From: Beroe forskalii
Taxonomy: Eukaryota; Ctenophora; Nuda; Beroida; Beroidae
Direction of reading: 5' to 3'
Length of the DNA stretch: 64,000 bases
Assembly (NCBI GenBank): GCA_011033025.1
Contig: WFMF01000120.1
Location: 186,001 to 250,000 of the forward strand
Numbering within the stretch: the first letter of the stretch is position 1; every line of letters begins with the position of its first letter. This document shows, one piece after another, positions 1 to 64,000 of the stretch. A model generated the notes under the pieces. That model was not told the origin of the DNA, ran no database searches, and saw only the letters and a list, made by a program, of their open reading frames with translations. Made by a program: the position numbers and the translations under genes.

Positions 1-1020
1 TTGCATTTAGGTATAGGAAAAGTAGATAGATATCTCGTAATTCGAGACAAAATAATTTTGAAATTTTATCTAGAGTAGTAATTAGTACGCGCTAAATGAA
101 GTCAGGAAGTAGCGAAGATAAGAAGAAACAACACTGCGCCTTAAAAATGAAACCTTCGAACGAGGGTATGACTGGAAAGTTTCATCAGCAGGCGGAATGG
201 TGGATTCATTGACATTCGACAACCAAATTCAATCAAGGTTATAATTTTCGGAAATAATATTGAAACTTTGAAAGGACCAGAAGTTGCCTCAACAAGGAAA
301 AAAACAGTGCCTTCACATAGCAGTTCATCACAAAACTACAAAACAATAGATCAACTGAAATTTGAAACTCGGATGGAACGCAACTTTTTGCGAAAGGATC
401 AAGGAGGACGAATAATTAATGATATTGTGCGTGTGTAGGTACAACGCACTCAGCTGCAAAACAATGTAATAATTACGCCCCCAAATCACATTAGAATACA
501 CATTGAGAGGGCACCCTACTGTCTTACTGTGTTTGTAATGTATAACGAAACCTGACCCTTCAGAAACATGTTGTTGTGACGATGTGATAATTTCGTGGAA
601 CAAATGTTCTCAACAATTTAAGTTGGTATCATAGTCGATATATAATTGTAGCATGATCTTCGCTTCTACTTTTCTCTGACCTAACTGACATGGACTGATC
701 AGGGAACAGCAATTCTGTACTGTGGTTAGTAGATAAAATATCCATTCTTTCATATTCGATGAATTGATTCTTTCATTGGTATTGGAAGATTGGAGTAGAC
801 TGCAGTATAGCTCACTGTAGACAGTTCGGTCCTGAATAGACGATGGGGTCGGGGGACAGTTATCAACAGTTTTTGGACTTTTACCACAGCAAGAGATATC
901 TATTTGTCACCCAAGTCCCACCCACCTCAAAAGCAATAAGGCATTCGGAAATTGTTGAAAATTGTCGGACGATTTTTCAAAATTTGACGATTTCTCATGA
1001 TAAAACCCAAATGTTTGTCG
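1..1020. other. intergenic, no gene recognised
   Basis: AT-rich sequence. Open stretches are short (under about 95 codons), show no recognisable domain and have no flanking splice or start context I could support. Confidence 0.6.
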
Positions 1021-1023
1021 CAG

Positions 1024-1175
1024 CTATGTAGCCAGTGGGGGATGCAGGGGATGCTCTGGCATCCCCTGAGAAACATACATCCTCAGAGATTATTGGTCGA
1101 AATGGGGTGCTCAGCATCCCTTGATCCCTTACAATTTGGCTTGCATCCCCTGCCAAAAATCATAGCCACGTGGCT
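1024..1175. repeat. GGGATGC-rich dispersed element remnant
   Basis: Direct and inverted copies of a GGGATGC / GCATCCC word alternate through about 150 bp, giving a foldback-prone segment unlike its AT-rich flanks. It looks like a decayed non-autonomous transposon. No clean ends or target duplication were found. Confidence 0.4.
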
Positions 1176-1454
1176 GTTTTGTCGCATAGTAATGTCGTAT
1201 CGAGGAATAAGGTAATTGTGAGATTAAATTGTGCTTAACTTCATTTAATGCAGGTCATTTAACATTTTGGTTTATAGGTAATCGACTAGTGAATACTAAA
1301 TTTGCTTTAGAGACGATCTGTCCAAATTCATTGTGGTTTAAACTCCGTCATGGCAGATTAAAAATTTGATTTGTTCCATTAGATATCCAGGCCCACCCGC
1401 TTATTGAGGACCATATTTCAAATGCCATTAGGATTTTACATAAGGGGGGGGAGT

Positions 1455-1700
1455 CACTGTCCCAATTGTCCCAAACTCAAGAAAGCAAGAACAAGTGGAT
1501 TGAGACAGGGACAATTGGGACATTTGGGAAAATGGGACAGAGCAAATGGAACAAATGGGACTCAAAAAATGAATGCAGACTTGGACAATTGGGACCCAAA
1601 AAAGTGAATGCAGACTGGGAAAAATGAGACAGAGAAAACGGGACTCTTAAAGTGAATTGGACTGGGACATTTGGGGCAAATGGGACATTTGGGAAAAAGG
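1455..1700. repeat. degenerate GGGACAATTGGGAC tandem repeat
   Basis: Runs of GGGACAATTGGGACATTTGGG-like words recur with variable spacing. The opening part (1458-1472) carries the complementary CCCAATTGTCCC, so the stretch is both tandem and partly palindromic. Reading frames across it are a by-product of the repeat. Confidence 0.6.
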
Positions 1701-1719
1701 TGACAGACATCTGGAGCTC

Positions 1720-2535
1720 AAATTATTGTGTTTTTGAGCGGCAGATTTTTGTTTTTTGTCTCACAGCCTGTTACATAGCGGCACTTGCTGCGTTGCAACT
1801 GCCACTGTGGTTTTCCTATCATAGGTTTGGGAAGTGGGAACACTTAACCACTGCAAAAAGACACAACCAAAATATGAACTCAGTACATATAGTAGTATGG
1901 ATAAAACTTTTATTTCAATTATGAAAGAAAAACTTGGATCAATTTAAAAAATTATAAATGGCTGATTTTCCTCAACTTCCCCGATAAGTAAAGATATGCG
2001 TAGGTTCGCGATTATACCTTGCAGCAAACCTAGATTTTACGAGACAGTAAGCACGAAGTACTGGAGTAATAGACTGAAGCAAAAGCTACAGTCTGCTAAA
2101 TTCACTACACGGCATGAATCACCGGAGCCTTAACAATATGTCGTGATGATTAGTCAATTACTGTTTAACACCAGGAATCCTATTCATAGGCTGTAGCTGG
2201 TAAATATCAGGGTTTAACTTTAATAGAGTTCCCGTAATTCTTATGGCATCTCATTAATTCGTAAATAATGCAATAATTTATGGTAATGCATGAATTATCA
2301 AATGCAATCGATAATCATGATACGGATTAATAGAATATTCTCGACTTGGTAAGCCGACACAGATTGCAACCATCAATTAAGTATTATCTTTCGCGATGAA
2401 TCTTCTTCAAGACCTTGAGATATCGACTTCCAATACAGGTTGTTAATTTGAGCGGTAACCACTGCAGGGCGCATTATTATAAAAACTAAGAACGGAACAC
2501 TGATAATGAGGATCTTGGTAACTTCCCGCAATCCA
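1720..2535. other. intergenic, nothing recognised
   Basis: No supported coding, RNA or repeat feature was seen in this stretch. Confidence 0.5.
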
Positions 2536-3062
2536 TACTACAGCTTATCAGAGTACAGCTGATAACCTGAGCTATCAGCTTATCATACTACAGCTGATAA
2601 GCTGAGCTATCAGCTTATCAGACTACAGCTGATAAGATCAGCTATCAGCTTATCAAACTACAGCTGATAAGATCAGCTATCAGCTTATCAGACTACAGCT
2701 GATAAGCTGAGCTATCAGCTTATCAGACTACAGCTGATAAGCTCAGCTATCAGCTTATCAGACTACAGCTGATAAGCTGAGCTATCAGCTTATCAGAGTA
2801 CAGCTGATAAGCTCAGTTATCAGCTTATCAGACTACAGCTGATAAGCTCAGCTATCAGCTTATCAGACTACAGCTGATAAGCTGAGCTATCAGCTTATCA
2901 GACTACAGCTGATAAGCTCAGCTATCAGCTTATCAGAGTACAGCTGATAAGCTCAGCTATCAGCTTATCAGACAACAGCTGATAAGATCAGCTATCAGCT
3001 TATCAGACTACAGCTGATAACCTGAGCTATCACCTTATCAGACTACAGCTGTAGTCTGATAA
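2536..3062. repeat. ~35-bp palindromic minisatellite with E-box/GATA motifs
   Basis: About 15 copies of a roughly 35-bp unit containing CAGCTGATAAG, a GCTGAGC or GCTCAGC centre and CTTATCAG. Each unit is nearly self-complementary, so every unit shows an E-box (CAGCTG) overlapping a GATA site (GATAAG) on one strand and GATAAG again on the other. Units differ mainly at the central 4-6 bases. A last half unit abuts CAGCTGTAGTCTGATAA at about 3046. Confidence 0.9.
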
Positions 3063-5625
3063 ACTCACGACATGCCCCAATGAGCAAAGAGACTATCAAT
3101 ATTTGAGTAGGATTTTCTGATAATTCAAGTAACATTGAGACTTTTAATTTCTGATTTATGGCATAATTAGGTACATAATTTACTGAGCATAATGGATCTA
3201 GATGAAGAGAGAATGATTGATTAAGTTTAACTAAGTGTTTAGTCGTATACAAGATTCACAGACCTGGCTCGACGGTTTCAGTAATAATACGAGTGAGTAG
3301 AAAGGTACTGACTAGGGTCTACAGTACAGCGGGAAGATGCCACATAAAGAATAAAGAAGAGATTATAAAGCAATGGGGTTTATAGTTAATACTAATGCTA
3401 CTAAATACTTAAATATACTGAACCCCAGCAATGATAAAACTATGAGCCAAGGAGTAGGTCTGAAGTTAAGCTCTGAGACACAAGACGTTTGATAATTACC
3501 TCCCAATCACTCAATCCGAAGGTACTCTAATAATGTGAAAGTGCTGAAGAGAAAGGCGTTGAAAGTCACAGCACATGAACATGTCTAGCTGGTATGTCTT
3601 TGCAGGGAGTCTACGAAAGAGTTATTCAAACAATCTACAGAACTATATACCAGAATATTCTAATATTGCACTTACAGCATCTCAGAATACTGCACGTAGA
3701 TTATAAGAACTGTCATTCTTAGGAAAGACGGAATATTTACACGTAGTTAGAAATGTTCCTTGGAATTGCATTTAGAAGTTTAGAGTCAGAGTTAAAACCC
3801 TACAGTTACACTTCACAAAGCATAACACTTCATAAAACATTATCAGGCGGCCTGGACACGTGGCTACAAATTCTGATTGACTCCATAAAAAGTCTGATAT
3901 GCAGGATCTTAGTCGACAATCGTCAATTTATATGCTAATGTGAAATGGATTTCGAACTATCTGAATTTTTGACAAGACCAATTACTGATGATAAATCTGC
4001 CGACTTGAGGCACGTAACTGTAGAAAAGGTCGTAGTAGTGATATGTATTCAAAAGGACAATTAGATAATGGATACCTTAAAAGATTATGAAATTCTACGC
4101 TGTTGTGGCTTTGTAACTTTGTAAGTTATGTAGCCTACAACAGGGTAGCCTCTATAAGCTATTAATAATTCAAGTGCTCAAGGGAAATTCATCAAAAATC
4201 ACAAAAATCAAAGAATTTGAAACTGAGACAGAGAAACTCGGTAAATGCAGCTCAATTACATCAGAGCCTTACCACGAATCACGTGTGTTAAGGTATAGCT
4301 AGCTCATCTAGTCATCAATATCAAAACCTGAAAATGATTAAAATATGAAGTCATTTCACACAATACACTACTCACTCAATGCCTCTCAGTCTGCTTTGTG
4401 GAATCTTTGAGGATAGAAACCTCACAGCTTCAACTCGAGAATAATCTTAGTAGTTTCAGGAGGAACAACCTTATAATTCCTCGCGTCAAGTCACAAGAAT
4501 TCAAATTTATCTCTTTACAGTATCTCTTTTAAGAATGAACTAATAGAAACAAGAATTTCGGAGGAAGACGCCCACTGTCAGCTCCACGAGCAAATCATAT
4601 AATGGCATACTTAGAATTCCCCAGATAGCAGTATAAAGCTTCAGCTGAGTACCTTGCAGTACCTTACTTAGTACCTTGCAGTATAACTGCTCCTGGAAAG
4701 TGGAAGTGATACTTCTACTGCAGCGAACAGAGTTACTCTAACTTAGAGTTAGTCAGAATTTAGTTAGTTAGTTAGTCAGAAGCCCTGATACGGAACTGCG
4801 CGCGTAACTGCATGTGTAAAGAATGAATGAACTTATTCGAACAGATGAATAACAAATATTCATCACAGTCCGGATTAGCAGATTATAGTTTGAACTTAAA
4901 ATTCCCTGGCCTCGTTTGTTCTCTCTGGAATGAAAGAATAACAGTCAATCACTGAATCGATATCTCAATGATTTTTATATGATTTGGATAGTGGACACGA
5001 ATCATCAAACATGCTTACATGATACGTCATGATACGACAGCAGAATTAGTGAATGCATGTTTTTCGGAGAATGAAGGAGCATAAGTAATGGTCATTACAT
5101 GTTCCCGTGTGATAGCTATCGGCGGTTTAATCAAGAAATTAAACTTTCGCCAATATCAAATAGGAACATATTGGCACAAATAAATACTTAAATAATGACG
5201 GGGAGTCATCTGAGCATGACTTCGAAATGAGTTTCTCAGCTTGACATCATTAGTTTTGTGATAAAGAAGGACCCGCGTGGTTCTTGTAAGATTTGAAACA
5301 TCTGAGAACATTCGAATACAAAGGTATGAGTTCCTTAAATCCCGGGAATTGCGGTGTAGCACAATACAATTATACATGGTTCAGTGCATGCAAACAAAGA
5401 TATTAGAGAGGTTTACCCAACCTTATTAAAATGTGCCATGGTATTTATCCATGTCTCAATCTTGCATATTTTTATGCATGAATAAATCTGCGGCCGAGAA
5501 ATCTGGAAAAGCATTTGTCATAAAACCACCATAATAACATAACCAATGTGAATTTAAATGCATAACAAGCAACCACGAATAAAGGTACAGTACGAAGGAA
5601 GGAGGCAAATGACCACATTGCAAAA
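3063..5625. other. intergenic, nothing recognised
   Basis: AT-rich. The only local structure is small: a TAGTTAGTTAG microsatellite near 4757-4778 and a GTACCTTGCAGTACCTTAC duplication near 4650-4685. No supported gene. Confidence 0.5.
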
Positions 5626-5713
5626 TCGCCGATCGGCGCCCGTCTGGCGCCCATTAGCGCTGATCGGCTCCTACCAGCGCCGATCAGCGACACCGCCGAT
5701 CGGCGCTGATCGG
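5626..5713. repeat. GC-rich palindrome cluster (CGCCGATCGGCG)
   Basis: Four or five variants of GCGCTGATCGG or GCCGATCAGCG lie head-to-head within 90 bp, including the perfect palindrome CGCCGATCGGCG. It is sharply GC-rich against AT-rich flanks and can form hairpins. It may be the core of a small foldback element. Confidence 0.6.
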
Positions 5714-5964
5714 AAGCAATGAAGTAATGTGACTAAATTACAATAAATCATATCCCACTGATCACTAACTACTGCTGATACTTCTACCAAAACAAACGAG
5801 GTAAGTGGCGATGAAGGAATTGCACATTGAGAGAAAAGAAAGTTTATCATATGATAAAGTCGGCGCAGCTAAGGAGTGACGAAACAAGAGGTTAATATCT
5901 GTCGAGAATCCCAGTAGTATACAGCACTTCTACAACGGAAGAGACAAGTAAGGGCTCCGGGCTT

Positions 5965-6020
5965 CACACCACGTGACCAAGGTGTAGGTCACGTGACTTA
6001 TAGATGAAGGTCACGTGTTC
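5965..6020. promoter_or_regulatory. cluster of three CACGTG E-boxes
   Basis: CACGTG occurs at 5970-5975, 5990-5995 and 6012-6017, spaced 20 and 22 bp. The second sits in the full palindrome GTCACGTGAC, as favoured by USF/MITF/TFEB-type bHLH-ZIP factors. No promoter or gene start can be tied to it. Confidence 0.4.
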
Positions 6021-6206
6021 CATGTGGAACATAACTCCGTCTATAGCTTGGCACTTTTGTCAAACGGTGACACTTGTTAAGTGCGAAGGGTTTTGTGTGA
6101 GTACTTGTGTGAGTTCTACTTCCACTGGTGATGCTATCTTAATGAGTTGTATGGCTCCATATGCCAATGCTATCGACCCGCATACAAACGAGGGCGTCTG
6201 AAGGGT

Positions 6207-6256
6207 GAGGGCGACGTCATTATCATGGGTTAGAGTGGTGAATTGATGACGTCACA
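6207..6256. repeat. CRE-bracketed 45-bp dispersed motif, copy 1
   Basis: A GACGTCATTATCATGG block, a variable centre, then a GGTGAATTGATGACGTCAC block. It is one of six related copies (6.2, 15.77, 27.48, 31.36, 56.66 and 59.78 kb). Both ends carry CRE-like TGACGTCA or near matches. Confidence 0.6.
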
Positions 6257-7323
6257 CCGCCTCTACTATTCTAATTCACGATAGGGCAATAAAACAGGGC
6301 GGCATTTATATTTAATATCAAAGCCTAAAATAAGGCGTGCAGAGGATATAATACTCTGATTGAGATGCAATTAGTGACGATTGATAGTCGAATGATGATT
6401 GGTACTGGAAATAATTTCTGTCTGCACCTTTTGCTTTTGACTTTCTAAAAATAGAAATATGATCAAGCGTAATGAATATTTAAAGATTTGACGTTATTAA
6501 AAAATTAATTAAACTTCATTTTTAGTTAACTTCATTTTTCGGACTAAAATATTGATTGATCTCCCGAAGTGTGACTAAAACAGGGAAGATTGATGTTATA
6601 ATAATTCCAAAATACTCACTGTGAAACTGCTTTAGCCGGCCAGAACTGCAAAAATCATGGAGCTGGGTTAATTAATATTTTAGGATTGCCCGCTAGTTGC
6701 CCCATAGGTTCCAAGTAAATGAAACAAAAAGAATAAATTGCGAATATCAAAGCATGAATAAAAAGTAAGAAAGGTAGACTGCGGATACGACATATAACAG
6801 TACGATGAAGCAACGGTCCCACGAGAATGACTCTAAACTCGTTATACGAAATTGATGTAATTCAAATGAACACCGAGAGGGGGTTATGTGTGGCTGAAAC
6901 CAGATACTCTAATTTGTACCGTTCTAAATTGTCAGAGGCAATCCCCGAATAACTGAATAAGACACGATTTAAAATATTCCAGCTAAATAACATGTAGGTA
7001 CCACATCAGAGAGAAACAGGGATACCTAATATCCTTATATCCACCATAAAACGAACATAATGATTTCACATGTGGTATTGAAGTGGGACTGCAATAGTAG
7101 TGTGACTACAGTGACCTTGGACATTGGTGCCATCCTACTCTGAAGGAAAGTGGGTAGGTCAGAGAAATGCTGAAATGGGACAGATGCTCGATTACCGGGA
7201 GATACTAAGATAGGCAAGATCTCACAAAATGAAAATGCTGAAAATACCGACGCACATGGTTTTACTTCTATATCGAGGGTCGGGATTCAAACTGAGGATC
7301 TTTCGATTAGATAGAGTCTGAGT
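6257..7323. other. intergenic, nothing recognised
   Basis: AT-rich sequence without a supported gene or repeat. Confidence 0.5.
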
Positions 7324-7799
7324 ATGCGACTTCTTACCCCCCCTCCCCGACTTTTTATCACCCGACCTTTTACCACCCTAAGAAACAAGTGCGACTTTTT
7401 ACCCCCCCCGTCCTATTAGTATTATTCAACCGAAGAAATTTGTGAACTTGAGGGACAGGTCAGAGGTAGGTGTACTTAGGGAGGAATTTCAGCTGCTTGA
7501 TACGTGGTAGTCCAATCGTTTCAAGGATCATGGCTAAAAAATGGGTGGACTTAACTCCGCCGCGGACCCGCTGCGGACCCGGTGGACCCGCTGCGGGTCC
7601 GCCGCGGACTCCACTAAAGTCCACCATAAATTTTTTTTGGTGGACTTTGGTGGACCCGCAGCGGACTTTTCGAAACTCCGCCGCGGAGTGGTGGGTCCGC
7701 TGCGGGTCCGCCCAGGCTCCGCCGCGCACTGGTGGACAGTCCACCGAAAAGTCCACCAAAAAAAGTCCACCGTGGACTAAAAATCAGGAGGTAAGTCCG

Positions 7800-8010
7800 C
7801 CGCGGAGTCAGTGGACTCCACCGGCGGAGTCCACTGGCGGAGTGGAGTCCACTGGCGGAGTCCACCAGTGGAGTCCACTGGTGGACTCCACTCCGCCAGT
7901 GGACTCAACTCCGCCAGTGGACTCGAATCCGCCAGTGGACTCGACTCCGCCGGTGGAATCCACCAGTAAACTCCACTGGTGGAATCTGCCAGTGGACTCC
8001 GCCATTAGGG
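7800..8010. repeat. GTGGACTCCGCC short tandem repeats, left arm
   Basis: Twelve- to eighteen-base words of the form GTGGACTCCRCYGG alternate in both orientations inside the left arm. The mirror-image counterpart lies at 9225-9420 in the right arm. Confidence 0.7.
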
Positions 8011-8149
8011 CTGTATGGTTTTTGGAAAGGAGTGCCATGTGCAGTACACATAGCTTTCTCAGATTCGGTCGATATTTCAAAGGGACCATCCATAAAGGGT
8101 GTCGCAATGAGGGGGGAGGGGTGAGTAGACCCTCTCAGATTTGATCGAT

Positions 8150-8265
8150 ATTTCAAAATCAACTTGGGAGCCATCCATAAAGGACGTCCGCAAAATTTTG
8201 GCCATTTCAGACCCCTCCCTCCCCCTTGTCCGCAAACGTCCGCAATCCGGAAACCCCTAATAGTA
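8150..8265. mobile_element. CCATCCATAAAGGACGTCCGC-type element fragment
   Basis: Contains AGCCATCCATAAAGGACGTCCGC followed by a C-rich block and GTCCGCAAACGTCCGCAATCCGG. The same words recur at 9150-9165 and 12745-13045, so it is a dispersed family. Confidence 0.5.
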
Positions 8266-8677
8266 ATTTCAATGCTTTTTCCAGCTGGAATTGGAAAAAG
8301 GGTATGTCCGGTGCGAACGTGAAATTAAGGATTTGGCCAAAAATAAACATGTTGAACACCTCTTTTTAAGACAAATGGGGGATGATTAGATTACCACCAA
8401 AAAGTTGATATTAGCCCAAATCTGAGAGGGTCCTGGGGGATTCTGGCCAATACGTCTCCCATGTAAACGAGAGCCTTCATTTTCCATGACAATGACGTCA
8501 CTCAGAAAAATATAATCAAGCGCATCTAGCGCTTTGAAGGTTATGGTCGGGATTAGGGTCAGGATTTGTTAGGTTTAGGGTCAGGATTAAGGTAAGGCCG
8601 GTTTTGGTAAGAGTCTCGGTAAGGTTTAGGATAGAGAAAAATTGACCTTCGGATCTGTGACGTCACTCAGCCCCGTT

Positions 8678-9135
8678 TACCTTATCGGACATATTTATCA
8701 CGGACATTAAATTCACGCTGAGCACCTCAGCGTGAATATTAATGTCCGTGAAAATTTTGTCCGTGATACTAATGTCCGTAATATTCAGGTCCGTGAAAAT
8801 TAAGTCCGGCATTTCGTCCTAAAATTTATAGGGTAGAGACGCAAAATTTCTGACCTCCTCTCTTGAAATGCACAAATAATAGAATTTGTAAGGAAATTAT
8901 GATTCTTTTTAATGCTTAGTACCTGCAATATGGAAATTTATTTTATTTATTAAAGAAAAATATTGAAAAAATCTTCAATTCAGGCATTCAAGTGGGAGAA
9001 AAATGGGAGAAATCGAGCCGATAATTTTGAAGATTTTTTGAAATTTGAAGTGGCTGGATCGAGCGTGAATATTAATGTCCGTGAAGTTTTATGTCCGTGA
9101 AACTAAAGTCTGTGATCATTATGTCCGATAAGGTA
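8678..9135. mobile_element. TA-flanked MITE, copy A (TACCTTATCGGACAT ends)
   Basis: The termini are inverted: TACCTTATCGGACAT on the left, ATGTCCGATAAGGTA on the right, each including the TA target site. Subterminal GTCCGTGAA words repeat inside both ends, together with AGCGTGAATATTAATGTCCGTG. There is no coding capacity. It is inserted inside the foldback element. The family recurs at 25.9 and 30.8 kb. Confidence 0.85.
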
Positions 9136-10052
9136 TATCGGACATAATGCGGACGTCCGCAATTCATGGAAATTTTGAGCGATTTGACGGCTATTTCACC
9201 AGAAAATCATGGAAAATGTTATCCGCGAGAGGACTCCGCTGGTGGAGTTGGACTCCACCTGTGGACTCCGCTGGTGGACTCCACCTGTGGACTCCACTGG
9301 TGGAATCCACCTGTGGACTCCGCTGGTGGACTCCACCTGTGGACTCCGCCGGTGGACCAAAGTCCGCTGGTGGAGTCCACCTGGGGAGTCCACCGGTGGA
9401 CAAAAACTCCGCGGTGGACTCCAATCCACGGCGGACTTTTTTCCCTGGTGGACTGTTTTGGTGGAATTTTTCGGTGGACTGTCCACCAGTGCGCGGCGGA
9501 GCCCGAGCGGACCCGCAGCGGACCCACCACTCCGCGGCGGAGTTTTGAAAAGTCCGCTGCGGGTCCACCAAAGTCCACCAAAAAAAATTTATGGTGGACT
9601 TTAGTGGAGTCCGCGGCGGACCCGCAGCGGGTCCACCGGGTCCGCAGCGGGTCCGCGGCGGAGTTTAGTCCACCCATTTTTTAGCCAGGATCATGGTGCG
9701 ATCCTTGACACCATTGCTCGAACGAGACAGCATCCCGTGAGTTCCTCTCCTAAATGTGACCCGGGGGGGGTGTAAAAGGTCGCAGTTAGGCAGTTCTACG
9801 GTTAGGTACGACTGTTTATCCCCATCGAAGCTTGAACGGGGATAAAAGGTCGCAGCGACTTTTTATCAACGACTTTTTATTCCCTGCTTCATTCCGGGGA
9901 TAATAAGTGGCAGTCTATAGCAGAAGTGCGTCTTTTTATCCCCCTCAGAATACAGTACAGATCAAAGGCGAAGCAGAGGGTAAAAGGTCGCACCTGTACC
10001 CTAGGGTGGTAAAAGGTCGGGGGATAAAAAGTCGGGGGGGTAAAGGTCGCAT

Positions 10053-10905
10053 CACTCTTTCGATCCACTACACCACTGACCCAACAGGCACCTACATTTC
10101 GATTTCTTCAATAGTTCGATGAACAAAAACACAATAATTGGTAACAACTGTTGCTGTTAAATTGGGCTGCAGTTTCAAAAGGTTGAAGTATACAAATTAT
10201 AACATTTATCTACCTGTTTCAATTTAACTAAGCAACAACAACCACTGCACGATAAAAAGGTGGCGGAATGCCCATCCTATGACTCTAAGTATTTTATCGT
10301 GTAACTGAAGGTGGAAGTTTGCGACAGGCTATTTCAGAAACAAGGCTAACAGCTAACAGCTTGGCCCAAATTGGACGGGAAAATCCATGAATCTGTGATA
10401 TGTGCTCATGTGAGATCTTACTTCGACTCTTCGAAATTCGAGGCTCAGCTGAGCCTGAGACATTATCACGTAACTGGACACGTAACTGTAGCTCTCGAGA
10501 GCTCAAGAAATCGAGTAACTTTGAAGTGTACTACTGAAACAGCAGCTGTGCAACATGAACACGTGGTACGAAGAGGGTACAATAAACTAATTAAGTTATT
10601 AAGGGAGACCCAGTTGATTGAGGGCAAAATTGCAAACACAATGTTTCAGTACACAGTATCTGTATAAGTGAATAGAAGTATAGAGAAAGCGGCATGCAGA
10701 CTAATTGCTCAATAATCAATTAGTAATACAATATACATACCTACTGAAAATAATTAACATCCATGATAGATATAAATGAGTAAATGAAATTATGATCCAA
10801 TTAACAGCAGTTAAGTACAAATTACAATACCCAAAAAGCACACGTTACGAAAGGTACACGATGTATTGGGAATTGCGCGGTGACCCTGAAAAGATTAGCG
10901 CGTGA
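10053..10905. other. intergenic; one unassigned 98-codon ORF
   Basis: An open frame at 10371-10667 (+) has no recognisable domain or supporting splice context and is probably fortuitous. A CACGTG site lies at 10560-10565. Confidence 0.4.
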
Positions 10906-10907
10906 CA

Positions 10908-10995
10908 ACTCACGTGTCACGGCGCTGGGCGCTGTACATTTACACAAATACATGTCACGTGACCAGTTGTATGTCACGTGCGCACTGCGCGCGCG
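10908..10995. promoter_or_regulatory. second CACGTG cluster beside GCGC-rich tract
   Basis: CACGTG occurs at 10911-10916, 10956-10961 (in GTCACGTGAC) and 10975-10980 (in GTCACGTG), followed by GCGCGCG. A fourth site is at 10560. The layout resembles the 5970-6017 cluster. No associated gene was identified. Confidence 0.35.
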
Positions 10996-11554
10996 GCTGA
11001 AATTATACAATTACATGATCCTTCTTCGCGACTTTAATTTTGAATGTGCTTTCCCCTAAGCTATCCAGGGGTGTGCGAAACCAGGGTCCAGGTTAAACGT
11101 CACACTCATTGATCAACGTTCGCTTAAAGATATTTTTCGTTCCAGACATATACGTCAAATTCAATACTTAAAACTTTAAAAGATAATATTTCATTACCTG
11201 TCTACCTGAGATAACGAAGACTTTATATTTTATTTTAGTTTCAAATCAGAGACCCTAAGTCTCGTACCCTATCCAATCCCATGTCGGATGATGTCTGACC
11301 CGCTGACGCCAGCGGCGCTGAATTCTCACGAGGGTCTGTCATTGTCAACGGCGCAACGTGAACGTTCCACTTCCACATTTGGACGTACATTGCCCGTCGA
11401 CCATGATGGGTGCCGGTGAGGCGAGGGACATGTTGCATGTTGCAGACAAAATGAAAAAAGTGCGCGCGGCGGTGCATGGGTGGGCAGAGGGTAGAATTCC
11501 GCCCGGGTCCCTTTCACTTTCAGTTTCCTGGGAGAAATCAATATCATACTATTT

Positions 11555-12240
11555 TATAAATGGATTTCACCCAGCACTAGCGCGCAACACCTGGAAATTT
11601 AGAGGTGCCACATTTCCGGGTGTTGCGATGGGTGAAATCCTTTTGTAAAAAAGTATGAATCGATGGATTTCTCCCATCCCTTGCGCTTGCTAAACACGTA
11701 TATCCCTGTCTGCGTTGCGCGGCGCGCTTCCCCAGAACAGGGGAAGCGCCGCGCGCGTACACACACCTATGCGGGCTTAGGAACCCTTGCGCGTAGGATT
11801 TTATTGTCAGGCGTTGCCTGACCCCCTCGCGCGCGCGACGTCAGACAAGGATTTTAGTTAAACTAAAATCCTACGCGCAAGGGAATGGGATGGGAGAAAT
11901 CCATCGAATCTATTCATACTTTTACCCCACGCTCCGTCGCGCGCACTTATATACTTTTTTTCTGCAACACTAACAGCTCAGGACCCTCCAAATTTCCAAG
12001 ACGTGTTGCGAACTAGGGATGGGAGCTAGGATTGGGACTCCCGATGGGAGAAATCCATCAAGAAATTTGGAGGGTCGTGTTGCGGAAACAGTGCGCGTGG
12101 CGGAGCTGGTAGGATAAAATCCTAGTTCCTACTACTACTAGAACCGAACGTTGTTGTATTTTGTCAGACGTTGTCAGACGTTGCCGAAGGCGTAGGGGTC
12201 AGACAACGTCTGACAAGTTGTATTTGAGTTTCAAGTTCAA
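11555..12240. repeat. patchwork of nested inverted-repeat elements
   Basis: Several modules recur in alternating orientation. GATGGATTTCTCCCATC or its complement is at 11661, 11888 and 12043, with diverged forms at 11563 and 11627. CGCAACAC with GGAAATTT is at 11583, 11985 and 12064. CTTGCGCGTAGGATTTTA pairs 11786 with 11866. TTGTCAGACGTTG...CAACGTCTGACAA is at 12165-12215, with a relative at 11805-11850. The TIR pair 11653-11690 / 11878-11920 encloses an inner hairpin element. The region is GC-rich with GCGCGC runs. Confidence 0.75.
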
Positions 12241-12744
12241 TCGACGCCCCGGGCCTGACGATCCCACATTGTGGTACGGGTGCCGGGGAGCACGAAGAAG
12301 GTCAGACTGAGACAGTGTCAGTGTCTAGCAATTTGCATTACACTTACAGTTACAGCTACTTGAATTCTGAAGACCAAAAAATAAATATAACTGACATAAT
12401 GAAACACCGTTTTTGAATTTCCGTAACAATCACCATTCAAAATATTACATCAAAAGATTAAGAAGTATAGATATTACTATTAGCAATGCAAATTTTTAGT
12501 GAATGTGATACTGATAGTGATAGTGAATGTGTACTTATCAATCAGAAGCACCAGCTCGTCATAGTCAAAAGGGCAGTTAAAACTAAAAGGCACAAGGCAG
12601 TTTTTAACTCCAGGAAAACTTTCAATATTTTTGAGTTTTGAGACAACTGCAACTTAAATACAAGAGTTTTTGATCGTCATTACGGGTATAACTCCCGTTT
12701 TACTTTTAACTTCCTTTTTTACCAACCTTTTAACAATTACTACT

Positions 12745-13045
12745 GGGCCATCCATAATGATAAAGGACGTCCGCTATGAGGGGAAGGGGGATCCTGGCCA
12801 ATGCGGAAGTTTGCGGACAATGACATAGGGGGTGGGGTGTTTGGCCAAATGCGGACGTCCGCAGTTTACGGAAATTTCGGTCGATTCAACGGTTATTTCA
12901 CTAGAAAATCGAGAAAATTCGTGCCCAAAATTGATGACTGAAAAGATTTTTAGGAAAAATGCGGACGTCCTTGGGGGAGGGCCGAGGGGGGTCTGGAATG
13001 CGGACGAGGGGGAGGGAGGGGTCTAGAATAGCCGCAATTTTGCGG
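12745..13045. mobile_element. GGCCATCCATAA...GGACGTCCGC element
   Basis: Begins GGGCCATCCATAATGATAAAGGACGTCCGC and ends with GCCGCAATTTTGCGGACGACCTT. Internal GCGGACGTCCGC palindromes resemble the words at 8150-8250 and 9150-9165. Non-coding; exact ends uncertain. Confidence 0.55.
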
Positions 13046-13047
13046 AC

Positions 13048-13475
13048 GACCTTCCAGGCCCGTAGCCAGGATTTTTTTCCGGGAGGGGCCCTTGCGCCGC
13101 GAGCAAAGCCAAGCTGCGGCAGGGGTCTGGGGGCGCAGCCCCCAGCGGGGTCCAGGGGCGGAGCCCCGGAAAATTTTAGGGAAATTAGGGTGCTGTAGGA
13201 TGATTTTTACAATAAAGAAATGTACAGGAAATGTACAGGACGATATTTGTCAAAATCAAAGCATTGAAAAAGTATACAATCAACTATAAGTGAGCTATAA
13301 CAGTCAGAATAAGATTAAACTGCCACTATTTATATTTAACCAAGCCAAAGTATATAATTATGATTATCAGTCAAAAAACTTTTATTCTAACTATTTTTTT
13401 GAAATGGTACCTTTTCTTCCGAGGGGGGCTGCAGCCCCCCTAGCCCCCCCTCTGTCTACGGGCCTGCGACCTTCA
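13048..13475. mobile_element. GGCCCGTAGCC non-autonomous element
   Basis: The left end reads GGCCCGTAGCCAGGATTTTT then GGGAGGGGCCC. The right end reads GCCCCCCCTCTGTCTACGGGCCTGCGA. The ends are imperfect inverted repeats with G/C homopolymer blocks. The AT-rich centre has no transposase. Peptides predicted across the ends are artefacts. Confidence 0.6.
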
Positions 13476-13852
13476 TGTATGGCCCTACCCTTCCTAATCC
13501 TTGTTGAAAGGGGTGGTAAAAAGGGTTTTGAAGCGGAAGGAAGGTATTTCATTTCAGGAAAAACTGTTTTCTATCTAATTCTATATCGAGTGCTTGAACA
13601 ACAATAATTCCAATGAAGTGTTTGAAATCATTGTTTGGGGGTTTTCGACGCTTTTTAAATTTTTTTTCATAATCATTCACGTTTACTCATTACTGATGAG
13701 CACACATAGCAGTTATAAATCATAGAGCTCCAGCTAATATTCTTAATCTTGCATAAATTCAGTTTAATATTATGTAGTCTTACTGCAATGAAGACAGCCC
13801 TCCTTAAGTCCTCTAGTTTCACTTTCAGTAATGCGTAAGGTAAAGAATCATA
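13476..13852. other. intergenic, nothing recognised
   Basis: AT-rich, no supported feature. Confidence 0.5.
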
Positions 13853-15079
13853 TAGTGTGTCCCGTTTAAGTTCGTAAATTTGAAATTCCCACGATATCTA
13901 CCACAGTTAAGATAAGACCTAAATTAGTATCGTAGATAAGAGTAGATAGATGAACATTTTAGGCCTAGTGTGGCTCGGTTGGCTCCTCAGAAGTTTAAGT
14001 CTCTATTTCGTGATGTTGACTGAAAAGGAGAAAAAACATGCAATTGAAGTCTGGCATTCGACGTCATCACTCACAATGGTTCGGCGGTATTCAGGAAGCA
14101 GCCAGGATACCACGCAAAGAATTTGCCCACCATAAGTACTCTCCAGCATGTCGTTGAAAAGTTCAGTGACCACGGAACTCTTCTTGATCGCCGGAAAGGA
14201 CGAAAATCGTCGATCAAAGAAGTTGAGGTGAAAAAGGTTGAAACCTTGTATCGGAATACACAGAATCTTTCACTTCGAAGAGCATCAACAAAACTCGACT
14301 TTTTCAAGCGGAAAGTTTCACGATTCTTCGCAAGAGACTACTGAAGAAAGCCTATAAGGCTAAAGTCCGCATGATGTTGACAGAGAGGCAGAGGAGGGCT
14401 CGAGTTACTGCCTGTAAGAGGTTACGAGGACTGAGGCGTGATACACAAGATTTGGTTCAGTGACGAATCACAGTTCCTGATGATGGTATAGCCCAGAAGA
14501 AGAATCAGTTTTTCTGGGCATTGAACAAGGATGCCGTGTTATAGAATGTCAGCTGACACCTATTAAAGTCATGGTTTGGGGCGCTAGCTCAAAGGCCTCA
14601 TGTAGTCCTTACTTTTTCCACGAAAATGGTTCCCAAATCAGGGTAAATCAAGATACTTACCTTGTCTGTGTGTCTTGGTTTGTGCGCCAGCTGAAGCAGA
14701 AAAAGATGCTGAAGTCGTCATGGTTCATGCTTGTCAGACGTTGTCTGACCCCTTCGCCTTCGGCGGGCGCGCGCGCCGATTTCTGGCTATGGCCCACACT
14801 CAAGAGGATCATCTTCAACGGAAGACAGGAGCCGTTCACCTCCATCAGTTCTCTGAAGCGAGCCATAACGTGGGGATTCAAGAAACTACGAAGGGGGAAT
14901 TTCGCTCATTTGACATCTGCAGTTGAGAGGCGCTGGACAAGATGTACTTACAACAATGGTTATCGGGGTTGATTTTCTATAAATGTTCATCTTTTTGCTC
15001 TGTAATGACGTGTCCAAAAATTGATATTATCTAGGGTAACTAGCAAATTGAAATTTACGAACTTAAACGGGACATAGTA
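13853..15079 (+). mobile_element. Tc1/mariner-type DNA transposon
   Basis: About 30-bp terminal inverted repeats (TGTCCCGTTTAAGTTCGTAAAT at 13858; its complement ends at about 15074) lie next to TA dinucleotides, the target site of the superfamily. The inside carries a broken transposase reading frame. Length (about 1.23 kb) is normal for a mariner, so the element is nearly full length but inactive. Confidence 0.85.
13990..14975 (+). pseudogene. mariner-like transposase, disrupted
   Basis: Broken translation of a mariner-type transposase. An N-terminal helix-turn-helix region (starting about 14010, FVMLTEKEKKHAIEVW) continues in shifted frames as a second HTH (about 14120-14330). The first catalytic aspartate is in WFSDES, with Asp at 14462-14464. 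A VWGASS segment follows at about 14570-14600. The C-terminal part has WPTLKRII, a SLKRAI segment and a CTYNNGYRG tail (about 14780-14970). At least three frame changes and in-frame stops occur. The block with the second catalytic Asp and the SPDLNP-type motif is absent, and in its place at about 14735-14780 is a GTCAGACGTTGTCTGACCCC hairpin like that in the 11.8-12.2 kb patchwork. Confidence 0.8.
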
Positions 15080-15822
15080 TATGAAATAAATCTATAAATT
15101 TCTCATGAATAACATCATGATGATCAGTGTGATTGAATTCTAAAATCCCGCAAGATTTAGAAAAATCAACAAAATATCAGTCAGATATCAAGCGACAATA
15201 AGTCATCAATTGAAATTGACTGTTCACAAAATGGCTCAATCGAAAGTTTGATTATTAACATACTCTATTAAGTTTAAATTATGATTAATTTATTAACACA
15301 TCATAAACTCAGTCAACTCGCAGTCAACCCTTTACAATTTGAAATCCATATTTTAGTTAAGAACTATATTTAGAATTATAATTTTAAATCCTTTTTCAAA
15401 CTCTTTTTTATGCCGTTTGTTTATGTGGGAGTATTATATGTACATTCTGCATTCAAAAAACTTTAAAGGAATTTACCACCATAATTTTTTATACTCAAAT
15501 ATCAGAAACCACATCTCTCCACAGGTACATTCTCGGAAGAGTTTCATATTGTATTCGTACAGATCTGAGCTCCGGAAACAGTTCATTGATTCTGATAACC
15601 TCATTTCTATCATGCTATGGAGTGGAGGCATTCATGCCGAACTCAAAGTCCAACAATGATCTCATTTAGTTCCATTCATCGTCTTTGGTTTTACAGTTAC
15701 TCACGAGAGAGGAATTGTATTATGGATACTCCGGGGTCCACAACCATTACTTTGGGATTGAGAGTGACGCCATTATCACGGCTTTGAATGTTGTACTGAT
15801 GACCTCACGTGTTGAACCATTT
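15080..15822. other. intergenic, nothing coding recognised
   Basis: AT-rich. It includes CRE-bracketed motif copy 2 near its right end. No supported gene. Confidence 0.5.
15763..15808. repeat. CRE-bracketed 45-bp dispersed motif, copy 2
   Basis: GTGACGCCATTATCACGG, a variable centre, then TGTACTGATGACCTCACG. Same architecture as the copy at 6207, more diverged. Confidence 0.5.
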
Positions 15823-18800
15823 CTACAGGGTAGTAGTAGTCTTCTCGAGGGTGGTTGCTAACATGGGCACCTTGTCAGCTTGTTGTCAGGGGTAGCCATG
15901 ACTACAGGGTAGTAGTAGTCTTCTCCAGGGTGGTTGCTAACATGGGCACCTTGTCAGCGTGTTGTCAGGGGTAGCCATGACTACAGGGTAGTAGTTGTCT
16001 TCTCGAGGGTGGTTGCCAACATGGGCACTTTGTCAGCGTGTTGTCAGGGGTTGCCATGACTACAGGGTAGTTGTAGTCTTCTCGAGGGTGGTTGCTAACA
16101 TGGGCACCTTGTCAGCTTGTTGTCAGGGGTTGCCATGACTACAGGGTAGTAGTAGTCTTCTCGAGGGTGGTTGCTAACATGGGCACCTTGTCAGCTTGTT
16201 GTCAGGGGTTGCCATGACTACAGTGTAGTAGTAGTCTTCTCGAGGGTGGTTGCTAACATGGGCACCTTGTCAGCGTGTTGTCAGGGGTAGCCATGACTAC
16301 AGGGTAGTAGTAGTCTTCTCGAGGGTGGTTGCTAACATGGTCACCTTGTCAGGGGTAGCCATGACTACAGGGTAGTAGTTGTCTTCTCGAGGGTGGTTGC
16401 TAACATGGGCACCTTGTCAGCTTGTTGTCAGGGGTTGCCATGACTACAGTGTAGTAGTAGTCTTCTCGAGGGTGGTTGCTAACATGGGCACCTTGTCAGC
16501 GTGTTGTCAGGGGTTGCCATGACTACAGGGTAGTAGTAGTCTTCTCGAGGGTGGTTGCTAACATGGGCACCTTGTCAGCTTGTTGTCAGGGGTAGCCATG
16601 ACTACAGTGTAGTAGTAGTCTTCTCGAGGGTGGTTGCTAACATGGGCACCTTGTCAGCTTGTTGTCAGGGGTTGCCATGACTACAGGGTAGTAGTAGTCT
16701 TCTCGAGGGTGGTTGCTAACATGGGCACCTTGTTAGCGTGTTGTCAGGGGTAGCCATGACTACAGGGTAGTAGTAGTCTTCTCCAGGGTGGTTGCTAACA
16801 TGGGCACCTTGTCAGCGTGTTGTCAGGGGTTGCCATGACTACAGGGTAGTAGTTGTCTTCTCTAGGGTGGTTGCTAACATGGGCACCTTGTCAGCGTGTT
16901 GTCAGGGGTAGCCATGACTACAGTGTAGTAGTAGTCTTCTCGAGGGTGGTTGCTCACATGGGCACCTTGTCAGCGTGTTGTCAGGGGTTGCCATGACTAC
17001 AGGGTAGTAGTTGTCTTCTCTAGGGTGGTTGCTAACATGGGCACCTTGTCAGCGTGTTGTCAGGGGTAGCCATGTCTACAGGGTAGTAGTTGTCTTCTCG
17101 AGGGTGGTTGCTAACATGGGCACCTTGTCAGCGTGTTGTCAGGGGTTGCCATGACTACAGGGTAGTAGTTAGTCTTCTCGAGGGTGGTTGCTAACATGGG
17201 CACCTTGTCAGCTTGTTGTCAGGGGTTGCCATGACTACAGGGTAGTAGTAGTCTTCTCGAGGGTGGTTGCTAACATGGGCACCTTGTCAGCTAGATGTCA
17301 GGGGTTGTCATGACTACAGGGTAGTAGTAGTCTTCTCGAGGGTGGTTGCTAACATGGGCACCTTGTCAGGGGTTGCCATGACTACAGGGTAGTAGTAGTC
17401 TTCTCCAGGGTGGTTGCTAACATGGGCACCTTGTCAGCTTGTTGTCAGGGGTTGTCATGACTACAGGGTAGTAGTAGTCTTCTCGAGGGTGGTTGCTAAC
17501 ATGGGCACCTTGTCAGCGTGTTGTCAGGGGTTGCCATGACTACAGTGTAGTAGTAGTCTTCTCGAGGGTGGTTGCTCACATGGGCACCTTGTCAGCGTGT
17601 TGTCAGGGGTTGCCATGACTACAGGGTAGTAGTTGTCTTCTCTAGGGTGGTTGCTAACATGGGCACCTTGTCAGCGTGTTGTCAGGGGTAGCCATGTCTA
17701 CAGGGTAGTAGTTGTCTTCTCGAGGGTGGTTGCTAACATGGGCACCTTGTCAGCGTGTTGTCAGGGGTTGCCATGACTACAGGGTAGTAGTAGTCTTCTC
17801 GAGGGTGGTTGCTAACATGGGCACCTTGTCAGCTTGTTGTCAGGGGTTGCCATGACTACAGGGTAGTAGTAGTCTTCTCGAGGGTGGTTGCTAACATGGG
17901 CACCTTGTCAGCGTGTTGTCAGGGGTTTCCATGACTACAGGGTAGTAGTTGTCTTCTCGAGGGTGGTTGCCAACATGGGCACCTTGTCAGCTTGTTGTCA
18001 GGGGTTGTCATGACTACAGGGTAGTAGTTGTCTTCTCGAGGGTGGTTGCTAACATGGGCACCTTGTCAGCTTGTTGCCAGGGGTAGCCATGACTACAGGG
18101 TAGTAGTAGTCTTCTCCAGGGTGGTTGCTAACATGGGCACCTTGTCAGCGTGTTGTCAGGGGTTGCCATGACTACAGGGTAGTAGTTGTCTTCTCGAGGG
18201 TGGTTGCTAACATGGGCACCTTGTCAGCTTGTTGTCAGGGGTTGTCATGACTACAGGGTAGTAGTAGTCTTCTCGAGGGTGGTTGCTAACATGGGCACCT
18301 TGTCAGCTTGTTGTCATGTTGACAGGGTAGTAGTAGTCTTCCAGGGCGCTTGTTGTCAGGGGTTTCCATGACTACAGGGTAGTAGTAGTCTTCGAGGGTG
18401 GTTGCTAACATGGGCACCTTGTTAGCGTGTTGTCAGGGGTTTCCATGACTACAGGGTAGTAGTAGTCTTCTCCAGGGTGGTTGCTAACATGGGCACCTTG
18501 TTAGCGTGTTGTCAGGGGTTTCCATGACTACAGGGTAGTAGTAGTCTTCTCCAGGGTGGTTGCTAACATGGGCACCTTGTCAGGGGTAGCCATGACTACA
18601 GGGTAGTAGTAGTCTTCTCGAGGGTGGTTGCTAACATGGGCACCTTGTCAGCTTGTTGTCAGGGGTAGCCATGACTACAGGGTAGTAGTAGTCTTCTCGA
18701 GGGTGGTTGCTAACATGTGCACCCTGTCAGCGTGTTGTCAGGGGTAGTCATGACTACAGGGTAGTAGTAGTCTTCTCGAGGGTGGTTGCTAACATGGGCA

Positions 18801-19407
18801 CCTTGTCAGCGTGTTGTCAGGGGTAGCCATGACTACAGGGTAGTAGTCTTCTCGAGGGTGGTTGCTAACATGGGCACCTTGTCAGCTTGTTGTCAGGGGT
18901 AGCCATGACTACAGGGTAGTAGTAGTCTTCTCGAGGGTGGTTGCTAACATGGGCACCTTGTCAGCTTGTTGTCAGGGGTAGCCATGACTACAGTGTAGTA
19001 GTAGTCTTCTCGAGGGTGGTTGCTAACATGGGCACCTTGTCAGGGGTTGCCATGACTACAGGGTAGTAGTAGTCTTCTCGAGGGTGGTTGCTAACATGGG
19101 CACCTTGTTAGCGTGTTGTCAGGGGTAGCCATGACTTCAGGGTAGTAGTAGTCTTCTCGAGGGTGGTTGCTAACATGGGCACCTTGTCAGGGGTTGCCAT
19201 GACTACAGGGTAGTAGTAGTCTTCTCGAGGGTGGTTGCTAACATGGACACCTTGTCAGCTTGTTGTCAGGGGTTGCCATGACTACAGGGTAGTAGTAGTC
19301 TTCTCGAGGGTGGTTGCTAACATGGGCAACTTGTCAGGGGTAGCCATGACTACAGGGTAGTAGTAGTCTTCTCAAGGGTGGTTGCTAACATGGGCATCTT
19401 GTCAGCT
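15823..19407. repeat. 3.6-kb satellite array of ~79-bp units
   Basis: Roughly 45 head-to-tail copies of a unit of about 79 bp containing AGTAGTAGTCTTCTCGAGGG, TGGTTGCTAACATGGGCACC, TTGTCAGCKTGTTGTCAGGG and GTWGCCATGACTACAGGGT. Recurrent variants (GCTTG/GCGTG, GGTAGCC/GGTTGCC, CTCGAG/CTCCAG/CTCTAG) are shared between non-adjacent units, and some units lack a 17-18 bp block, indicating unequal exchange. The last unit (from about 19370) fades into unique sequence. No coding role is supported. Confidence 0.95.
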
Positions 19408-19987
19408 GAAGTGGGTGTGGTCGGTGTCACCAGGGTAACTGTGCAGTTTGTGGTGCAGTGGTCTCTCTGCTCCTTCTTGTGGTACGTGGGAGTCCGAACT
19501 ACTGTCCGCGTTTTGAGTCTCGAGAGCGAGATATTCACTGAAATAATCATGGTATCAGTGTATTGGATCCAATGAATTCTTTCTGAATTTGAAAACCTTG
19601 CGGTTGGATTCAACAAAATCAAATAACTATAAAGGGGAAATTATTTTTCTATTTTTGTCCTATGGTTGCATTTATCATTGTCTTCGCCAACACCATAACA
19701 TTAACAATGATTTCTCAAAATAAAAATATTCTGACAAATGCTCAAATGATTATTTTAGAAGCAGCCGGTTTAGAAGATGAGACAAATACCAACTTTTTCT
19801 GGTCTCGTTTGTTCAAGAAGAAAGAGGCATGGCTTTTCAATGTCTCCCGATCGTCTGAAAGTGTGATGTTCTGGGTTAGATCCTCATCGTTGGTCATCAT
19901 CACGCATCTCACATCACACTTAGAAGATCACGCATGTCACATCACACTTAGAAGATCACGCATCACGCTATGAACCCAAACACTAAC
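19408..19987. other. unique sequence, no gene recognised
   Basis: Contains a short local duplication of CACATCACACTTAGAAGATCACGCAT at about 19908-19965. The ORF at 19662-19973 (+) runs through this duplication and has no recognisable domain. Confidence 0.45.
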
Positions 19988-20400
19988 AGGTGTCGTGACA
20001 TCTGAGAACTTTTCTTAAATTTCCGCGAGAGCGCCATTGCTACGTACGTTATAGTGATTCACCGGTATAGACTGGATGAATTTGAATGGTGCTGGTCATG
20101 AGGCGCAAACTTTGAACTAACCTTGGACCGAAACTGAAACATTTTACAGACTTGAACATTCCTATTCATGCAATGTGGACACTGGAAATGGTGACACTCC
20201 GTGTACTGAGTGTTTCAAGTCAAAAGTTCAGTTCAACTGGCAGCTGCCTCAGGTCAAATCAAAGTTTTGGGTCGCGTTATTAAGCCAGATCAATTTGAAT
20301 GCGTCGAGTGCAATCGCTTACGAACACAGTTTGTGCGACTTTTAATACAATTTCAGAATGATGCTCGATTAATTTCTTGTAAAGGATGTCGCGACACCTG
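19988..20400. mobile_element. candidate MITE with CAGGTGTCGYGACATC ends
   Basis: CAGGTGTCGTGACATC at 19988-20003 is matched by its inverted copy GATGTCGCGACACCTG at 20385-20400 (15 of 16 positions). The 413-bp interior has no transposase. No clear target duplication is visible. Confidence 0.55.
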
Positions 20401-21530
20401 AGTTGAATTATGAATCACGCCATCAAAAATGATACGCCACACTCCACATCACAGTCACAATTTGATGAGTACTCTCTTCGAGTTTGCAATTCACTCAGTA
20501 TTCCAGACATCTAACAAGTTCTTAAAATCGAGTTCTGAAAGTCACTGACAACTCCATTTCACTGACAAATATTCTTTCTTCACACTCTCACAATTAACAG
20601 TGCTTGGCCCAAAATTTTCTGGTGTGAGTTTCATATACCATGATTGTGGCTCCAGCAGCTCCAAAAGCAACCGCAATCATCAAAAATTCGATTGCGGCAG
20701 TTCAAGTTCCACTCAAGGACTCACATATCCATTTCTGCTCCACAACATAATCCATAATCGCCTTATACTCTTATAGAGATTCTGAAATTTCAAGGAGGTA
20801 CACTGTGCTATGTGTATAAATTCTGATGAATACTCTATCCTTTTTCTCAAAATTTTTCAAATTTTTTATTGCTTACATTTTTTCGGTCTCACGGTGTTGA
20901 CTATCATATATATTCGCCAATGATGCAACACATAACTATAAATTCTAGACATAACTATAAACAGCCGGTCAGCCGACATGATAAACTTTTCTGATTCTAA
21001 GAAAACAGGGTGATTGTCAGGGATTATTTCCCAGGCTATATCATCATCTCAGTGATTCCCAAGTTAAACCCAATGTTCCAAATGATATCACACCGTGACT
21101 TCATCACCGTATCTTGCTCATTTCAGAAGATTTCCCTGCCTATATCACGAGATCTGAGCCACATGCACTGCATATGCCTTACAGGACTTATATTCGTCTG
21201 TCATCACATCTCACTTATAATAACATTATACCTACTGCAGTATCTTAACACCGCGGTAGGTTTATATAAAACTCGATTTTCGCTGAATTTTAGGATTTCA
21301 AGATTTCACGAAGACGGCATGAATGATGCATAAACTTGTCAGGAAACTTGGCACGAGTCTAGATTAAAGTATGCTTGATGCAGAACAAGCAGAAAATAGC
21401 CAGCCAGTTTGGCAGCTGATTGCTGTGGCGTCAAGAAAAATTGATAATAAACAGGGGAATGAACACTGAAGAAGGTTGGTACTCTGGTAAATACCAGGTA
21501 ACGGTGGCTAAAAATAAAATATAAGCTTAC
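20401..21530. other. intergenic or 3' flank of GPCR gene
   Basis: No confident exon. The minus-strand GPCR may have one more C-terminal exon here, because the exon ending at 21531 is followed by a good GTAAGC donor and has no stop before it. Confidence 0.45.
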
Positions 21531-21657
21531 CAGAAGACACTACTGATCGTCTCCTAGCTACAAAGAAGTTCCTGATGCTAGCCATCCGAATAGGGTACAG
21601 CCAAGGGTTCAGCATGGGTCCCAGGAATACCAAAACCTTGGCTATCAGATGGTACTT
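21531..21657 (-). CDS. GPCR exon: TM7 and helix 8
   Basis: Acceptor TTCTTTTCAG, donor TCTG|GTAAGC. Encodes KYHLIAKVLVFLGPMLNPWL then YPIRMASIRNFFVARRR: TM7 with the NPxxY-type NPWLY and a basic helix 8. Confidence 0.8.
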
Positions 21658-23592
21658 CTGAAAAGAAAAATGATGAGATCAACATCGATCAACATTCAAG
21701 GCAATATCACAGTTACTGCAAAGCATCTCAATGAATCATGAAAGCGAAAGTATTAAGACGCCCATGGATTCACCAGAAGCAACACTGCACTAACCGGATG
21801 GAAGTTATCTCTGCTAAAGCCGCAGAAGTATCTGTCCCTGTTCTCCGGCAAGGCACAGCTTTCCAGGTAGAAGATATTGAGTTTATCCTCTATCTGGATA
21901 ACCCGGAGCGGGAGAGTGGAGGCTAGGAGGAGGAGCGCTTGCACTAGCGCCACCAAACTATTCAGTCTAACCATCCTGGTGACTCTGAAAGTTAAAGAGA
22001 TACAGTCAGTCGATAGTAAATCATTAATCATGAAAAATAGGTACTGTCAAAATCATAAAATTGGTATAGGAAACAAAATAATGATACAAACGAGACTGAA
22101 TTAACCCACAGCAACAGCATACCCAGTGTCGGCTTTGGGAGCCGAACTCATGCTCATGTTGCTCCTTCTGAACCGGGAGCTCTTCACCAGCTTGTAAATG
22201 ATGAGGCAGTTGGAGACCACGAGGACGGTTGAAGCCAGGAAGAGCATGAGGGGGTGTGAGACGCTCTCCCACCACTGGATCTTTGTGGAAGTCAGTCAAC
22301 ACGGGGCCGCCCACTGCAGTTTTGTTGCTGGGCAGCGCTATTCTGCACGCTGAAAAGTCAAAAGTCATGGCAATCAGAAGATATCGAGTTGTCAGATTGG
22401 GCATCATTCAATTGGACACTTAGAAGTTAACTCACTCAAGAAGAGTTTGGTATTTGAGGGGATGAACATGGAAGTTATCTTACTCAAGAAGAGTTTGGTA
22501 TTTGAGGGGATGAACATGGAAGTTAACTCACTCAGGAACAGTTTGGTATAAGGTATTTGAGGGGAATGAACATGGAAGTTAACTCACTAATTCTAAGGAA
22601 GTGTTTGGTATTTGAGAGATGAAAATGGAAGTATTAACTCACTCAGGAATAGTTTGGTATCCGAGGGGGTGAACATGGTCCTCTGGTGCTCCTCCTCGAA
22701 CTTCCAGCTCCCGAAGAAGTCGCAATGGAAGGACCTTTCTAGGATACACTGCGCCTCCTCTTTTTCTTTTGTGCACCCCGTCTGGGAAATATCCTCGAAG
22801 TTCTGGTCGATGACCTTCTCCAGCATCACTATGTAGGGGATGGTTTGTAGGACGAAGGGGATGAGCATGCACATGAGGCATGCCATGGCTGTCCCGCTCG
22901 TCTTGATTGAGAAGGTGTAGGTGAGAGGACGGCAGATGTGCCCCGTTCTGTCCAGGCAGATTGCAACTATTAACAGGAGTTGGAGCCACACGAAGTAGTC
23001 CAGGAGTGCTTCAACTATTGCTCTGAAACATATGGAGTGTTGAAGTGATTCAACTATTGCTCTGAAACATATGGAGTGTTGGAGTGATTCAAATATTGCT
23101 CTGAAACATGGAGTGTTGGAGTGATACAGTTGGTGGGGAGATGAATCTGACAGGAAACACGCAGGGTGATGGGTCATAGAAATGAGATTGAATGATTAGG
23201 AATTAATTGAAATTTTGAGCTATATTACGTGAAATTTCGTTAATCCAATAATCAAGGTCTTTGGCAAATACATGATCAACGGATGCTTATTAACTATGAT
23301 AATTTATTACAGCTGAATAAATCACTTACAGGTTGTAGTACTCATTGCCCAGTTGCTCGTTCAGCAGAACGTTCCTCGGATCCTCCTTGTCAGCAGAACA
23401 GAAGAACAGGGCAGCAGGTATCCCCACCAGGAACACCAAACACACATCAGCAGCGGAAAGCAGGATGCACAGGATGTTAGACTGGAAGAAGGGGTGCTCT
23501 AGAATCTTCTTGATGTTCTTACACACGGCGTAGAAGCAGGATATGTTGCCGATCAGGGCAATGGCAATGGCGATCAGGCTATGATCGAAGGA
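21531..23592 (-). CDS. class A (rhodopsin-like) GPCR, five recognised exons
   Basis: Minus-strand gene split over at least five exons: 23330-23592 (TM1-TM2), 22643-23022 (TM3-TM4 and second extracellular loop), about 22108-22360 (loop and TM5), 21795-21984 (TM6) and 21531-21657 (TM7). Landmarks are a TM1 Gly-Asn (ALIGNIS), a TM2 Asp (LLSAADV), CLDRTGHICRPLTY at the TM3 end (DRY variant DRT), TM6 with LASTLPLR, and TM7 with NPWLYP (NPxxY). Splice phases agree from exon to exon (2/1, 1/2, 2/1, 0/0). However, a one-base frame change within the TM5 exon near 22285 separates loop from helix. The first coding exon and the C-terminal exon were not found. Ligand unknown; the architecture fits a peptide or amine receptor family but nothing more specific. 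Confidence 0.8.
21795..21984 (-). CDS. GPCR exon: TM6
   Basis: Acceptor TTAACTTTCAG; donor CCATCCG|GTTAGT. Encodes RVTRMVRLNSLVALVQALLL and LASTLPLRVIQ, then a Cys-containing third extracellular loop. 190 nt, phase 2 in and 0 out. Confidence 0.75.
22108..22360 (-). CDS. GPCR exon: second extracellular loop and TM5
   Basis: Acceptor GACTTTTCAG upstream of a CRIALPSNKTAV segment, whose Cys could pair with TM3. After a one-base frame change near 22285 comes WWESVSHPLMLFLASTVLVV (TM5) with KLVKSSRFRR at its cytoplasmic end. The donor is probably ACTGG|GTATGC, which fits the phase of the TM6 exon. Confidence 0.65.
22422..22668. repeat. exon-edge minisatellite on the donor side of the TM3-TM4 exon
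   Basis: About five degenerate copies (48-65 bp) of the exon 3' end plus its donor. On the minus strand each reads roughly CCATGTTCA, CCCCTC, AAATACCAAACT, TTCCT then GTGAGTTAA. Most copies retain a GTGAGT or GTTAAC at the donor position. Confidence 0.75.
22643..23022 (-). CDS. GPCR exon: TM3-TM4, edges embedded in tandem repeats
   Basis: Encodes YFVWLQLLLIVAICLDRTGH (TM3 end), TM4 (ACLMCMLIPFVLQTIPYIV) and an acidic Cys-containing second extracellular loop. The acceptor TATGTTTCAG precedes 23022. Identical acceptors occur 39 and 78 bases further upstream (exon starts 23061 and 23100), all in the same frame. The donor is CTGA|GTGAGT at 22643, and this boundary is also repeated downstream. 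Confidence 0.8.
23012..23125. repeat. exon-edge repeat, acceptor side (3 x 39 bp)
   Basis: Three copies of a 39-bp unit, starts 23012, 23051 and 23090 (the third lacks two bases). On the minus strand each holds CACTCCATATGTTTCAG followed by AGCAATAGTTGAA. Thirty-nine is a multiple of three and no stop intervenes, so each acceptor gives the same frame with 13-residue increments. Confidence 0.85.
23330..23592 (-). CDS. GPCR exon: TM1-TM2
   Basis: Acceptor TTGCTTTTTAG directly upstream of 23592 and donor CCT|GTAAGT at 23330/23329. Encodes SFDHSLIAIAIALIGNIS (TM1) and NILCILLSAADVCLVFLVG (TM2), leaving two bases for the next codon. Confidence 0.8.
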
Positions 23593-25574
23593 CTAAAAAG
23601 CAAGGGATATTGTCAATTTCCCATTCCTTCTGAAGTTAACATTTACATGGCAACTTTCATTATTTTCCTGGGCTGTAAGTAATCAGACTGTCAACATGTT
23701 TTACAATTGTGAACTATCATATTGATACAGCAAAACTTAGTTCATTTACCGTTCATGGCCGCATATTTATGCATTAGGTATGGAACATGAGAAATGTAAC
23801 ATCGCTTCATAAAAAGAATGATAGTTGACTATTTTAGTATTACTTTGAGAGTTAGAATATTATGTTTCCATATTTTCCAGGGCGATTGCATTAACTATTT
23901 GTGTTATCTAAAAGATTGGAGCATCAAATATAAGCCCCATACTTCATAATCATATAATGTGGGATCTACGAATTGTCAACAACAGCAAAACAATCACGTT
24001 TATCTTCATGACCAGGAGATTGTATGGCTAAAAACGTTCACACATGAGTTCACATAACACGAAATATCAACTGCAACAAAGTCTAAAGTGCCAATTATGC
24101 AATTTGCATTTTGGTATGCTCCTATAAAAAACTAATTGAAATAACCAGGCAAATAAAAGGACGAAGAGTGATAAAACCTTACACCTCATTGGAAGTGAAG
24201 ATTCTGTCATTCTGGCACAAATGACAGCATCAACAGCACGGAAACATGACGTCACCTGACAGCAATATACCTCTACATACATGTAGGTTTCCTAAGACTA
24301 TCCCCGCGTTGCACACGCCTGACAGTAACCTAAGACAGTTAGATCAGATACTGTCAAACATACAGCTCTATGATCAGCACTAAAAATGGCAGATATTTGC
24401 CCTGAACGAGACACAATTTCCTTGTTCCATCCATAGCTCAGCTTAACATTTCTAGGGTTTCATAGTGGACTTTGTAATGTTAAGAGACGAGGTGGAGAAG
24501 TCATGCTGAACTGTGGTGGAAGTTAAGTCTGTCAACCGATGATTTAGAAATAAACCGGAAATGATAGGAACGATGATGGAATTATTGAGTGAGACATCTA
24601 CAAACACCGTGTTTCAGAGATATAGTCGAATAAACCAGCTAAAAGAATGGTATTCTTATTTTCGCTGGCCAATACCACTGATTCATGAAATCCTTAATCC
24701 CGTAAGACTCGTGCAAATCAACATAGACAGTTTCTTCGCTATTCTGAACGAATATGCGATGTTTCAAATAATTGAAGTCCTTCAAAAAACATAAAAGGCA
24801 GCTAAATCGGAATCGGGCCTTTTGTATCTTTAAAAGAAATACTGTATTCGCTTTGTAAGGCAAACATTTCGAAAAAGCTCTAATTTGATTATGAGCTCTG
24901 AAAGTGAGAAAATCATACAAAAATACGAAAAAAACATTTTTGAATAGTTTCAAGGAATGAGAATTGGGGAGAAAAATTCCAGAGATTCTTGACATTTCAG
25001 ATACATGATACAAAATCCAGGAAAAGGGAATATGAAATTCATAAATACGTGTTCTACGGATGGCAAGAATTTACGCTGATAAAGGAAAACGATAACTGCA
25101 GAAAAATATAAAATGCAGAACTGAAGTAAAAACTAAATCAGTCATGAGCAAAACCTACCTCCGCTCTCAACCTAAACATATAACCCTAATACATGCTCAT
25201 TAGACGTGCGTTGACAAGACACCAGCAGCAGTGCCACATGTTGAGAAGCAACACCGAATTCCGATCAAAATATTAGACATCCTGATTATAGGAAGTATGA
25301 TGAATGGCTTTTAAATGCTCTAAATCTTACTTGATCGAGCTCAGAACACTCTATTACCAGATATAAAATAATGGCTTTTGTATGTGTACGAAAGTACGAA
25401 ACCAAAAGCGACATATTTTCACCTTCAAACCTAGAAATTTAGCTATTTAGGCAAATTGAGCTGTCAGCTTCTGGACCTGATGATTGTGCGAGACCCAACA
25501 GAAATTCTTTATAAAATCATCACACCCGATGGTATCCGGATACCAGAGCCTGGTTCTCAAGGCACCGAGCAAGG
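23593..25574. other. intergenic / possible 5' part of GPCR gene
   Basis: No exon could be supported. An open frame of 124 codons at 24639-25013 (-) has no recognisable motif. Confidence 0.4.
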
Positions 25575-25705
25575 TTCTTATGGCATGCAGTTTACATATC
25601 ATTATAGCGGAGTTTAGGGCACATTGCATGAACTTAACATATTATTAAAGCGAAGTTTAGGGCACATAGCATGTTTTTACATTTTATTATAGCGGAGTTT
25701 AGCGC
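25575..25705. repeat. three ~50-bp direct repeats
   Basis: TTATAGCGGAGTTTAGGGCACATTGCATG and two diverged copies follow each other. Short local tandem duplication. Confidence 0.6.
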
Positions 25706-25919
25706 CCGGATATCACCCGAGTGGATGGAATAACTAGACAGAATATTATGTTGTGATCTCTGATTTTATGAGAGTGAAGACATGAGCTCTGCTAAATGCA
25801 GCAGAGCTGTGTTCTGGGCGTGTTCATATTATTATCCTTTCGTAGAAAGCTGTTTCACACAGCACAACTATAGCAGCTCAGGAATAGATTGTTGGGTTGC
25901 TTTCATATTATTCTATGAT

Positions 25920-26129
25920 ATGGAAACGAAAAATGATTAATAAACGAAAAATGATAATGTTGAAACGTTTTCAAATCAAGCAAAGAAAATGAGAAAAAAC
26001 GAGCCGAAAATTTCGAATGTTTGTTGAAAATTTCAAGTGGCAGAATCAAGCGTGAACACAGAACATTTATTTCCGTGAAGTTTTAGGTCCGTGAAACTAA
26101 AGTCCGCGATAATTTAGTCCGATAAGGTA
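25920..26129. mobile_element. MITE, copy C (right half of the TACCTTATCGGACAT family)
   Basis: Matches the right part of the 8678-9135 element: AAGTGG, AGCGTGAA, TTCCGTGAAGTTTTAGGTCC, GTGAAACTAAAGTC and the end GTCCGATAAGGTA. No left terminus was found, so it is truncated. Confidence 0.7.
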
Positions 26130-28767
26130 GGAATGAACAGAAATTACGAAATTTCCGTGTTCTACGGAAAACAAGTTCGTTATGCACATCATCACAGCAG
26201 CATATTTAGTATGCAATTTATAGCGTGCAAAATAAAAACAATGTATCCGATGAGGTATAACAGTAGGTTATTCAAGATTTTAGAATCTGAAAAAACGGAT
26301 TATAAGAAAAATGCGTTCTTTGGGAAAAAAGAATTGGACCAAAATTCACATAATCGTTACCAACTTTCTATTTAGTGGATAGCATTGAATCCAGCAAAAC
26401 GTTAGTAGGTACGTCCTTTCTGAATTCGGTCACATATTTGTCATATGAGATGAACAACAAATCTTGCAGGAAGATCAAGGAACAATAGTAATCAAATATT
26501 ATAATGACTTTCATTATGCATATTCGCACGGCATTTTATTTATAAATCCGGTCAACAAGGAAATTAACAATTAATCTTGCTCATGTTGAAGATTTGTAAG
26601 TATGATTTATTGTACAATCTGAGAACAAAATATTGGTGGGCTTCAATGTAGGGGCTCTAGGTTTTTATCAACAATAACTCAATACTGAAGAATTTAAGTG
26701 AGATTCTCAGTTCAAAAATATACGCCCCAAATATGCAAGTCAGAAGGTCAGAAAGTCTGTTCAGCTGAGAGGAATGAAATACCTGAATAATGCCATGTAT
26801 GTGCAGCAGCACGTGCAGCACTGCCTCAAAATCTCACAGTTTTAAGAACAAATCTCTCAAACTAGCAACCTGTTTAACGTTGAAACAAACGACAGGGCAT
26901 TACAGTCGAATATTTGACGAAATGCCGGATGCCATACACAGAAATCTTACGATTTAGGAGGAATTTAGCTGTAGTATTTCACAGCGAATCACACCGAATG
27001 TGTGCAGTGTGCACGTATTAAAGTGCGCTCCAAGAATAGACCTTAACAAGTGACGGTATTTTCATGAACTCTAACGGGGAATTGATAGCATGGGATGGAA
27101 TATCTGTGAGCGGAGTCTGTATGTTAGTATGTTAGCTTTGAAGGTTCTTCATGCCTGAGCAAAAAGTCCAGTAAAAGTCTGGAATATTCGTCAAATGTCA
27201 ACGTTATATCATAACACGATGACATGAGAAAACACGAGTATAGACAAATGCTGCCTATACATATCAGAGGAAACACGAATAGACGCATACCAATCAGAAG
27301 AAACAGCAATGCGTTGAATCAATCTATGCAATATCTTGATAGATTACAAGATGAAATTAAGTCAGACACGGGTGTTTGATTATTACTTTATCATAAAACA
27401 CGTTGCATTACAGAACCTGCAATAACGTTTATATTCACATTTCACGATATTCTGGGCCGCACTAATGTCAGAGTGACGTCATCATCATGACTTAGAATGG
27501 CGAACTGATGAAGTTTCCAAACCACCCAGGTATAATTCATTCGCAACTCACTGGATGAAACACCTCCCGTGTGAGAGGTAGCAGCTGTCGAAGTCTTGTC
27601 AAATTGTGGGAAGATGGCTTGAAGTTATAGCAGTAGATAGTTCCGATTTGAGCGGTAAAAGATGCCGCTGTCTGGGAAAATTATACGAATTTAGAAAGAT
27701 GTGATGGTTGTAGAAACACGGCTTTAATTTCACCTCGGTGGGTATTATATTATGAATAATGATGAATTGTACTAGATTCGAACTTTCGAAATCCTATTAA
27801 TGAGAATACTGAAGTGGCAAGAAGGGTATTTAGATATTTAGGGTGGGAATTTCAATCTCTAGTAGCCTCAAATGGAAGAGAAGTGACTCAATTATTCGAA
27901 AAAAGTACCTGAAAATGGCCAATGAACAGTGAAACAACTACAAACAGCCAAGAGTTGGGGAGATATGTGCTGAAACTCGGAAGGTCACAGCTAACTTTAC
28001 TTGCGTTACAACTATTTCGACCTCAGAATGAATATTCGATATTCTACCGTTAACTGTTGATTGATATGTTATTATTGACATATTGGTATCATTAACATAA
28101 TATACGATTTTAGGGTATTATCTATGAATAAGCCATATGGTACTTACATTTATACTGCCCATAAGATTAGGAATGAATTATGACAACTGGAAAATTCATT
28201 TATGGTCCTAAATGTCCATTACAGCCTAAACATTGGTGTTTTAAGATGCTGTAAATCGTAAAATTGGCCCCAATTCAATTTTCGGAAAGCAGCACGGGGA
28301 AATCTGGGTATGAATAAATGCATGATGATTTGGCCCTATAGTTGACTGTCAGAGATGTTGTTATTAATGGGAAAAACAGTTTTTAGTCATAGTTTAGGTA
28401 TATAGATAGATTATAGCTATATGGAAATGGGGAAAACCTGATTAAAACTGTGGGATAATTTGGTTCTGTTGGACTCATAGCTGCCAAACCTTGACAATTC
28501 GTTCAGAGGGCACTTTTTGGGCATTGGCAAATCTCATTAAAAAGTTGAAATAAAAGAAAAGGAAGAAAGATTTCACAATGGGCTTTCAGTGAAGATTTCT
28601 GTAGCTATACCAAATCAGAATACCACCTGCAAGATCGCATTCTCTCCTTAATTTTTCACTCCTCCCTTTGATTCCACACCCTTAAGAATCCTTGAATTTG
28701 GGAAAACCCTCACCTACCTTTTCAAATCCAAAATCTTCATCCCTTTTTGAGGGGATGAAGCTAATAG
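26130..28767. other. intergenic, nothing coding recognised
   Basis: AT-rich. It contains only CRE-bracketed motif copy 3 (27473-27520). Confidence 0.5.
27473..27520. repeat. CRE-bracketed 45-bp dispersed motif, copy 3
   Basis: GTGACGTCATCATCATGACTTAGAATGGCGAACTGATGA. The left CRE is intact; the right one has decayed. Confidence 0.55.
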
Positions 28768-28778
28768 CTATGCGAGTA

Positions 28779-28995
28779 TATCAAACGACCGGTTACCATT
28801 TCTCAATAAATCCTGTTACGGTTTCGGTTCGCTAAAAACGCCGGTTAACCGGTATTTCGGTTTCGCCGTTTCGGTTCGGTTAACCGACCGATTTCCCTAA
28901 ACGGTTGATTGCAAAATGAAAATATTCGGTTACGGTTGGCTAAAAACGCCCGGTTAACCGGTATTTCGGTTTCGGTTCGGTTAACCGGTCGTTTC
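28779..28995. mobile_element. MITE rich in CGGTTAACCGG, with 11-bp target duplication
   Basis: Ends carry AAACGACCGGTTA and its complement TAACCGGTCGTTT. CTATGCGAGTA flanks both sides (28768-28778 and 28996-29006). The interior repeats CGGTTAACCGGTATTTCGG in direct and inverted orientation. A 9-11 bp duplication suits Mutator-like elements. Confidence 0.75.
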
Positions 28996-29006
28996 CTATG
29001 CGAGTA

Positions 29007-29606
29007 ACATTAATTGTCGAGAGGCTTGGCGTATAACTAGAATAAAAGTACAACGTGATTAGTTATACAAAAGAGCCAAATCGTTTGAAGGTATATTAAT
29101 TTGAAGTTAAGTCAAAAAAATAAGAAACACTGAGTAGGGTGAGACTTCACTCAACACCTTGTATGAAACGGCCATACAGCGCCACTGAAGAAGCCAGGCA
29201 GCCGGCAGTGACGTAACTTCCATGATTCAGATGATGCCACTGATGACATACTACCTCCTACTTCCCCTTGCCAGAGTGTCAGGGAACAGACTGGGCTCCG
29301 GTGCGGAAGTGGCTCGGTACCCGCCCTACTGACAAAGCACCATGTTGTGATGACAGAGAATCAGATGGAATGTGAATAGTGGCAATACCCGGACATTCAG
29401 AATGAAGTGCTAAAATCCATTGTCTTTGTGAATGTCTATAACAGCTTTTAAAAACTGCAATTGTCGAGGAATGCTGGCAACCATAAACGGTTTGTTTTGT
29501 TATCACTCTTATTTGGACTTGGAAAATAATACATTTGAAGAATAGGCTTTGATGTGGCAAAAGGACCGGCAGTGGTTCATGTCTCCGTACTCAAAGCTGG
29601 TGGAGC
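29007..29606. other. intergenic, nothing recognised
   Basis: No supported gene or repeat. Confidence 0.45.
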
Positions 29607-29895
29607 AGAGCTGTGAACTATAGCTGAGCTGTGAACTATAGCTGAGCTGTGAACTATAGCTGAGCTGTGAACTATAGCTGAGCTGTGAACTATAGCTGAG
29701 CTGTGAACTAGAGCTGAGCTGTGAACTGGAGCTGAGCTGTGAACTATAGCTGAGCTGTGAACTATAGCTGAGCTGTGAACTATAGCTGAGCTGTGAACTA
29801 TAGCTGAGCTGTGAACTATAGCTGAGCTGTGAATTATAGCTGAGCTGTGAACTATAGCTGAGCTGTGAACTATAGCTGAGCTGTGAACTAGAGCC
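29607..29895. repeat. 18-bp minisatellite (GAGCTGTGAACTATAGCT)
   Basis: About 16 head-to-tail copies with single-base variants (TATAGC, TAGAGC, TGGAGC). An open frame on the minus strand reads as a Ser/Gln/Leu repeat only because the 18-bp period is a multiple of three. Confidence 0.95.
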
Positions 29896-30779
29896 GTGTC
29901 GCCGTGAGGGGTGAATCATAAGAAATACACAGGTTTGACAAAATATAATGTGACGACTGACACACAAAAAGGAAAAGTGTGAAATATGAATTCTTATTGA
30001 AAGGAAAATACTCCAGCCAAAGCTGATAATATTTTCTTTCCGGGCATAAAATAGATTTCTACGTTATTAATTTATTGAGGTATGAAGATACTGGAGAAAC
30101 GGAAAAGTAACAAAATCTAACTTTTTCCGGACTGTTCAGCTTATAGTTGAAATGCAATCGCGAGAGCATGAATAGATATTTCCAAGAGTCCGACCTATGG
30201 TAAACAAACACAATCCGAAAACTACTATGTGCCAAGGTCTCAGATCGATGGACTATGAAGATTGAAGGTCAATACATTCGTACAGACTGTATACAAACTG
30301 CTAACGGTTCCAAATTGGAAATAAGCAGTGGAGAGAATCGATTTTATCAACCTCCAGAACATTAAATTGATGACGTCAAAAATTATCGAATTTGCAAAAC
30401 GATGAATCTTTAGTGGGGATTAGATTAAAGAGTCATGTTATGGGTTGTAGAATTATTCCACGCAATTATAGCTATAGGTACTAAACGATATTTTATACGG
30501 TGTTGAGTGAGTGTGTATGTTTTTGTTTTGTCTATGTCCGTCTAAGTATACCTCTTACACAACGAAATATACATCAAACACCAATAATAGCCCCATGTAG
30601 TTATAGGTAGCATTAAAGCTAGCTGCTATTTGATAACACCAAATAAAACATGAAATGTGCTGTTTGAATTTGATGAAGCCCGAATTTTAATTATAGTCCG
30701 GCGATTAAGTGGGTTAAAATAATAATTCAACTCAGGCCGCAGATTTAGCCGAAATTAAAAATAAATCGCAAAATTAAAA
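29896..30779. other. intergenic, nothing recognised
   Basis: AT-rich, with a lone TGACGTCA at 30369-30376. No supported gene. Confidence 0.45.
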
Positions 30780-31083
30780 TACCTTATCAGACATCATAAT
30801 AACGGATGTACCTATATTTACCTCAACGTAAATATCAATGTGCGTGAAAATTTAAAAATTAAGTCCGTGATTTTCAGGTCCGTGAATATTAAGTTCTTCC
30901 TCTTAGCGTAGACAGTAACTGCTATATGAAAATTCATCATTAATTAACGAAAAATATTGAAAAATCGTCAATTCAAGTATCAAAATCGTGGATGAGAATG
31001 TTAAAAATCGTGGATGAGAATGGTGAAAATTTAAAATTTTTGTTGGAAATTGGAAGTCCGCGATTATAATGTCCGATAAGGTA
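30780..31083. mobile_element. MITE, copy B (TACCTTATCRGACAT ends)
   Basis: Complete 304-bp relative of the 8678-9135 element: left TACCTTATCAGACAT, right ATGTCCGATAAGGTA, both including TA. Internal GTCCGTGAA words are shared. Confidence 0.8.
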
Positions 31084-31358
31084 GTACCGTAGGTACCCAC
31101 TACCTACATTCAACATATTATACTAAGACACTACCTACAACCTTAGAAGTGGAAAAGCCACGACCTATAGAATTTCCGCGACAAATAGAAATTTAGTAGT
31201 CTAGTGGAGCTGGTCTGGCGGACACATACAGTAGAGAAAGAAGGTTAGTTACTACTGAAAGAAGGTTAGTTACTATTTAGTAACTACAGTGGAGGTGTTA
31301 GTTTGTACTTTGTACTCGCCGTATTAGCAGTACTCTGTACTGCTACAAAGCGGTGGAG

Positions 31359-31406
31359 TGTGACGTCATTATCATGGTTTACAATGGTGAGGAGATGACG
31401 TCATTA
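31359..31406. repeat. CRE-bracketed 45-bp dispersed motif, copy 4
   Basis: TGTGACGTCATTATCATGG, TTTACAATGGTGAGG, then AGATGACGTCATT. Both CRE sites are perfect here. Confidence 0.65.
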
Positions 31407-31900
31407 ACAGCCCTCTAGTGCAGCATGTAAAACACCGTCCAATATAACCCTCATTTACAGCTGTGGAGAGACACGACATTTACACCTTCGAGATATAAAC
31501 CGGGTTTAAATTGCAGGCGGAATACTAGCGCTGGGATAGTACAGGATAGTTTACTAAGCTGGATCTGGAGTTTCAGTTTATACCTGGGTACCAACTCGTA
31601 CCAGGCTAACGAATATATCAAACGTATACTTTCAAATATGTCGCTGACAGACTGGTATTCCGCAATTGGTATGAGACACTTGAAACAGCTTCAAGCGAAA
31701 TACAGTTTCTGATCTGCGTCTTACTACTTCAGATAATAAAACATGTTTCATGACCCTTTACAATTCATTCCTTTCCATTGCAGTATTGTATGTAGAATGG
31801 AACCCCAGATCCTTCATCACTATGATTCGTCGATGGAACTTAAACTGTGAGGAACAAAAGGACCAAAAAGTGGGACATTCTCAAAATTTTCAGAAGCCTA
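31407..31900. other. intergenic, nothing recognised
   Basis: No supported feature. Confidence 0.45.
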
Positions 31901-32311
31901 ACTGTGCACAACATGAATCAGTTTCGGACCGAAAGTGCTGCGCTCAAATTTTGACCATTTCACTCATTAAGCCATTTGTGAATGCCAAATCGATACCAAA
32001 ATTTGCATGGATAAAGTTTATGGCAAAAGACAGCGTCTGTGAAAATTTGAAGCATTTTCATCCAAAAATTAAGAAAATATTGCGAAATAAAGTCAGTTTA
32101 GGACCGAAACTGGCAGTTTGGGTCCTAAACTGACTAAATTCTGTTATAACTTGATCATTCTTCAAATTTTTACAGACGCTGTCTTATGCCATAAACTGTA
32201 TCCATGCAAATTTTGGCATCGATTGGACATTCAAAAATGGTTTCATGAGTGAAATGGTCAAAATTTGCGCGCAGCACTTTCGGTCCGAAACTGATTCATG
32301 TTGTGCACAGT
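31901..32311. mobile_element. foldback element with ~155-bp arms
   Basis: The left arm (31901-about 32057) and right arm (about 32158-32311) are inverted copies at roughly 90% identity. They begin ACTGTGCACAACATGAATCAG and carry the small palindrome TTTCGGACCGAAA in each arm. A loop of about 100 bp separates them. A transcript would fold into a long hairpin. Open frames on both strands are mirror images and not genes. Confidence 0.8.
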
Positions 32312-32405
32312 AAAGCTTTTTCGACACGTTTCCGCAATTAGAAATTCGCAAATTCCTGCTACACAGTACTACAGTACTCACTGACCTGAGATTCAGGGAG
32401 TGAGA

Positions 32406-32653
32406 AACACGCCTGCTCCATCTTCACGCCTGCTCCATCTTCACGCCTGCTCCATCTTCACGCCTGCTCCATCTTCACGCCTGCTCCATCTTCACGCCTG
32501 CTCCATCTTCACGCCTGCTCCATCTTCACGCCTGCTCCATCTTCACGCCTGCTCCATCTTCACGCCTGCTCCATCTTCACGCCTGCTCCATCTTCACGCC
32601 TGCTCCATCTTCACGCCTGCTCCATCTTCACGCCTGCTCCATCTTCACGCCTG
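32406..32653. repeat. 17-bp minisatellite (CGCCTGCTCCATCTTCA)
   Basis: About 14 nearly identical head-to-tail copies. The 17-bp period has no stop codon in any plus-strand frame. Confidence 0.95.
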
Positions 32654-34130
32654 CTCACTGTCCATGCTGTGCACACGTTTCTAGATCGGAAGACGGAACT
32701 CTGGAGGGTAATGGGGTTAGGGTGATTCCATTGTGGTTATTGTCAGGACTTAAAACCACAGCGAGGGTTCTCAGCCTGACAGCTGTGGGAATGTCAGGAG
32801 TACCACGATTCATGGTAGAAATTATTCATAAAATTAGCAAGACTTTATAAGATGTTGCATAATAGTCGGGAATTGAATATTATTAAGAATATTAAAAATA
32901 AAAGCATTGCTAGGTACACCCTGAAATATATTTTTAGATTTTTATTAATTCTTTCCCAAGATAAATGCAATTTAATGAAAGTGCAGGTTGCCTTTTTTTC
33001 GTTCCCAGTCTTCGTAAGGATTGCAACGCACAACGCACACACCTTAGCGTCTTGCGAGTTTATTATGATCGGCATAAATTTCTTTAGTCACGTTTTTATT
33101 CAACTTAACAATTGTTTATCAGAATATTTATTATATTGAACAGCATGATCTATTCGTAGTGGGATTTTAAGCTACTCACACGCTCCTGTCAAACCATCAC
33201 TATCAGATTGAGAGCATGGGGAATGAGGATAGAAGTTCCATCTGTAAACTTTGGATTCTGTTTTATGGCTGTGCGTACGATAGAATTATAATTTTAGCTC
33301 GCATAATTCTCACGTATAATCCTCATACCCGGCTCAGAATATTTCCACCGCATTGTCCCACCTCACCTTTATAATCTGCCCTCTATTCCTCCCGGTCCCC
33401 GACCCCTGATCGGTATTTAATCCTAACCACTTAAGCCGCCATTATACCCTGAATGGGAAGCAGCGTCGTTTTCCAGACTCAATCCCCCACGCACATATGA
33501 GATTATTTCCTAAATCGTTATTGAATATATCGCTCACAATAATATGTGACATAGGCAAGGCAGTCATGCGATGTATCGCATCTTTAAAAGCTTAAAACGT
33601 TGCTGTGACTTCTCTCGATATTTATTTTTACAGAACCGTGCTTTCAAATAATTTTGATTGGTAGTTCTTGAACATAAATATTCATTAACTCAACCGCTAA
33701 GTATCATAGAGCAAGGTACACATGATTTTATTTCAAAATGAAAAGTTTAAACCATTTAATTGAAATTCACTTAATAAGTAAAGCCATTTATTTTGAATTT
33801 CGTACCTGGTTTTATTACTCTTGGCTTTACACTCACTCAGTAGTCATGTGTGGATATATACAAGACAAGGTATAATATAGGTAGGCTGACTGGTCTTTAA
33901 AGTTTTCTTTAGAAATTGTTTAAATTGGAACAGTCTCCCCAGCAAAAAGGTTTCAAATTTTTTCTCTGATTTGACCAAATAAGGTTAATTTTGATCTCGT
34001 TCCCAAAAAATTCTCATTAATGGTCAAATCAGATAAAAAGAGGAAACAGACTGTCATTTGATTCTAATTTCAGCGGCTATTCTATAGAACGCTGCAAGAA
34101 GCCCATGTGGAATAATTTGTGTAGCAATGA
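32654..34130. other. intergenic, nothing recognised
   Basis: AT-rich. Unsupported open frames only. Confidence 0.45.
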
Positions 34131-34135
34131 GGGAC

Positions 34136-34236
34136 ATCCGACCAATCAGAGCACCGGTTGACTGTGAGATCGACCAATCAGAGCACCGGTTGACTGTGAG
34201 ATCGACCAATCAGAGCACCGGTTGACGGTGAGATCG
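34136..34236. repeat. 3 x 32-bp repeat, each with CCAAT box
   Basis: Three copies of GACCAATCAGAGCACCGGTT + GACTGTGAGATC. Each holds CCAAT (NF-Y type) and the palindrome ACCGGT. It could be regulatory, but no promoter can be assigned. Confidence 0.8.
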
Positions 34237-34477
34237 CACTGTTATTGGCTCCATAACTCCGCAAACGATTTGAGATTTCCCAAACACCATGGGTAAACTT
34301 TCAAGCAGCCAGCAATACTTTGCACTCTTACCTGAACTGGTCAGACGAACAGGTCTCAGGAGGGCTGGGAAAGGAGCTGTGGTCAGGCAGATTTGAAGAA
34401 ATGCATCCACTTCATATCACTCTGGAGGGTCTCCGATTGCATGAATGCATTTAGATTTGGGGGTTAACAGCTCACGG

Positions 34478-34880
34478 TGCACTGACATAGCTCTCTGGCA
34501 CTGGAAGTAGCTGCTGAGCGGTACTGGCACTACTGGCAGTCTCTGACAGAGCTTTCTGACAGAGCTTTCTGACAGAGCTTTCTGACATAGCTTTCTGACA
34601 TAGCTCTCTGGCACTGACATAGCTCTCTGGCACTGGAAGTAGCTGCTGAGCGGTACTGGCACTACTGGCAGTCTCTGACAGAGCTTTCTGACAGAGCTTT
34701 CTGACAGAGCTTTCTGACATAGCTTTCTGACATAGCTCTCTGGCACTGACATAGCTCTCTGGCACTGGAAGTAGCTGCTGAGCGGTACTGGCACTACTGG
34801 CAGTCTCTGACATAGCTTTCTGACATAGCTCTCTGGCACTGGAAGTAGCTGCTGAGCGGTACTGGCAGTCTCTTGATGCT
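34478..34880. repeat. higher-order minisatellite (~140-bp unit built of 13-bp subunits)
   Basis: A long unit, TGACATAGCTCTCTGGCACT + GGAAGTAGCTGCTGAGCGG + TACTGGCACTACTGGCAGTC followed by three to five TCTGACAGAGCTT subunits, is repeated about three times with loss of subunits in the last copy. Confidence 0.9.
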
Positions 34881-36060
34881 GTGTCTCTGTGAACTGCTAG
34901 CGTCTGGCACGTAGGCCTCGTTTAGTACCTGAGCAGATTAGTTATTATATTGAAAAGCAAATGAAAGTACATCATCATGGTATCTTCCAAGATCCATCAC
35001 CACATTTAAACAGCTTTTTATTTGGAGAGAGTCCATTTTCATTTTGTCCACAGAGTCTAAAAGTCACGTTATAAAATAAAACACGTCATGAAATGGGTGA
35101 TTGGTTGAATAAAGTCCATGATTTGATTTCACCAACTGCTCCTACCAACGACAATTACCAGCCCCTCCCCTGGGAAATATTTCTAGAATTCTTCTCCGCC
35201 CAAGTAGCACATGCCAAGCACACAATCATAATTCAAACGCTATCAATTCCTCTTTCTAACCCGTCCCTATGACGTGGCACACGACCGCCTATCAGTCTCA
35301 CACGACCTCATCCAGAGCTTTCAGAACATCGACGCATGACGCACCATTGACCTACGTCTTACGACACTCTTACGTGTCTTGGCACTCAGTAACCTGGTCT
35401 TGCCACGCTGCACAGCCTTATATAGCGCGCTGGGTGTCGTAAACACGAGGTCTATAAAAGGAAGATACTGTAGTAGTGTAGTAATCATTACGTCTAGCAT
35501 GAGAATGGGTGTGCTTCACCCATATGTGTGCACAGTCACACTGCACATGCATCGACTGATAAAGTGATTGATAAAGAAGCGCATTTTACATTGCGTGCAA
35601 TTCAATTTTCATAGAATTTCTATCGTTTTTTACGTGTTTTAATCGATCGATCCATTGCACGCATACATGTACTTTGTCTTTAGACACGTCAGAAGAACTT
35701 GTGGAAGATATAAAACCCTCAGACAGCAGGGTTTATAAATTGTTAATGTAAACAATGCAGCTGGACATATTTAAAAGATTTAGAGTACGAGGCGAAGCCA
35801 AGCACTCCAAATCAATTCGCAGAGAGTTTGAGCGTCTAAAGTACTATAGTATAGTCGAACGGAACGAGAAAAATTGATGTTCGAGCTTTTATCTTTTAAG
35901 TTATCGCTTAAGAACTGGTTATCAGTCTTACCTCCGCTTCTCCAGGAGTTCAAAAATGAATCTAAACTTCACTGAGATGTTGCTTTCATCAAGCTCTAAA
36001 TATCCAGAAACTTTCATCAAGTTTCCTTAAAAACCTCGGGAATATGCGCTTCTTGAGTCT
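34881..36060. other. intergenic, nothing recognised
   Basis: No supported gene. A short ORF at 35379-35567 (+) lacks any motif. Confidence 0.45.
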
Positions 36061-36655
36061 ACATGTTTCAGTGTATGTATGCATGTTTGCATGTTTCAGT
36101 GTCTGTATGCATGTATGCATGTTTCAGTGTCTGTATGCATGTCTGTATGTTTCAGTGTCTGTATGCATGTATGCATGTTTCAGTGTCTGTATGCATGTCT
36201 GTATGTTTCAGTGCCTGTATGCATGTATGCATGTTTCAGTGTCTGTATGCATGTCTGCATGTTTCAGTGTCTGTATGCATGTATGCATGTTTCAGTGTCT
36301 GTATACATATATCTGAATGTTTCAGTGTCTGTATGTATGTATGCATGTTTTAGTGTCTGTATGTCTGCATGTTTAAGTGTCTGTATGCATATATCTGAAT
36401 GTTTCAGTGTCTGTATACATGTCAGCATGTTTCAGTGTCTGTATGCATGTCTGCATGTTTCAGTGTATGTATGTATGCATGTTTCAGTGTCTGTATGTCT
36501 GCATGTTTCAGTGTCTGTATGCATGTCTGCATGTTTCAGTGTCTGTATGCATGTATGCATGTTTCAGTGTCTGTATGCATGTATGCATGTTTCAGTGTCT
36601 GTATGCATGTTTCAGTGTCTGCATGCATGTTTCAGTGTCTGTATGCATGTCTGTA
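36061..36655. repeat. CATGTTTCAGTGTCTGTATG minisatellite
   Basis: About 25 copies of a 20-28 bp unit made of ATGTTTCAGTGTCTGTATGC plus a variable number of ATGTATGC or ATGTCTGC words. All three plus-strand frames are open, so the Cys/Met/Val-rich ORFs are artefacts. Every unit contains TTTCAG, an acceptor-like word. Confidence 0.9.
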
Positions 36656-37863
36656 TTCGTGATGTGTCTCGCTGACTGGTTACGCTCATTTACTACTGAG
36701 CTCAACTCCACTTACTCAATGCCCATATAAGGGTAAATAGCCCCCTACCCTCCGCTACCATCTAATAACATTTAGGATACCTCAGAGTTTTAGTCCAAGC
36801 ATCGCTGCTCGTTGACGACAGTGCAGCATATGACTTTCAGTTTAATATGAGGATCGTCTGCGTGTCGCTTTCAAAATTTGCTATACCACTTCAGAATTTG
36901 CTTCATGAGTTCAGAATTTCGTTAACGATTTCAGAATTGGATTCATCATTTCACAAATTGCATCAACAGAATAATTTTCTTCACGTTTTCAGAGTTTTCC
37001 TCGCTATGCTTCATCACATTATAAATCCTATCGATAGAATCCGTGACCAGTTTTAATGTGCGTCACATCAATTTAAATTCTTGACGGATTTGAATCATAC
37101 TTAGTCTGTTAGAATGAATTCATTTAATAATCCCAGTGACTTTCAAGTTAGGTATTCCTATTGTCGGTTTTTTAGGCTTAAATTATTATTAAATTCATTT
37201 AATCTCTTTTTTCATTAATTTTGACACTTGCATAAATCTATGAGCATGATAGGAGCATGATATGAGCAATGTATAATCAATGACACTTTTTCAATCCTAC
37301 ATATTTTGACATTTTCTTTGATTTTATTCTCGTCGGCTTTCATGCCAACAATTTACTTTGATCAGACCTGTCAGACTGCTTGACAGAAATTTTATTCGAT
37401 CGAATATGTAGATTGCCAAGATTTTCAAGCTTTTGCAGTAGGAACCACAAAACTTTAAGATTGAAGATTTAAGCTTTTCGTGACGGATTCACAGGTGCTC
37501 CAAATAGACTGAAGGATGATTTTCGCTTGAATGATAAAAGGGGTCTTGAAAAAGAGAGAAATACCAAAATTCTGCCATGCCAAATTTGACATCAAATAGA
37601 ACTCTGTCATCAAATAGCACTCTATGAAATGTGTTTGGTCATGGTTAATCACCATGAACTGAAGAAATTAGAGAAAAGTCACAAAATAAGCATGATAATT
37701 ACACACGATGAGTCAGGCTGACGATCAAAATCCGTCCAATATTGATCTTTTGAGCCCTTCAATGAATGACAAACTCATAGTCATTCTGACGCCTGAACGA
37801 CACTAAAATAAGATTTAGACCCGTTTCGACTCATCATTTGCATTCACATCCAGAATACCTTGT
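36656..37863. other. intergenic, nothing recognised
   Basis: AT-rich, no supported feature. Confidence 0.45.
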
Positions 37864-38168
37864 TGGCCTTTATTTAACCGGTCCTCAAGGAAAAAACGAC
37901 TTTGAAATTTTTGTCCAAAGGGCCGGTTGAAATTCACTGGAACGTCATTTTATAACACGATAATGACCTAAAACATAATATCAGACCGAAGTTTTGGTTT
38001 TTTGATGCAATTTATTAAGTTTGAAGGGGTTTAAGTGAATAATTGGTCATTTCAGAGCGAAAAAGTCCTTGATCTGGCTGAACCACTAGAATTTTTTTCC
38101 AAGGTGCCGGTTAAAATGGTTCAAAAATGATTCAATTTTGTCCATAGGGCCGGTTAAAAAGGCCGGAT
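37864..38168. mobile_element. candidate MITE with GGCCTTTNTTTAACCGG ends
   Basis: GGCCTTTATTTAACCGGTCC at about 37866 is matched by inverted GGGCCGGTTAAAAAGGCC at about 38148. Internal GGGCCGGTT words recur near 37920 and 38106. Non-coding. Confidence 0.5.
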
Positions 38169-38416
38169 AAAAAAAGGTCAGTAAGGTAACTCAATTCATT
38201 TCATAAAGTTTCTTCTATGATTTGAACCAATCATCAAAATAACTAGAAATAAGTAATAACTAGTGAGTATAGTTGCATTTGGCTAATTCATCTCTACAAA
38301 TGCCACTATACAAACCGGGAATGAGGATACTACTCAGCAGTTTTGATTCGAGTTCTTATCCCAATCAGTTAACCTCATATAAATTCTCTTTTAGCTCAAA
38401 AGGATCGGAGCTGAAA

Positions 38417-39870
38417 ATGGAGCTAGCTATGAACCAGAGCATGGTAGTGAAATGGACCTCGCTAAATGATGCGACAGGCCTGGTTCTAGGAGTAAAGATA
38501 ACCATCATACTGTTCTTGGTTTTCGTGTTTATTGAGGGTAAGAATTCATCGAATATTATCAAAAATATAATTATAATACGACTAATGATAATCATTCTGA
38601 AATTTAACTGCTATGGTTATTTTTATTTTACCTGATTTGGAAGTTGAAGGTTGAGAGAGATTGGTTGGGTCGGAAGGATGGTCTGATTCCAGACTCCATA
38701 CTGTGAAGCATGCACTTCAATTGCCATCTATTCCTATGAAAATATAGCCAATGTTAAACCCAGATTCAAAATTTAAAAATGGATTTTAGAAAAGGGTCAC
38801 GGAAAAGTACGAAACTTGTTCGACTTTGCCTTCAAGCGTTGATACTGTTACTAAAGCTTAAAATTTCAGAGTTTCAGTATTAGTATTACGGATTCCCTCA
38901 AAGTCAACAGAAGATACTCTTAAACTTATCCACTCACTGCCTCTCAGGGATAACGGGAACGGTTTTGTGATCCACGCGACGCAACAAAGCCACGTGTTCC
39001 GAGTGGACCGGAGTACGGTGGTTTTCATCCGACACCTGGCTATCACGGACCTGCTGTACGTGATTCTCAACACCCCTCCCCTCCTCCTGTTCCTGGTGAA
39101 CCTGACCAAGGGACCCCTCCCTGGAGAAGAAGAGGAGGAGGAGGTGTCATCTTACCACGCAGGACTGCAGCACGGAGTGGACAGTGCCTGCTACGTGTTG
39201 GGGAATGTCCATGATGCCATGGTCAGCTGCAACGTCATCTTCATCCTGGTGATCTCCTCAACAGATTCCTGAGGTGTCTGAAGCCCCTGCAGATCTCCAC
39301 TCTCACCCCCCGACAGGAGATCTGGTGTGTGGCGTGTTTCTGGGGGCTGCCCTCGCCCCCTCCTTCATCAAGATCATCCTACAGGTAGTGGGCTCCCTTC
39401 CTAAGTACCGACTAAACCTTCAGACTGGAAAGTGTGTGCTTGACTTGACAGGCAACTGGCAGACTTGTAATCTCGTCCTACAGTGTTCCGCCTTCGTCCT
39501 CATCTGTCTCTCAAACCTGGGTCTGCTCATTCTCTCCCTCAACCGACACTCTAGACTTCTCTCAAAACGTATGCGGAGTGTGCGGCTCCAAGCATTCCTC
39601 ATCACCGGCGGCATTTCCTGCATTTTCGTCATATCATGGCTGCCAGCGGTAGTGGAAACACTGTTGGCGTGGTTAGATGTGGGAGTGCCTCTTGAACTTA
39701 GCTACGCTACTCATCTATACATTTTCAATACCTTTTCTAACCCCATCTTCTACGCGTTCGCAAACTCAGGATATCAGAACTACCTCCAGTTTAGAGTTAA
39801 GTTTCTCAGACTAAAGATTCAGACGTCAATTTTAGCAGCGAGATTATGGATTAAAGGACTCTGGGATTGA
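38417..39870 (+). CDS. class A GPCR, two exons, apparent frameshifts
   Basis: Exon 1 (38417-38537) starts MELAMNQSMVVK and carries most of TM1 (VLGVKITIILFLVFVF); donor GAGG|GTAAGA. Exon 2 (38948-39870, acceptor CTGCCTCTCAG) encodes NGNGFVIH, TM2 (HLAITDLLYVILNTPP), an acidic first extracellular loop and TM3 with its loop Cys. The DRY-equivalent LNRFLRCLKP follows, then TM4, TM5 (LVLQCSAFVLICLSNLGLL), TM6 (ISCIFVISWLPAV) and TM7 with NPIFY (NPxxY). One-base frame breaks occur near 39253 and 39340, and the exon 1/exon 2 phase is off by one. All look like single missing bases, so this is either an assembly problem or a young pseudogene. Ligand unknown. Confidence 0.8.
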
Positions 39871-40386
39871 ATGGAATAGTACATATTTCACTCAAAGATG
39901 ACATTGACAGTGACAATGATGCTAACCAAATTCCAATTACCCTTGGGGCCCCAATAACTCTTCCAATTATAGATCACGTAGATGATCTTTAGATCATCTA
40001 TTTCTCTATTATACCAGTTTTCACAGATTTATAAATGCTATTTGAATATCAATTAATGATGTTTAATTGGCTGAAACCAATCATGAACTGCGTCTATTTG
40101 TTTAATCTCAACGAACTAAAAGTCTTTTAGATTCCGTTGATTTGGTATTTGGATTCTTGGCTCCCAGAACTAAAAGCAATGAGTATGGAAGTGGAAGTCG
40201 CTGAATTCTAATCATGAAACATCACGCTCTCCTTCCCAGGGAGCCATGCTCTCATGATAAACAAACCTTAGAGTTTTATAAGTGAACGTGGGAACGTAGT
40301 TACCGAGTGATGCGGTCTAGAGTCACACACTCACACAGCTACTCCAATATTATGTTATGAGATCATGGTAGAGGGGCGACATTTTC
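39871..40386. other. intergenic / 3' flank of GPCR
   Basis: No further gene. Contains a small palindrome, AGATCACGTAGATGATCT, around 39977-40000. Confidence 0.4.
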
Positions 40387-40790
40387 TCAAATTGAAATAA
40401 CCCGCACTGTCACAATATTAAGGGAATAACCTGTCCAATGGAGACGGGTGGGAAGACAGAAGTGGAAGTTAAAATTGCATTTGTGAGTGGTTACTGGTTT
40501 GACAAGCGCATTCACATCATGGCAGAAACGTTCCAATACGATGGTCAAATTCCGGTAAATGGGGGAGTTGAACTGGAAAACTGTGAAAGTTAATATGATT
40601 GAAGTGAATATCATGGTAGTTAAAGATTCCTGAAAGGGGAGGGAGGCCTCAGGTAAACCTGATTTCATGCGTCGTTTGACAATGTTTCGCATATGGGCAA
40701 TGGCTGAAAGATTAGATACTCTGTTGGCCACATTGCAAATTCTCAATCCTCACCACAGTCAAAAACTGCACAACCAGCTTCAAGTTCACT
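40387..40790 (-). pseudogene. possible GPCR fragment (end of TM5, TM6, part of TM7)
   Basis: Downstream of an acceptor-like CTCTTACAG (about 40791), the minus strand encodes VNLKLVVQFLTVVRI. After a frame change it gives NIVKRRMKSG (a basic ICL3-like segment), a hydrophobic TM6-like MIFTSIILTFTVFQFNSPI with the expected Pro, and VNALVKPVT resembling a degenerate NPxxY. It stops at 40387. No other GPCR exons were found upstream. Could be a relic of a third receptor or coincidence. Confidence 0.35.
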
Positions 40791-42014
40791 CTGTAAGAGA
40801 GCATGAATCAAGTTTCACTCCATTAGTCCATTGAAATTTGTAATCTGTATTTCCCATAAAACTCGTTATTAGTAAATCTAAAATTGTCAATTTGAATTTC
40901 GATTAGAAACTCCGGTTTTAACTTATATTATAAGTATTGACTTTGAGGAATCCATGAGAAAAGAAGAGGAGAGACGTAATGTGAAATTAATATAAAAATT
41001 AAATTATTAAACAAAATATTTTAACAATAATACTCTCTTATAATCATCAAAATATCTCTATGTCAGAGTTTAGAAAATAACTTAGTTACAAGTTTTATTT
41101 CTTCCTCAGGGATAAAATCTGCAAAAATCAAGAATTAGGAACCTCTCATTTATCCACTCAAGTCAATTAGTTCATATCCTATTTCGTTGCAATGTGGATA
41201 GTGCAATAAAGGCTGAAAATATATATGAGGGTCGAAAATAAAACTTGAAGAATAAGAAGCTTATAATCAGGTGACCGACTCAATTCAATAAAATTAAGAA
41301 ACGGAAAGGTTGCGAGATCATGAAAGGTGAAAAGGTATAGCAATCCTATGATATCAAAATGAATCATTTAATACTGAAAATAATACTATTTATAATAATC
41401 ATATGAGTAAGTTCTAATAAAATAAGGAATATTATACAAAACGAGGGACATTTGACAGAGTTGACACTCCAAGCCGCAAGGAAATGCCTTTAATAAATTC
41501 ACTTTTTATTATTTGTGCCCATTTTTTATAATATCGAAATAATCAATTATGGTCCTAACCATAATTAACATGATATTATTTTTATGGTTTTGTATAGAAA
41601 GCAGTTTGACTTAATGAGACTCATGGCTTATAAAACATATAATTTAAATTGTAAATGGACTTGATTGAATGAGGGAAATGTAAAATGTTTCATAATAAAA
41701 TGGAGGGTTAATTAATATATGAAATATAGTTTGATGATAGATCGATTAAACGTTAAATTGCTCAATAACTTAAAATATAGCACACTCTCACGTTCCTCTA
41801 TATAGTCAGCTGACATCAGACGATATAATAACATTTATAATTTCTCTCTAAAAATTAGTTTGCTTTTTCCGAGCATCATCATATTCATGCTGTAAAACAC
41901 ATTCTATCACACGCAGGATACAAACACACGAATCTCTGTCCTTGGATATTTCAAGCTATATTCCTTCCTCCTATACACAGTGACAGCCTCAGTCACAGCA
42001 CCAGTGACTATCAG
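40791..42014. other. plexin 3' UTR / intergenic, AT-rich
   Basis: Lies downstream of the plexin stop codon. The nearest minus-strand AATAAA-like signals are about 41500-41505. No other gene seen. Confidence 0.4.
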
Positions 42015-42376
42015 CTACACCTTCACCAGGTCAAAGCGCGTGCTATCCGAGTGTTCGAGTCCGTTGTCGGCAATCCCCACGAACTGGTCCGCGAGGTCGG
42101 TGAGGCCCTTGTCCATGAGGGCCTCCCTAACCTCCTCGCTGAACCTGCACGAGTAGTTGAAGAGCTCGTAGAGTGCCGAGCGCCGGACGATGGCCGTGTT
42201 GGTCTTGTTCTTGGTGAAGGCGGACTCCACCTCCGCCTCCCCCACGGGCCGGCAGGTCTGTATCTCTCCGTAAAACTCCCTGACATGCTGCTTGTAGGTG
42301 GGGATCTCCTTGCAGTAGAGGAGGCGTGAGGACTGAGATGTCTTGTCTATCATCATGTCTTCGTAATAGGTGGCGT
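42015..42376 (-). CDS. plexin terminal exon
   Basis: Acceptor GTGCCCCTCAG; one leftover base from the 48163 exon completes Asp. Encodes [39 protein letters not shown] and [10 protein letters not shown], ending FDLVKV and TAG at 42015-42017. [11 protein letters not shown] is the plexin C-terminal signature. Confidence 0.97.
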
Positions 42377-45300
42377 CTGAGGGGCACACGGTTATTCAAG
42401 GGAGGAAATGTAGGGTGGGGTGGCGATGATATGCAATGGCGAATGAGCAAATGAGCAGCTGAGTTGGTGATAAGTTGGGGTTCCAAAACATTGATGTTAG
42501 ATTGCTCCGAGGTGGCAATGCTCTGAAGTGACAACTGGCCATGAGTTGTAGTGGGTTGGGTGCAGTGGGTTTTGAGAGGCAATGGGCTAATGGGAAGATA
42601 GCTAAGTGACGGGCTTGGTGAAAACGTTTCTCAGTTCACTGAGAAACGATCAACCCGATGTCCTCTTGATTCTCATAACAAAATGGTAGTTTCACAAAGG
42701 CTGATGTTCTTGCTATACAGCTTTAATAAAGTTTACTTTCATCTACAGCCTTTTCGGATATCCCATCTGACATCAGCTGACATCATATTCTCTTCTGAGG
42801 GCCTTGCAATGCAATAGTTTCAAACATTATTGAAGTTCTGTCCGGAATGTTGATTATGATGCAGCATGCTGATTGGGCAGTGTCGTGGGCATTGAGTCGT
42901 GAGGTAAATCAAGTCAAGTAGTTTCCATTTGGAATGATATGTAAGCATTTAGTCCGACGTTAATGGGTGTTAAGAGTATTTAACATTTTATAGAAAATTC
43001 GAAGGTCAGTACGTATACATTAAAGAGGTATTTACTTGTGTTGCCTGAGATAAATCTCGCTCAATCTTCTTGCAGAACCGGGTAAACATGACTTGTACCT
43101 AATCTAATGAGTAATCTATGACTTACAGGATTCCAAAATAAGAGTGTATTAGACCGAGGGCAGCAAAAGAATTCTGGTAAAAATGTTGAAAAGATGATTT
43201 CGCTGTAAATTTTCACTGTCATTAGTCAATGGCCATAGTTTTTTAAAGGATGAATAGGTACTTGATCTTAACTTGATGTGCCAATCAATAAATCAAGGGT
43301 CATATGAGACCACAGGTAGAGTAACAAGTGCCAGAAGTGGTGTCAAGCTCAGCCGTTCCGCTACTCAGGTTGCACCCTAACATGCGGTGCGTCGGGTGGT
43401 GTCAAGCATCGTTACACATTGCGATGAAAAGTATAAATACACCGCTCCCCTGAACGGTTTATCATCAATCGTCAATTTACAGTTTACTCCAGTCAACTAA
43501 ATCAAGAACCCGACTCAACATGTACTACAGCAGTGAATACAGTGAACCCTCATTCTTCTACCCAGATACCATCTACCAATCTTACCCTGTTGAAGCAGCT
43601 CTCCCTGAATCCATCTACCAACCTTACCCTCTCCGATGCCTCTTCTTGATGCCAACTGGGCCGTCCCCTTTCCTTCAGTTTTGCCTTCCCTGACAAAGAA
43701 TCTGCAACTGAAGTCCATGTGGCTGAAGCTCAAGAAAGCTATACTGCTGACGAAGTCACTTCTCATAACCCTGACTTCTCCTGCTTCCTTGAACAGACTG
43801 CCACCCAACCAGTTGACTCCACACCCAGTCCTCAGAGTGGTCCTGAAACCGAACCTTGTGGAACACCATCAGTCAACCAGCCGGAACCATGCATTCAACA
43901 ACCTCCCTCCCCAGTCCTTCCTTCTTCCCCAGCAATCACATCCAAGATGTTCCTCACAGCCCAATCCCTCCATGACAGACAGCAATGGGAGGAACTGAAG
44001 GACTACATCACTGATACCTGCTTCCCAACCTCAGAACACTCCGCTCTACAGACCCTCTACTACGAGTCTGTCTACGAGCTGTACAGGACAGAGCGCCGCC
44101 TCAGACGCCTCACTCCACCTCAGAGATACCGACTGAGGAAGAGCAACCCCCTGCCAGCTTCCATCTCGGAGTCAAGTTCAGTGCCAACAACCACTTTGAC
44201 GATAACACCAGATCTCTGCTGGAAGCTGTGTTCAAGAGGAGCAAACACCTGACTCCTGAGCTGGTCAACAATCTGATGGAGAACACTGGGCTATCAGCAA
44301 GGCAGATCAAGAACTACTTCAAGAACAAGAGGAGCAGAAAGTGAACATTTGTGTTGGTTTTGAGTGTTGGTTTTGAATATTAATTTTATTTCAATAAACC
44401 TCTGAATTAAAATCTGACTTATGACTTTACAACAGTAAAATACATCATTGGGGAACTCTCGCTTCATGAAATCTTCAAATTAAATCAAGATGTGTTTTCG
44501 GGTGAGTTGAGGAAGATGACTGTGTTGAGGAAGACGACTGTGTTGAGGAAGACGACTGTGTTGAGGAAGATGACTGTGTTGAGGAAGATGACTGTGTTGA
44601 GGAAGATGACTGTGTTGAGGAAGATGACTGTGTTGAGGAAGATGACTGTGTTGGAAGATGACTGTGTTAATGCCATAAGTTATGGCACCGCTGAGGACTG
44701 ACTCTAGAGATCTATGGCAATCAATGTTCAAAGCAAACGGCGCTAAATCATGAACTTTTGATGGCCAAACTTTTTGGTGTTTGAAGAATTATCATGGTTT
44801 GATAACTTATAGACTTACCAATGAAAGTCTGTGCAAGGATTTTTTTTTATATTTTCCAAGGAATTTTCAAATATAATTTGTAACAAATGCATTGTTATTC
44901 AAATCGTACATACTCAAAAGCATGTTAATGGTTACTGAGTAGGTGATGCGGTGATAAGTTGAGCATGTGATCAGATTAAAATATGGCCCTGGATAACAAG
45001 GTGTGGGCTGTGAGTGAAAAAAGCTGATGAAAAGCCTGAATCACCGTGCTCTAACTGAGAAGGGGGTGAACAGGAGTCAAAGGGAAGGTGGGGTAAGGAG
45101 TGGGGGATAGAATACCTGACACCATACTCAAAGCAACGAAGTAAAGCGACAAGTGAGGCGGGGTGGTCGAAGCAGATGCTGAGGAGCAAAGCAATGGGTG
45201 AAGCAGAAAGTGAGGCGTGATGGTCAAAGAGGATGCTTAGGAGCGAGGGGTGAAATGGTAATTGAGGCGGGATGGTCAAAGAGGATGCTGTGGAGCGAAG

Positions 45301-48300
45301 GGTGATGAGCGGGCAGAAGGAACTCGAGAGAGGAAAGAGAGAGGAAAAGATATAGGAACGGTGACGTCCCCCAGCCTACGCATGCCCCACGCATGGGACA
45401 CAAGCCCAACGGTACGTAGCCAGGCGAGTGTCGGAGGAGCACCTACTTCCCACACATATGTAGTAGGTGGCTGGATCACTACCAGCGCAAGTCGGAAACA
45501 CCTCCTCTTTTCCACTCAGCCATCTGGGATCCAAACTGAGTGGGACACTTAGACAACACCATTACCTGAAGAAGGGGAAAGAAGTGGAAAGCAAGAATTG
45601 AGTGGAGGAAGGAAGGTTGGCAAGGCTCAGTGACTTTTGATCTTCTCACCTGTCTTCTTGCACTTGAGGGACATTTTGTACATACACTTGATAGCTCTGG
45701 TCACTATCTGTATATGTTTCGAGTATTGTTCCTCAGTGATTGTGTGATTCTCGTCTGAGTTAGGAGTTATCTTTCCGATGCTGATGCAGTCAAGGGATAG
45801 TTCATTGTTGCAGTGTAGCTCCTGAAGCAGGGATGTCATTCTCACCAACTGGACAGTCTGAAAGAAGGTGTTCTTCATCTTCGATGATTCTCCTAACAGG
45901 TGCACAGAAGTCACATGATCTTTCGTCTCTGGGTATGTTAGAATGCCTGCCAACTTCGATGTTGAGCTTATGTGCACTGCATCGTAACCTCGATGACATT
46001 TTCTATCCTCAAAAGATTGAGCATGATCAAGATATGGCTCCCAGGTAATAGAGGTCTTGAGCTTGCTATAAAATGAAAGTCTGCTTGATTGGTCGATGGT
46101 AAATTTCCAAGATTGGGTGAGATGCTCCTTAAGTTGATTCTCGAATCTTTGGGGTGGAGTGGCATCAGCAAGAGACGGGAATTGATAACATCATCAGAGT
46201 TTTGATTGAAGTGATAACCATCTTCGGTTCCGAGCTTCAGCATGATGTACTTGATGTTTGTAAACCAGGGTAGATCCAGGTTGATTTGTTCGTCCATGGC
46301 TGCCCTCGCAAAGTTTGATGTATCAAGCTTAAATACCCTCTGGAAGAATTTGATGCACAGTTTCAGGCAACTGATGATAAGTGGGAAGTTACCTGTCTCA
46401 CCCCAGGCTGTACAGTTCGGGGAGTTGCGTCTTATGCCCAGTAGATATTTGAGATGTCGCAGGTGAACCTGTTCCAGTCCCATCCTTGCAATTTTAGGGA
46501 GACATCGATTGATGTTACCATCTCTATCAAGGCAGGAGTTAAGATGTTTCATGATTGGGAGAGTGGGTAACCATACCTGGCAACCGTAAGTAAGGATCGG
46601 TGTGATGAGGGAGTTGAAGAGCTGATTGTAGTTCATCGGATTAATGTATCTCCTGTCCACTGTGTTTCTAAGGGAGAAGTAAGCTCCAAGTCCCTTCTTG
46701 TACAGTGAATCCACAGCTTGTGAGAACTTACCATTACTACTGATAATGACACCAAGATAACAGTATGATGCAACCAGTTCAATAGTATTACCATTGATCT
46801 TTGGTCTCCAGGAACTGTCTGGACAGTCTGGGCATTTACCATTCAGCACCATGAACTTTGTTTTGGAGATGTTGACCTCTAAACCCCAAAGCATTACAAT
46901 AGTTTTCGATCACAGAGAGTTGCTTTTGAAGAGATTTGGTGTCTAAAGCAAGAATAACTAAGTCATCGGCCCATGCTAAATGAAATAGCTAGCCCCGAAA
47001 GAGATGGACAGTTCACTGGTAGTTCGTTGAGGAGGTTGGATAACTTCAGGAAGTACACCTTGAACAGTTCTGGGCTAAGTGGATGGCCTTGTTCTGTGCC
47101 TTTAGAGATGTTAAAGGCCTTGCTCAGCCGATTGTTTATTTTAATGTGACCGCTTGAACTACTGTACATGTTCTTGATGATGTTAAAGAATCCACCATTG
47201 ATGCCATAGCAAGCTAGCTTGAAGAAGTGCTTGGCGGCAGACCAGATCAAAAAGCCTTTCTTAGGTCAATGAATACAGCATACACCTTTTGTTTGAGCTT
47301 CTTATATTTTTCCATGATTGTGAGAAGGGTGAAGATATGATCATTGCACTGACTGCCTTTTTTAAAGCCTGCTTGGTTTGCAGGGTCAGGGAAGTGGGCA
47401 TCACGATCGACTATGAGGCGATTCAACAGCATAGAGGACAGTAGTTTGCCTAAGCAGCTACAAACAGCAATAGCTCTGTAATTGTCTGGATTTGCAATGT
47501 CACCCTTTTTGTGTAATGGTGTTATGACACTTTGATTCCAGATGTAAACACCAAGCCTGAGACAGGTATTGAAGAGGCAGAGGAGTAGGTTCTGGAGCCT
47601 ACTATCGAAAGCTTTGATGATTTCGTTGCTGACATGGTCAAAGGATGAAGCTTTGCAATGACAGACACCTGTCAATGTATAGAAGTATAGACTTACCAAT
47701 GAAAGTCTGTGCAATGACAGACACACAGCTGTCAATGTATAGAATATAGACTTACCAATGAAAGTCTGTGCAATGATAGACGGCTGTCAATGTATAGAAG
47801 TATAGACTTACCAATGAAAGTCTGTGCGATGACTGACAGACAGCTGTCAATGTATAGAATATAGACTTACCAATGAAAGTCTGTGCAATGATAGACGGCT
47901 GTCAATGTATAGAAGTATAGACTTACCAATGAAAGTCTGTGCGATGACTGACAGACAGCTGTCAATGTATAGAAGTATAGACTTACCAATGAAAGTCTGT
48001 GCAATGACAGACAGACAGCTGTCAATGTATAGAAGTATAGACTTACCAATGAAAGTCTGCGCTATGACAGACAGACAGCTGTCAATGTATAGAAGTATAG
48101 ACTTACCAATGAAAGTCTGTGCAATGATAGACGGCTGTCAATGTATAGAAGTATAGACTTACCAATGAAAGTCTGTGCTATGACAGACAGACAGCTGTCA
48201 ATGTTGTTATTCTTCCTCACATCAAACACCACATCGGGTGACTTTATGATACTGATCCAGTACCGCAGTGGAAGGGCATTGTTCTTCCACGTATGTAATA

Positions 48301-51300
48301 CCTGAAATGAGCTTAGATACTAAGCATGTTCCATAAATTCCTGACAATCATTGCAAAATGGTTCAACAATCTGGTGTCTCTATTCCGACATGAAGTTTTT
48401 GTATTTATTGAAGTTCATTTCTTCAATTTATATCAAAATGTGCTATTACTTATGGAACAGTCCAATGTGTTGCTGGAAATAGCTAAGGATACTGCCCATA
48501 ACACAACAACTGTACAGAATAATCAAGGAAATTACCTCCGGGTCTACGATCTGGAGTCTGGCTGCCTCCGAGTCTAGGAAGTCCATGAGGTACTTGATAC
48601 AGGGCGGGAGGGAGGTGATGCCCTCGTTGGGAGTGAAGATCACGTTAAAGAGGTCGTCTACGAACTTCTGGAGAGGTATCTTGGTGGCGGAGAGTCGTGT
48701 CAGGAACACCTCTGGCACTGTCTTTACCCCGGTCATGCCCTTGCCATCTCCGTCAGTGTCCACTTCCCTCTCGAGATGCCACACCCGACCACTGTCAATC
48801 TCACGGAGCAGAGAGTTGCAGCTGAGGGGAAGTGGGAAGGAGAGATTCTAGACATAAAAAACAGAAGTCTCAAAGTCTCAATAAACCTGTGTACAGGTAT
48901 GCTTGTAAATCACAGTTTTAGTTTACTTGGCTTCAGGATTATAAATTGTCCAAATTATCAACGTTCATTTCCTGACTTTAAAGCCATTGTACGTAAGCGC
49001 TATGCGATGATGTTTTGATATTGAGTTAGAGGTCGTAGGTCCAGTCCCCGGCCAAATTATTCACATTTCATAACAAAGCATTTGTTCCCAGTGTTGAACT
49101 GCGAAGCGTGCTTTGTTGAATCGACCTCACTCTCTCATTCAACAAGATGACATTTAATTGGGCCATTATCATTATTATTGAGAAGTTCAGCTCAACAATT
49201 ATATTTGGCAGAGCAATTTCTTGTTATGTTTGAATCATCATATAGACGTCAAATTTCTCAGAACCGGTCACAAAGAGTATTTGAACTATGAAGTAGTCAA
49301 GCCCAGTCAACCAATGAAATTCAACTCTGCCATTATTATGATTACAACCGTATGAAGTTAAACTCTTTCATCATATTATTATGATTGTATGACGAACTTG
49401 TACTCTTGTATTATTATTATGATTACCTGTATTATTATTATGATTACCTGGGTGCTCCCCCACTTTGTGACATGAAGGGCGGAGGACTTTGGCGGGGAAT
49501 ACATTGGAACACAGCCTGATCGTCTATATTGAGAGATCCCAGCGTATCTAGCTGCTTCCAACCATCCTGTGGGGGTGTGAAGTATTTTAGAGCGAGGGTG
49601 AGAGTAGCTTTGGATAAGCGAGGTTATTTCAGTGTGGTTGGAATAGTATGTGGATGGTGAGTGTTTGTGTATGATTATTAATTGGACGTGCCTGATTTTA
49701 TCAACAAAGAAGAGTATGGAATTGTGTCGTAGAAATCATAGTCTTGGGGTTCACCTTTGCATGGTTGTTTCACTTCGACTACAATCCATGAATGAGATGG
49801 ATCTTGAACGACTATAAATGAGCCAGCATTATTGTCATTACTTTGACAGCATTGAAGTTAAATATATTAACTTGACGATTCTCGCAATATTGGGATATTT
49901 TAGTACCAGTCCCACATTAATAAATATTTTAGTTCAAGTTCCTTATTAATAAATATTCTAGTCCCAGTTCCATATTAATAAATATTCTAGTCCCAGTTCC
50001 ATATTAATAAATATTCTAGTCCCAGTTCCATATTAATAAACTAATAAACCACCTTCCAAGATATCATCCTGACAGAAAATGAAGTCATTCAAGCCTTAAA
50101 TGAATCAAAATTTGGCAAATTACCAATTATAGAACCACAGCAGCGTGCTGTGTTTCGACCAATTTGAGTTGAGGGATATAACAACAAATTTGCCTTCCTT
50201 TTCGCTGATTGGTTGGGAAGGACCAGACCGTGGTTACTAGTTAGTATGTCAAGTCGTTTGGTATTTATATTATATGCCATTAACCCAGTAGATTTTTTAT
50301 GTCGATAAAATCAAACATTCGAACTTAAACTGAATTATGACAACCTCATTAACCTGGGTGGGTGGAGCATGTCCACGAGTCTGAGGGAACTAACCTGGGT
50401 TGGGTGGAGCATGTCCACGAGTCTGAGGGAACTAACCTGGGTGGGGTGGAGCATGTCCACGAGTCTGAGGGAACTAACCTGGGTGGGTGGAGCATGTCCA
50501 CGAGTCTGAGGGAACTAACCTGGGTGGGGTGGAGCATGTCCACGAGTCTGAGGGAACTAACCTGGGTGGGGTGGAGCATGTCCACGAGTCTGAGGGAACT
50601 AACCTGGGTGGGGTGGAGCATGTCCACGAGTCTGAGGGAACTAACCTGGGTGGGGTGGAGCATGTCCACGAGTCTGAGGGAACTAACCTGGGTGGGGTGG
50701 AGCATGTCCACGAGTCTGAGGAACTAACCTGGGTGGGGTGGAGCATGTCCACGAGTCTGAGGGAACTAACCTGGGTGGGGTGGAGCATGTCCACGAGTCT
50801 GAGGGAACTAACCTGGGTGGGGTGGAGCATGTCCACGAGTCTGAGGGAACTAACCTGGGTCGGGTGGAGCATGTCCACGAGTCTGAGGGAACTAACCTGG
50901 GTGGGGTGGAGCATGTCCACGAGTCTGAGGAACTAACCTGGGTGGGGTGGAGCATGTCCACGAGTCTGAGGGAACTAACCTGGGTGGGGTGGAGCATGTC
51001 CACGAGTCTGAGGAACTAACCTGGGTGGGGTGGAGCATGTCCACGAGTCTGAGGAACTAACCTGGGTGGGATGGAGCATGTCCACGAGTCTGAGGGAACT
51101 AACCTGGGTGGGGTGGAGCATGTCCACGAGTCTGAGGAACTAACCTGGGTGGGGTGGAGCATGTCCACGAGTCTGGGGAACTAACCTGGGTGGGGTGGAG
51201 CATGTCCACGAGTCTGAGGGAACTAATCTGGGTGGGTGGAGCATGTCCACGAGTCTGAGGGAACTAACCTGGGTGGGTGGAGCATGTCCACGAGGTCTAG

Positions 51301-54300
51301 GGGAACAACCTGGGTGGGGTGGAGCATGTCCACGAATATGAAATCTGGGTGGGTGGAGCATGTCCACGATCTGAGGGAACTAACCTGGGTGGGTGGAGCA
51401 TGTCCACGAGTCTAGGGGAACTAACCTGGGTGGGATGGGCATGTCCACGAGTCTGAGGAACCTGGGTGGGGTGGAGCATGTCCACGAGTCTGAGGGAACC
51501 AACCTGGGTGGGGTGGAGCATGTCCACGAGTCTGAGGGAACTAACCTGGGTGGGGTGGAGCATGTCCACGAGTCTGAGGGAACTAATCTGGGTGGGTGGA
51601 GCATGTCCACGAGTCTGAGGGAACTAACCTGGGTGGGTGGAGCATGTCCACGAGTCTAGGGGGAACTAACCTGGGTGGGATGGAGCATGTCCACGAGACT
51701 GAGGGAACTAACCTGGGTGGGTGGAGCATGTCCACGAGTCTGAGGAACGCTGGGTGGGGTGGTGCATGTCTAACCTGGGTGGGGTGGAGCATGTTACGAG
51801 TCTGAGGGAACTAACGACTTGGGGTCATGTCCACGAACCTGGCACGACTTGGGTGGGATGGAGCATGTCCACGAACCTGGCACGACGGGTGGGGTGGAGC
51901 ATGTCCAAACCTGGCACGACTTGAGGGGTGTGTATTCGAACCTGGCACGACTTGAGGGGTGTGTATTCGAACCTGGCACGAGGAGGAGGAGGATCCCGCT
52001 TTCTTCCAGTCCACATCCACATCATTAGGGGTGGGTTTGAGAGAGTCAGGCACAGTGCGGTACATGGCGTCTATTATCTTACCCTTAGCTTGGGAGATGG
52101 TGTCACAGGACAGCAAAGACACCTGGCACGAGGAGATGATGAGAAAATAGGAAGAGATTATTAAATAAGATAACAGCATATGATAAGGGGAGAGTGGTAG
52201 ACAGAGAGGATGGTGAGATCAGAGATGTGATTCCTAAATAGCTAAATGTATCATTAGGAGTGAAGCGTGTTATGTTAATATAATAATAATGGTAGAATTT
52301 TGGCCACATTGCCAACTCTGGTCGTTCATAAATACCATATTTATCTCAACCCATTTACGATTCACACGATAATTGATTAAAATTTCGAGGGGAGTGTATT
52401 CGAACCTGGCACGACTTGAGGGGTGTGTGGGCGGTGTCGTTTAGATAAGGATCATCTTCCAGGTACACCATAACGTTTAGTTTCTTGAAGTCTGTGATCT
52501 TACTCAGCAGATTCTTCTCGTGGAGTGCGTACCTCGCGTTTCCAGTGATGTAGTCCACCGGGCCCTTCTCTATCTGAGTGGGGGGATGAGAGATGAATAG
52601 GGTTCCAGTTTTACTTTTTATAGTTGTTTTTAATTTTCTGTAGCTTCTGACTAAAATTCTCCCGAATCAGTTATATTATAACTTCAATCTCTTGAGTTCA
52701 ATTGTAGTTTTATTGGGCACTATTTGGTCCGACAATGCTTTGGTGGATAAAATTGTGGAAGAAAATAATGAAAACAAAGGCATTTTGACCAAGAGATACT
52801 CTATGGCAAACAAATCGATGCAGGCATAACATTGAGCAGATTACTGGGGGTTCATCTTGGTAAATACATGGCATACCTGTCATACCTTGGATCACATGGC
52901 ATACCTGTTGCTTGATAGCCCTGTACAACATACCTGTTGCTTGATAGCCCTGTTCAACATACCTGTTGCTTGATAGCCCTGTACAACATACCTGTTGCTT
53001 GATAGCCCTGTACAACATACTAACATACCTGTTGCTTGATAGCCCTGTACAACATACTAACATACCTGTCTTGATAGCCCTGTACAACATACCTGTTGCT
53101 TGATAGCCCTGTACAACATACCTGTTGCTTGATAGCCCTGTACAACATACCTGTTGCTTGATAGCCCTGTACAACATTCCTGTTGCTTGATAGCCCTGTA
53201 CAACATACCTGTTGCTTGATAGCCCTGTACAACATACCTGTTGCTTGATAGCCCTGTACAACATACCTGTTGCTTGATAGCCCTGTACAACATACCTGTA
53301 GCTTGATAGCCCTGTTCAACATACCTGTTGCTTGATAGCCCTGTACAACATACCTGTTGCTTGATAGCCCTGTACAACATACCTGTTGCTTGATAGCCCT
53401 GTACAACATACCTGTTGCTTGATAGCCCTGTACAACACATAGAGGGGTTGTCCAGCCGAGTCTCTGAGGAAGGAGTAGAAGTTGAACGTCAGCCAGTTAC
53501 TGAGGTACTTCTCAGTAATGTGCTCTGATCGCCTCAGCAACAGCTTGACACGTCGTAAGTCACTCGTCACCGTGCTGAAGATTTAATACAGGCTCAGCTA
53601 TTGTTTGTGTTTAATGTACCCAGTCATCCAGTGCTTGATTCTCTCCTCTACAGTCCTTGTTCTTCAGTTTTTGCTCTTAATTATTTTCTAATTTCAAACT
53701 AAAATCTTGAGATGCACATGATTAGGAACAGCACAATCTGGGGATTATAAGGCCTTCACTCACTCGGTGATAAGCTTTGAGAGCAGTCTCCTCAGGATTA
53801 GGGTGGTGTAACTCATGTCATCCATGAGGGATACGATCATTAGAGCTGCTATGTTGCTCTTGTCACGCTTAGAGACTTGCCGCTGGGATATATTCCTGAG
53901 TTTAATTCATCAATAATTAATGGGGTGTCTGTCATACTATACTCCATCACACAGTCGAAGCAGGTGGCATTTCATCATGACGTGGTAAATCATGCTGGAC
54001 AAACTTCACAGACAGTTTGACTGACGTTTGAAAGAGCAAAGAGGGCGCAGTGAATTCATAGAATCTGCGTATTGTGACGTAAAATTTGAAATGCTTCGAC
54101 AGGTTGCAAAAATCAAATAAAATCAGCTAAACCTGGCTATCTAGCGTCTCCACGAGAGTTAGCAGGAACTGTTCCTGTTTTACAAGCTTCTCGAAGACAG
54201 TCAGACTGTCCTCGTAGCTGGCTATGTCAGGAGGATCATGGAGCACGGGGTAGTCTTCTTGTCCTGGTGGAATGAGATATTACCAGGCGGAGTGGGTATT

Positions 54301-57300
54301 TTGGAATCCTTTTGTAAGAGTGTAGAGGAGGATTATGTTCATGTTATTTCATGCTTGGTGATCTTCTTACTGCTTCCAACATTAAGCTTTCAACCAGATT
54401 TATCCATGAAATAATCCTCATTGTAAGCTATGCATCAAGCTATTTTCTGGGAAAGTCACCATGTAATCCGCATTATCATAGAAATTTTACCCAGTGCAGG
54501 CCGATGAAGTATTTAAGAGTTATAACCGCTTAGTTCGTCTGGTCCTACAAATTATCCCTGCAGACATTGCACGAACACCCACACAGCCGTATTCTAGGTA
54601 TTGGAAAGTATAATGATAATCTCATATAATATTCGTATTCCATGATATTAGAATTTCATAGTAACCAGTTTCTCTCTTACTCCTGTCTGGACCGATAGTA
54701 ACGGACATCACAGCATTTAGAGTATAATGGATACAGATCGTTAGATTTGGAAGCTCAGCAGGTTTTTGATTACTTATAGTTTAAATTGTTACCAATGGGT
54801 AGCGGAATGTGCAAAGGCCAGGGATGTCATGAACATATTGCAAAAGTGCAAATGTATTTATCTAGTGACATGATATCATTTTAACCATTATCGTCATTTG
54901 AACTGCCTAACTAGCAGTGTAGTTATGCATGAACCACTCGACATCATCCAATAACTCATTATTAGGTAATAATATTTCTATGATAGTATTATGCCACAAC
55001 CGCTAAAGCCATTTGCCAACCAGTGAATGTGTAGGTTTTACATAAGGTTGTCGTGTTAGGAATACAGCCTGAGAAAGTGGCAAGACTTTGTTCTTACATA
55101 CCTGGGAAGAGGATCTTGAGAGCGTATTCATCGAAGGAATGGTAAGGAATGGTAGCGGGCGAGAAATCGCTGTTCAAATCTGCCAGATCAGTCTGAAGCT
55201 CAGTGAATACTTGTTTACATTCCTCTGCTAGCCGTATCTCGATCTTCTCCATTTCCTGAGCATGTTAAATAAGGGAATTCATGAAAAGTCAGGGGGTAAT
55301 TACTGCGATTTAGGTGTGATTTCCAGGAATCTATGAATGTCGGGACTACCAAATCCCCTGTTGGAATGAGAATAGACTGGGAGATATTATGAACAAACCC
55401 CCTGTTGGAATGAGAATAGGGTGGAAGATATTATGAAACTGAGGAATGCTACGAACGTGGAACATGAGGTGTTTGAACTGCTTCTTCTGCTGGAGCCGGC
55501 GCTTGTGGAGGAGGCAGACCGCAGCCATCAGGATCAGCACGACAACGCCACCCGCCACACACGCACCTACAATCCCTGGAGAACATGGGGCTGAACCACG
55601 GCTAATGCCTCATTAGCCGAGAGGGTTTACAATTAACAACAAACTCAAATCTTAAACTTCAACTTCAGTGCTGTATCATGAATATCATGTAATTCTGACT
55701 CTGTATCAATTAAATTGAGGTAGGAGCAACTTCTTAGGTAGCAATAATTACCGATTATGTTAGCCTCAACAGGAACTTCCTGTATAAACTCTGCTTTAAT
55801 CGGGTCCGACTGGTAGTTACCGAGCTTCACCTGACCGAAACAATCAGTTTTTTTAACTCTTTATAAATGATATAAACCTTATATTAGAAACGTCATACAA
55901 AAGTATTAATGGATCAATCGTCAATTGCAGTCAATGGTTTTTATTGAAATGTACACAGGAAGTCTCAGGAGTTCGATTCTTCCCGATAAAGTAAGGTGTT
56001 AAATTTAATTCTGACCGTTATTTCGAAATCCTTCTTGATAGTTGATTTAGAGTCAGAGTCAGAATCCGAGGCTCGCCGTCTCCTGGAGACCTGATGGAGG
56101 AATGAAGTTTATTTCTTTTGTTTGCTTTTGTCTTACGTTGAGTTATAATTGTATAAATTGGATTTCTTTGTTCAGCGATCTTAGGCAAGAAGAGTGCTGT
56201 TTTGAAATGCCACCTAAAAGTGAGAACCCCATCATCTATTGTTGTGTAACTGCTGAATATTAAACAACCTACAATATATTGAATGACATGTCAGCAATTT
56301 ACGTGACGCAGCTCTTAATCAACTGTCATGATTTGGGTAATGTTGTACATAGGGGGGGGGGGGCAAGTCTTATTTTGGGCAACAACATGATTGGAAAAAA
56401 TTAGACATTTTCTTGTCCAATTTAGGCCACGGATTTAAAAACTTAAATACGTGGAAGCTGCATAGTTTTGACGAACATGTCCATTTTAGTCTAATTTTGT
56501 CCAAATCCTGAAAAAGAGGTTAATCTGGACATGATTGCCCGAAATTTTACTCCCCCCCCTACATAATATGAAAGCAACCACCCACACCGCGTCTCTCGTT
56601 AAATGGTTTCTTGGTGTTTAATGGAGCTGTACACGACAAGCGCACATAACAGACAGATGTGAGGGACTTCATTATCATGGCTCACAATGGTGAATTTCTG
56701 ACACTGACCAGCTACTTTCTGAGCGCGGCTATTTCAATGGAAGTGGCACAGCTCTTGAAAATTCCGGCAAATTTTATATAAATAGAAGCAAGTTTCGTGG
56801 TAGATGTTTTATTAAATGCAAGTACGTGTATGATCTAAACATTATATCTCTAATATATTTTGAGACGAATTCGTGGTGACGTGAAACTGCAATTTGTTGC
56901 TCTGAATGGTAATTAGGAAGTTAGGAGGGATTACATAATGCTCGTACCGTATCTTCAGTCGGCGGCGTTGCCAGTAGGTCCGGGAGGACACAGGTAATAA
57001 TCTGCCCGAACACCTCCAACTCCGCACATGACGCCGTCTGGTCCTCATAACTCAGAATAACTTCAATCCCCTGAACCCGGTCAAAGTAGTTGCCCTGAAG
57101 ATAGATATTAGCTGAGATTGTGAGAGGAACATGAGAAATATTAGAATATGCTAAACGTGAATGCCTGATACGATGTCCAGTGCATGATATGTATTTCATT
57201 TCACTGTGAACTAGATAGGCCATACACTAGTATACGGTCCAGTTACATGCGGAACATTTGATATTTTATAACTGGACCATATGAACGACACTCATCACCT

Positions 57301-60300
57301 CTCATGTTTGCAAAACATTTCCATTTCATTTAGTAATATCCTAAGAAATATATTTCACACTTTGAACCTATATTTCAATATCTGAATATCATGATGAAAT
57401 AACTCCCCCAACCCCCCACGTGTGTGTATAAAATCACACCACCTGACAAAAGCAATCAACTAATCACCCCTACACAGTACACACCACCACTGCACGTGTA
57501 TCTCTCTCTTACCCTGATGAAGATGGGCTCCCCTGCCGCCACACTCAGATCCGCCATGTTGTCCAGGTTAATGGTAGGGTTAGGGTACACGTAGACCGTG
57601 TAACCAGATAGCAACGCTTCGTAGCTGTTCTCCAGAACCCAGAATATGTTAGCCAGTTTCCCTGTGTCCGGTATGTCAACGGAGCTGTAGAGTTTGGGGG
57701 AGTTGCAGACCACGAAGATGTCATTCGTAACGGGGTAACACTGAGGGGTTTAGGGGTATGAGATTTGCTATGGTTTGTGCAATACTTGCATAATAATAAA
57801 CTGTAACGAATAGACTATTACGAATCAGCGCACATTGCAGTACAGCTTCTGCTTAAGTACACTCTTGGAGTAACAGGGTAATACCCCAGCTAATCGAGAC
57901 GACCCCTATCACGAAATTACTAAATTAGTGGCCATGTTGCGACCAAAAGCACGACAGGGCTTACCTGTGCGTTGTCAGAGAGCCTAGTCTTCCTATCACT
58001 AGTATCTACTAGATAAATCTGGGCAGAAGTTATTGATGTGAAGCCTCTGTTACCGGTGAAAGTCATGTTGATGCCTCCTCTGAAAGAAAGATTAAGTTAC
58101 TGGAAGATTTCGTAATGAATTGTGTCACATCTCTATCATGGCTTATGGAACATAGCAGCTTGGTTCATGTAAGAAAGGTAAATCATATTTCTAATAAAGG
58201 TCGTGGATTGTGTATGAATTGGAGTGTATACTAAATCGATAATTAAGTTGGGTGTACCAAATTGCAGACAACCAATTAACCGGGCAATAACTAAGGGAAT
58301 TCCCACGCGCGCGTGCGCGCGCGAGCCGCGCACAGAAAAAGATGATAAAATTTCAAATTTAGCCACATTAGAGATCAAAAGTTTCGCGCCTTCCGTAAAG
58401 TAGGTAGGTCCGCCTCTGCGCCTCTACTATTGATTCGATTGGTTTAACACTGTTTACATCCGGAATATCGATGTAGATGAAGGAGGCGGTCTTGAACGAG
58501 TAAACTGCTTGGTCGATAGTAACAGAGGCTGGACCCTCCAGTTGGCCACCAGAATCAACTTCCACTGGCGTTGTTTGGCACACGATCGTTTCCCTGTTGA
58601 AAGACAAATTAGTGCTGTGCCCCAGGGGGCATTATTCAGAGGTGATGTTGATAATATGTACGTAATGAGTGCATGTCATGCCATACTGGTGCTCCATAAC
58701 ATCTAGGTGGCAGTAGTTGAATGAAACATAGATACAGTGACTAATGAAACTCAAGACTTGACTGCTTTACGTAAAGAGGATTAACTATCAAAAGAAGAGT
58801 GAGTTGCTGCGATGAAAGGTAAATTATAGGTTAGATGAACGTTTTCGACATAAGTCAGTAAGTCACAATTGGATGCATAGAATCATGGAACCCAGTATTG
58901 TGCGTCAGTTTCAAGGCCATTAGCTGAGACCCCATCTTTGTTCTTACCTTCATAAAGTCAAAAGCTTAACTTTTCATGACTTATTGCATCTTTATATTCC
59001 GACAGATTCACCAGGTATGTGGCATGGGAAATTAAAAGTTCCCAGGTTAAGCCTCTTCCAATCCTTTGGTATGCCTGGTGATGTACCTACCCTTGGGATG
59101 TAATGTCGCAGGGATAGCCAGCCAATGTCACTTGCAGTGAGGTACCCATGTTGAGTTGCTCTCCTGAGAATGTGGAGCGGGTTAGGGACCCGGAAACTTA
59201 GAACACGGACACAAAACCAAAAGGGAGAGATACCGAGTATTGATTTATTAATTTCACGATAATTAGCGTGAATATTACAGAACTATGACGTTATGATCGT
59301 ATGTTCTGTTTGTACTCGAAATCAAAAGAGGGTAATTTGATACTGCTCCACATATTGTTTTACAAACTAATTACATTTTACAACATTAAACTTTTTAAAG
59401 GCAGCTATAAGGTTACAAGATTTGATTTTCCGATGTAGGAAAATTGAAGGAGCATGTCCTTTGATACTTTGAATCATTCCAGGAAAATTCTGCAGGTAGC
59501 ATTTCATTGAGGGATCTACGGATTGTTCTAAAATGTTGATAGATTACAAAATTTCTCCAGATATACACTTAATTACACATCCCTGTAGTAATCGCTTAAT
59601 AGTTCAACCGTCCACTAATTTCACGTTCATCAGAAACAATAAATTGCTTGGATTGTTGTGCTCTCCCTTATATATAGGCTGTTTATCCTTAGACCTCCAT
59701 ATTATAATTGCTACTTGACTTGGCGGTGTGTACCATCACATTTACAAACCGCAAAGGAAAATACCTCGTTACGGGTGACGTCAATATCGATCTTTTAAAT
59801 GGTGAATTGATGACGTTAAATCACCTAACTTTCGCGCGTAATATTCAAATCGAAAACGCCTGAGTTTGGTAAAGATTGACTAACGCTCGTAAATTTACCA
59901 TACTTTTTCTCTCTCTCTCTCATCCTGCGCCTTCCAGACGTCTTGTCCGTTACAAAACCCGAGTATTCGCGGTCAAGTTCAGCCATGTAAACTTTATATA
60001 TTATATTCGCTAGATATTTACATCTGTTATATAACATATACGCAATTACAAAGGCAGATCTTCTACTGCCCATACTAGCATACACTCCGCGTACAAATAA
60101 AAGGCGGTTACGATTCACTACAATATCATTGTTTCACCAGAACAACTAATAGGACGGTACCGCCTATTCTTCTCACAGACGACCGTTAAATTAACAAGGA
60201 CATATATCACCTCACACACTTACCAGTGATAGTAATGTTAGTTCCACCGGTTTTCAGTACAATTCTCGGCAAGACGTTAGTTATGGAAGCTTCCTGGTAC

Positions 60301-63300
60301 TGGAACTCGTCGGCAAGGTACTCAGTCCGGCCGTTGACACTGCTCAGCATGACACGACCCCCGAACGGCATTTGCACTTCCCGTGTCTTGCACGTCACCC
60401 TGGGAGGGGGGTTACAACAAAATGGGCTGGGAGTCTTGCTTCAATGGGAAGCAGAAACTGTGATATCTGGCGTATAATCCCGTATTCGGAAGGAACTGCA
60501 TGAAATTACTCGAGCCCTCGGCTTCCATGTTACAATGCTGAACTTTGCTAAATTTGTAGAACGTTTGGTTAGAGAGACTTACCGAGTTGATACCTTATAG
60601 CCTGTCTCCTGTAGCTCACAGATAATGCCCCCAACAGTGATGTTACGGATATCAGAGAACTTGATACTCAGGTCTACCCCTTCTAGTGTCAGTAGAGTGC
60701 CGCCCTGCACTGGCCCAACCAACGGGTAAATCTGAGGGAGAGAGGGTAAACTTGGAGTTGAGTGGGTAAACTTGGAGAAGAGTGTGTAAATCTGTGTTAA
60801 AATGGGTGGATCTACGTGAGCATCTACTAGAATGAATATTCTAGAAAATGGGTTCGCTACTGGAGAACTATTCCTAGATGATATCCCTATTGGAAAATGG
60901 TATTTCACAGTGAGTATTATAAGCTTAGAACAGTGGCACAATGCACATGGTTCCTGAACTAATTTGAATATGCTGGTGATTGTTGGTGACTTCCCTCCTT
61001 TTATCCGTGGATGTTTGTATCAAATACGGACAACTCATCGATTGTGATATGATAATGGGGAATGGGCGACCTGGAAAACATGCCATTACACTTTTTGAGC
61101 TAGTTTTGAAAATTAGGGGGGGGGGGCTAAATTTCATAAGTGAATTTTCACACTTAAAAGCCTTGATTTGCTAAAATACAGATAAAATAATGTTTTCTGT
61201 TTGCTTTAATTCCGAAAATATGGATTTCCAGGAAACTTCAGTTTATTTGAACTTGATTGAACACTTAATTTTGATGTTCAAAATTTTGAGAAAATCTTAG
61301 GTAGGGCCAATCCCCCACCCCTAAGATTTTTCTAGGGGGGCCTTTGAAAAACTAGGGAGGGGGGCTGGCCCCCTCTAGGGGGGGGCCGTGTAGTCCCATG
61401 CTGGACGAGATATGTCATATTATGGGCATGTCATATTATTGTGGAGTGTGCTGGGACTGACTGGAAGAGTAGCGGCTGGGGGCTTACATACTTACATAGT
61501 ATGTATGTCGTATGGAGCTGGTGTCATGAGCGGTCTTATTTAATCTAAATCTATGAATCGATTATGGTAAAAATACTCGTGGGTGGGTTTATCGAATGTA
61601 TCATGTTTGCTGCTGGGTGGCCTTATCAAATGTGGCACTGCTTGATGAGGTAAATTGAATGCAGCATGATACATTATAATATGTGGATGCGAGGGTGGCA
61701 TATCATGTGTTTAAACATAAAGCTAAGTGGTATTTCAATTAAGGGAGCCGTCACTTATTAATTCATCAATTTTTTGCCATTTTCAACCCCCTCCCCCGTC
61801 TTTCAGAATATATTATCATTGGCTGACCACCTCGCCCATGCTGACGTCTGCATTGACCATGCTGACGTCTTAATAGTCATGATTTGATTGAAACCACCCC
61901 CTTAGGGGCCTTGCCCGTTTTATGGGCTATGGCTAAAGAAATATACAGGGTACTTGTGTACTTATAAATATAAAACCCACAAATCTTCTAATATTTCTTA
62001 AAATTTTCCCCTAAATTTGATACATATCAAACTAAAACTTTCAGAATAATGGCGCGAAAACAATTAAGTTTATGTGGGACCACTATTGCGAAAAACTTAA
62101 ATCAGCACAAATTTCCAAACATCTAAAAAGGATTTCTGAGAAGATGAACATACGGCACCAATCAGCCACTCCCACCCATAGTCCTAATTCTCGAAGTGAT
62201 TGTACCGTCCCTGATGACGTGGGACTTGTGAGGCTCCTCCGCGATCTTTTTCCTGAGTTGCACCACCAGCTTTCTCTGGACCTCTCGTTCCTCCTCTGAC
62301 TGGTCTGGACACAGAAACACCCTCGTGAACCTGGCCGATTTTTTCAGTTCTGAGCTCTTCCTGAGGATCTGCTGCGCTGCTGCTGCGTCATCTGATTTCT
62401 AGAAAGTAATCTCGATTTGCCAAAATTCTCACATCAAAAATTAAAATTCTTGCAGATAATTTGCAATCACCTGTTAATACCATTTAATGATTTGCTGCTT
62501 TACATAAAGACATAAAGGAGGTCGCATAGGGCTGCAGCAGATGATAATAAAAAATGCAAAAACCATCCAACCGAATAAATGTTATTTTAATTCAAAATTT
62601 TGGTGCCAACCGCAACCTTAATTAACACATTGTCAAAACCGTAGCTTTCGATTGCGTCTTTGCTGTGGTGCGTCATTTTTGTTACTGTAGTAATTGCTTT
62701 TTATTATATATTTCTTAATCAAGGCATTTCTGAGAATTTTACCGGAGTATATAAATAAGCGACCTAATAATCAGCTTTTAGTTTTGCAGCTGCAATGCGA
62801 AAGCATTCATATAGGAACCCCTCCTTGGGCCACATTATAAGCTTTCACATTATATATGATCTAGCCTCTGCACTCTGCAGACGGAGGCTTCATTATCCAA
62901 TGACACAGATAATGGCATCAAAGATGTGTTTTTTTAAAGGATAAGGTTTACTAGGGTAGCGTCTGGTTAACTTCAAAGTAAGAATTATTCAGAGTAAGAA
63001 TTATAGCACCTAATAGCGAAGGTGAGGGTAAGGTTTTTCAGGATTACAAAAGTTAGAAGTATTTTACCACCAGTTTCTACTACCGTCCTTTTTATATTTT
63101 ACCAACTTTCGATGTGTTGTTTTCGATCTATGAGCACACATACCAGTTACAGTTACCTAACCTCTGACAGTGAAATTTCGCTGCCTTGATATACCGTGTA
63201 CACAGAGATACTTCAGGTCACATTTTTATGAATGATCAAATTGAAAACTGTCTGTACCTTGCCAGAATCTGTTCCCCGGCCTACCCTAATGGTATCATTG

Positions 63301-64000
63301 GTTGACCCATAGCGTGTGGAGTTTTAAACTTAACAATTCTACAGATAGCTTGCAATTGACTTTTTGACGTGAGTTCTGTTTCGAAATGGACCCCCAGGAC
63401 GTATTGGACACTCAATCATCAAGGGTTCCCTACCGGAATCCCCAATGACCGGTATCCCCACAATCCTGAATCCCCACCTCATATATTGGGGATAGCGGGC
63501 AGTGATGATAGAGGTCATTTTGCCCGCTATGCCCATCAAATTGGTTTATTTATAACTGTTCCCCGATACACGCACTCCCGTATAGTACATCGGATTTCTC
63601 TATTTATCAAACTGAAAGGGAAATTATCGGTTAAACCCTTTCAAATTAGGGTCTCGAGTTTTGTATTCGTCGCAAAATGATCTCTCAATGAAGCCGACAG
63701 GGGAACCGAAGTTCTAACTCCCCTCAAAAGTTAGGTTTAGTTAGTCAGCTAGTAGGCCAGATAGTCGGGAGATGAAGTAAGAAAGAACCATGAGACCAGT
63801 TACTGAGCAGAGGCCCTACCGTTTTTTAGACCGAAGATTGTGTGACCTATCAACTACCATGATATTTGTTTACTGATTCAAAAGTATAACACTTAGTGAA
63901 TAAAATTGAGTGAAGCGGACCTCAAGACTCACCAGTATTGAACATGTGACAACCTCATATCAAAACTCATATCAAAACTCACTTCTAGTTTCATCTTCTC
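42015..64000 (-). CDS. plexin, 3' part of gene (IPT domains to C-terminus)
   Basis: Plexins are semaphorin receptors of the plasma membrane whose cytoplasmic split RasGAP domain acts on Rap/Ras-type GTPases. About 21 minus-strand exons were read here. Extracellular part: four IPT/TIG domains (63983-56948) with typical [16 protein letters not shown] and [11 protein letters not shown] openings. TM helix at 55,575-55,500, followed by a basic KRRLQQKK juxtamembrane. Cytoplasmic part: helical [25 protein letters not shown], the first GAP half with LLLRRSE, a Rho-binding domain ([13 protein letters not shown] ... CDTISQAK), and the second GAP half with LQKFVDDLF and LPLRYWI, ending at a normal C-terminus. 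Both GAP arginine motifs (LLLRR, LPLR) are kept. Nearly all splice phases match. Sema and PSI lie outside. The last intron hosts an antisense SIX gene. Confidence 0.95.
43432..43439 (+). promoter_or_regulatory. TATA box of the SIX gene
   Basis: TATAAATA about 88 bp upstream of the ATG; transcription is expected to start near 43463. Confidence 0.6.
43520..44344 (+). CDS. divergent SIX-class homeobox transcription factor, apparently intronless
   Basis: Nuclear DNA-binding protein of the sine oculis/SIX class. ATG at 43520 ([15 protein letters not shown]), then a Pro/Gln/Ser-rich stretch. The C-terminal half of a SIX domain follows (about 43945-44160: [51 protein letters not shown]). A homeodomain ends the protein (44170-44341), with recognition helix [16 protein letters not shown]: Asn47, Lys50 and Asn51 as in SIX, but Trp48 is replaced by Tyr and Arg52 by Lys. 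The first helices of the usual SIX domain are missing. One frame change lies between 43,620 and 43,720 and another near 44,166, each explained by single-base indels. A TATA box and AATAAA bracket the gene. It lies inside the last plexin intron, antisense to it. Confidence 0.85.
44393..44398 (+). terminator. poly(A) signal of the SIX gene
   Basis: AATAAA 49 bp after the TGA at 44342-44344. Confidence 0.6.
44500..44670. repeat. 18-bp minisatellite (GACTGTGTTGAGGAAGAT)
   Basis: About nine copies with GAAGAT/GAAGAC variants, just downstream of the SIX gene within the plexin intron. Open frames on both strands are repeat artefacts. Confidence 0.9.
44808..44835. repeat. detached fragment of the 48-kb exon-edge array
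   Basis: TATAGACTTACCAATGAAAG + TCTGTGCA, an exact 28-bp match to the array unit at 47662-48190, including the GTAAGT donor on the minus strand. Separated from the array by the LINE and adjoining sequence. Confidence 0.8.
44990..45560. repeat. degenerate ~50-bp repeats and possible LINE 3' region
   Basis: GTGAGGCGGGATGGTCAAAG + AGGATGCTTAGGAGCGA-like units occur three or four times (45140-45310). A C-rich segment (45360-45560) follows. It sits between the detached array fragment and the LINE ORF, so it may belong to the inserted retroelement. Confidence 0.4.
45627..47660 (-). pseudogene. 5'-truncated non-LTR retrotransposon (reverse transcriptase and C-terminal region)
   Basis: LINE-type polymerase in the minus orientation, split by at least two frame changes. 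Order: [47 protein letters not shown] and [12 protein letters not shown] (first catalytic Asp) at 47,660-47,247. [17 protein letters not shown] lies at about 47,100-47,040. WADDLVILA follows, with the catalytic Asp pair at 46,962-46,967. After it come [11 protein letters not shown] and [13 protein letters not shown], and a C-terminal [18 protein letters not shown] Cys/His segment, with the stop at 45,627. The clade is uncertain (CR1/RTE/L2-like). The 5' end is cut exactly at the exon-edge array, as expected for target-primed insertion. Confidence 0.85.
47662..48190. repeat. exon-edge minisatellite, 57-60 bp, with splice donor
   Basis: Nine donor-bearing units. On the minus strand each reads ACATTGACAGCTGTCTGTC + ATTGCACAGACTTTCATTG + GTAAGTCTATACTTCTAT: the last ~40 bases of the exon ending at 48163, its donor, and about 18 intron bases. 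The array ends at the 5' breakpoint of the LINE. A 28-bp piece of the unit lies on the far side at 44808-44835. Confidence 0.95.
48163..48301 (-). CDS. plexin exon: second GAP arginine (LPLRYW); exon-edge array follows
   Basis: Acceptor GCTCATTTCAG, donor TTCATTG|GTAAGT. Encodes [20 protein letters not shown] and [20 protein letters not shown] then IAQTFI. The last codons and donor are repeated in the adjoining array. Confidence 0.95.
48536..48821 (-). CDS. plexin exon: second GAP half, LQKFVDDLF
   Basis: Acceptor TTCCCCTCAG, donor CCGGAG|GTAATT. Encodes [20 protein letters not shown] and [20 protein letters not shown], then [20 protein letters not shown]. Phase 2/1 in, 0 out. Strong family match. 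Confidence 0.97.
48822..49397. other. plexin intron, nothing recognised
   Basis: Intron between the exons at 49448-49566 and 48536-48821; no additional feature supported. Confidence 0.6.
49398..49450. repeat. exon-edge repeat, 22-23 bp, with splice donor
   Basis: On the minus strand ACAG/CCAG + GTAATCATAATAATAAT occurs twice, with a third truncated copy, so the donor of the exon ending at 49448 is repeated. Confidence 0.75.
49448..49566 (-). CDS. plexin exon: W-xx-LdTL segment of the Rho-binding domain
   Basis: Acceptor CCCCCACAG, donor CACCCAG|GTAATC. Encodes [20 protein letters not shown] then [19 protein letters not shown]. Phase 0 in, 2 out. The donor is duplicated at 24-bp period in the intron. 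Confidence 0.85.
49905..50042. repeat. 29-bp intronic minisatellite
   Basis: About four and a half copies of AGTCCCAGTTCCATATTAAT + AAATATTCT. Not at an exon edge. Confidence 0.85.
50350..51972. repeat. 41-42 bp exon-edge minisatellite; probably contains a small plexin exon
   Basis: About 35-40 units. On the minus strand each reads CTCAGACTCGTGGACATGCT + CCACCCCACCCAG + GTTAGTTCC: an exon-like piece (LVDMLHPTQ), a donor GTTAGT and an acceptor-like TTCCCTCAG 14 bases later. Plexins need about ten residues between [13 protein letters not shown] and DGWKQLDTL, and LVDMLHPTQ fits, so one unit is presumably the true exon. Units near 51,800-51,970 are hybrids with the GTCGTGCCAGGTTCG edge sequence of the neighbouring exons. 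Confidence 0.85.
51973..52122 (-). CDS. plexin exon: Rho-binding domain, CDTISQAK
   Basis: Acceptor CTCGTGCCAG. Encodes [40 protein letters not shown] then [10 protein letters not shown]. Donor GTGCCAG|GTTCGA, identical to that of the preceding exon. Confidence 0.9.
52406..52573 (-). CDS. plexin exon: Rho-binding domain, first part
   Basis: Acceptor CCCCCACTCAG. Encodes [20 protein letters not shown] then [20 protein letters not shown]. Donor GTGCCAG|GTTCGA, phase 0. Confidence 0.9.
52900..53411. repeat. exon-edge minisatellite, 29 bp, with splice donor
   Basis: About 17 units. On the minus strand each reads TTGTACAGGGCTATCAAGCA + ACAG + GTATG: the last 24 exonic bases and the donor of the exon ending at 53412. 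Several units also carry a GTTAGTATGT donor duplication. No unit contains a stop, so all frames stay open. Confidence 0.95.
53412..53574 (-). CDS. plexin exon: GAP arginine motif (LLLRR), exon-edge array follows
   Basis: Acceptor AAATCTTCAG. Encodes [40 protein letters not shown] and [17 protein letters not shown] carries one of the GAP arginines. Donor CAACAG|GTATGT at 53412, followed at once by a 29-bp array copying the last 24 exon bases plus the donor. Confidence 0.95.
53764..53882 (-). CDS. plexin exon: GAP segment 1
   Basis: Acceptor TATATCCCAG, donor CACCGA|GTGAGT. Encodes [20 protein letters not shown] and [18 protein letters not shown]. Confidence 0.95.
54133..54263 (-). CDS. plexin exon: LFPG-EDYPVL segment
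   Basis: Acceptor CATTCCACCAG, donor AGCCAG|GTTTAG. Encodes [20 protein letters not shown] ... [14 protein letters not shown]. Phase 1/2 in, 0 out. Confidence 0.95.
54264..55101. other. plexin intron, nothing recognised
   Basis: AT-rich intron with no supported gene or repeat. Confidence 0.6.
55102..55255 (-). CDS. plexin exon: juxtamembrane helix
   Basis: Acceptor CATGCTCAG, donor CCCAG|GTATGT. Encodes [20 protein letters not shown] then [11 protein letters not shown] and ending LKILFP, a highly characteristic plexin segment. Confidence 0.95.
55365..55440. repeat. two-copy ~45-bp repeat in plexin intron
   Basis: CCCCTGTTGGAATGAGAATAG with GGAGATATTATGAA occurs twice, lying just after the transmembrane exon. 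Confidence 0.6.
55457..55575 (-). CDS. plexin exon: transmembrane helix
   Basis: Acceptor GTTCTCCAG. Encodes the hydrophobic [20 protein letters not shown] and the stop-transfer [17 protein letters not shown]. Donor probably CAC|GTTCGT, phase 0, matching the next exon. Confidence 0.8.
55752..55830 (-). CDS. plexin exon: last ectodomain segment
   Basis: Acceptor GTTTCGGTCAG, donor AATCG|GTAATT. Encodes [20 protein letters not shown] then VEANII. Phase 0 in, 1 out. Confidence 0.8.
56016..56090 (-). CDS. plexin exon: Arg/Ser-rich insert in membrane-proximal ectodomain
   Basis: 75 nt, phase 0 on both sides, acceptor CTCCATCAG, weak donor ACG|GTCAGA. Encodes [20 protein letters not shown] then DFEIT. 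The RRRR and (DS)n run is unusual between IPT4 and the membrane. RRRR could be a furin-type cleavage site (inference). Confidence 0.6.
56346..56572. mobile_element. candidate MITE with TACATAGGGGGGGG ends
   Basis: GTACATAGGGGGGGG at the left and CCCCCCCCTACATAAT at the right form inverted ends around about 225 bp of AT-rich, non-coding sequence. Located in a plexin intron. Confidence 0.55.
56656..56705. repeat. CRE-bracketed 45-bp dispersed motif, copy 5
   Basis: GTGAGGGACTTCATTATCATGG, CTCACAATGGTGAATTTCTGACA. The most diverged copy: both CREs lost, centre conserved. Confidence 0.45.
56948..57094 (-). CDS. plexin exon: IPT4
   Basis: The acceptor CTATCTTCAG at 57095 gives phase 0 and reads [20 protein letters not shown], fitting GEPIFIR|GNYFD. 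An alternative acceptor (ATCTCAG, exon start 57113) is out of phase. Donor GATACG|GTACGA. Confidence 0.8.
57513..57740 (-). CDS. plexin exon: IPT3 end, IPT4 start
   Basis: Acceptor AACCCCTCAG, donor ATCAGG|GTAAGA. 228 nt, phase 0 on both sides. Encodes [17 protein letters not shown] ... [19 protein letters not shown] and GEPIFIR. Confidence 0.85.
57965..58079 (-). CDS. plexin exon: IPT3
   Basis: Acceptor TCTTTCAG, donor GCACAG|GTAAGC. Encodes [20 protein letters not shown] then [10 protein letters not shown], the IPT strand pattern. Phase 0 out. Confidence 0.85.
58303..58330. other. alternating purine-pyrimidine CG tract (Z-DNA prone)
   Basis: CACGCGCGCGTGCGCGCGCG followed by AGCCGCGCAC, in an AT-rich plexin intron. 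Confidence 0.7.
58428..58593 (-). CDS. plexin exon: IPT2 end, IPT3 start
   Basis: Acceptor TTTCAACAG; encodes [16 protein letters not shown] and [17 protein letters not shown]. The 3' boundary is uncertain. GT at 58427 (ATA|GTAGAG) leaves phase 0 while the next exon needs phase 2. A non-canonical GC donor about 14 bases further would restore the frame. Confidence 0.7.
59091..59163 (-). CDS. plexin exon: IPT2 middle
   Basis: Acceptor CATTCTCAG, donor CCAAGG|GTAGGT. A 73-nt exon encoding [20 protein letters not shown]. Phases agree on both sides. Confidence 0.85.
59164..60223. other. plexin intron with CRE motif copy 6
   Basis: No exon seen. Contains the CRE-bracketed motif at 59773-59822. 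Confidence 0.6.
59773..59822. repeat. CRE-bracketed 45-bp dispersed motif, copy 6
   Basis: GGTGACGTCAATATCGATC, TTTTAAATGGTGAATTGATG, ACGTTAAATCACC. Confidence 0.6.
60224..60399 (-). CDS. plexin exon: IPT1 end, IPT2 start
   Basis: Acceptor CCTCCCAG, donor CACTG|GTAAGT. Encodes [20 protein letters not shown] and, after a linker, [20 protein letters not shown], the opening of the next IPT. Phase 2/1 in, 1 out. Confidence 0.9.
60583..60731 (-). CDS. plexin exon: first visible IPT domain
   Basis: Acceptor CTCTCCCTCAG, donor ACTCG|GTAAGT. Encodes [20 protein letters not shown], then [14 protein letters not shown], the classical IPT/TIG start. Phase 0 in, 2 out. Upstream, AGTTTACCC-type copies of the exon start are repeated (60740-60790). 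Confidence 0.9.
60738..60810. repeat. acceptor-side exon-edge repeats upstream of the IPT exon
   Basis: On the minus strand, CTCCAAGTTTACCCACTCAA-type units of about 22 bp copy the ATTTACCC exon start three times upstream of the acceptor at 60732. Confidence 0.55.
61090..61400. mobile_element. GGGGGGGGCT-type element remnant
   Basis: Several G/C homopolymer blocks (TTAGGGGGGGGGGCTAAAT, CCCCCACCCCTAAG, CTAGGGGGGGCC) in inverted and direct orientation, similar in style to the 13,048-13,475 element. No coding capacity. Lies in the large plexin intron. Confidence 0.45.
61735..61930. mobile_element. decayed GGGAGCCGTCACTTATT-type element
   Basis: A GGGAGCCGTCACTTATT start and C-rich blocks (CCCCTCCCCCGTC, CCACCCCCTTAGGGGCC) followed by a duplicated CCATGCTGACGTCT. 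Ends unclear. Confidence 0.35.
62185..62398 (-). pseudogene. LINE ORF fragment
   Basis: The minus strand reads [40 protein letters not shown] then [19 protein letters not shown]. The vfl.PDqs.eEre..kkLv..Lr pattern with a terminal viR.G.I is typical of the block found in LINE-encoded proteins upstream of the endonuclease or RT. A relic inside the plexin intron, not a plexin exon. Confidence 0.6.
62399..63982. other. plexin intron, nothing recognised
   Basis: No exon or repeat could be supported. A 66-codon frame at 63339-63539 (-) has no splice context. Confidence 0.45.
63983..64000 (-). CDS. plexin exon (partial, window edge)
   Basis: Six codons (EKMKLE) end at a CTAGAA|GTGAGT donor in phase 0, which matches the next exon start (IYPLVGP). 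The donor is followed by 14-bp GAGTTTTGATAT repeats. Supported only by the donor and phase. Confidence 0.5.

Follow-up and report, generated by a model that had tools for sequence, protein, structure and literature searches.

Donor-edge arrays in a plexin gene

The window, a 64,000-nucleotide stretch of a Beroe forskalii contig, carries a plexin gene on its minus strand. Donor-edge arrays were found by TRF and direct reading at four of its exons, N (53412..53574), P (51973..52122), Q (49448..49566) and S (48163..48301), which end at 53412, 51973, 49448 and 48163, respectively. At each of them the array unit combines the end of the exon with its splice donor, as the initial annotation had described for exons N, Q and S. 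Exons K to S spliced at their outermost sites give 476 open residues, and the joined protein matches Plexin_cytopl (E = 4.3e-110) and Plexin-A1 (3ryt; E = 2.7e-119). Judged by the open joined frame and these two matches, the exon assignments are firm. Exon N, which ends with YRAIKQQ before the donor GTATGT, forms a junction with exon O (52406..52573, minus strand) that is gapless relative to Plexin-A1.

The exon N array (52900..53437, minus strand) comprises 18 copies, according to TRF, of a 29-bp unit made of GTATGT and 23 exonic bases. Spacings are mostly 29 bp, with 37 bp occurring twice and 27 and 28 bp once each; 17 CAG|GTATG sites, including the real donor, lie within the scanned stretch and 1 more just past its end. 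The exon S array (47660..48204, minus strand) has units of 56 to 60 bp that include about 42 exonic bases, and its nine GTAAGT sites, the real donor among them, are 56 to 60 bp apart. The sizes initially given for these two arrays, 29 bp and nine units of about 58 bp, held, whereas the exon Q array (49407..49450, minus strand) was measured by TRF at 21 bp x 2.1 rather than about 23 bp, with GTAATC and 3 exonic bases. A reverse-transcriptase element (RVT_1, E = 1.5e-9) marks the end of the exon S array. A stray 33-bp exon S unit (44808..44840, minus strand) lies past it; the element may have split the array and left this unit behind.

The exon P array (50350..51981, minus strand) is unbroken and passes from 31-bp units through 34/38-bp units to units of 35 to 42 bp, most of them with CAG|GTT. 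The last section alone has 33 units and runs down to about 50350, so that what had been listed as a separate fourth array (50.35 to 51.97 kb) continues the exon P array from 51973. The match of its 31-bp unit to the donor edge of the preceding exon O, TCGTGCCAG|GTTCG at 52406, covers at least 19 exonic bases plus 12 intronic ones; with the edge of exon P itself the unit shares 9 exonic bases only. As the array holds the edge of a neighboring exon, plain local slippage is not a sufficient account of it. The outermost donor of exon P scores 2.2 bits with a generic matrix, against 5.9 bits for most inner donors, and simple strength would therefore not select the outermost site.

A further array, absent from the initial annotation, was detected by TRF ahead of exon A (60583..60731, minus strand; acceptor CCCTCAG|ATTTACCC), whose domain we take to be IPT-like. 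It has a period of 20 x 2.6 (60739..60790, minus strand) and ends 8 bp ahead of the acceptor at 60731. Its unit, (A/G)TTTACCC, resembles by eye the start of exon A, making it a probable acceptor-edge array.

Inner donors and the reading frame

Most plexin array units retain a recognizable donor, and the initial annotation had suggested that such sites might diversify splicing. We tested 61 inner donors, of which 59 lead to a frame shift or a stop; the remaining 2 keep the frame without a stop. Diversification of the protein by these arrays was rejected on this ground. Splicing at the outermost sites is the choice that, from the genomic sequence, would yield the conserved open plexin protein. 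The copies of exonic sequence inside the arrays bear indels.

The LVDMLHPTQ piece, initially regarded as exon-like, spans 28 nt from its AG to its GT. As exons P and Q on either side of it join in phase 0, it cannot form an in-frame exon with those sites, and it was rejected as a microexon.

Arrays at exon edges of myosin and dynein genes

Outside the window we considered 76 introns or gaps of myosin and dynein genes. There, 10 of 31 arrays end at most 5 bp from an exon edge, and 7 of the 76 introns or gaps hold arrays extending at least 3 bp into the exon. Besides plexin exons N, P, Q and S, units spanning the boundary were found at loci L018, L020, L021, L026 (two introns), L032 and L034. 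They lie on the acceptor side at L018 (34 bp x 8), L020 (69 bp x 32), L026 and L034, and on the donor side at L021, L026 (32 bp x 3), L032 (55 bp x 12, including 45 exonic bases) and L034, as in plexin. The L034 intron has arrays at both edges, with differing units of 38 and 47 bp. Several contigs and three gene families (plexin, myosin and dynein) are affected, and the recurrence of edge arrays, initially described within one gene, extends to the other two families.

The dynein array of L032 is 645 bp long and its inverted paralogous copy about 1.6 kb, a difference expected of an unstable minisatellite. Two of the 7 array introns have a counterpart at the matching position of a paralog, and that counterpart lacks an edge-spanning array; in this small sample, no paralog partner intron was found for the other 5. 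The outermost sites match the spacing of the Pfam profiles, usually exactly, although this is built into the choice of best-scoring pairs.

We searched with four arrays and that of L032, scoring the best candidates only and skipping very common words. The queries led back to their own locus, to a stray unit in that intron or to the copy in a paralog, and no further full array copy was found. For the five arrays queried, the units are unrelated to one another and private to their locus, and a single spreading repeat was rejected, as had been argued initially from the dissimilarity of the units.

Edge contacts compared with null models

TRF arrays make up 6 to 25% of the sequence in eight sampled 10-kb stretches; for the window the figure is 16.7%. 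The median intron length is 247 bp. From 91 adjacent hit pairs, 64 best-defined introns entered a first test (27 dropped) and 76 introns or gaps a second (15 skipped); the latter include 12 gaps in which an exon may be concealed, which biases the larger set towards an excess. Splice sites were assigned by a script with a generic matrix, and the loci were selected for being compact clusters, with 57 of the 78 hits for myosin and 58 of the 80 for dynein. Score thresholds were 30, 40, 50 and 80 for the 64 introns and 40, 50 and 80 for the 76. The eight stretches, chosen at random, had too few exons for use: 449 ORFs of at least 50 aa were listed, 440 of them in three alignments, of which only A1 (144 ORFs) was scanned, giving 5 families. 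Ten long ORFs from these stretches were also scanned singly, and 5 had a family (two kinase-like, two transporter-like).

When arrays were confined to introns, the 10 of 31 edge contacts in the 76 introns or gaps far exceeded the 1.1 expected (P = 3e-8); for the 64 introns P was 3e-6. This is not our main test, because a duplication that begins inside an exon is also tolerable. We therefore used a duplication-neutral null, in which duplications occur anywhere, reach up to one unit into the exon and are retained provided that the outermost site remains intact. Against it, the excess was nominally significant in the 76 introns or gaps, with 10 of 31 contacts versus 4.95 expected (P = 0.012); the 64 introns gave 8 of 25 versus 4.67 (P = 0.066). 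At scores of at least 80 the figures were 10 of 20 versus 3.91 (P = 0.001) and 8 of 17 versus 3.78 (P = 0.015); at thresholds of at least 30, 40 and 50, the excess in the 64 introns was not significant (P = 0.13, 0.063 and 0.066). Plexin by itself gave 3 of 5 versus 0.43 expected (P = 0.004), for a gene picked for the trait. Tandem copies of the ±12-bp window were present at 5 of 128 edges, which is less often than within introns (7.2% as a mean over introns).

In a genome rich in minisatellites and with short introns, neutral duplication leads one to expect roughly half of these contacts, or more. Hence the process specific to exon edges that had initially been proposed is not required, even though there may be a roughly twofold edge excess over the neutral null.

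Origin of the arrays

The arrays are probably mirage-type minisatellites that arise, for the most part, as tolerated side effects of a high rate of tandem duplication. Ordinary tandem duplications, by slippage, unequal exchange or template switching, would arise in a minisatellite-rich genome, and some would involve a segment straddling a splice junction. The outermost copy would preserve the splice site together with the coding sequence, and the surplus copies would then sit within the intron and be tolerated. The array would grow and homogenize as other intronic minisatellites do, with splicing expected to stay at the outermost site. We infer the duplication mechanism, the near-neutrality of its products and the choice of spliced sites. 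The possible twofold excess might reflect longer persistence of arrays beside conserved exons or a modest mutational bias.

It is unlikely that mutation targets exon-intron junctions and so raises the birth rate of duplications there, for example through breaks or R-loops linked to transcription and splicing, or through AG|GT microhomology. The excess at higher scores, the plexin figures, ascertained as they are, and the copying of the exon O edge to exon P would all fit such a process, but the excess fades at the lower thresholds in the best-defined introns, the gaps push the larger set upwards, and tandem copies across edges are rarer than within introns. A combined reading, doubtful but somewhat easier to entertain, is that junctions favor the birth or the retention of duplications, roughly doubling the neutral rate, and that edges are copied from exon to exon, as from plexin O to P; a sizeable share of introns would then have competing near-identical sites, with the spliceosome taking the outermost even where an inner one scores higher. 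Retention for a role in splicing, through spare sites that buffer mutations or decoys whose unproductive transcripts tune expression, is improbable to a high degree. Donors do persist in most units, and nearly all inner plexin donors would give the unproductive transcripts that decoys call for; yet homogenization by itself keeps the unit sequence, the exonic copies with their indels bear no sign of frame selection, and amphioxus mirages are reported, in PMC3902484 and PMC3087553, to leave the mRNA unaffected.

The arrays might instead be traces of intron birth, in which tandem duplication of an exon segment bearing AG|GT creates an intron flanked by unit copies, as proposed for amphioxus globins in the account of PMC3087553. 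We consider this very unlikely: the L034 intron, with arrays at both edges, has the expected layout, but its two units differ, and the plexin arrays fall short of the opposite edge, ending 326 bp (N), at least 328 bp (P) and 585 bp (Q) from the acceptor. The two introns matched in position in a paralog also argue against it, leaving intron birth a candidate for the other five. That the assembler inflated or created the arrays is scarcely credible. Copy numbers, taken from the assembly alone, may be inexact, but units within an array differ by substitutions and indels, edge arrays are spread over contigs and gene families, and a reverse-transcriptase element appears to sit inside one of them.

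Should the rate in this sample (7 of 76 introns or gaps, all from compact loci of the myosin and dynein families) be typical, many introns genome-wide would offer runs of near-identical donors or acceptors. Such introns would constitute a natural experiment on splice-site choice among many copies, in which exon definition predicts use of the outermost site and intron definition, in introns this short, the innermost. A null model that includes tolerance of duplications is needed before directedness or function is claimed for arrays of this kind.

Comparison with known systems

UBC-type arrays, as characterized in PMC10809524, likewise have AGGT sites within tandem units, but their introns measure a multiple of the unit, and one site serves as both donor and acceptor. 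The plexin arrays are far from the acceptor, and the donor and acceptor units of L034 differ. In the Rogers model of intron gain by tandem genomic duplication, as cited in PMC3087553, splice-site-bearing sequence is also duplicated in tandem, but a new intron results; here the duplications lie at one edge, at least 2 of them in introns common to paralogs. In human segmental duplications, minisatellites with units averaging about 30 bp are described where exons meet introns (PMC2812944), and the arrays reported here resemble them in location and unit size. The human arrays differ in that, by that description, they vary between recent paralogs and are linked to changed or newly formed introns that transcripts support.

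The closest counterparts are the amphioxus mirages of Adh3, globins, troponin C and PGBD5 (PMC3087553, PMC3902484), and the initial pointer to minisatellites at amphioxus intron boundaries proved correct (PMC3087553). According to these accounts, mirages too are tandem repeats across exon-intron boundaries, at both donors and acceptors, with gene-specific units of tens to about 160 bp, many containing AG/GT. Length instability between alleles or in soma is a further mirage trait, for which the longer paralogous copy of the L032 array is the one observation here; the open joined plexin frame is consistent with an mRNA that the arrays leave unaffected. The arrays described here belong to another lineage, reach 32 copies, occur in 7 of 76 sampled introns or gaps and, unlike in the amphioxus work, have had their rate set against an explicit null. 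From their presence in a ctenophore, mirages seem to be more than a peculiarity of amphioxus.

Tandem arrays at plexin exon edges

Plexin exons K to S run from 55255 to 48163 on the minus strand. Joining them through their outermost splice sites yielded 476 open residues, and the protein matched Plexin_cytopl (E=4.3e-110), Plexin_RBD (E=2.7e-19) and Plexin-A1 (3ryt; E=2.7e-119). Alignment with Plexin-A1 was gap-free at the exon N join, and nine residues were absent at the exon P join, so a small undetected exon may lie there. Mnemiopsis has four plexins, according to passages of PMC6374515.

On the minus strand, the array at the exon N donor (53412) has a unit of GTATGT plus 23 exonic bases, and that at the exon S donor (48163) has 56- to 60-bp units and begins about 42 bases within the exon. 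The donor-edge arrays that the initial annotation described at N, Q and S are present, except that the array at the exon Q donor (49448) comprises two copies of a 21-bp unit rather than two to three of ~23 bp. Successive 31-, 34/38- and 35- to 42-bp units make up the array at the exon P donor (51973), most of them joined by CAG|GTT. The 31-bp unit shares with the exon O donor edge at least 19 exonic bases and 12 intronic ones, whereas its match to the edge of exon P itself is limited to 9 exonic bases. This better fit suggests that the exon O donor edge was copied to the next exon, P.

Picking inner donors by pattern gave 61 sites (N 16, P 36, Q 1, S 8). Two of them (N +87 and P +96) keep the frame without a stop and 59 fail. 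At exon P, a generic matrix scored the outermost donor, GTTCGA, at 2.2 bits, lower than most inner ones (GTTAGT, 5.9 bits).

Several other repeats were noted. TCGTGCCAG|GT occurs at three window sites, the exon O donor (52406), the exon P acceptor (52122) and the exon P donor (51973). A 3.6-kb array at 15823-19406 holds 46 copies of a 79-bp unit, with 42 AGGT on the minus strand, and short arrays of TGGACTCCACCGG-like, partly self-complementary units cluster at 7809-9423. In L010, adjacent minus-strand open frames with kinase domain ends (4728-5510 and 7407-8159), perhaps tandem paralogs, have 60-bp arrays between and beyond them.

Edge arrays in myosin and dynein genes

Profile searches located exons of the myosin head and of dynein DHC_N2, and 24 compact loci were taken. 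Their 91 adjacent hit pairs yielded 64 phase-matched introns (31 myosin, 33 dynein); a further 12 were defined one edge at a time, and 15 pairs were passed over. Arrays extending 3 bp or more into the exon (exonic bases by TRF) were present at donors in L032 (55 bp x 12, 45 exonic bases), L026 (32 bp x 3, 22 bases) and L021 (22 bp x 2, 4 bases), and at acceptors in L018 (34 bp x 8, 6 bases), L020 (69 bp x 32, 38 bases) and a different L026 intron (32 bp x 2.3, 5 bases). One L034 intron has both a donor array (38 bp x 2, 3 bases) and an acceptor array (47 bp x 4, 5 bases). Arrays in L030 and L033 adjoin the acceptor without entering the exon, and two-copy donor duplications in L030 and L017 are absent from the TRF output. 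The feature is real, and its recurrence, which the initial annotation had proposed, extends beyond the window to these loci.

L015 and L016 share the array intron of L018 (myosin 378.0), and the L016 array there ends 21 bp before the acceptor. L028 shares the intron of L033 (dynein 313.67), and its sole repeat there is a weak 10-bp one near the donor. The remaining five array introns had no partner within the sampled loci.

Two further observations concern these loci. In L034, sense 1158-2029, an intronic CCCCTCAGTA-type array contains dispersed copies of the acceptor and exon start (CCTCCCACCTGCAG|GATCATGAACTGGGAGAGCAAGT). In L019, sense 996-1492, one myosin exon occurs in two tandem versions (profile about 105-170), possibly alternative exons.

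Possible excess over chance

Against a null of intron-confined arrays, 8 of 25 arrays lay within 5 bp of an edge, with 1.04 expected (P=3e-6). A fairer null, in which a duplication may start up to one unit within the exon, left a modest excess. For the 64 introns it gave 10/46 against 6.87 expected at score >=30 (P=0.13), 9/30 against 5.37 at >=40 (P=0.063), 8/25 against 4.67 at >=50 (P=0.066) and 8/17 against 3.78 at >=80 (P=0.015). For 76 introns or gaps, the values were 11/41 against 5.78 at >=40 (P=0.016), 10/31 against 4.95 at >=50 (P=0.012) and 10/20 against 3.91 at >=80 (P=0.001). Arrays at least 3 bp into the exon, at score >=50, numbered 8 against 3.75 expected in 76 introns (P=0.020) and 6 against 3.55 in 64 (P=0.12). 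In the plexin gene, chosen for the trait, 3 of 5 arrays in 16 introns compared with 0.43 expected (P=0.004), a count that leaves out the intron following S and the one preceding A.

Tandem copies of +-12-bp windows were found at 5/128 edges, in 15.8% of 11,988 intronic tests (7.2% averaged over 64 introns) and in 0.27% of 10,380 exonic tests. From these rates and the array counts, edges therefore behave as an intron/exon mixture, and array ends are in modest excess there, depending on the null chosen.

Array dynamics

Stretches of the arrays at N, P, S and L020, used as queries, matched their own loci only, save one 33-bp stray S unit (44808-44840), which agrees with the earlier view that the units are unrelated. 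The S array ends at the start of an element with a reverse-transcriptase frame (44841-47655; RVT_1 E=1.5e-9), on the plexin's strand and with an A-rich end. The stray unit comes after an A-rich stretch, and TTGCA is shared by its start and the broken S array end. Most simply, a LINE would have inserted into the S array.

An inverted paralogous copy of the L032 region on the same contig matches the L032 array over roughly 1.6 kb, against 645 bp, or by length about 30 units (estimated from coordinates) against about 12; the 112 bases preceding the L032 array had no match in that copy. The inverted paralogous copies of this dynein fragment, with edge arrays of about 12 and about 30 units, lie at G000:C712:67029-68029 and 75764-77638.

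Genomic setting and relation to known systems

The window, G000:C160:186001-250000, belongs to an assembly that comprises 216 Mb in 1134 contigs. The host is probably a ctenophore. COX1, on a 13,339-bp contig, is divergent and T-rich; TGA encodes tryptophan, and AGA stands opposite a mammalian-conserved arginine at two places. Amphioxus COX1 is probably far more conserved. ARAGORN (bacterial code) found no tRNA in 2.8 kb of the COX1 contig. This contig is longer than the five ctenophore mitochondrial genomes that passages of PMC5924465 describe as 9,961-11,574 bp, with derived sequences, without tRNAs and, P. bachei excepted, using the mould code.

The arrays are mostly explainable as mirage-type repeats: tandem duplications that span splice junctions and are tolerated. 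What survives of the bolder proposal is a possible twofold excess of edge arrays and the splice-site choice problem it raises. No ctenophore report of splice-junction arrays was among the matches listed in openly licensed PubMed Central (titles and abstract openings), and the lineage is probably new for such arrays. The amphioxus precedent mentioned in the initial annotation holds: as far as passages of PMC3087553 and PMC3902484 describe them, mirages, tandem repeats spanning exon-intron boundaries, have the same anatomy. Human exon-intron-boundary minisatellites (in passages of PMC2812944) and UBC-type dual-specific sites (in those of PMC10809524) are akin to the arrays described here, yet distinct.
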